Below, one piece after another: positions 1 to 33,446 of a DNA stretch of 33,446 nt. Position 1 is the stretch's first letter; each line of letters opens with the position of its first letter. Origin of the DNA: Parashewanella hymeniacidonis (GTDB lineage Bacteria; Pseudomonadota; Gammaproteobacteria; Enterobacterales; Shewanellaceae); NCBI RefSeq assembly GCF_016900895.1, contig NZ_JAFEUN010000051.1:1-33446 (forward strand), read 5' to 3'. The translations under genes were made by a program, and so were the position numbers. Below the pieces are notes generated by a model that saw only the letters and a list, made by a program, of their open reading frames with translations, did not search any database and was not told the DNA's origin.

Positions 1-66
1 GGATATTGGGAAGAATTTTGGTCAAAGTTAGATCGATACGGTTTTCCTGTTACACATAATTTGTAA
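1..66 (+). CDS. 3' end of an unidentified gene
   Basis: Frame 1 is open from the window edge to a TAA at 64-66 and encodes 21 residues rich in aromatic and charged residues, beginning GYWEEFWSKLDRYG. The composition looks like real protein, but the piece is too short for me to assign a family. The stop codon lies in a small inverted repeat (GTTACA at 49-54, TGTAAC at 62-67), too short to be a convincing terminator. Confidence 0.35.
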   Translation, partial: GYWEEFWSKLDRYGFPVTHNL

Positions 67-117
67 CGAGTTTACCAACAAGCCTGAAACAAATAATTTA
101 GACATTAATTAGACTGA

Positions 118-366
118 ACACCCGGTAAAACTAACGTTCATTATGAAGAAAAGCGAATTTATGCCTATTCAGGGGGCCACTTATTTTGCTTAGAAGCAAT
201 TGATGGAAGAATCGTGTGGACGAATTCATTAAAAGGAATGGGTTATAGTGCTTGCATTATTGCAACCAAAAACCAAAGCTCATCGAACGTAGCGAGCCAG
301 GTTGCAGCTCAGCAAGCCATTGCTGCGAGTGTCGCTGCAGCGGGTGCAGTTGCGGCTTCGAGCTAA
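118..366 (+). pseudogene. relic of a PQQ-like beta-propeller repeat protein
   Basis: An open frame runs from just after a TGA at 115-117 to a TAA at 364-366. It contains a PQQ/beta-propeller-like blade (LFCLEAIDGRIVWTNSLKG, with the typical L-x-C-L-x-A-x-x-G-x-x-x-W pattern), then GYSACIIAT and an alanine-rich tail. No ATG, GTG or TTG occurs in this frame upstream of the conserved blade, and the sequence upstream carries several stops in frame. I therefore read it as a truncated remnant rather than a working gene. It could be functional only if it starts at a rare codon such as ATT at 157. It sits next to umuDC and 2 kb from an integrase gene, which fits past rearrangement. Confidence 0.45.
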
Positions 367-494
367 TTATCTTCTAAGTAGCACTTACAATTCGTTATTT
401 CTGCACAAAACGTTACTGTGTTGGGGCTGCTTTTCCTCTTTCTATCATTCACAACAGTCCTATTTGTTCAATAAATGCGCTTTTTTCGAGAATA

Positions 495-543
495 TTTACC
501 AATTTTGTTTCATTTTGCTATTATACTGTATAAATGAACAGTA
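495..543 (+). promoter_or_regulatory. SOS promoter with LexA box for umuDC
   Basis: A near-perfect LexA operator, TACTGTATAAATGAACAGTA, lies at 524-543; it has the CTGT-N8-ACAG core at 526-541. A weak sigma70 promoter fits in front of it: TTTACC at 495-500 and TATTAT at 519-524, 18 bp apart. LexA would then cover the start of transcription. The box overlaps the first possible ATG of umuD at 534, which argues that translation starts at the next ATG, 555. Confidence 0.85.
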
Positions 544-554
544 TTGCGGAATTT

Positions 555-959
555 ATGAAGATTATTCCTATAGCAGCACAGGCTGGAATCACGGGTTTCG
601 AATCACCTGCAGCTGAATATTCACAGCTACCACTCAGTCTCGATGAGCTTTTAATTGAGCATCCTAATGCGACATTTATTGGTCGAGCGTCAGGCAATAG
701 CATGCGAGATGTGTGTATTTTTGATAACGATATCTTAATCGTAGACAGGCATGTACAGTCGCAGCATTTAGATGTCATCGTCGCTAATTTGAATGGTGAG
801 TTTATTTGTAAAGTTTTCGATAAGGAGAACCAAAAGTTACTTTCAGCTAACGGATATTATCAAGCTGTCACGATTACAAGCTTCGATGATTTTTCATTTG
901 AAGGCGTTGTAGTGAAGTCGATTCGTTGTTTTCGTCCTGCATCAGTATTATTGAGCTAA
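555..959 (+). CDS. umuD: UmuD, SOS mutagenesis protein (LexA-like S24 autopeptidase)
   Basis: UmuD is cleaved with RecA help into UmuD', which joins UmuC to form DNA polymerase V. From the start at 555 the protein has 134 residues, against 139 in E. coli. The catalytic serine is Ser49 in GNSM and the lysine is Lys86 in GEFICK. The cleavage region reads AGITGFESPAAEY, so the scissile bond should be Thr13-Gly14, where E. coli has Cys-Gly. An in-frame ATG at 534 would add seven residues, but it lies inside the LexA box and near the expected transcription start. The 555 ATG has a weak GGA four to five bases upstream. umuC follows after 3 bp, so the two are co-transcribed and LexA-repressed. Confidence 0.93.
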   Translation: MKIIPIAAQAGITGFESPAAEYSQLPLSLDELLIEHPNATFIGRASGNSMRDVCIFDNDILIVDRHVQSQHLDVIVANLNGEFICKVFDKENQKLLSANGYYQAVTITSFDDFSFEGVVVKSIRCFRPASVLLS

Positions 960-962
960 CTT

Positions 963-2192
963 ATGTATGCGTTATGTGACATCAATAGCTTCTACGCCAG
1001 TGCCCATGCGGTGTTTAGACCTGACATTCGAAAAGATGGGATCATTGTGCTAAGTAATAATGATGGCTGTATTGTTGCCGCAAACCGTAAAGCAAAAGAG
1101 CTTGGTATAAAGAAATTTAGCCCTTATTTTCAAGTAAAGAAACAATGTGAGCAATTAGGTCTACATGTCTTTTCGTCTAATTATGAACTGTACAGTGACT
1201 TGTCATCTAAGTTCATGCAAACAGTAGGGCAGTTCGCTCCAGCTCAGCATATCTATTCTATCGATGAAACCTTTTTAGACCTTCACCGTTGCTTCCCAGC
1301 AATTCGTGACTTTTATGCTTATGGGGACTTAATCCGAAAAACAGTATGGAAAGAATGTCGTTTGCCTATTTGTGTTGGCATAGGTACAACGCTAACGTTG
1401 GCAAAGCTCGCTAATCACACGGCAAAGTGTCATCGGCATTATAACGGTGTATGCATGATCGATAATGAAATAGATAGGCTCAACATACTGAAAACGACTG
1501 CTGTTAATGATGTGTGTGGTATTGGCAAAAAAATAAGCCAGCGCCTTGAGTCGATGGATATTAAAACGGCTTATCAGTTAGCAACAATGCCTCCCAAATG
1601 CGCAAGAAAAAACTTCAACATTGAAATAGAAAGAACTGTTAGAGAGCTAAATGGACAAATTTGCAAAACGTGGGATCAGGTTCAGGCAGATAAGAAGCAA
1701 ATATTCAGTACCCGAAGTTTAGGTCGCAGAATTACCAGTCGTGATGAGCTACAACAAGCTTTAGCTAAGCACGCCAATATAGCTGCTCGTAAAGCTCGAA
1801 GTCAGAATAGTGGCTGCCAGAGCTTACTCGTATTTGCTGGGAATTCAACGCATGACGATAGACCGCAACAATTCAAAACAATAATGAAGTTTGCTAGGCC
1901 AACAAATTGTTCAACCGAACTAACGAAAGCTACGACACGATCGCTCGACAAGTTGTTCCGCACAGGCGTTCGCTATTACAAAATTGGAGTGGGTATGTTG
2001 GATTTATCTGATTTGAGCCACGAACAATACGATTTATTTAATCAGAGTCAAAATAATCCAGAGTTAATGAAAGTATACGATGATCTCAATGACCGTTTTG
2101 GCCCAGATACTATTTACTTAACAGCACAAGGCCAGAATCAGCGATGGGCAATGCGCAGAGAAATGTTATCGCCACAGTACACGACAAATTAG
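963..2192 (+). CDS. umuC: UmuC, Y-family DNA polymerase V catalytic subunit
   Basis: This is the catalytic subunit of the error-prone polymerase V, which copies past lesions after SOS induction. It has 409 residues (E. coli 422). The Y-family palm is clear: MYALCDINSFYAS at the N-terminus gives metal ligand Asp6, SNNDGCIVAANRKAK follows, and YSIDETFLDL gives Asp101-Glu102. A fingers/thumb helix-hairpin-helix region lies near residues 180-200. QYDLF near residue 355 fits a beta-clamp-binding motif. The C-terminus ends REMLSPQYTT, as in UmuC rather than DinB. Only 3 bp separate it from umuD, so translational coupling is likely. I see no clear terminator after it. Confidence 0.95.
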   Translation: MYALCDINSFYASAHAVFRPDIRKDGIIVLSNNDGCIVAANRKAKELGIKKFSPYFQVKKQCEQLGLHVFSSNYELYSDLSSKFMQTVGQFAPAQHIYSIDETFLDLHRCFPAIRDFYAYGDLIRKTVWKECRLPICVGIGTTLTLAKLANHTAKCHRHYNGVCMIDNEIDRLNILKTTAVNDVCGIGKKISQRLESMDIKTAYQLATMPPKCARKNFNIEIERTVRELNGQICKTWDQVQADKKQIFSTRSLGRRITSRDELQQALAKHANIAARKARSQNSGCQSLLVFAGNSTHDDRPQQFKTIMKFARPTNCSTELTKATTRSLDKLFRTGVRYYKIGVGMLDLSDLSHEQYDLFNQSQNNPELMKVYDDLNDRFGPDTIYLTAQGQNQRWAMRREMLSPQYTTN

Positions 2193-2499
2193 AAGCACAT
2201 TCCAATCATAAGGTGTTGATGTGAGGAGCTTATGAAACGGTAAACATTAATCACTCAATAAGTGCATACACATAATTGCGCACAATGTATATTATGTTAA
2301 ATAGGGTGTGGAGCTGATTATAATGATAAACTCGAACGCTTCACAAAACATAGCTCGAATTTATCGCATTTGATGGATCGTGATTTTCTTCTCAGCACTA
2401 TATACCCGAATCAAGTATTGTTCTGGTTCAGTGCCTAAATGAAACTTTCGCAAATTGAACCATTCTCACGGCCAATACCACACTTTTTAGAATTAAGAA
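2193..2499. other. gene-free gap between umuC and the convergent integrase gene
   Basis: Stops occur in all frames and I see no coding region. The stretch holds overlapping small palindromes around 2266-2296 (for example ATTG-CGCA-CAAT at 2275-2286). A short tandem repeat of AATTAAG units near 2489-2510 runs into the integrase stop codon. No convincing Rho-independent terminator is visible for either flanking gene. Confidence 0.5.
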
Positions 2500-3795
2500 T
2501 TAAGAATTAATACTGAGATGATCGAGCGGTTTATTTTGTGCTGATTGGTACCTTTCTACGTCAGTGGTATGTAGATATAAGGATGTTGTATCTATACTTT
2601 CATGACCCGCATCTTTTTGAACATGTGATAACGGCCGCATATGTATATTAATGTCATGGCTAATGCCTGTGTGGCGAATATTGTGTGCTGTTAGTTTAGA
2701 AATATCATTTCCATCTGATTCAAAGCCATCTTTTTTCATTTCTTCAGCTGCTTGTTGAATAATAAATTGAATGTCATCGCGGATCTGACGAATACCCAAG
2801 TTTGCATTTAAAACACCTACATCCCGTCCACGGCCTGCCGCTTTATGTCTTATGAATAGAGGATCTAATTCATCAGAACTGGGTAATTGTGATAATCCTA
2901 AATGACCACGATACTCTTTGAAAGCTTGTAAAAGATTTTTAGATACCGTGACAGTTCTTGATTTACCACCTTTACTGTTTGGTATATGAAACAGCCAAAT
3001 GCCTGTTTGACGATTCTGCTTAAACTGACTCATTACTGGTGAATATCCAGGTCTGGCAGATACTTCTGAAATTCGTAAATAGCAGGAATAAATCAAATTA
3101 ATGAGAAATTTATGGCGTGCGTACGTCGCTGAATCCTTTTTAGCAAGGCTGTTTACCGTAGAATTTACGTAGGACCACTGTAATTCAGTAAATATTGGTA
3201 GTATTTCATTCGCAGTATCGTTTCGAAATGTTTGTTTATTAGCAAAGCGACTGTGCTTCAGCCAAACTTGCGCAGTATTGCGTTCACAAAACTCCTCGCT
3301 GAGTAAGTAAGTATAGAAAGAAGACAAAATAGCAATCTTGGTTTTTAATGCGTTCTCACTGAGTCTATAAGCCTGTTGAGTGCCATTGACCAGTTTAGCG
3401 ATGAATGGTCTCCAATTCGCATTAGGTGTTCGACCTGATTCAGAACCTTTGAACTGAGCAACATTGTAATTACCAATTAAATCTACCGGTGGCTGCTTGC
3501 AATACTCGACATAACGGGACATATCTTTGCGTTTCAAATCTGCAGGAGACATAGCTGCTACATCAAAACACCAATGCAAAAACGTAGTAAGCTCACTACG
3601 ATAGGCTTTATAGTTATTTTCTTGATCTTTATGTTCATATAACCAATCTGAAGCGTGCTCTAACACTAAACCAGCATCCGTAACTTTATCAAGGCTGATT
3701 TGGGTAATGTATTGGTTGTTGTAACTATTACCTTCTAATAAAAACTCAGGTTTATCAAACAGCGGTAAAACAGGAGGAAGTTGCAAAATATTCAT
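2500..3795 (-). CDS. tyrosine-type site-specific integrase/recombinase
   Basis: The 431-residue protein has an N-terminal SAM-like core-binding region (about residues 40-180) and a C-terminal tyrosine recombinase domain. The catalytic set is complete: Arg241 (CYLRISEVSARPG), Lys275 or Lys278 in the beta-hairpin (PNSKGGKS), His371-x-x-Arg374 (TAHNIRHTG), His398 (DAGHES) and nucleophile Tyr407 (SLYLHTT). It should cut and rejoin DNA through a 3'-phosphotyrosine. It is convergent with umuDC and stands alone, with no other phage or ICE genes in view. Upstream lie an inverted repeat (3819-3844) and three TTACACAA repeats that could be its binding sites. It could be the integrase of a decayed island or a stand-alone recombinase; the sequence does not decide between these. 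Confidence 0.9.
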   Translation of the reverse strand: MNILQLPPVLPLFDKPEFLLEGNSYNNQYITQISLDKVTDAGLVLEHASDWLYEHKDQENNYKAYRSELTTFLHWCFDVAAMSPADLKRKDMSRYVEYCKQPPVDLIGNYNVAQFKGSESGRTPNANWRPFIAKLVNGTQQAYRLSENALKTKIAILSSFYTYLLSEEFCERNTAQVWLKHSRFANKQTFRNDTANEILPIFTELQWSYVNSTVNSLAKKDSATYARHKFLINLIYSCYLRISEVSARPGYSPVMSQFKQNRQTGIWLFHIPNSKGGKSRTVTVSKNLLQAFKEYRGHLGLSQLPSSDELDPLFIRHKAAGRGRDVGVLNANLGIRQIRDDIQFIIQQAAEEMKKDGFESDGNDISKLTAHNIRHTGISHDINIHMRPLSHVQKDAGHESIDTTSLYLHTTDVERYQSAQNKPLDHLSINS

Positions 3796-3818
3796 TTGAG
3801 AAAGCCAATTTAATGCAG

Positions 3819-3844
3819 ATGCCGATAATGGTATTTATCGGCAT
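3819..3844. repeat. 10-bp inverted repeat with 6-bp spacer upstream of the integrase gene
   Basis: ATGCCGATAA at 3819-3828 and its perfect complement TTATCGGCAT at 3835-3844 flank the 6-bp spacer TGGTAT. The pair begins 24 bp upstream of the integrase start codon. The dimensions match tyrosine recombinase crossover sites (about 10-13 bp arms around 6-8 bp), so it is a candidate core site. It could equally be an operator for the integrase gene or a leader hairpin. Confidence 0.5.
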
Positions 3845-3917
3845 TAATCTAAGAAAAAGTAAATCTATACTTATAAGGTATATTGTACAAACATTCATTG
3901 TTATCAATTAATGTCAT

Positions 3918-3982
3918 TTACACAAATCATGTGATCAATTACACAATTATTTTAACTGATGTAAAATCGACCATTTACACAA
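3918..3982. repeat. three direct repeats of TTACACAA
   Basis: TTACACAA occurs at 3918-3925, 3939-3946 and 3975-3982. The first two are 21 bp apart, which is two helical turns. The first and third share the longer context CATTTACACAAA. They lie between the integrase gene and the lipoprotein gene. They could be arm-type integrase sites, regulator sites, or chance in AT-rich DNA. Confidence 0.4.
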
Positions 3983-3997
3983 AGATAATTGTATTAT

Positions 3998-4450
3998 TTA
4001 GCCATTATCAGCAAGAAAATCATAAAACACTGTAGATGTCTGACCATTTAACTCATAAGTAACAAATAATCGCCAAACCATATAACCACTAGCGCAGCTA
4101 CCTAGAATAGCTTTTGATGAAAAATCTTTATCATTCAGACTGTTGGTTGTGACAGGAATAATGCCCATGAACATATCCCTCCCCTCAATTCGAGCAGATT
4201 TTATTGTGATACTTTTGTTTGATTTAAGATTTATGGATAAATCTTGTTCGCTTGGTACCGTGTTTGGGGTGATAAATAATGCTATTTCTGCCCCATTAGC
4301 TTCTTTTAAGCATGAACTGACTAAAAAATTACATAAAGACCTATCAATTTGGTCAAGATTAGCATTTTTTTGTTTTGAGTCACCACAAGAACAGACTAAT
4401 AACACTGTGATAATTATAGATATTTTTCGAAAAGTAGATGCGTAACACAC
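3998..4450 (-). CDS. small putative lipoprotein of unknown function
   Basis: The 150-residue protein begins with a basic N-region, a hydrophobic stretch (residues 10-20) and a lipobox VCSC with the acylated cysteine at Cys22, followed by GDSKQKNAN. It should be exported and lipid-anchored. Asp at +3 from the cysteine does not clearly settle inner or outer membrane. The mature part has a GRDMFMG motif and ends GCASGYMVWRLFVTYELNG followed by an acidic tail. I recognise it only as a conserved hypothetical lipoprotein and assign no function. It is divergent from ccoN. An FNR-like box midway between the two genes could act on both; a TATAAA on the minus strand at 4466-4471 would leave a very short leader. 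Confidence 0.7.
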   Translation of the reverse strand: MCYASTFRKISIIITVLLVCSCGDSKQKNANLDQIDRSLCNFLVSSCLKEANGAEIALFITPNTVPSEQDLSINLKSNKSITIKSARIEGRDMFMGIIPVTTNSLNDKDFSSKAILGSCASGYMVWRLFVTYELNGQTSTVFYDFLADNG

Positions 4451-4495
4451 AGTAACTTACCTTTTTTTATAATGGGTCACATTCTGCGCTCTAAT

Positions 4496-4509
4496 ATGAT
4501 CCAGATCAA
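4496..4509 (+). promoter_or_regulatory. FNR box of the ccoNOQP promoter
   Basis: ATGAT-CCAG-ATCAA matches the FNR consensus TTGAT-N4-ATCAA at 9 of 10 positions. A -10-like TATCTT sits at 4530-4535, so the box centre (4502.5) would be close to -40, the class II activator position. A leader of about 170 nt would precede ccoN. FNR is encoded at the end of the same gene cluster. Activation of cbb3 oxidase by FNR under low oxygen is well known in proteobacteria; here it is inferred from the site. Confidence 0.7.
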
Positions 4510-4655
4510 TTTAACTCTGCCCTACCTAGTATCTTTTTAATAGTGTCTAAAGTAAAATATATTCGTTTGCTGATGTATTAAATGTTGTGCAAGCTTCGCA
4601 GCGGCACTTACTGATTAATTTTTAACAAAAAGTAATCACAAGTGTCATTTAACAG

Positions 4656-4672
4656 GTAAAGCGTGGCTTTAC
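4656..4672 (+). promoter_or_regulatory. small hairpin in the ccoN leader
   Basis: GTAAAGC at 4656-4662 and GCTTTAC at 4666-4672 form a perfect 7-bp stem with a GTG loop, 38 nt upstream of the ccoN start. No T-run follows, so it is not a terminator. It may affect transcript stability or be an operator. Function unknown. Confidence 0.35.
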
Positions 4673-4710
4673 TAAAACTATAAGTAAAAGTAATAAGCAG
4701 TGGAAGCATT

Positions 4711-6138
4711 ATGATGAACCATTCCCAGCCTCAAGGCGCTGATTACAATTACACCGTAGTCCGCCAATTTGCCCTTACAACTGTGTTGTGGGGAATAGTT
4801 GGTATGGCAGTAGGTGTTTTAATTGCGGCTCAGTTAATCTGGCCGGCACTAAACTTCGAAACTCCTTGGTTAACGTTTAGCCGTTTACGGCCTTTACATA
4901 CCAATGCAGTTATTTTCGCGTTTGGTGCTTCAGCTCTATTTGCTACATCGTATTATGTAGTTCAACGTACCTGTCAAACTCGTTTGTTCGCACCTAAACT
5001 GGCTGCGTTTACATTCTGGGGTTGGCAAGCAATTATTCTTTCTGCGGCAATTACCCTGCCCCTAGGTTTTACTAGTGGTAAAGAGTATGCAGAATTAGAA
5101 TGGCCAATTGATATCGCAATCACCATAGTGTGGGTGGCATATGCGGTAGTATTCTTTGGTACCATTGTAAAACGAACCACCTCTCACATTTATGTAGCGA
5201 ACTGGTTCTTTGGTGCTTTCATTATTGCCGTTGCCGTTTTGCACATTGTGAATTCTATGGCCGTGCCTGTAAGTATGCTTAAGTCATACTCTTTATACGG
5301 CGGTGCTGTAGACGCAATGGTTCAGTGGTGGTATGGACACAATGCAGTAGGTTTCCTATTAACAGCAGGTTTCCTAGGTATGATGTATTACTTCGTACCT
5401 AAACAAGCCGGTCGTCCTGTCTATTCATACCGTTTATCAATTGTTCACTTTTGGGCATTGATCGCACTTTATATTTGGGCTGGACCTCACCACCTTCACT
5501 ATACAGCTTTACCTGACTGGACTCAGTCTTTAGGTATGGTGATGTCATTGATCTTATTTGCTCCTTCTTGGGGTGGCATGATCAATGGTATTATGACGTT
5601 ATCTGGTGCTTGGCATAAACTACGTACCGATCCTATTCTTCGTTTCTTAATTGTTTCTCTTTCTTTCTATGGTATGTCTACCTTCGAAGGTCCGATGATG
5701 GCGATTAAGACTGTGAACGCATTATCTCACTATACGGATTGGACAGTTGGTCACGTACATTCTGGTGCTCTTGGCTGGGTTGCTATGGTTTCTATTGGTG
5801 CTCTGTACCACATGATTCCTAAGGTATTCAATCAAGGCCGTATGTACAGTATCAAATTGATCAATACTCACTTCTGGCTTGCGACAATTGGTACTGTTCT
5901 TTACATCGTATCAATGTGGATTTCTGGTGTAATGCAAGGTCTAATGTGGCGTGCAGTTAACTCTGATGGAACGTTAACATACAGTTTTGTTGAGAGTATC
6001 GAAGCATCGTACCCATTCTATTTTGTTCGTTTCTTAGGTGGTGTATTCTTCTTAGTTGGTATGTTCTTAATGGCATACAACGTGATGAAGACTGTTAAAG
6101 CACCTGAAGGCTCTTTGCCTAAACCAGCTGAAGCATAA
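4711..6138 (+). CDS. ccoN: CcoN, cbb3-type cytochrome c oxidase subunit I
   Basis: CcoN is the catalytic membrane subunit of the high-affinity cbb3 terminal oxidase, reducing oxygen and pumping protons across the inner membrane. It has 475 residues and about 12 membrane segments. Conserved histidines for the low-spin heme b, CuB and heme b3 are His63 ([10 protein letters not shown]), His210 ([10 protein letters not shown]), His260-His261 (GPHHLHY), and His348 and His350 ([11 protein letters not shown]). The first two codons are both ATG; a GGAAG about 6-9 bases upstream supports either. It is first in ccoNOQP, 12 bp before ccoO, under the FNR box at 4496. Confidence 0.97.
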
Positions 6139-6150
6139 GGAGTAGAAACG

Positions 6151-6756
6151 ATGAAATTTAATCACGAATTTATTGAAAAGAACGTCGGCCTACTCGCTAT
6201 CTTTATTGTAATTGCAATTAGTTTTGGTGGTTTAGTACAAATCACCCCGCTAATCTTTCAAAAAGATACAACAGAGCCAGTAGAAGGATTAAAACCTTTT
6301 ACAGCACTTCAGCTTGAAGGTCGCGATATTTATATCCGTGAAGGTTGTCATAACTGCCACAGTCAGATGATTCGTCCACTACGTGCTGAAACAGAACGTT
6401 ATGGTCACTACTCTGTTGCTGGTGAGTCTGTATGGAACCACCCTTTCCAGTGGGGTTCAAAACGTACAGGTCCTGATCTGGCTCGTGTAGGTGGTCGTTA
6501 CAGTGATAAATGGCATGAAGTTCATTTGTTAGACCCTCGCGCAGTGGTACCACAATCAAATATGCCAGCATTCCCTTGGCTTGCTGAGAATAAGATTGAT
6601 AGTGATTTAACGGCTGATAAGATGGAGATTTTCCGTAACTTCGGTGTTCCATATACAGACGCTGAAATTGCTGGTGCAAAAGCTGCTGTTGAAGGTAAAA
6701 CTGAAATGCAGGCACTGATCGCTTATCTACAGTCGTTGGGGCATGCCCTCAAATAA
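6151..6756 (+). CDS. ccoO: CcoO, cbb3-type oxidase monoheme cytochrome c subunit
   Basis: CcoO passes electrons from CcoP or soluble cytochrome c to the CcoN hemes. The 201-residue protein has one N-terminal membrane anchor (residues 13-35) and a periplasmic cytochrome c domain. The heme site is CHNCH (Cys66, Cys69, His70), followed by the family signature [18 protein letters not shown]; a likely Met ligand is in [10 protein letters not shown]. It starts 12 bp after ccoN with a GGAG ribosome site in between. Length and order are normal for the family. Confidence 0.97.
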
Positions 6757-6767
6757 GGAGGCAATAT

Positions 6768-6935
6768 ATGGATTACGGCACATTACAGGGAATTCTTACA
6801 ATCATTGTGATGCTCGTCTTTGTCGGTATATTTGCTTGGGCTTATAGCTCTCGTCAAAAAGATAACTTTGATGAAGCAGCTAACCTTGTTTTTTCCGATG
6901 AGGAAAAGGATAAGGACTCAGGAGAGCAAAAATAA
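6768..6935 (+). CDS. ccoQ: CcoQ, small cbb3-type oxidase subunit
   Basis: A 55-residue protein starting MDYGTLQGILTIIVMLVFVG, with one membrane helix (about residues 8-25), then SSRQKDNFDEAANLVF and an acidic/lysine-rich tail. This is the usual CcoQ/FixQ pattern. CcoQ stabilises the assembled oxidase. An AAGGAGG ribosome site stands before the ATG, 11 bp after ccoO. Its TAA overlaps the ccoP ATG by one base (TAATG at 6933-6937), so translation is coupled. It is short and easily missed. Confidence 0.93.
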   Translation: MDYGTLQGILTIIVMLVFVGIFAWAYSSRQKDNFDEAANLVFSDEEKDKDSGEQK

Positions 6936-7918
6936 TGTTAATGAGTAGCTTCTGGAGTATATGGATTACAGTAATTTCATTATTTGTAATCGCAGGATGT
7001 TTTGTCCTATTACGTTGGTGCTCCAAAAACACAACGGGTGTCGAAGAAGGTGAGTCTATGGGCCACTCTTTCGACGGTATCGAAGAGCTAAATAACCCAC
7101 TACCAAAATGGTGGAGTTATATGTTTTACATTACCATCGTGTTCGGTTTGGCGTATTTAGCGCTTTATCCAGGACTTGGTAACTTCAAAGGCCAATTGGG
7201 TTGGAGCAGTTCAAACCAAAGTATTGGCCACGTGAAGGGTGTTAGCGCAAAAGAAGATTCTAAAGCGGCGGTTAAAGCAGCTGAAGAAAAAGGTCTTTAT
7301 GTGCAGTATGATCAGGAAGTAAAAAAGGCTGATGAAAAATATGGCCCTATCTTCGCTGCATACTTAAATACTCCACTTGAAGAGTTAGTAAAAGATAAAG
7401 ATGCTCTAAATGTTGGTAAGCGTTTGTTCATTCAAAACTGTGCTCAATGCCATGGTTCGGATGCACGTGGTAGTAAAGGCTTCCCTAACCTAGCGGATAA
7501 TTCTTGGTTGTATGGTGGCGATTTAGCTACTATCAAAACATCAATCATGAATGGACGTAATGGTATGATGCCTCCTAAAGGTGGTTTACCAATTGCGGAC
7601 AGCGAATTACCTGGCTTAGCTGAATATTTGTTTGAATTATCTGGCCGTAAGTTTGACGCAAAACTTGCAGCTGAAGGTAAAGCATCATTTATGAAGGGCT
7701 GCTTTGCATGTCACGGCATGGATGGCACAGGTAATAAATTTTTGGGTGCACCAAACTTAGCGGACAAAGCTTGGTTATATGGTGGTTCACGTAAATCTAT
7801 TATCGACAGCATTAAGCATGGTCGTAGCGGTGCTATGCCAGCATGGAAAGATGTTCTTGGTGAAGAAAAAGTTCACGTAATTACTGCTTACGTATACAGC
7901 TTGTCTCATCAAAAATAA
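6935..7918 (+). CDS. ccoP: CcoP, cbb3-type oxidase diheme cytochrome c subunit
   Basis: CcoP receives electrons from periplasmic cytochrome c or the bc1 complex. The 327-residue protein has two N-terminal membrane helices (about 7-27 and 62-80) and two cytochrome c domains with heme sites CAQCH (Cys169, Cys172, His173) and CFACH (Cys256, Cys259, His260). Each domain has the paired motif NLAD-x-x-WLYGG and a Met-Pro ligand region (NGMMPP, GAMPAW). Alternative starts exist at codons 1 and 3; the first gives the TAATG coupling to ccoQ. The structural operon ends here with a strong terminator. Confidence 0.97.
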   Translation: MLMSSFWSIWITVISLFVIAGCFVLLRWCSKNTTGVEEGESMGHSFDGIEELNNPLPKWWSYMFYITIVFGLAYLALYPGLGNFKGQLGWSSSNQSIGHVKGVSAKEDSKAAVKAAEEKGLYVQYDQEVKKADEKYGPIFAAYLNTPLEELVKDKDALNVGKRLFIQNCAQCHGSDARGSKGFPNLADNSWLYGGDLATIKTSIMNGRNGMMPPKGGLPIADSELPGLAEYLFELSGRKFDAKLAAEGKASFMKGCFACHGMDGTGNKFLGAPNLADKAWLYGGSRKSIIDSIKHGRSGAMPAWKDVLGEEKVHVITAYVYSLSHQK

Positions 7919-7933
7919 TCATGACTGATTAGA

Positions 7934-7967
7934 AAAAGGTCTCGGTGGTAATCGAGGCCTTTTTTTT
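7934..7967 (+). terminator. Rho-independent terminator after ccoP
   Basis: AAAAGGTCTCG (7934-7944) pairs with CGAGGCCTTTT (7953-7963), with one G-U pair and an 8-nt loop, and runs into a tract of T to 7967. It separates the structural genes from the assembly genes. Confidence 0.9.
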
Positions 7968-8073
7968 AATGATTCAAGTTATTAAAAATTGTAGAATCGA
8001 AATCAAATTTTTTACTGAGTTTTGAAATTCAGAATTCAATAAAGAGTTTGTTGTAAATAATTAGGAAGTTCTC

Positions 8074-8565
8074 ATGCAAAAAACGATGGAAAAGGTTCAG
8101 CCATGGTATAAACAATTTTGGCCATGGTTCCTTATTATCCTCCCTTTAATTGTCGTTGCTGCCAGTATTGCAACATTAATCATCGCAATAAAATACTCAG
8201 ATAATCTCGTTGTTGATGACTATTACAAAAAAGGCAAAGGTATTAATCTGGACAAGCATCGCGAGCAAAAAGCTCGAGCTATGGGACTCCAATTTTCAAT
8301 AACCGTTGAAGGCAACAAAGTTCTAATCAAACAGCATGGTGGTGAGCCTTATAAAGCTGCTTTGAATGTAGAGTTTTATCACCCAACCATTCAAGAGCGT
8401 GATTACAAAGAACTCGCTGTTGCAGACGGTAATTCAAATTATCGCATCACCTTTCCAAGACCAGTTCAAGGTGATTGGCAAATTCGCCTAGAAAGCTTTG
8501 ATCATACATGGAGATTGCAAAAGCGTTTCACATTAGACGATGGCGTAGAGCGTTGGTTAAATTAA
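8074..8565 (+). CDS. FixH/CcoH family cbb3 oxidase assembly protein
   Basis: The 163-residue membrane protein has one helix (about residues 15-37: WFLIILPLIVVAASIATLII), then the FixH-family signature VVDDYYKKGKGIN and a periplasmic beta-rich domain. FixH/CcoH proteins bind CcoP and are needed for stable assembly of cbb3 oxidase. AGGAAG about 6 bases before the first ATG supports this start. It opens the assembly cluster; ccoI follows after 22 bp. A ccoG/rdxA gene, which often stands in front of ccoH, is absent here. Confidence 0.9.
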   Translation: MQKTMEKVQPWYKQFWPWFLIILPLIVVAASIATLIIAIKYSDNLVVDDYYKKGKGINLDKHREQKARAMGLQFSITVEGNKVLIKQHGGEPYKAALNVEFYHPTIQERDYKELAVADGNSNYRITFPRPVQGDWQIRLESFDHTWRLQKRFTLDDGVERWLN

Positions 8566-8587
8566 TCTAGTTTTTGGATAAGCGTCT

Positions 8588-10978
8588 ATGAACAAAGAGC
8601 GTTGTTTTCATTGTAGTGAGCCTATTCCATCAGGCTCACAGTTTATTACCGTCATCGATGATGAGCCTCAAGAAATGTGTTGCCCTGGTTGCCAAGCGGT
8701 TTCACAAGCAATCATGGATGCGGGTTTAAAGAATTATTATAAATTTAGAACGGAACCTGGTGCTAAACAATCAGAGATTGTTCCTGAACAATTAAACAGC
8801 TTTAGTGCTTATGATCTTGAGGAAGTACAACAGGACTTTGTTTACAAAGATTCAGACGTTTCAAATGTTTCTTTGTCCATTGACGGCATTACTTGTGCAG
8901 CTTGTGCTTGGTTAATAGAGCACAAGTTAAAACAAGCCCAAGGCATTGTTACTATCAATGTCAACTCAACTACCCAGCGTGCTTTGCTTGCTTGGGATGC
9001 AAGTCAAATCAAGTTGAGCCAAATCTTGGCCATCATCGCTTCAATTGGCTACGTTGCAGCGCCTTATCAAGCGGATGAAGAAGAAGCTAAAGCTAAACGT
9101 AATAGTGGTCAATTTTTATTACGCTTAGGTCTTGCTGGCTTTTCTACAATGCAGGTAATGATGTTTGCATTGGCGCTTTATACTGGTTACTTCACTGATT
9201 TAGATAGCGAATTTAGAGACTACTTTCGCTGGGTAAGTATGATTTTTGCTGCACCAGTTGCTTTGTATTCAGCCCAACCGTTCTATTTTAGTGCGATACG
9301 CGCCCTCCTCTCGAAAAACATTAATATGGATGTCCCTGTATCTATTGCAATTGGTGGTGCATTCATCTCGAGTTGTGTGGCCACTTATAACGGAACTGGT
9401 GAAGTTTATTTTGAATCAGTTTCTATGTTCACCTTTTTCTTATTACTTGGTCGGTACTTTGAACAGAAAGCAAAACAAAAAGCTTCTGTTAACTCAAGTA
9501 ATTTGCACAAACTGGTACCGTTAACTGCACACCTCATCGATAGTGCAAACATTAAAGAAGTCGCTGCCAAACAATTAAAATTAGGCGATAGAATTTTGGT
9601 AAAGCCAGGTGATCTCGTTTCAGCTGACGGTATTGTTATTGATGGATTGTCGAGTATTAATGAATCCATGCTTACTGGTGAAAACTTACCGGTAAGTAAA
9701 AAAACTGGAGATAAAGTTTTTGCTGGAACCATTAATGTTGATCAACCACTTAAAGTTGAAGTTACCGCGATTGGCAAAGATCAATTTGTTGCTGAAATCA
9801 TCAGGCTACAAGAGGCTGCTTCTAACAACCGTCCTGCAATTTCATATTTGGTTGATAAACTATCAAGGTATTTCTCAACCGCAGTAATGTCATTAAGCTT
9901 CATCACTTATTTGGCCTGGCATTTCTTTATTTCACCAGACGATGCATTTTGGGTAACATTATCTGTACTCGTAGCTACCTGTCCTTGTGCATTAGCATTA
10001 GCCACTCCAACAGCTGTAACCTGTGCGATCTCGACGTTTACCAAGATGGGGATCATTACTCGAAAATCAGGGGTTTTTGAATTATTGCCACAGTTAACTA
10101 CGGTAATATTCGATAAAACAGGTACCCTCACCTATGGGGAATTAAAAATAGCTAACGTTAAAACTCTGGGTAATGAAACTGAAGAAGAAGTTTTAGCAAT
10201 TAGCGCAGCGCTTGAAAAAGAGTCATTACATCCTATTGCTCAGGTATTTTCACCTTATAACGTACCATCTGTGACTGCCGACTCAATTGAGCATGTTGTA
10301 GGCCAAGGGATTCGTGGATTAATTAAAGGCAACAGCTATTGTATCGGCAATGAGATACTCACAAATTCAGAGATTAAATCTGATACCAATCAATATATCT
10401 GGTTAGCAAAAAATGGACAGGTAATTGCCGAAATTACGTTACAAGATAAATTGCGTTCTGATGCGGCAGATACAGTAATAGAATCAAATAGACTGGGTTT
10501 AAGAACTTGCATCGCAAGTGGTGATAATTCTGGTCAAGTTCGAAAAGTTGCAGAAGACGTTTCTGTTGACGAGTCACATGCTGGGTTGTCACCCCAACAA
10601 AAGCTGGAACTTGTGCAGAATTTTCAAAAGCAAGGTCATAAAGTTGCCATGTTCGGTGATGGGATAAATGATGCACCTGTTCTAGCTGGCGCTGACTTAA
10701 GTATCGCAATGGGCAGTGGTACGGCTATCGCTAAAAACAGTGCCGACCTCATTCTGTTAGGCGATAAATTAAATCGTTTCATTCAAGCTATTTCTATTGC
10801 AAAGAAGACAACCAGTATTATTAAACAAAACCTGATGTGGGCGCTCGGTTACAACATTATTGTCCTGCCACTTGCTATGTCTGGTAATATTGCACCCTAT
10901 ATCGCAGCTATTGGTATGTCAGCAAGCTCGTTAATTGTAGTTTCAAATAGCTTAAGATTATTAAAGGATCCTTCATGA
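8588..10978 (+). CDS. ccoI: CcoI/FixI, copper-transporting P1B-type ATPase for cbb3 assembly
   Basis: This ATPase exports copper across the inner membrane for the CuB centre of cbb3 oxidase. It has 796 residues. An N-terminal Cys-rich region (CFHCSEP, then CCPGCQ at 31-35) typical of FixI is followed by a heavy-metal-associated domain with CAAC (Cys103, Cys106), then eight predicted helices. The TGE actuator motif is at 363-365, the CPC metal site at 465-467, DKTGTLT with phosphorylated Asp509, an HP motif (SLHPIAQ) and GDGINDAP. Its stop overlaps the ccoS start (ATGA at 10975). Confidence 0.96.
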   Translation: MNKERCFHCSEPIPSGSQFITVIDDEPQEMCCPGCQAVSQAIMDAGLKNYYKFRTEPGAKQSEIVPEQLNSFSAYDLEEVQQDFVYKDSDVSNVSLSIDGITCAACAWLIEHKLKQAQGIVTINVNSTTQRALLAWDASQIKLSQILAIIASIGYVAAPYQADEEEAKAKRNSGQFLLRLGLAGFSTMQVMMFALALYTGYFTDLDSEFRDYFRWVSMIFAAPVALYSAQPFYFSAIRALLSKNINMDVPVSIAIGGAFISSCVATYNGTGEVYFESVSMFTFFLLLGRYFEQKAKQKASVNSSNLHKLVPLTAHLIDSANIKEVAAKQLKLGDRILVKPGDLVSADGIVIDGLSSINESMLTGENLPVSKKTGDKVFAGTINVDQPLKVEVTAIGKDQFVAEIIRLQEAASNNRPAISYLVDKLSRYFSTAVMSLSFITYLAWHFFISPDDAFWVTLSVLVATCPCALALATPTAVTCAISTFTKMGIITRKSGVFELLPQLTTVIFDKTGTLTYGELKIANVKTLGNETEEEVLAISAALEKESLHPIAQVFSPYNVPSVTADSIEHVVGQGIRGLIKGNSYCIGNEILTNSEIKSDTNQYIWLAKNGQVIAEITLQDKLRSDAADTVIESNRLGLRTCIASGDNSGQVRKVAEDVSVDESHAGLSPQQKLELVQNFQKQGHKVAMFGDGINDAPVLAGADLSIAMGSGTAIAKNSADLILLGDKLNRFIQAISIAKKTTSIIKQNLMWALGYNIIVLPLAMSGNIAPYIAAIGMSASSLIVVSNSLRLLKDPS

Positions 10979-11166
10979 GCATAATTTATGTATTAATTCC
11001 TATTGCTATGCTCTTTGTAGCCATTGCTGTTGCTGTATTTTTCTGGGCTGTAAAGTCAGAACAGTTCGATGACTTGAACCGTCAGGGATCATCCATTTTA
11101 TTTGAAGATGATGCTGAAGAAGCGCCTTCACATTCGCAACATCAAAAAGAAAAACTAGATGACTGA
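10975..11166 (+). CDS. ccoS: CcoS, cbb3 oxidase maturation protein
   Basis: A 63-residue protein with one N-terminal membrane helix (IIYVLIPIAMLFVAIAVAVF), then the CcoS signature FFWAVKSEQFDDLNRQG and ILFEDD, and an acidic tail. CcoS/FixS is needed to insert cofactors into cbb3 oxidase. Its start overlaps the ccoI stop by four bases, and its end overlaps the next gene by eight, so the three are tightly coupled. Confidence 0.94.
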   Translation: MSIIYVLIPIAMLFVAIAVAVFFWAVKSEQFDDLNRQGSSILFEDDAEEAPSHSQHQKEKLDD

Positions 11167-11851
11167 TTATGGATTACTTGGAGCGTTCATTGTTGGTTTG
11201 ATGGGCGCTGGCCATTGTGTTGGCATGTGTGGTGGTTTAGTCGCATCATTTGCTTCACAACAGTCTGCGATAAAGATTGGTGAAAACCTACTTCTCAAAC
11301 AGCTTAAATTGCAATTTTCCTACAATTTTGGCCGTATTGTCAGTTACTCAATTGCAGGTGCCCTATTGGGCGGTTCAGCTGCGACGCTCTCTCACCTTTT
11401 TAATGTTGATGATTATTTGGTCTGGTTGCGAGTTTTCGCTGGTATCATGATGATCGTTACTGGATTATATATTGCGCAGTTATGGTTTGGTTTAACGAGA
11501 ATAGAATTTATTGGTAAATACTTGTGGTCAAAAATAGGCCCAACAGCATCAAAGTTTTTACCAATACAAACACCTAAAAAAGCGGTCATTGCAGGCATGA
11601 TATGGGGTTGGTTACCTTGTGGATTGGTTTACTCCACACTAACCTGGTCTGTAGCATCAGGATCAGCTGTATCGGGCGCTTTAATCATGTTTTGCTTTGG
11701 ATTAGGAACCTTTCCTGCAATGCTATCTACAGGAATGGCGGCAAAAACCTTAGCAACTTGGATACAAAAAAAATCAGTCCGTGTGATCAGCGGTATCTTC
11801 ATCATTTTGTTTGGAATTCAAACTTTATATGTTGCATATAATCAAATATAA
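11159..11851 (+). CDS. TauE/SafE (UreH-like) family membrane protein linked to cbb3 assembly
   Basis: The 230-residue protein has about six membrane segments. It opens with MGAGHCVGMCGGLVAS (GHCxGMCGG at 18-26), the signature of the UreH-like/TauE-SafE membrane family. His19, Cys20 and Cys24 lie in the first helix and could bind a metal or thiol. The substrate is unknown; the name sulfite exporter is only a family label. It overlaps ccoS by eight bases and precedes fnr. The same order is known in Shewanella-type genomes, so a role in copper delivery or thiol handling during cbb3 maturation is a fair inference but unproven. Confidence 0.85.
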   Translation: MTDYGLLGAFIVGLMGAGHCVGMCGGLVASFASQQSAIKIGENLLLKQLKLQFSYNFGRIVSYSIAGALLGGSAATLSHLFNVDDYLVWLRVFAGIMMIVTGLYIAQLWFGLTRIEFIGKYLWSKIGPTASKFLPIQTPKKAVIAGMIWGWLPCGLVYSTLTWSVASGSAVSGALIMFCFGLGTFPAMLSTGMAAKTLATWIQKKSVRVISGIFIILFGIQTLYVAYNQI

Positions 11852-11956
11852 GCGTTAGATAATTGTTATAAACACTTGATGATCTCGGCGCTTGCAGGCA
11901 TCATATGCTCATTTTGACACTGTACCTAAAATTAGTTTTTAGATTGTGAGAATGAA

Positions 11957-12706
11957 ATGCCTCTTGATATAAAAAAACCAAAAAAAAGCAGTTCTGGCTG
12001 TACGATTCATTGTCATGATTGCAGCATGAGTACACTGTGCATCCCTGTTGCTTTAAATAGTAATGAGCTTGACCAATTAGACGATATCATTGAACGAAAA
12101 AAACCCATTCAAAAAGGTGAATTGATATTTAAGTCTGGGGATGAACTAAAATCTTTATTTGCTATCCGCTCAGGTACAATTAAAAGTTATACCATCACTG
12201 AACAGGGTGAAGAGCAAATCACTGGCTTCCATCTTGCTGGCGATGTAGTTGGTTTTGATGGAATTAGTTCAAATAGTCACCAAAGTTTTGCTCAGGCTCT
12301 AGAGACATCTATGGTTTGTGAGCTTCCATTTACTACTCTAGATGACCTTTCCGCTACAATGCCAAAGCTACGTCAACAGATCATGCGTTTGATGAGCAGT
12401 GAAATAATGAATGACCAAGACATGATTCTATTACTTAGTAAGAAAAGCGCTGAAGAGCGTTTAGCTGCGTTTATCAGTAATCTTGCTACTCGTTTTGGAA
12501 ATCGTGGTTTCTCACAGAAAGAGTTCCGTCTTACGATGACACGTACAGATATTGGTAATTACCTCGGGTTGACCGTTGAAACTATTAGCCGTATTTTAGG
12601 TCGCTTTCAAAAGTCTGAACTTATCGAAGTTAATGGAAAGTATATTACTATCAAGAGCTTCAATGAGCTTAAAGAGCTTGCAGGAACGGCTAGAATTGGT
12701 CGATAA
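11957..12706 (+). CDS. fnr: FNR/EtrA, oxygen-sensing [4Fe-4S] transcription regulator
   Basis: FNR dimerises when its oxygen-labile [4Fe-4S] cluster is intact and switches on anaerobic and microaerobic genes. It has 249 residues. The cluster ligands match E. coli: Cys19, Cys22 and Cys28 in [16 protein letters not shown], plus Cys121 (MVCELPF). A cyclic-nucleotide-binding fold spans about 30-150. The C-terminal helix-turn-helix reads [19 protein letters not shown], nearly identical to E. coli FNR, so it should bind TTGAT-N4-ATCAA. A nearby ATG at 11952 is out of frame. A TTGACA at 11914-11919 may be a -35 element. Box candidates lie before ccoN and uspE. Confidence 0.97.
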
Positions 12707-12719
12707 AGCTACCCTATCT

Positions 12720-12733
12720 TTGATTTAAGACAA
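12720..12733 (+). promoter_or_regulatory. possible FNR half-matched box upstream of uspE
   Basis: TTGAT-TTAA-GACAA has a perfect left half and three of five bases in the right half. A CATAAT -10-like hexamer at 12767-12772 would put the box near -52, not a canonical FNR position. A weak candidate. Confidence 0.3.
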
Positions 12734-12772
12734 GAACACATCTTTTTAATTCGTTTTCGTTACCCTCATAAT

Positions 12773-12812
12773 GATTAGTTTGTTTGAACGCAAGCTAATC
12801 TATGTTATTTTT
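12773..12812 (+). terminator. hairpin and T-rich tract between fnr and uspE
   Basis: GATTAGTTTG (12773-12782) pairs with CAAGCTAATC (12791-12800), nine Watson-Crick pairs plus one G-U, with an 8-nt loop. A T-rich stretch follows after about five bases (to 12812). It may be the fnr terminator or a leader structure of uspE, which starts 45 bases downstream of the stem. Confidence 0.5.
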
Positions 12813-12844
12813 TAAGTATCTTAGATTATTAATGAGGGTATCTT

Positions 12845-13774
12845 ATGAAGGAATATAAGAAGTTATTAGTTGTTTTAGATCCTACAGCGGAACATCAAGT
12901 CTCACTAAAAAGATCAATTGAGCTCGCACAAAAAAACTCATCAAAAATTACCGTTTTTCTCTCTATTTTTGACTTTTCTTATGAAATGACTTCGATTCTC
13001 TCATCCGAAGAACGTGAAGCCATGCGTCAAGGCGTTATCGATCAAAGAAAAGCGTGGATTAATGATTTAATCGAACCATATAAATCAGAAGGGTTAGACA
13101 TTTCCCCTTGTGTGGTTTGGCATAACCGCCCTTTTGAAAGCATTATCGAACACGCTATTGAAAATGAATGTGACCTCATTATCAAAGGTACTCACGAGCA
13201 TGATAAGTTAAAATCTGTTATTTTCACGCCTACAGATTGGCATTTAATTCGTAAAGCACCGCAGCCCGTACTTTTAGTAAAAGAACACGAATGGCCTGTG
13301 AGCGGAAAGGTGTTATGTGCAGTCAATACTGGTGATGAAGATCAAGCTCATCAATCTTTGAATAATGAAATTATTTTGTATGGTCAGTATTTAGCGTCTA
13401 AATTCAATTCAGAGTTGCACCTTGTAAATGCTTATCCTGGAACACCGGTAAATATATCAATTGAGCTACCCGACTTTGATGCGTTTACGTATAACGAGTC
13501 GATGCGTACGCAACATGAAAAGCAACTAACAGAAATTGCATCGAGTCATAGTATTTCAAGCGAATTTTGCCATGCTAGAGAAGGCTTACCTGAAGATGTG
13601 ATTCCTGAATTAGCTGAAGAGTTAGATGCTGAGCTTGTGATACTAGGAACGGTTGGTAGAACAGGTATTTCAGCCGCTCTGATTGGCAATACGGCTGAGC
13701 ATGTCATCGATAATATCAATTGTGACCTATTAACATTAAAGCCTGAAGGATATAAATCACCTTTAGAAAGTTAA
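12845..13774 (+). CDS. uspE: UspE, tandem universal stress protein
   Basis: A 309-residue protein with two universal stress protein domains (about 1-150 and 155-305). The second keeps the nucleotide-binding glycine pattern G-T-V-G-R-T-G ... G-N-T ([20 protein letters not shown]); the first has GTHEHDKL in its place and is degenerate. UspE in E. coli is linked to motility, adhesion and stress survival and also lies next to fnr. A GAGGG ribosome site precedes the ATG. It is followed by the hairpin at 13818-13850. Confidence 0.93.
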
Positions 13775-13788
13775 AGCCAGTTTACCTC

Positions 13789-13817
13789 TTTACCCGCTGT
13801 TGCTTTATTGGAATAAT
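13789..13817 (+). promoter_or_regulatory. probable ttcA promoter
   Basis: TTTACC at 13789-13794 and AATAAT at 13812-13817, 17 bp apart, make a good sigma70 promoter, with the predicted start near 13824. Transcription from here would begin at the end of the left arm of the terminator hairpin, so the ttcA message would not fold that hairpin. Confidence 0.55.
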
Positions 13818-13850
13818 ACGCGCCTAAAATTAGCTGAAGGCGCGTTTTTT
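13818..13850 (+). terminator. Rho-independent terminator abutting the ttcA start codon
   Basis: ACGCGCC (13818-13824) pairs perfectly with GGCGCGT (13839-13845), followed by TTTTTT to 13850. The ATG of ttcA begins at 13851. The GAAGG that would serve ttcA as ribosome site (13836-13840) is partly in the right arm. Read-through from uspE would thus end here and also hide the ribosome site. Confidence 0.8.
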
Positions 13851-14804
13851 ATGTCAGTAGACACACAAGAAGTAACAATAGAAGCAAAAAAACAACAAAC
13901 TAGAATGAATAAGTTGCAGAAACGGCTGCGTCGTGAGGTTGGTACTGCAATTGCTGACTACAACATGATCGAAGACGGTGATCGCGTTATGTGTTGTCTT
14001 TCTGGTGGCAAAGACAGTTATGCCATGTTGGACATTCTTTTAAACCTTCAGCAAAGAGCACCAATTAGCTTTGAGATACTCGCCGTTAATTTAGACCAAA
14101 AGCAGCCAGGCTTTCCTGAAGATGTATTGCCAAATTACCTCGACTCTCTAGGTATTGCTTACCATATACTTGAGAAAGACACCTATTCGATCGTCAGAGA
14201 AAAAATTCCAGAAGGTCAAAAGACTTGTTCGTTATGTTCTCGTTTACGTCGAGGGACTTTATATGGTTTTGCGCAGCATATAGGTGCAACAAAGATTGCG
14301 CTCGGTCATCATAGAGATGACATTATTGAAACGATGTTTTTGAATATGTTTTATGGTGGAAAAATGAAAGCGATGCCACCTAAGCTGTTATCAGATGATG
14401 GTGCAAATGTTGTGATTCGTCCATTAGCTTACTGCCGTGAAAAAGATATCGCTGAGTATGCGACATTAAAGCAATTTCCGATTATCCCTTGTAATTTGTG
14501 TGGCTCCCAAGAAAATCTAAAACGTCAAGAAGTAAAAGACATGCTAACGCTATGGGATAAACAACAACCAGGGCGCATAGAAACGATATTTACTGCTATG
14601 CAAAACACTGCGCCGTCACAAGGCGTTGATCGAAACCAATTCGACTTCTTATCGTTAAAGCAGGACCCTGATGCAACTACTAAGGATGGTTTTGTTGCTG
14701 AAGCCGATTTACCAGCTTTTGACTTTGTTGATGTGAATAATAATGGACACATTAATTTAGAGGACACACAGCGGATTGATGTTGTTAATACATTTACACC
14801 ATAA
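13851..14804 (+). CDS. ttcA: TtcA, tRNA 2-thiocytidine(32) synthetase
   Basis: TtcA is an ATP-dependent iron-sulfur enzyme that thiolates cytidine 32 in certain tRNAs. From the ATG at 13851 it has 317 residues. The PP-loop is SGGKDS at 51-56. Cluster cysteines are in CSLC (126-129) and PCNLCGSQ (214-217), both CxxC as the family requires. An upstream in-frame ATG at 13800 would run through the terminator hairpin and add a non-conserved stretch, so I chose 13851. The C-terminal tail is unusual: residues 294-305 form an EF-hand-like loop ([12 protein letters not shown]). Confidence 0.95.
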
Positions 14805-14820
14805 TTGATTCTAAAAAAGA

Positions 14821-14848
14821 AAAGTCCTTTTAAACAAAGGACTTTTTA
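14821..14848. terminator. bidirectional terminator between ttcA and pdxH
   Basis: AAAAGTCCTTT (14821-14831) and AAAGGACTTTT (14837-14847) form a perfect 11-bp stem with a TAAAC loop. A and T tracts flank both sides, so it can stop transcription from both convergent genes. Confidence 0.92.
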
Positions 14849-14860
14849 TATATAGGATTC

Positions 14861-15496
14861 TTAAGGTGCTAACCTATCAATATTCCAATTGTCATGGTCT
14901 TTTGTATATATAAATCGGTCATGCAAGCGATGTTCTCCGCCTTGCCAAAATTCAATTGATTCAGGTTTAACAATATATCCACCCCAGAATTTAGGTAAAG
15001 GTACATCTCCGTCTGCGAACTTTTGCTTCATTTCTTTGAATTTTATTTCTAGAGCCTGTCTTGCTGTTAGCTTATGTGACTGCTTTGAAACCCATGCTGC
15101 AATCTGACTTTCTTTAGGACGAGATACAAAATATTTTAATACTTCAGCAGTGGAAAGCTTTGTTGCGTGGCCGGTTATCGCAACTTGTCGTTCAATATTA
15201 TGCCAAGGAAATAATAAATTAACCTTGTTATTGCCTTCTAAATGTTGGGCTTTACGACTTTCTAAGTTGGTAAAAAATACAAATCCATTTTTATCGAAGC
15301 GCTTGAGCAGAACAATACGCTGGTATGGTTGACCATTATCATCGACTGTTGCTACAACCATTGCAGTAGGATCAAGCAGTTGTATGTCTTTAGCTTGCGT
15401 CATCCATTTTTCAAACAAAGCAAAAGGCTCATTTGGTAGGTCTGAACTGCGCAACCCACCTTTTAGATACTCACGACGAACCTCAGATAAATCCAT
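14861..15496 (-). CDS. pdxH: PdxH, pyridoxamine/pyridoxine 5'-phosphate oxidase
   Basis: PdxH is an FMN enzyme that oxidises PNP or PMP to the cofactor pyridoxal 5'-phosphate. It has 211 residues (E. coli 218). The N-terminal [16 protein letters not shown], the FMN-binding [24 protein letters not shown], and the C-terminal signature PKFWGGY with [14 protein letters not shown] and IDRLAP are all present. It starts 5 bp after the speB stop, so it is the last gene of the polyamine operon. The link is sensible because SpeA needs PLP. Confidence 0.96.
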
Positions 15497-15501
15497 ACTA
15501 C

Positions 15502-16434
15502 TTATTCCTTAATTAAATCTTTACCTAATGCCCATATATGAAGCATATCTAAACCAAGTGTAGCACCTGCTAACGCCGTTATTTCTGAAGAGTCATAGGC
15601 AGGAGCAACTTCGACCACGTCCATTCCAACAATGTTTAGACCTTGCAAGCCTCTAACGATTTTAAGAGCTTTATCACTGCTTAAACCGCCACACACTGGT
15701 GTACCTGTACCAGGAGCAAAAGCAGGATCGATACAATCTATATCAAAAGTAAGATAAACAGGAAGATCACCCACTCGTGATTTTACTTGATTTACAATAT
15801 CTTCAACGGTTAAGTCATTCGCTGTTCCAGCATCAATGACTTTGAATTTATGGTTTTTATAATTGTATTCAGTTCGAATGCCAATTTGAACTGAATGCTC
15901 TGGGTCTATAATGCCCTCATTTGGAGCATGATAGAACATAGTACCATGATCATACTTACTGCCCTGATCATAGGTATCAGTGTGCGCATCAAAATGAATA
16001 AGTGCCATTTTGCCATGCTTCTTAAAATGCGCTCTTAAAAGCGGTAATGTAACAAAGTGATCGCCGCCAAAACTTAATAGTGCTTTATTCGACTCAACAA
16101 TTTTCGTGGCAAAGTCTTCAACCCTTTGGGTAAAGTCTTCTGAGTCACCATAATCAAAAACAAGATCTCCTGCATCAACGATGGAGATATATCGACTTAA
16201 ATTAAACTGCCAAGGCCAACGTTTTGCTTCCCAAGCTAGATTAGTTGATGCATTACGTATTGCGCCTGGGCCCATTCTTCCACCAGATCGCCCTGTCGTA
16301 GCCATATCAAATGGTAAGCCTAATACCACAATATCTGCATCACTTTCTAGTGGTTTGAAATCAAGAGGTTGACGCAAATAACCGAATGCATTTGAGTACA
16401 ACGAATAATCTGGTTTATCTGCTAAGGTTGTCAT
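15502..16434 (-). CDS. speB: SpeB, agmatinase
   Basis: Agmatinase hydrolyses agmatine to putrescine and urea at a binuclear Mn centre. It has 310 residues, ureohydrolase fold. Metal ligands are His126 (GGDHF), Asp149, His151 and Asp153 (HFDAHTD), Asp231 and Asp233 (DIDCIDP). [11 protein letters not shown] at 181-191 matches agmatinases rather than arginases. It lies 42 bp after the AdoMetDC gene and 5 bp before pdxH, and takes the product of SpeA from the same operon. Confidence 0.95.
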
Positions 16435-16476
16435 TGCTGCTCCTAAATCTCTTTACTTGTGTAAATAAAAGAAATT

Positions 16477-17367
16477 CTATTTTTCTGTTGCTTGATAATG
16501 GAGATATTTTACATTAATTCCATTCTCAGAAGTTATTTCTGCAATGGTATGTTTATCAAGGTTAAAATAAGTGTGAGGTAAGTTGGTATTAATAAATATA
16601 CTATCCCAAAATTTTGGATTTAGATTTACTAATAGCTTCTGAACGATCTGCTGATATCTTTCTGTGTCAGACAAGTTTGTCTCAAAGGTTACGAATGAAT
16701 TAGGTACTTGAGGTGTGACATGAATAGTAAAATATTCGTCCTCTTTTATCCCATTTATAGAGTAACCAAAAGGTGAAAATAAATAGTCATCGATAAGGTA
16801 GTCTTTAAATAACACATCAATTTCAAGTAGCGCTCTGATGAACCTTTTATCAACATTAGTTTCAGTCAAATTACAAATAGCCTTTGTATCAATGTCATAC
16901 ATCAATAATTCGAAACATTGAAATTGTTTATTTGGGTTATGTACGAATAAATGGTGACAATGAGAATCTACTGTTTGAATACGATAAAAAGATCCACTTA
17001 ATTGTTTTTGTAATACTTCAATATCTTGCTGGAATGTCGTTTTTTGCAGCTCGGGGCTAACTTCATTCTTCCTTTGGTAAATCAAAGAATCAAATACTTT
17101 TACACCGAGCTCATCGATAAGCACTTGAATAGAATTAATTAAAATAGTACGGCCACATGTAATCATCAGGACTTCTTTATCCCAGACGAACAAACTCGAT
17201 TCACTTAATATATATGCATCACAGTGATCATTACTTATCACAGATATGATTTCTGCGTTAGCTCGATTAACGACAAGCTGCCAAAAATCAAACCCTAGTG
17301 CTCTTAAAGACACATTAGGCTCAGATACTGTAAGTTTTAATTTTTTTTCTGTTCCTTCAAAAAACAT
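16477..17367 (-). CDS. S-adenosylmethionine decarboxylase, eukaryotic type
   Basis: This pyruvoyl enzyme makes decarboxylated AdoMet, the aminopropyl donor for spermidine. The 296-residue sequence resembles human/plant AdoMetDC, not the short bacterial SpeD. FFEGTEK (residues 2-8) carries the catalytic glutamates. LSESSLF (54-60) is the self-cleavage site, predicted between Glu56 and Ser57, with Ser57 becoming the pyruvoyl group. Cys71 (ITCGRT) matches human Cys82. GYSINGIKEDEYFTIHVTP contains Ser203 and His216, matching human Ser229 and His243. VTFETNLS also matches. It is shorter than the human protein (334). It sits between speA and speB. No spermidine synthase gene is in this window. A changed substrate cannot be excluded from sequence. 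Confidence 0.9.
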   Translation of the reverse strand: MFFEGTEKKLKLTVSEPNVSLRALGFDFWQLVVNRANAEIISVISNDHCDAYILSESSLFVWDKEVLMITCGRTILINSIQVLIDELGVKVFDSLIYQRKNEVSPELQKTTFQQDIEVLQKQLSGSFYRIQTVDSHCHHLFVHNPNKQFQCFELLMYDIDTKAICNLTETNVDKRFIRALLEIDVLFKDYLIDDYLFSPFGYSINGIKEDEYFTIHVTPQVPNSFVTFETNLSDTERYQQIVQKLLVNLNPKFWDSIFINTNLPHTYFNLDKHTIAEITSENGINVKYLHYQATEK

Positions 17368-17404
17368 TTAGCGCTGAGCCTTTTCAAAAAAGGGGGTTCA
17401 CCTT

Positions 17405-19333
17405 TTATCTAAAATCTTCCAAATATGTATAACCTTGAAGACCAGCTTCTAGCTCTCCTAGAATACTTTCGCGTTCACTTTCTGAGATATGCTTATTAAC
17501 GAGATCTTCATAAGTCTGCATAAAACCTAAAGCATCAAGATTAACGTACCTGAGAACGTCAGCAACTGTATCGCCGGGTAAGACTGATTCAATGAAGCTA
17601 TTACCATCGTCATCAACACGAACAACCGCTGAATGACTATCACCAAATAGATTATGAATATCACCAAGAATTTCTTGATAAGCCCCCACCAAGAAGAAGC
17701 CAATCAAATAAGGGCTATCAGCATTCCAAGCTGGAACTGGCAGTGTTGTTTCAATACCTTGCCCGTCAACATATTGATCAACAATACCATCAGAATCACA
17801 AGTAATATCAAGCATTACTGCACGGCGTTTTGCTGGCTTATCGAGTCCAGACAGTGGTAACACAGGAAATACTTGATCGATACCCCAAGCATCTGGCAAA
17901 GACTGAAATAATGAGAAGTTAACAAAGAATTTGTCAGCAAGCTTTTCATTCAACTCATCAATAATTGGGCGGTGATATCGATTTTTGCTGTTTAACAGCC
18001 CTTGAATATCATGACAGATACGTAAATTGGTTTGCTCAGCCCACGCTCTTTCAGTTAAAGATAATTGACCTAATGCAAATAATGAATGAGCTTCAGCAAG
18101 ATCACTTTGAGTGTCATGATAGATTTCAATCATCGCACGTTGATTAGCTCGACCTTTCAACTCTTCCCAAGATTGCCACATGTTTTGTAGTAATACTGGT
18201 GCATTTTCTTCTGGAGGTTGAATGTTTTCGGCTTGATATGCCTCAGTACCAATAACATCAGTAATTAAAACGGCATGATGCGCTGTGAGGTGGCGGCCAG
18301 ATTCAGAGATAATTCTCGGCATTGGCTGGTCATATTCATTACAAATATCCATCAATACATGAACTATATTATTGGCATACTCTGTTAGACCATAATTCAT
18401 AGAATTATTACTTTGGCTTCTTGTACCGTCGTAATCGACAGCTAAGCCACCGCCAACATCAAAGCAATCAATTTGAGCTCCGAGCTTACGAAGCTCACAA
18501 TAAAATCGAGCTGCTTCACTTACACCTTGACGAATATCACGGATATTCGCTATTTGAGAACCAAGATGAAAATGTAAAAGCTGTAAACAATCAAGCATAT
18601 CTGCTTGATTGAGTTGATCAATAACAGTGAGTACTTGAGCGGCAGACAAGCCGAACTTAGACTTTTCACCGCCACTTGCTTGCCATTTGCCTTTACCTTG
18701 AAACGCTAGTCGAGCTCTTAAACCTAGTCTAGGTGCGACGCCTAGGTCTTTAGCTTCCTTTAACACCATTTCGAGTTCAGACATTTTTTCTAAAACGATA
18801 TAAACTTTATGTCCGAGTTTCTCACCAATGAGTGCTAAACGAATATATTCATTATCTTTGTATCCATTACAAACAATAACAGAACTGGCCTTTTGCGCCA
18901 TGGCGAGTACAGCCATTAGTTCAGGTTTGCTGCCTGCTTCTAATCCAAGTTGAGGTACTTCTTTTTTTTGCTGACTAGCAAGAATTTCTTCAACAACCGT
19001 CTTTTGTTGATTAACCTTAATTGGATAAACCAATAAATAATCATTTTCATACTCGTATTTGCTAATAGCGTTATTAAATGCGCTACACAAGCTATGAACT
19101 CGATGATGTAAAATTTGTGGGAAACGAATGAGTACGGGCAACGAAATGCCAGCAGCAACCATATCTTGGGCCAGTTTGTTCAGTCCAATTGTATAATCAG
19201 GTCGTGTCGGATCAGGTGCGACATTAACTTCACCTTGATCATCAACACCATAGAAACCCTGACTCCAATGTGCAACATTGTAGCCATCTCTTGCATCATC
19301 AATAGACCAATTGTTCATATTGTATGAGTCCAA
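17405..19333 (-). CDS. speA: SpeA, biosynthetic arginine decarboxylase
   Basis: SpeA is a PLP fold-type III enzyme that decarboxylates arginine to agmatine. It has 642 residues. The PLP lysine is Lys106 in YPIKVNQ. Other family marks are [31 protein letters not shown], the phosphate-binding [25 protein letters not shown] and the active-site CDSDGIVD. A second ATG at codon 6 is possible. It is the first gene of the minus-strand operon speA - AdoMetDC - speB - pdxH, 37 bp before the AdoMetDC gene and divergent from the CvfB-like gene. Confidence 0.97.
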
Positions 19334-19606
19334 CTATTTATTACTTACAACCGCTTGAAATACAAACAGCACCATGAGTTTCAGCCACACCATCTAAATA
19401 GTATGAGAAAATGCGCAATTAGACACCGAAGATCAAAGGTTTGCAACTAAAGAATAATGATTACAAACGCTAATGAAAAAAATGTATGACTGGTGATTGA
19501 ATAACGCTCAATAAAGCATGTAAATATGCTTAAACAAAGCGATTATAAAATGAATTTATCTCAAAAAACACTTATAATCCTGCAGTTCTAAAATAGAATT
19601 GAGAAA
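19334..19606. promoter_or_regulatory. divergent promoter region, speA and CvfB-like gene
   Basis: No coding region is visible in these 273 bp. On the plus strand TATAAT at 19573-19578 is a perfect -10 for the downstream gene, with a poor -35. An inverted repeat AAGCAT (19514-19519) / ATGCTT (19526-19531) could be an operator. I see no recognisable regulator site for speA. Confidence 0.5.
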
Positions 19607-20440
19607 ATGATGATAGAGCTTGGTAAATATTCCACATTGGAAGTCGTTAAACTGGTCGATTTCGGTGCTTACTTAAACGCTGGCGATTTTGGTCAAGTTT
19701 TACTCCCAAAAAAATATGTTCCTGAAGACACTGATGTTGGAAACGAGCTAAAGGTTTTCTTATATCTTGATTCAAAAGATTTGTTGATAGCAACAACACA
19801 AAGACCTCGTTCACAAGTTGGTCAATTTTCTTATCTAAAAGCAATTGCAACGAATAAGGTCGGTGCATTTCTAGATTGGGGATTAGACAAAGATTTATTA
19901 CTTCCGTTTGCAGAGCAAAATAAGCGCGTTGAGGAAGGACGTTCTTACGTTGTTTATACTTACATTAATCACATTGATGAGCGAATTGTCGCATCGATGA
20001 AGATAGATAAGTTCTTGGATCAAATCGAGCCAGATTACGAAGAAGGACAAGAGGTTAAGTTACTTATTGCTGGTAAATCTGATCTTGGTTACAAAGCCAT
20101 TATAGAAGATCAACATTGGGGACTCGTTTTCTATAATGATATCTTCCAAGATATCAAAATTGGAAAAAAGGTTACTGGTTATATTAAGCGTGTTCGAGAG
20201 GACGGTAAAATTGATTTAACCCTCCAAAAAGCAGACAATCAAAGTTTTGATAAACACACAAACTCTGTTCTTATCAAAATCAAACAAGCAGATGGTTTTT
20301 TACCACTAGGCGATAAAAGTGACCCTGAGCTCATCTACAAAGAGTTTGGATTTAGCAAAAAAATCTATAAGAAAGCGATTGGTAGTTTGTTCAAAGCGAA
20401 ACTTATCACCATTGAAAAAGACGGAATTCATTTAGTTTAG
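19607..20440 (+). CDS. CvfB-like S1 RNA-binding protein
   Basis: The 277-residue protein has three S1-like OB domains (about 2-60, 65-130 and 140-205; for example VVKLVDFGAYLNAG, ATNKVGAFLDWG and GYIKRVREDGKIDLTLQ) and a C-terminal winged-helix region (EFGFSKKIYKKAIGSLFKAKLI). That is the domain order of the CvfB/YitL family, which binds RNA and was named for a virulence regulator in Staphylococcus. The role in gammaproteobacteria is not established. Two ATGs are adjacent at the start. It ends in a hairpin shared with the convergent collar-domain gene. Confidence 0.85.
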   Translation: MMIELGKYSTLEVVKLVDFGAYLNAGDFGQVLLPKKYVPEDTDVGNELKVFLYLDSKDLLIATTQRPRSQVGQFSYLKAIATNKVGAFLDWGLDKDLLLPFAEQNKRVEEGRSYVVYTYINHIDERIVASMKIDKFLDQIEPDYEEGQEVKLLIAGKSDLGYKAIIEDQHWGLVFYNDIFQDIKIGKKVTGYIKRVREDGKIDLTLQKADNQSFDKHTNSVLIKIKQADGFLPLGDKSDPELIYKEFGFSKKIYKKAIGSLFKAKLITIEKDGIHLV

Positions 20441-20453
20441 ACGAGTTAAAATA

Positions 20454-20482
20454 ATGAATAGCCTGTAAAACAGGCTATTCAT
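20454..20482. terminator. bidirectional hairpin between convergent genes
   Basis: ATGAATAGCCTGT (20454-20466) and ACAGGCTATTCAT (20470-20482) are perfect complements around AAA. The flanks are only moderately T-rich, so it is a weaker terminator than the one at 14821. It lies 13 bp after the CvfB-like stop and 4 bp after the collar-domain stop. Confidence 0.75.
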
Positions 20483-20486
20483 ACAT

Positions 20487-21008
20487 TTATACTTTGATGC
20501 ATTGCAGTAAAGCTATATAAGGCGGCATATTATTGTGAGGTGCATTATTCCCCTCTGCTTCTGTCCGTCTTTTTTGATTGAAGCGTATGCCAACGTCATC
20601 CCCTTGGCCTGTAGCAAATTCCGGATCTTTTCCTCTGTCCTCATAGTACCAATCACTATACACGTGAGTATGTCTTGGCAATTCTTGCTTGGTCAACTGG
20701 TGCTTTTCTTCGCCACCAATGTTTCCCAATTCATACACTGACAATCCCTCATGTTGGTCATTGAGTGAAATGGTAAAACGTCCTTTTCCAGGTTCAAATA
20801 CATCCCAACCATTTGGGCAATGTTGTAAGTTAAAGAAAGCAATAGTATTTGCAGGGACAACTTTTCCACTCGAATTTAACTTTTGTTCAAGTGCATTGAG
20901 TTGCTGTTTTAGAGTTAAATTAATTTCAGCCTGTCGTATGTGCTTTTGATAACTGAATATACCAACCACTGCCGTTAATAGAAAAATGAAACCAGAAATG
21001 TATTTCAT
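20487..21008 (-). CDS. membrane-anchored phage tail-collar-domain protein
   Basis: From the second ATG (21008) the protein has 173 residues. An N-terminal signal anchor (MKYISGFIFLLTAVVGIFSY) and a short coiled coil (about 25-46) lead into a tail-collar/microcystin-dependent-protein-like domain. That domain has IAFFNLQHCPNGWD, KGRFTISL, the metal-binding-type LPRHTH (His113, His115) and a C-terminal NNMPPYIALLQCIKV. Such domains normally trimerise phage tail fibres, so a membrane-tethered copy outside any phage is odd. A first ATG at 21038 would add ten residues ahead of the anchor; GGA about 6 bases before 21008 favours the shorter form. It lies about 50 bp after the recombinase gene on the same strand and may share its transcript. 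Function unknown. Confidence 0.75.
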   Translation of the reverse strand: MKYISGFIFLLTAVVGIFSYQKHIRQAEINLTLKQQLNALEQKLNSSGKVVPANTIAFFNLQHCPNGWDVFEPGKGRFTISLNDQHEGLSVYELGNIGGEEKHQLTKQELPRHTHVYSDWYYEDRGKDPEFATGQGDDVGIRFNQKRRTEAEGNNAPHNNMPPYIALLQCIKV

Positions 21009-21061
21009 ATAAAATCCATTTATTATTTTAATAAACAAACCATAACAGATTTGTTTGGTGT

Positions 21062-22213
21062 TTATCTATCCCAACGTGATTTTATCATTGCGCCATCTTC
21101 GGCCAAAATATCGCGACCGTATCGGTAAACCATTTCGATGCTACTCCATCTGCCAGATTGTTGAGCGGCGATATGAGAATGACCTTTCGCTAATAAATCT
21201 TGGCAAGCACCAACACGAGCAGAGTGCCCTGACCATCTTTCGATATTATGAACAATGAACGGATCGAATTGTTTAATATCTACTAGCGCCTTTTGAAATA
21301 TTTTATCTATCGAGTAACCAGAAAGCGGTTTTTGTTGTTCATATTCATTTAAGTTATTATGCCACTTTACCTTATTGGATTTTAAAATAGGACGAAATAT
21401 AACACCTGACATTGGGCTATTTAATTTATTTATATAATTTTTCAATATGTTAATGCACTCTCTGCTTAACATAACTTTGTCAGCCAAACCACTGTGATTT
21501 GTTTTTGTAAATGGAATCGTTAGAATTGCACGCCCATCACTACTGAAGCTCAAATCTGAAAACTTGATACGGGCTAATTCAGATTCCCTGAGTAATGTTT
21601 CATATGAAAAACAAAGCAACGCTAAATTTCTTACATCCGCTAATTTATTGCTCTCTGACCAGAGCTCTATTACTTTATCTAAATGAACTTCTTTAAAGGC
21701 TGCAACTTGTGAAATGACTTCACCTGTACGTGATTTTTGCTTTTTAATTCCTTTTAACAGTTGTCGTATACGTGCGCTTTTAGTGGGAGACGGTAATCCG
21801 GCTGCTTCATGGACTGAATTGACCGCCCAAATGAAAATTTGTAATGAGTTAGCTTTCGAGGTCTTACTTTTTTGAATCAAAAAACGTTCAAAGGTAATGA
21901 CGGATGATGGCAGAAATCGTTCTGAATTGACTGAACACCATTCAACAAATTTATTCCAATTGAACTGAATACTCTTTTTTGAGTTGTCAGAATAAAAATA
22001 TTCATTCTCAAGTGACGAGGTAAACTCACTCAGCAAAAGCGTAACTATCGATTGAATTTTTTCATTATTTTCTTGAGAGGGGGACTCACTTAGAATTTCT
22101 TGTAACTCTGTTTTCAAACCATCATTGGGGTGTTGAAGTTGAGAATAATAGGTTGAGTTATCACCCTTGATAGGTAGTGACTTGTTTATATTTAACGGTT
22201 CAATTTTCATCAT
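21062..22213 (-). CDS. Cre-like tyrosine recombinase
   Basis: The 383-residue protein resembles phage P1 Cre (343 residues) more than typical phage integrases. An N-terminal helical core-binding domain covers about 45-165. The catalytic set is Arg209 in TLLRESELARIKFSDL (Cre: TLLRIAEIARIRVKDI), Lys237 in PFTKTNHSG, His330-x-x-Arg333 in WSGHSARVGACQDLLAKG (Cre: SGHSARVGAARDMARAG), Trp356 (SGRWSS, where Cre has Trp315) and nucleophile Tyr365 (VYRYGRD). The end, EDGAMIKS, parallels Cre ETGAMVRL. Its start overlaps the end of the ribbon-helix-helix gene by 14 bases, so the two are coupled. A 34-bp lox-like palindrome lies upstream of the pair. Confidence 0.93.
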   Translation of the reverse strand: MMKIEPLNINKSLPIKGDNSTYYSQLQHPNDGLKTELQEILSESPSQENNEKIQSIVTLLLSEFTSSLENEYFYSDNSKKSIQFNWNKFVEWCSVNSERFLPSSVITFERFLIQKSKTSKANSLQIFIWAVNSVHEAAGLPSPTKSARIRQLLKGIKKQKSRTGEVISQVAAFKEVHLDKVIELWSESNKLADVRNLALLCFSYETLLRESELARIKFSDLSFSSDGRAILTIPFTKTNHSGLADKVMLSRECINILKNYINKLNSPMSGVIFRPILKSNKVKWHNNLNEYEQQKPLSGYSIDKIFQKALVDIKQFDPFIVHNIERWSGHSARVGACQDLLAKGHSHIAAQQSGRWSSIEMVYRYGRDILAEDGAMIKSRWDR

Positions 22214-22724
22214 CTGACCCTAAGCAATCTATATGGTCATGATATGTATCAACGAGAAACTCAATCGCAGAACTTAAGCTTTCTAGTTTTTCAATTTGTT
22301 TAATTTGCTCAAGTTGCTCATAAATAGGTTTTGCTAATTCAAGACGAACAAGCTTGTTCCTTTTCTTGATTTGACGTAGTTCGAAACGAACTGCACGCCA
22401 GCCTTTTTCTGAGAATATGCGATTCAAATTAATATTAATTACATCAAGGCTTTCAAATTCCGTATCTTTAATGGGTAAAGACTGCAGCTTCTTTAACAAT
22501 AAGCTCGTTTCAGAGATGTAGCTATTTGCGACCTTATCAGTGAGGTTACTATTATAGTTTTCGAATTTTAATACAACATTACTCCTACGAATCTTTTTAA
22601 GAAGGTACGAAGTAATTATTGGAAGGTCGTCTGGTGAAAGTAACAGCAGAGGGCGTCCACGCTTTTTATTTCCATCAACATATTCCCAATGAGGTGTTTT
22701 GTAATTCAAATGCATTACAGACAA
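22200..22724 (-). CDS. putative ribbon-helix-helix DNA-binding partner of the recombinase
   Basis: The 174-residue protein is not one I recognise by name. Near the N-terminus KKRGRP (about residues 20-25) is an AT-hook-like core. The middle is helical and charged. The C-terminal 50 residues (VRLELAKPIYEQLEQIKQ, then LSSAIEFLVDTYHD) have the strand-helix-helix pattern of ribbon-helix-helix proteins, loosely like the MatP C-terminus. It is the first gene of the operon and overlaps the recombinase gene by 14 bases. It may repress the operon through the palindrome at 22809-22842, or act as an accessory or directionality factor. Both ideas are inference. Confidence 0.6.
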   Translation of the reverse strand: MSVMHLNYKTPHWEYVDGNKKRGRPLLLLSPDDLPIITSYLLKKIRRSNVVLKFENYNSNLTDKVANSYISETSLLLKKLQSLPIKDTEFESLDVININLNRIFSEKGWRAVRFELRQIKKRNKLVRLELAKPIYEQLEQIKQIEKLESLSSAIEFLVDTYHDHIDCLGSDDEN

Positions 22725-22808
22725 AGTTCCGATTCATTATTAAGTAGCACCACTACCATAAATAAGCCTTTTAATTTCAAATTTTATGAAAAAAATTCGT
22801 TTATAAAT

Positions 22809-22842
22809 ATAGGTTGATATAATTAGCATTATATCAATTTAT
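22809..22842. repeat. 34-bp loxP/rox-like inverted repeat
   Basis: Left arm ATAGGTTGATATA (22809-22821), spacer ATTAGCAT (22822-22829), right arm TATATCAATTTAT (22830-22842). The arms match each other as inverted repeats at 11 of 13 positions, and the spacer core TAGC is asymmetric. The 13-8-13 layout is exactly that of loxP. The left arm equals the loxP arm at 9 of 13 bases and the right arm at 10 of 13 (loxP from memory). It lies 85 bp upstream of the operon start. A TATAAT on the minus strand (22828-22833) falls inside it, so it could also be the operon's operator. Confidence 0.65.
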
Positions 22843-22885
22843 AATTGTGTGATTCCAACTTAAATTGAATTATTTCGTATAAGTT

Positions 22886-22918
22886 TTATGCAAAAGAAAG
22901 GCCTCATTTAGGAGCCTT
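22886..22918 (-). terminator. probable terminator of hrpA
   Basis: Read on the minus strand, AAGGCTC pairs with GAGGCCTT with one bulged base (22898-22918) and is followed by CTTTCTTTT. It begins 6 bp after the hrpA stop. Confidence 0.65.
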
Positions 22919-22924
22919 ATTAAG

Positions 22925-25900
22925 TTACTTAGTTAAACCGAGTTTAACTAATATTCGTTTCTCTGAAATTGGGTACTTAGTGCCTAATACCTGTGCAAAA
23001 CAGGAAACTCGATATTCTTCAATCATCCATTTTGCTTCCTGTAACTCTTCAGGTATCGAAGCAAGTTTTGGTACTTTCATTAGTTGGGCTTCGAGCGCTT
23101 GTTCAACTTTGTTAATAGAATGCATTTGCAAACGATCCCGCGTTGGGTCAACCGGCAATTTATCCAGACGATTTTCAATAGCTTTCAAATATCGATTGAG
23201 ATCAGGTAGTCGTTGCCAGCCACTTGCTTCAACAAAGCCTTTGAAGATTAAACGATCTAAGTGAGCTTGAATGTCACTCATTGCAAAGGCGATATCTAAA
23301 CTGATTTTTCCTTTTATTCGTTTTTTAATTTTTTGGTGCAGCGTTAGGATCTGCTCTGCTTGCAGTGCTATTTTTTCTGCAGTTGTGTTTAGCTCTGCCC
23401 TTACCCAATCTCGAGCTGAGTTAAAGTCATCTTCGTTTCTTACATCAAGTTGTTTTTCATCTAACAACTGTTGCACTGCAGCATTGATGATATCTTCAAT
23501 CAGAATATTCACTTGGCCAAACGGGTTAAAGTACATCGAAAGTTTGGCCTTATTTGGCAGTTTCTGCTGCAAATGCTTAACCGGAGACGGAATATTTAAT
23601 AGTAGTAACCTACGTAAACCCACTCGGTTAGCTTGGTTTGCCTGGTTTTCATTATCAAATAATTTTATTGCAACCGAATCCTTATTATCAACTAATGCTG
23701 GAAAAGCTTTTACTTCAAAGTTCCCACGCTTTTGCTGAAATTGTTTTGGTAACACACCAAAATTCCAAGATTCAATCTTTTCTTTTTCAATACCTGAATC
23801 AGCTACTTTTCGAATAGCTTGTTTCACTTTTCCTTGAAGCTTATTTTGCAGCGAGACCAAGTCACGGCTTTGGTCAATTAATTTACCGTTATGATCTTCA
23901 ATTTTAAAATTAGCGATTAAATGAGGCGTTAATTGATTAATTTCAAAGTCGGCAGCAGAAATTTTTACGCCACTCATTCTAAGCAACTGCTTACAGAGAG
24001 AAGAAAGTAAATCCATTTCGAAAGGCTTCATTGCTTGAATACAAGCTTGAGCGTAATCTGGTGCTGGAACAAAATTTCGTCGCAGCGTTTTTGGCAATGA
24101 TTTAATGAGTGCAATACACTTTTCTGTTCTTAAGCCTGGAACTAACCAATCAAAATCACGATCTTCAATTTGGTTAAGCAACGCAACAGGGATATGGATT
24201 GAAACACCATCATCTTCATTTCCCGGTTCAAACTGATAACTGATTGGTAAGGTTAAATTACCTTGAATCCAGTTATCCGGAAAATCTAACGTTGATACAT
24301 GATCTGCATCGCGCTTATAAAGCATTTCTGGATCAAAATGTAACAGTTTTGGATTCTCAGATTTTTCAGTATTCCACCATTTATAAAGTGTGGCCGAACT
24401 ATAAATATTGTTCGGAATTAATGGCTCATAGAAGTCGACAAGTACTTGCTCATCAACAAGAATATCTCGTCTTCTTGATTTATGTTCCAACTGTTCAATT
24501 TGTTCTAGTTGCTGTTGATTGTGAACAAAGAAAGGTTCTTTCGTTCTGAATTCTCCATCAGCCAAAGCGCTTCGAATAAAGATTTCTCTTGCTTCGACTG
24601 GTTTAATTTTTCCAAACTGAATTTTACGTTTGTGTACGGTAGTTAAGCCATAAAGTACCTGATTTTCAAAAGCGACAACACTACCCTGCTTAGCTTCGAA
24701 ATGAGGCTCATTATAATTTCTCTTGATCAGATGACCGCCTAAAGACTCAATCCAATCAGGATTTATCTTCGCACAGGTTCTTGCAAATAAACGTGACGTT
24801 TCAGTCAGTTCAGCAGCCATGACCCATTTCGGCCCTTTTTTCGCTAATGGAGAACCTGGAAAAATAAAGAATTTACGATTTCTTGCACCAAGATATTCAT
24901 TGTTTTCAGCTTTAAAACCGATATGACTTAATAAGCCTGAAAGTATTGATTGGTGAAGGGAATCATACTCTGTTTCTGTATTACCTTCGTTTAGCTTCCA
25001 TTTCAAATCATGAACAGCTTGGCGTAATTGAGCATAAAGATCTTGCCATTCACGAATGCGTAAATATGCAAGATACTCAGCTTTACATTTTTTTCTGAAC
25101 TGGCTTGCAGAGTATTCTTTTTGAAGTTCTTTTATATGAGTCCACAAGTTTAACCATGCAACAAAATCAGACTCTTTATCTATATATTTACTGTGAGCTT
25201 CATCGGCAGCTTGTTGTTTTTCAAGTGGTCTTTCTCTCGGATCTTGAATTGATAACCCAGCTGCGATGACCATAACTTGCTGTAGACATCCAAGTTTTTT
25301 GGATTCAATCACCATTCTAGCCAAACGAGGATCAACAGGTAATTGCGCTAATTCACGGCCAAGATGAGTGAGCTTTAATTGCCCATTCGTTTTGGATACT
25401 GCTGTTAACTCTTCTAGCAATAAGAAGCCGTCTTTGATATGGCGTTCATCGGGAGGCTGAATAAATGGAAACCCCCCAATATCACCTAACCCAATAGATA
25501 GCATTTTTAAGATTACTGATGCTAAATTTGTGCGTAAAATTTCAGGATCAGTAAATTCAGGTCTGTTTAAAAAGTCCTGTTCGTCATACAAACGAATGCA
25601 AATACCTGGGCCTACACGACCACAGCGTCCTTGTCTTTGATTGGCACTGGCTTGAGAAATAGGCTCAATGGGTAACCGTTGTACTTTTGTTCGATAACTA
25701 TAGCGACTAATACGAGCAGTGCCCGGATCAATGACATAGCGAATACCGGGAACAGTTAGTGAGGTTTCTGCAACGTTAGTAGCTAAAACGATTCTTCTAC
25801 CAACATGACTTTTGAATACCTTGGATTGTTCACCATACGAGAGTCTGGCATACAAAGGTAAAATTTCAGTATCTCGATATCTCTGCTTGTTCAGTTGTTC

Positions 25901-26809
25901 TGCTGTGTCACGGATCTCTCGCTCACCATTCATGAAGATCAAAATGTCCCCCAGTCCTTCAGACATGAGTTCTTCTACGGCTGCGAAAATACCTTCAGTT
26001 AAATCTAAATCTTGGGAACCATCACGAACTAAAGGTTGGTAACGGGTTTCAACTGGATAGGTTCTTCCAGAAACTTCAATGACTGGCGCATTACTAAAAT
26101 GTTGGGAGAAACGCTCTACATCAATGGTTGCAGAAGTAATGATGACTTTTAAATCACGGCGTTTTTTTAGAATTTCTTTTAAGTAACCTAGGATAAAGTC
26201 GATATTTAAACTTCGCTCATGCGCTTCGTCGATGATTAACGTATCGTATTGATTAAGAAACTTATCTGAAGAGAGCTCGGCAAGTAAAATACCATCCGTC
26301 ATCAATTTAACGTAACTGGTCTCTTTTATTGAATCTGAGAAACGAACTTTAAAGCCAACGGCTTCACCTAATGGTGTATTAATTTCTTCAGCTATGCGGG
26401 TAGCAACAGAGCGTGCTGCTAAACGTCTTGGCTGAGTATGTCCAATCAGTCCTCTACTCCCTAACCCCAAATCTAAACATATTTTTGGAAGCTGCGTTGT
26501 TTTACCTGAACCGGTTTCACCAGCAATAATGACAACTTGATTGTTGGCAATAGCTTCTGCAATGTCATCTCGTTTTTGAGATACGGGTAATGCATCTGGG
26601 TAAGAGATTTGTGGACGCTTCTCGCGACGTTCATCTGCTTTTTCTTTCGCTAACTGTGCGGCTTCAGCAAGTTGATTAAGCTCCTGCTGTTTTTTATGAG
26701 AATCAGGTTGCTTCTTTAAACGAAACAAACGGCGTCTGATTTTTGCCGTATCAAGCATGAAACCTTGATTAAGGTACTGGTGAGAAAGAAAGTCTGTTGC
26801 CGAACCCAA
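22925..26809 (-). CDS. hrpA: HrpA, DEAH-box ATP-dependent RNA helicase
   Basis: HrpA is a large DEAH/RHA helicase; in E. coli it helps rescue stalled or collided ribosomes and process certain fimbrial mRNAs. It has 1294 residues (E. coli 1300). Motif I is GETGSGKT at 97-104, motif II DEAH at 194-197, motif III SAT in ITSATID and motif VI QRQGRCGRVGPG. Winged-helix, ratchet and OB regions follow, then the long C-terminal domain specific to bacterial HrpA. Gene length and composition are normal. It is divergent from tamA. Confidence 0.96.
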   Translation of the reverse strand: MGSATDFLSHQYLNQGFMLDTAKIRRRLFRLKKQPDSHKKQQELNQLAEAAQLAKEKADERREKRPQISYPDALPVSQKRDDIAEAIANNQVVIIAGETGSGKTTQLPKICLDLGLGSRGLIGHTQPRRLAARSVATRIAEEINTPLGEAVGFKVRFSDSIKETSYVKLMTDGILLAELSSDKFLNQYDTLIIDEAHERSLNIDFILGYLKEILKKRRDLKVIITSATIDVERFSQHFSNAPVIEVSGRTYPVETRYQPLVRDGSQDLDLTEGIFAAVEELMSEGLGDILIFMNGEREIRDTAEQLNKQRYRDTEILPLYARLSYGEQSKVFKSHVGRRIVLATNVAETSLTVPGIRYVIDPGTARISRYSYRTKVQRLPIEPISQASANQRQGRCGRVGPGICIRLYDEQDFLNRPEFTDPEILRTNLASVILKMLSIGLGDIGGFPFIQPPDERHIKDGFLLLEELTAVSKTNGQLKLTHLGRELAQLPVDPRLARMVIESKKLGCLQQVMVIAAGLSIQDPRERPLEKQQAADEAHSKYIDKESDFVAWLNLWTHIKELQKEYSASQFRKKCKAEYLAYLRIREWQDLYAQLRQAVHDLKWKLNEGNTETEYDSLHQSILSGLLSHIGFKAENNEYLGARNRKFFIFPGSPLAKKGPKWVMAAELTETSRLFARTCAKINPDWIESLGGHLIKRNYNEPHFEAKQGSVVAFENQVLYGLTTVHKRKIQFGKIKPVEAREIFIRSALADGEFRTKEPFFVHNQQQLEQIEQLEHKSRRRDILVDEQVLVDFYEPLIPNNIYSSATLYKWWNTEKSENPKLLHFDPEMLYKRDADHVSTLDFPDNWIQGNLTLPISYQFEPGNEDDGVSIHIPVALLNQIEDRDFDWLVPGLRTEKCIALIKSLPKTLRRNFVPAPDYAQACIQAMKPFEMDLLSSLCKQLLRMSGVKISAADFEINQLTPHLIANFKIEDHNGKLIDQSRDLVSLQNKLQGKVKQAIRKVADSGIEKEKIESWNFGVLPKQFQQKRGNFEVKAFPALVDNKDSVAIKLFDNENQANQANRVGLRRLLLLNIPSPVKHLQQKLPNKAKLSMYFNPFGQVNILIEDIINAAVQQLLDEKQLDVRNEDDFNSARDWVRAELNTTAEKIALQAEQILTLHQKIKKRIKGKISLDIAFAMSDIQAHLDRLIFKGFVEASGWQRLPDLNRYLKAIENRLDKLPVDPTRDRLQMHSINKVEQALEAQLMKVPKLASIPEELQEAKWMIEEYRVSCFAQVLGTKYPISEKRILVKLGLTK

Positions 26810-26839
26810 AATGAAAACCTAACTTCAAAAATAAAGTAG

Positions 26840-26871
26840 CTGATATTATCAATATTTCAGCAAAATATCAG
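26840..26871. promoter_or_regulatory. inverted repeat in the hrpA-tamA intergenic region
   Basis: CTGATATT at 26840-26847 and AATATCAG at 26864-26871 are perfect complements 16 bp apart, in the 88-bp space between divergent hrpA and tamA. TAAAAT at 26874-26879 could be a -10 for tamA. It may be an operator for either gene; I cannot name the regulator. Confidence 0.35.
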
Positions 26872-26897
26872 GCTAAAATGGTTATTTTGCTTGCAGG

Positions 26898-28796
26898 GTG
26901 AACGATTCCTTACCACAATGTGTCTTATGTAGAGTAAAGGCTATAAAAGTAAGACAGAGATTGAAAAAAATTCTTTATTTATCATTGTGTTTTTTGCTTT
27001 TTACGCCATCGTTTTGGGCGCATGCGATTTCTAATGATTTAATCCAGGTAAAAATAACAGGTGTTGGGTCTAAACTCCGACAAAATATTATTGCTCACCT
27101 AGGGCAGCTGCCCAAATCTAAGTCTCAACGACATGCGTTCATATTTAATGCAAAAACAAACATAAATGATGCTTTAGAAAGTGTCGGTTATTATCAATCA
27201 TCACTGGCCGTTAACTTAACTCGTGCGAGTCACTCTGCTTGGGTTTATGAAATCAGTATTGCATTAAACGATCCTATTATAGTTAAAGACGTTGATATAA
27301 AAGTAGACGGTTCTCTCGCTTCAGAAGCAGCATATGCAAAATGGTTTTCACTGATACCAATAAAAATTGGCGATCGATTAAATCATGGTCGTTATGAAAC
27401 CACAAAATCACAACTTATTGGTTTGGCATTAGAAAATGGATTTTTTAATGCTTCATATAAACAGTCTCAAATTCAAATCAATCGCATCACAAAATCTGCA
27501 TCCATAGTCCTACATTTCAAGTCAGGTGATCGTTTTAAGTTTGGCCAAGTCGATTTTGTAGGAAGTGACTTAGATAAAACCTTGCTACACGAGTTAGTGC
27601 CGTTTGAGCATGAGAGCTATTATTCAACAGATAAAATTTCTGAATTCAGTTCCATTTTAAGCCAAACTGGTTATTTCCGTTCAATCAAAGTGTTACCTAA
27701 GCTTAATGAAAGTGAGAATGAAGTTGTACCGATAAAGGTAGAAACTCAAAACCGTGCTCCTCACTCTATTGAAGTGGGTTTGGGTGCGGATTTTGGGAGT
27801 TCGAGTGAACGTGAACTTGAGCCAAGAGTACGGCTTACTTGGCATACCCCTCAAATAAATAGGCACGGTCATTCTCAACAAACTTCATTTGAGTGGTCAA
27901 GAGAAAGACCAAAGTTACGTACGACATATACAATCCCTTTAAGTCACCCGATAAATGATCAATTAAAAATTCAAGTTGGATTAATCAGAGATAAGTATGG
28001 CGTCACACAAAAATTCGATACTAAAGATGGCGATTTTAGAACATCAGGGAAACTTGAGTCAGAGCAATTTTTATATGGTGCGGCGAGGCAACAAATTTTT
28101 AAAAATAATTGGATTATGAGCTACTCGATTAAATCGTTAAAAGAAGTATATACCCAAGAAGATATGGAATATTCACCATTATATTATTTATTAGGGCTGT
28201 CATTTTCGAGAACAATCAGAAGCGATGATTCGCTTGACCCAAAGTCTGGTTTTCGGCAAGACTATCATTTTGAATATGCTGACAAATACCTCGGTTCAGC
28301 CATACGTTTAGCAAAGCTTGAGGCAAGTTATAAATGGATTGTTACACCAATAGAGCGACATAGATTTGTATCAAGACTCGATTTAGGCGTTAATATTGCA
28401 ACAAGTGATCAGCTTGCTTTAATTCCTCCTTCTCTGAGATATTTTGCAGGAGGGGACCAAAGTATTCGTGGATATGGCTTTCAAGAGCTTGGTCCATACC
28501 GTGACTATATTATTGACGGACAAAAATACCGACAAGTAATAGGAGGTAGATATTTAGCGGTAGCAAGTGTTGAATATCAATATTATTTAACACCAAAATG
28601 GCGTATTGCTACATTTGTGGATGCAGGTAATGCTTATGATTTAAGCCAGTTTAAACCGCTGGTATCAACAGGATTGGGGATACATTGGATTTCTCCAGTA
28701 GGACCAATCAGACTCAATTTAGGTGTTGGTGTAAATAATAATAATACTGCTAAAACGCCATGGCGAATCCACTTAACTATGGGGTCAGAGCTATGA
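26898..28796 (+). CDS. tamA: TamA, outer-membrane BamA-family translocation/assembly protein
   Basis: TamA is an Omp85-family barrel that works with TamB to insert or supply outer-membrane components. The mature protein has three POTRA domains (about 50-290; for example IQVKITGVGSKLRQN, FNAKTNINDALESVGYYQ and VDFVGSDLDKTLLHELVPF) and a 16-strand barrel with the L6 motif IRGYGF in RYFAGGDQSIRGYGF. The start given is a GTG without a clear ribosome site. A TTG at 26961 would give a cleaner signal peptide (LKKILYLSLCFLLFTPSFWAHA), so the true start is uncertain. Its stop overlaps the tamB start (ATGA at 28793). Confidence 0.92.
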   Translation: MNDSLPQCVLCRVKAIKVRQRLKKILYLSLCFLLFTPSFWAHAISNDLIQVKITGVGSKLRQNIIAHLGQLPKSKSQRHAFIFNAKTNINDALESVGYYQSSLAVNLTRASHSAWVYEISIALNDPIIVKDVDIKVDGSLASEAAYAKWFSLIPIKIGDRLNHGRYETTKSQLIGLALENGFFNASYKQSQIQINRITKSASIVLHFKSGDRFKFGQVDFVGSDLDKTLLHELVPFEHESYYSTDKISEFSSILSQTGYFRSIKVLPKLNESENEVVPIKVETQNRAPHSIEVGLGADFGSSSERELEPRVRLTWHTPQINRHGHSQQTSFEWSRERPKLRTTYTIPLSHPINDQLKIQVGLIRDKYGVTQKFDTKDGDFRTSGKLESEQFLYGAARQQIFKNNWIMSYSIKSLKEVYTQEDMEYSPLYYLLGLSFSRTIRSDDSLDPKSGFRQDYHFEYADKYLGSAIRLAKLEASYKWIVTPIERHRFVSRLDLGVNIATSDQLALIPPSLRYFAGGDQSIRGYGFQELGPYRDYIIDGQKYRQVIGGRYLAVASVEYQYYLTPKWRIATFVDAGNAYDLSQFKPLVSTGLGIHWISPVGPIRLNLGVGVNNNNTAKTPWRIHLTMGSEL

Positions 28797-31700
28797 CACT
28801 GACACTCAAAAGTGCTTTAAGGTTTTTTATCTATTTCCCTGTAGTTATCTTAGTGCTGCTTGCTTTAGCTATTGGTACACCAGTGGGCAGTAGAGTTACT
28901 ATATTCGTAGTACAAGCACTCATCCCAAGTGTTTCTATTGACTATGACAGTGGTACGTTAAATAAGAATATTAAACTAAAGAGTTTTACTTTAGACACTC
29001 ACGCAGTAAAAGTCGTTGCTAAACAATTGAGTTTAGATTGGAATCCAATTTGTTACTTACACAATCAACTTTGTATCAATGACTTAAAAGCAGAAATGGT
29101 TGATGTTAACGTCAAAGCAGTGAAAGCTGATGACCAACCAGATCAGACTAGTATATCTTCATCTAATAATGGTTTTCCTTTACCTTTTACACTATCAAAC
29201 CGGAACTCACATTTAAAAAATGTGTCTGTGAGTGTAGGAAGACAACTTTACAAAGCGGATATTTTACAATTTAAAGGCAATTGGGACAAACAAGGGTTAA
29301 ACATTGCAGAACTCACAACAGTTGGCTTTGCAATGTCTGGTGTATGGCAAAAAGAACCACAAATCCAATCGACTGAAGCTCGAACATCTACGCAACGTCA
29401 ATTTTTGCCTACGGTGAATCTACCTTTTCCAATTTTTATTCAAAAAGGTGCTTTAGTTGATAGCAATCTCGAGTTGGATAGTACGCCTTTTACCTTTAAA
29501 CGGATCGACATAAAGAGAGGTAATTGGGTTGGTACAAAACTCGAATTACAAAGCATTGATGTCATCCATGCTGGTCTTCGCACTCAAATATCCGGTTCAC
29601 TAGACTTTAAGAAGCGCTACCCTACTGATTTTAAAGCATCATTAAGTGTGTTAGAGCCATTAAATATACACCAATCACCATTGAGCGCTTTGCACTCTTT
29701 ATCTCAAGTTAAACAACAAGATGTGAGTTTTTCAGTCAAAGATGACTTTTCAAGTCTTTCAATACTTGGTGATACGCACGGCCAAATCAATTCCAACTTT
29801 ACAGCAAATCTTAACCTCATTGATCTCGATGCACCCAGCATGGTAGATATAGAAGGTTTGACGGGTAATTGGTCAATACCCCAAGGAAAGTTATCAGCAA
29901 GTAATGTTTCTATAAAGATTGATGGAACAATTCACTCGGCTAAATTCGATGTTAATGGGCTTATTGATTCTCCTTACATTCCTAAGCTTAAGATAAATGG
30001 GAACGCAACAATTGATAACCGAGGTGTTTCTGGCGTTAATCTTCATGCGCACTCTCCATCGGGGAATGTAGTGCTCATGGGAAATCTTAAGTGGAATGAT
30101 GGAGTTGAATGGAATTTAAACAGCGAGTTTAGAGCATTACAAGTTAAACAGTTTGGCGATCACTTTACACAAGAATTACCTTCTATAGTACTCAACGGTA
30201 CATTAGTGACTGATGCTGCGTTCAAAAAGAAAGAGTGGCACCTTAACATCAATCACTCTGACTTAACGGGTAAATTGAAGGGACAACCTCTACATATCAG
30301 TGGCAAAATTAATGTTGATTCAAACTATAGAGTTGATGCTGATAACTTCGAAGCGAAGGCTCTAGGCTCTGAAATATATTTAACTAAAAATACACAGACA
30401 AATAAACTTAGCGGCAAATTAATGTCTGAAAACCTTGGCGCATTCATACCAACATTACGTGGAAAATTAAGTTCTGTATTCACAGTTAACAATTCAAATG
30501 AGTCGCCATCTTTATGGCACAAAAGCGAAATAACAAATCTCAATTATGGCAATGATTTGCAGAGCAAGGAGGTTCAAATCAGTGGTCGTGTTGAACCTAA
30601 AACAATGGCTGTGCATGGTACCAAAATAAAGGTGAAGGCTTTAAGTGTATATAGTGTTGCAATCCGAAATTTATATCTGGGTTTAGATGGCAATCTAAAG
30701 TCAATAAAAGCGGTACTTAAAACCAAAGGAAAGGCAAACGTTAATGCAGAATTCTATACCAAACTGAATAAAGACAATTTAAATATCACTATCCCAGCCC
30801 TAACAATAAAAAATAAATCATCTGTTTGGCAGCTTAACAAAACAATCGACTTTAATTTTAACACGAACAGTAAACTTGGACGCCTTAGCCCATTTTGCTT
30901 AAATAAAGACCGAGAGTATTTCTGCTCCAAAGGTAATGCTCAACTTGGCAAGAATGGACTGCTGAACCTTCAATATAGTGGCTCTGCAGATGACGTATTT
31001 CATGCATTCCTTCCAAAACACCTCTCTATAAAAGGGAAGCTTAACGCACAAGCAAATGCTCAATGGAGCAATTTTACGAAGCCAATTGCAAAGCTCGACG
31101 TGTCTTTTCCTGCAGGCCAAATGGTGTTATATCCAAGCAGGAAAGTACCAAGTGTATTTCCATATCAACGCGTTAATTTTAATGCAAAACTGGATAATCA
31201 ATGGCTCACAATAAAAAGTAAGCTACAAGCAGACAGTTATGCACACTGGCTTGCTGACTTTTCTGTTTCAGTAAAGCCTGCGCGCACCTTAAAAGGTTAC
31301 ATTAATTTATCGAGTATTCGATTATCCCCTCTTGCAGAGTTATTCCCTATATTTTCGATATTAGATGGGCAGGTTGATTCAAACATAAAGTTTAGTGGCA
31401 ACTTGCATAAGCCAATAATAAATGGCGCTATCAAATTAACAAAAGGCGAAGTTGCGTTTATTAAAAACCCAACGAACTTTCACGATATTTTAATGAATCT
31501 AACACTCGATAATGACAGAGCATTGATTGATGCGAATTGGAGCATGAATAAAGGCAAAGCAAATCTTTCCGGAAATTTATCATGGCCTGACGGAAGGTTA
31601 TTAGGCGAACTCAATATCACGGGTAAACATCTTACTGCAATTGAACCACCGCTTGCCATTCTGACTGTCTCACCAAAAGTCAACATAAAACTCAAAGATA

Positions 31701-32587
31701 AGAATATAAGGATAGCTGGAAATATTGACGTTACAGGTGGGGATATAACAATATCACCATTGCCGAAACAAGGTGTTCCATTGTCGCAAGATGTCGTTTT
31801 CACGGATAACGAAAGCACAGTAAAACAAGAATCTCCAATTAATATTTCAAGTGATCTGAATATTAACGTCAGTAATAGTCTAAAAATCAGTGGCTCAGGA
31901 TTAACCGGTAATCTTGGGGGCCAATTATCGCTTAGCCAAGAAACAGGTTCTCAGCCGCTCATGTTTGGTAATATTAAAGTACAAAATGGTAATTATCGAT
32001 TCCTAGGGCAAACACTGAATATACAAAAAGGAGGCTTAGAATTTGTCGGACCGTTGAATAATCCATCACTGGATATTGAAGCAGTTAAAGATATTTCAGA
32101 TCAGGATGTTACCGTAGGAGTTAAAGTTACTGGCACTGTAAATAGACCCAAAATTACATTATTTTCAAACCCTACTCTAGAGCAGGCTGAAATTGTGTCT
32201 TATCTACTTCAAGGGCGGGGTTTTGATAGTACAAACGGTGAAGAGCAACAAAACAATAATAATGCGTTATTATTGAGCGCTGCATTAACATTAGGTGCAC
32301 AGGCTGGTGATAACAATCCATTGGCTGCAGTCGGTGATACAGCTGAAAGCTTGGCTCAAAAACTCGGTGTCTCAAATGTTCAATTGAACGCAAACGATGA
32401 TGGAAAGGTGGCAATCAGTGGCTATATTGGTGACCGACTACTATTAAAATATGGCTATGGTGTCTTCGATCCTGGCTATGAACTTACAGTAAGATATTAC
32501 TTATTATCAAAACTCTACTTAGAAACAGTCTCTAGTGCTATCGGCCAGTCATTGGATATTTACTATCGATTTGATATAGGAAATTAG
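28793..32587 (+). CDS. tamB: TamB, inner-membrane translocation/assembly module protein
   Basis: TamB is a long periplasm-spanning protein anchored in the inner membrane. TamB/AsmA-like proteins form a hydrophobic groove and are implicated in moving phospholipids to the outer membrane. From the ATG at 28793 it has 1264 residues (E. coli 1259). It has one N-terminal helix (LRFFIYFPVVILVLLALAI), a long run of beta-strand repeats, and the conserved C-terminal TamB domain (QGNYRFLG-like NGNYRFLGQTLNIQKGG, PTLEQAEIVSYLLQGRG, LGDRLLLKYGYGVF-like segment). An earlier in-frame ATG at 28760 lies in tamA; the four-base ATGA overlap favours 28793. Confidence 0.95.
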   Translation: MTLTLKSALRFFIYFPVVILVLLALAIGTPVGSRVTIFVVQALIPSVSIDYDSGTLNKNIKLKSFTLDTHAVKVVAKQLSLDWNPICYLHNQLCINDLKAEMVDVNVKAVKADDQPDQTSISSSNNGFPLPFTLSNRNSHLKNVSVSVGRQLYKADILQFKGNWDKQGLNIAELTTVGFAMSGVWQKEPQIQSTEARTSTQRQFLPTVNLPFPIFIQKGALVDSNLELDSTPFTFKRIDIKRGNWVGTKLELQSIDVIHAGLRTQISGSLDFKKRYPTDFKASLSVLEPLNIHQSPLSALHSLSQVKQQDVSFSVKDDFSSLSILGDTHGQINSNFTANLNLIDLDAPSMVDIEGLTGNWSIPQGKLSASNVSIKIDGTIHSAKFDVNGLIDSPYIPKLKINGNATIDNRGVSGVNLHAHSPSGNVVLMGNLKWNDGVEWNLNSEFRALQVKQFGDHFTQELPSIVLNGTLVTDAAFKKKEWHLNINHSDLTGKLKGQPLHISGKINVDSNYRVDADNFEAKALGSEIYLTKNTQTNKLSGKLMSENLGAFIPTLRGKLSSVFTVNNSNESPSLWHKSEITNLNYGNDLQSKEVQISGRVEPKTMAVHGTKIKVKALSVYSVAIRNLYLGLDGNLKSIKAVLKTKGKANVNAEFYTKLNKDNLNITIPALTIKNKSSVWQLNKTIDFNFNTNSKLGRLSPFCLNKDREYFCSKGNAQLGKNGLLNLQYSGSADDVFHAFLPKHLSIKGKLNAQANAQWSNFTKPIAKLDVSFPAGQMVLYPSRKVPSVFPYQRVNFNAKLDNQWLTIKSKLQADSYAHWLADFSVSVKPARTLKGYINLSSIRLSPLAELFPIFSILDGQVDSNIKFSGNLHKPIINGAIKLTKGEVAFIKNPTNFHDILMNLTLDNDRALIDANWSMNKGKANLSGNLSWPDGRLLGELNITGKHLTAIEPPLAILTVSPKVNIKLKDKNIRIAGNIDVTGGDITISPLPKQGVPLSQDVVFTDNESTVKQESPINISSDLNINVSNSLKISGSGLTGNLGGQLSLSQETGSQPLMFGNIKVQNGNYRFLGQTLNIQKGGLEFVGPLNNPSLDIEAVKDISDQDVTVGVKVTGTVNRPKITLFSNPTLEQAEIVSYLLQGRGFDSTNGEEQQNNNNALLLSAALTLGAQAGDNNPLAAVGDTAESLAQKLGVSNVQLNANDDGKVAISGYIGDRLLLKYGYGVFDPGYELTVRYYLLSKLYLETVSSAIGQSLDIYYRFDIGN

Positions 32588-32871
32588 TTTTCTTCTAATT
32601 TCATTATTTTATTAGGTATTAAAGTATATCGGAACATTTTATCCCTGTTAAACACGTATGATTTTTACCAACATCCAATATGAACAGGTAAATATGGGAT
32701 TCTATAACCTGGCAACCTGTTCGGGCTGACTATACCTGTGAAAACCTGAGTATGGGACGTTATGTATGTCGAAATACTCAGCCTGAATTACCGCATGACG
32801 CCAAAATTTGAAAAAAATGATAGAGAACTTGAGCCAATATTGAAAGGTCAGCTATTAAATATTTACAGTAC
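32588..32871. other. structured gene-free region between tamB and rplY
   Basis: No sizeable gene is present. Two hairpins are visible: GAACAGGT (32682-32689) with ACCTGTTC (32715-32722), and CTGAGTAT (32746-32753) with ATACTCAG (32774-32781). ACCTG occurs four times (32707, 32715, 32734, 32744), so the first stem has alternative partners. TATGGGA occurs twice. A 41-codon frame (ATG 32762, stop 32885-32887) ends in the rplY terminator and looks accidental. The region may encode a small RNA or be a decayed repeat. Confidence 0.45.
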
Positions 32872-32896
32872 AAAAAAAGCGCCATAAGGCGCTTTT
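32872..32896 (-). terminator. Rho-independent terminator of rplY
   Basis: AAAAGCGCC (32875-32883) and GGCGCTTTT (32888-32896) form a perfect 9-bp stem with a 4-nt loop. On the minus strand it runs into seven T, 18 bp after the rplY stop. Confidence 0.92.
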
Positions 32897-32914
32897 ACAA
32901 ATTAGCTCAGTTGA

Positions 32915-33202
32915 TTAAGCAAATTTGAAGTCAACGTGTTCAATTTGTGGCTTGAACGAGTGACGTTGCATAGCTTGAACACGTACTTTAACGTCTTTAC
33001 CATCTAAATTGATAGTTAGATCGCTAGAGTAGAAATCATCGTTATCTTGGATGTTGATGATATCTTTGTGTGCGAAAACGATTGAAACTGCATCATGGCC
33101 TTTACCATAGATAACTGCAGGAACTTTACCCTCGTGACGTAGGCGGCGGCTCGAACCTTTCCCTAAATCAGAACGGGTTTGTGCAACTAGTGTGTAAGAC
33201 AT
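32915..33202 (-). CDS. rplY: Ribosomal protein bL25
   Basis: bL25 binds loop E of 5S rRNA in the large ribosomal subunit. The 95-residue protein is the single-domain form of enterobacteria (E. coli 94), without the C-terminal extension of the CTC/TL5 type. Key motifs are [24 protein letters not shown] near the N-terminus (read as two parts, [13 protein letters not shown] and GKVPAVIYG) and the C-terminal HVDF. It is a single-gene unit with its own promoter and terminator; in E. coli L25 controls its own synthesis. Confidence 0.96.
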
Positions 33203-33305
33203 ATTTTTCTCACTTTTTTCTTCAAATTAAAATTAAGAGCAGTACCTCGACCAGTTCTACCCCATGAAAGCCGACGGATTATAACATAGACCTATAACTA
33301 ATCAA
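33203..33305 (-). promoter_or_regulatory. rplY promoter and leader
   Basis: On the minus strand TTGATT (33300-33305) and a perfect TATAAT (33278-33283) lie 16 bp apart, so transcription should start near 33271 and give a leader of about 70 nt. The leader contains GGGGTAGAACTGG and GTCGAGGTACTGC, which have some likeness to the two strands of 5S loop E (GGUAG, CGAG-GUA). E. coli rplY is autoregulated through its leader; a similar mechanism here is inference. Confidence 0.55.
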
Positions 33306-33446
33306 TCAACATAGCTCTATTGCCAGCAAATCTCGGTCAATTTAGTTTCACTGTCGCTTTATGTCAATTATCTAATATAATCGGCTACAGTATCAATGTC
33401 TCCAGCGTATTGCTTTTCTTCAAAGCAGCCGCAAGCCTACGTAATT
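33306..33446. other. unassigned end of the window
   Basis: No supported gene. On the minus strand a short frame ending in TAA at 33368-33370 reads like protein (CFEEKQYAGDIDTVADYIR), but a TAG at 33437-33439 interrupts it before any start codon. It may be a degraded gene end, or chance. Confidence 0.3.

Follow-up and report, generated by a model that had tools for sequence, protein, structure and literature searches.

The window analysed here, 33,446 bp of Parashewanella hymeniacidonis DNA, carries a unit of three (-) strand genes preceded by a 34-bp palindrome. The recombinase gene, the small gene overlapping it and the 13-8-13 palindrome were all found where the initial annotation had located them. 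Its statement that the unit is chromosomal was also supported, and the window contained no phage structural cluster, as it had noted. Its "CvfB-like" label for one of the two flanking genes (cvfB and hrpA) was backed by weak S1-domain matches only. The third gene (20487..21038, (-) strand) encodes a tail-collar/Gp10_C-like domain (E 2e-8 to PHROG tail families; the Pfam Gp10_C match fell short of its cut-off) behind a hydrophobic N-terminal stretch judged by eye, and is possibly cargo co-transcribed with the cre operon. It is followed by a terminator-like hairpin with a T-rich tail (20454..20482, (-) strand); the window has three of these, where shuffled sequence has 1.7 on average.

The recombinase gene, hereafter cre (21062..22213, (-) strand), encodes a 383-aa tyrosine recombinase with an intact R-K-H-R-W-Y set. 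P1 Cre was its top solved-structure match by phmmer (E 4e-34, 27% identity). The Cre motifs quoted in the initial annotation were present, and the Trp356 and Tyr365 that it had pointed out proved invariant across a 19-row Cre alignment. All seven catalytic positions checked were kept (7/7), with Arg-I, Lys, His, Arg-II, Trp and Tyr at what we take to be the Cre positions. In a quickly built tree, with SH-aLRT as its support measure, long branches flagged and one XerD row that is a fragment, the protein grouped with Shewanella Cre genes (six-row clade, SH-aLRT 95) and lay closer to Cre/Dre/VCre/SCre than to XerC/XerD. Xer profile models scored no more than 24 bits on it. By phmmer, catalytic columns and tree, the recombinase belongs to the Cre clade. 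The two outcomes that had been named in advance as speaking against the Cre/lox reading were firm placement among ordinary integrases and absence of the palindrome at orthologous operons, and neither was found. Matching phage records numbered 28, at 25.6-32.3% identity, and comprised P1-, P7- or D6-like phages and their relatives, two Vibrio phages and one unannotated record. Peptide patterns found no relatives in IMG/VR; with this and the lack of a structural cluster in the window, a prophage or phage-island reading was rejected.

The partner gene (22200..22724, (-) strand) overlaps the start of cre by 14 nt and encodes a putative DNA-binding protein of 174 aa from a TTG start, or 171 aa from the ATG at 22715. 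The overlapping pair thus stood as annotated, but the ribbon-helix-helix (RHH) label given to the partner was not confirmed. Pfam returned no RHH match, its best being a sub-threshold DLP_helical (E 8e-5); the 50 structures listed by Foldseek (best E 2.5) included none named RHH; and a profile search gave a weak match (E 0.45), over the C-terminal 51 positions, to 2kel, which we take to be an RHH protein. Homologues of the partner, a family with a conserved C-terminal pattern, occurred in 16 Shewanella plasmid records, directly ahead of a Cre match in 13 of them, and also at loci L103-L105. The partner probably binds DNA and regulates either the operon or the synapse.

The candidate lox (22809..22842; ataggttgatataATTAGCATtatatcaatttat) has arms pairing at 11/13 positions and an asymmetric spacer, ATTAGCAT, and lies 84 bp from the partner's TTG start codon (93 bp from the ATG). 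By itself such a site is not rare, the window holding three 13-8-13 stretches with at least 11/13 pairs, the candidate included (~1 per 11 kb). Comparison with relatives argues that it stands above chance, because 16 of 22 recombinase loci (window and Shewanella sp. OPT22 counted) have an upstream 13-8-13 palindrome with no fewer than 11/13 pairs, compared with 0.25 of 22 on average in shuffled upstream regions, and because its 34 bases are unchanged in the OPT22 genome next to diverged spacer DNA. The same scan recovered loxP, VloxP and rox. The whole-genome search for further copies suggested by the initial annotation returned a single site at up to 3 mismatches, in an assembly of 307 contigs where a copy could be collapsed or missing. 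Among 258 loci, the exact 34-mer was confined to copies of the window and of OPT22. In IMG/VR, the 24-bp lox core had no exact match, and direct scans with the site cores of the window and of Moritella were negative. Between lox and partner, a short inverted repeat, GTAGTGGTGCTAC on the gene strand (22744..22756), is a possible operator and lies within a block unchanged in OPT22.

OPT22, the sister genome, keeps the whole unit. Its lox is identical at 34/34 positions, with adjoining spacer at 86.9% and 91.5% identity on the two sides. For cre, dN was 0.0099 and dS 0.264 (dN/dS ~0.04), and the third gene showed 92% nucleotide identity and a dN/dS of ~0.11; cre, partner and third gene are under purifying selection. 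The open frames and the dN/dS of cre argue that the unit is not decayed. Silent divergence was higher in cre (dS 0.26) and the partner (0.15) than in the flanking cvfB (0.09), so that purely vertical descent of the unit with its flanks is unproven. The unit occupied this chromosomal place in two genomes only, the window and OPT22; three further genomes of the genus yielded no close relative of it, and their cvfB and hrpA do not lie side by side.

The nearest kin of the recombinase are Shewanella Cre genes, two on complete plasmids, pSx1 (46% identity) and pPN3F2 (39%), and others on contigs L104 (45%) and L105 (42%). As in the window, these modules have a homologous partner ahead of cre, with an overlap or a gap of up to ~55 bp, and a lox-like palindrome upstream of the partner, which is perfect where that of the window pairs at 11/13. 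Their lox is flanked by RTGGTNNNACCAY repeats ~106 bp apart, whereas the window has no such repeats; its inverted repeat GTAGTGGTGCTAC bears a loose likeness to RTGGTNNNACCAY but fails to match at 8/10. The first form of the flanking motif, TGGTGNNNCACCA, matched just 3 times (shuffled mean 0.32), and the strong figure for RTGGTNNNACCAY, redefined after reading the sequences, is post hoc. The third gene of pSx1 and pPN3F2 encodes DUF2913, unlike the tail-collar-like product in the window. The predicted lox of Shewanella sp. UCD-KL12 (L105) has the spacer of the window site, ATTAGCAT. Judged from the tree, the unit is likely of plasmid origin, now resident in a chromosome.

The decisive context, absent from the initial annotation, is a nearby dif. 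A canonical dif, ATTGCGCACAATGTATATTATGTTAAAT, lies at 2275..2302 ((+) strand), 20.5 kb from the candidate lox, and its last 26 bases equal the Shewanella oneidensis dif as printed in the available part of PMC2731167. A XerC-type tyrosine recombinase of 431 aa (2500..3795, (-) strand), of a family separate from Cre, is encoded 198 bp from dif. XerD scored above its cut-off in 8/8 genomes searched, and XerC and XerD are present alongside the Cre unit. Checks of the window for KOPS-like motifs and GC skew were uninformative.

The unit beside dif suggests a natural helper for separating chromosomes, a role in which Cre/lox is familiar from laboratory constructs. In E. coli, Cre-loxP within ter replaces XerCD-dif and depends on KOPS-guided FtsK (PMC2680272, in the part available), and the accessible text of PMC2731167 likewise has Cre/loxP in ter able to replace XerCD/dif. 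Here XerCD and dif are present, so that Cre/lox is not needed as a replacement. We propose that a plasmid-derived Cre/lox module for multimer resolution settled in the chromosome terminus, is kept by the host and most likely serves as an accessory chromosome-dimer resolver next to XerCD/dif, a reading to which we give a probability of roughly 0.55. The recombinase, predicted from its sequence to recombine its own 34-bp site, would most likely bind as a homotetramer to the 13-bp arms of two sister lox copies and exchange strands within the 8-bp spacer, so converting a dimeric chromosome into two monomers. Neither deletion nor inversion would be possible with a single lox on each chromosome. Septal FtsK would bring the lox copies together ~20 kb from dif, as it does dif. 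The E. coli dif activation zone extends ~10 kb to either side (PMC5357621, in the part seen), and the candidate lox (20.5 kb), like the Moritella sites described below (21-54 kb), falls beyond it; it is therefore not classed as a dif-type site, only as one possibly working like it. The traits that the sequence shares with dimer-resolution sites are its place near the terminus (20.5 kb from dif) and its single occurrence in the 307-contig assembly. Horizontally acquired genes may, however, collect at chromosome termini anyway.

A different Cre-clade gene was found in 11/11 Moritella genomes, each with one lox-like site, a conserved 34-bp island within poorly aligning sequence. This gene lay 21.4-53.9 kb from dif in the 8/8 measurable genomes; near that of genome G036 there was no dif match at up to 3 mismatches. 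In assemblies of one to three contigs it was nearer dif than any XerD-model match (4/4), with the other recombinase matches scattered over the chromosome. The lox-like site lies 0.7-0.9 kb behind cre, not ahead of it; in G195 it precedes a small convergent gene by ~230 bp. Its arm ends in TTCGTATA, as in loxP.

Another reading is that the module arrived with a plasmid or mobile element, has no chromosomal role and sits near the terminus since foreign DNA collects there. Plasmid-borne genes among the nearest kin, the loss of the flanking repeats, the raised silent divergence of the unit and its presence at this place in only two genomes all fit such a relic. We nevertheless hold it unlikely: three genes are under purifying selection with lox unchanged in OPT22, and Moritella keeps a separate Cre and lox genus-wide and has its other recombinase matches scattered over the chromosome. 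Of the "decayed plasmid" of the initial annotation, the plasmid survives and the decay does not. Less probable again, and in our judgement distinctly improbable, is a landing pad or guard, in which the chromosomal Cre integrates, excludes or resolves incoming replicons with a matching lox. Its relatives do act on plasmids, and the spacer is shared with the UCD-KL12 site; yet the genome holds no second copy, the core has no exact IMG/VR match, the exact 34-mer is confined, among the 258 loci, to copies of the window and OPT22, and cross-recombination between relatives would be unlikely because their arms differ.

Rather than in recombination, the palindrome could serve chiefly as an autoregulatory operator for the partner or Cre, which its place just upstream of the operon and the frequency of equally good palindromes in the window would allow. 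We regard this as very doubtful, given that loxP, rox and VloxP share the 13-8-13 architecture and a like position, and that the Moritella site stands behind cre with a loxP-like arm end. The DNA inversion put forward in the initial annotation, or excision with a second site, is the least credible, because the site was found once at up to 3 mismatches (collapsed or missing copies aside); an inversion device, needing two sites, was rejected. The resolution system, the remaining role put forward there, is the one favoured.

With P1 Cre/loxP, Dre/rox, VCre/VloxP and SCre/SloxP the window shares a Cre-clade recombinase with the same catalytic set; with P1, D6 and p0908 a 13-8-13 site upstream; and with P1, p0908 and ANA-3 a small gene ahead of cre. 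The P1 Cre/loxP group resides on a phage-plasmid or plasmids, whereas the window unit is chromosomal and near dif, differs in arms and spacer, and has predicted activity only. Like XerCD/dif, the proposed system would use one short palindromic terminus site per chromosome and tyrosine recombinases, but of another clade, encoded beside their own site and present in addition to XerCD/dif. The single-recombinase Xer systems XerS/difSL and XerH/difH (compared in part from PMC2731167) also link the recombinase gene to the terminus site, but are Xer-type and stand in for XerCD. Engineered dif::loxP with Cre in E. coli is a terminus Cre/lox as proposed here, but an artificial one (PMC2680272, available part). 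The 2009 survey, in its accessible text, reports no evidence of loxP/Cre-like systems in dif/Xer-deficient proteobacteria (PMC2731167), a statement that concerns such organisms, and those of the window and Moritella are not dif/Xer-deficient.

These natural chromosomal Cre/lox candidates in XerCD-keeping organisms make two side-by-side dimer-resolution systems directly testable, open to study the route from a plasmid resolution module to a chromosomal one, and offer the window and Moritella systems as candidate orthogonal recombinase/site pairs. No natural chromosomal Cre/lox appeared among the publications listed by our literature searches; VCre/SCre are reportedly the subject of a NAR 2011 paper, and new Cre-type recombinases that of a NAR 2023 paper. 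Tentatively, and at rather less than even odds, natural Cre/lox dimer resolvers may have arisen in bacterial termini beside XerCD/dif at least twice, once in the window lineage and once in Moritella, shedding or replacing plasmid-type accessory sites as terminus FtsK does their job, with a dif-near sister branch of Cre-like recombinases perhaps acting as accessory dif factors, in Vibrio catalytically dead. Speaking against the proposed role, a putative chromosomal Cre-clade gene of Pantoea coffeiphila (1.25-Mb contig) had no dif-like site in its 10-kb flanks. No dif was found in the 20 kb examined in G202 and G114, both of the Vibrio type. In the 60 genomes with matches, many of these lay on small or plasmid-like contigs without dif. 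Among the matches listed, the sister branch lies 1-5 kb from dif, both in Vibrio and in other families, the Vibrio distances being measured on sequence pieces round the genes with G143 (match on a contig over 1 Mb) left out.

The window is chromosomal (ccoN, ccoO, ccoP, ttcA, agmatinase, speA and hrpA genes are present) and belongs to a P. hymeniacidonis assembly of 4.8 Mb in 307 contigs, with Shewanella sp. OPT22 as its closest relative. Three minus-strand genes lie between hrpA and a gene labelled cvfB-like in the initial annotation, which gave weak S1-domain matches only. These are the partner gene (22200-22724), the recombinase gene cre (21062-22213) and a tail-collar-like gene (20487-21038). 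The product of the last resembles tail-collar/Gp10_C proteins, has an N-terminal hydrophobic stretch and, encoded directly behind cre, is an odd cargo for a recombinase operon.

The description of the recombinase as Cre-like was borne out. A PDB sequence search returned 17 Cre or Cre-derived proteins among 18 matches (best E 4e-34, residues 74-379), the remaining one being a chance hit (E 0.48). Curated Xer models scored at most 24 bits, and all seven catalytic positions checked were kept. A tree of 51 rows, with XerC and XerD sequences as outgroups, was built by a quick method and has long branches flagged in other parts; in it the recombinase fell within a 28-row clade containing Cre, Dre, VCre and SCre. 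After OPT22, its nearest rows were all from Shewanella: the plasmids pSx1 and pPN3F2 and the loci L104 and L105. By sequence, then, the window recombinase is a Cre.

We have then investigated the candidate lox site, a 34-bp 13-8-13 palindrome at 22809-22842. The 33-kb window holds three stretches of such quality, lox among them, which is weak evidence taken alone. Comparison with relatives supported the site: pSx1, pPN3F2, L104 and L105 all have perfect 13-8-13 palindromes in the corresponding position upstream of their partner homologue, and in OPT22 the 34 bp are identical, with the adjacent spacers matching at 73/84 and 75/82 positions. Palindromes with 11/13 or more pairs around an 8-bp spacer were found within 1.4 kb upstream at 16 of the 22 recombinase loci compared (the window and OPT22 count among these), the known loxP, rox and VloxP being recovered among them; base-shuffled upstream stretches gave a mean of 0.25/22 and a maximum of 2. 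The six loci without one were SCre, pASP135 (137 bp of upstream sequence only), pSA70-3, pSBAL11701, the Moritella genome G036 and the chromosomal gene of G055; the SloxP site of SCre lies 3.6 kb upstream of the partner. Among 80 genome-contig loci, 41 had a palindrome of at least 12/13 pairs no more than 1.2 kb away in either direction. Four Moritella loci and two loxP loci belong to the 41; the OPT22 window-type site (11/13) does not. The search for further copies in the own genome, up to 3 mismatches, returned the single site. L105 (Shewanella sp. UCD-KL12) has a predicted lox with the spacer of the window, ATTAGCAT, placed the other way round relative to the operon and between different arms.

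Homologues of the partner were found in 16 Shewanella plasmid records. Of the 14 whose neighbourhood was covered, 13 have the partner gene immediately before a same-strand Cre match, and in NZ_CP091834 the nearest recombinase gene lay more than 1 kb off on the opposite strand. The partner was also present in L103-L105 (3/80 loci). The genomes G002, G003 and G029 have diverged partners near other recombinases, and in G009 such a partner and a recombinase are on separate contigs; the diverged pair was ~12.5 kb from dif in G003 and ~64 kb in G002. At L076, L077 and L078, diverged partners adjoin a different recombinase type, with His replacing the catalytic Trp. The partner had been called a ribbon-helix-helix protein, and its C-terminus reads like one by sequence pattern, yet Pfam, NCBIfam and Foldseek gave no confirmation; its AlphaFold model (4-row, mean pLDDT 77.9) has two C-terminal helices.

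Repeats of RTGGTNNNACCAY flank lox on pSx1 and pPN3F2 (plasmid loci L052 and L053), L104 and L105, spaced 105-107 bp, about ten helical turns. At 9/10 or better, this motif, chosen post hoc, gave 8 matches over five loci (the window among them, with none), where shuffled sequences averaged 0.08. In the pPN3F2 pair one copy reaches only 8/10, and there are one or two more 9/10 matches elsewhere in each of the four loci that have the repeats. No such repeats flank lox in the window or OPT22. They are possibly accessory sites for the partner.

The window also contains dif (2275-2302); over its last 26 bases it is the same as the dif of Shewanella oneidensis given in PMC2731167. The lox-dif distance is 20.5 kb, and the Cre gene lies 18.8 kb from dif in the window and 18.7 kb in OPT22. 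Since the distance was noticed after the fact, the chance of a random site falling this near dif on a 4.8-Mb chromosome (~0.9%) is only a lead. The own genome and all genomes searched (8/8) have XerD, scoring above the curated cut-off, together with another strong match of XerC type.

We have searched 394 genomes of the order with a Cre profile, A1, that includes one Moritella row; 60 matched at E 1e-30 or better, among them all 11 Moritella genomes. The Moritella Cre has a complete catalytic set. The site TTTATTTCGTNTAACGGNCATTATACGAAATAAA, searched with up to 2 mismatches, occurs exactly once in each genome and lies downstream of the gene, at 0.7-0.9 kb. This site is a conserved island whose flanks align poorly, and its arm ends in TTCGTATA, like loxP (L089). 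All 11 loci share two upstream neighbours and, between cre and lox, a convergent gene for a 135-aa protein; in G195 this protein gave an RHH_3 match below threshold (E 0.0028). Eight genomes have the Cre gene and dif together on a contig, and the distances to the best dif match are 21.4, 22.6, 29.7, 29.9, 30.0, 31.1, 34.5 and 53.9 kb; in two others the gene and dif are on separate contigs, and G036 gave no dif match. In four of these genomes, of one to three contigs, the Cre gene was compared with the other chromosomal matches of the XerD model (E 0.001, each open frame counted once) and was nearest to dif in 4/4, the rest being 69 kb to 2.4 Mb off; in G147 and G118 the XerD model missed the gene, and its position came from the profile search. 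Moritella and the window belong to separate lineages of the recombinase tree, which indicates that the near-dif placement either arose twice or is very old.

Recombinases of a sister group to the Cre clade also lie near dif. In Vibrio, the distance is 0.9-4.5 kb in 18/20 loci examined. In all 20 proteins Arg-I is replaced by Lys and the His by Gln or Asn, and Lys201 has no aligned counterpart, so that they look catalytically dead. These loci (L233-L252) are on both chromosome-1-sized and chromosome-2-sized contigs. In family f6 (L224-L229) the gene is 0.9-1.3 kb from dif in 6/6 genomes, with intact catalytic residues; G225 has two more matches on another contig. Two other families, one genome each, gave 0.85 and 2.2 kb, and in G106 gene and dif are on different contigs. 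On contigs above 1 Mb, a dif-like site lay within 54 kb for 20 of the 22 measured matches, which leave out G143; the exceptions were G036 and G202. From another collection, Pantoea coffeiphila (L131, 1.25-Mb contig) had no dif-like site in its 10-kb flanks.

Relative to OPT22, dN and dS were 0.0099 and 0.264 for cre, 0.027 and 0.153 for the partner, 0.035 and 0.314 for the third gene, and 0.0046 and 0.085 for the cvfB-like gene. Hence, purifying selection acts on the three-gene unit, and its silent divergence exceeds that of the neighbour. Exchange or codon usage may account for this excess, which counts against simple vertical descent in common with the neighbour.

With a single lox per chromosome, Cre would act only between sister copies and would therefore be limited to the resolution (or formation) of chromosome dimers. 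In E. coli, Cre/lox placed in ter resolves dimers in a manner dependent on KOPS-guided FtsK (PMC2680272). Based on the single site and this precedent, we favour an accessory dimer resolver (probability about 0.55), in line with the resolution system initially proposed. Its main weakness is that lox, at 20 kb, falls outside the E. coli dif activation zone of ~10 kb (PMC5357621). That the unit is a plasmid relic is unlikely, although it comes next; that it serves as a plasmid guard or landing pad is less likely again, and a palindrome acting as operator only is improbable. The DNA-inversion device of the initial annotation is very improbable, given one lox copy in the own genome. Literature searches, which did not extend to the text of two key Cre papers, turned up no description of a natural Cre/lox in a chromosome terminus.

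Xer-type sites (up to 2 mismatches) were observed in the flanks of 13/80 Cre-gene loci (L103-L182), 12 from Enterobacterales and one from Vibrio, versus 0/80 for a reversed control pattern. Replicons with both may carry two resolution systems. Separately, the window encodes at 2500-3795, 198 bp from dif, a 431-aa XerC-type recombinase of a family other than Cre. It adjoins dif also in OPT22 (G001), G002, G003 and G009 (gene partly covered in the last), and G046 has an N-terminal match to it beside dif.
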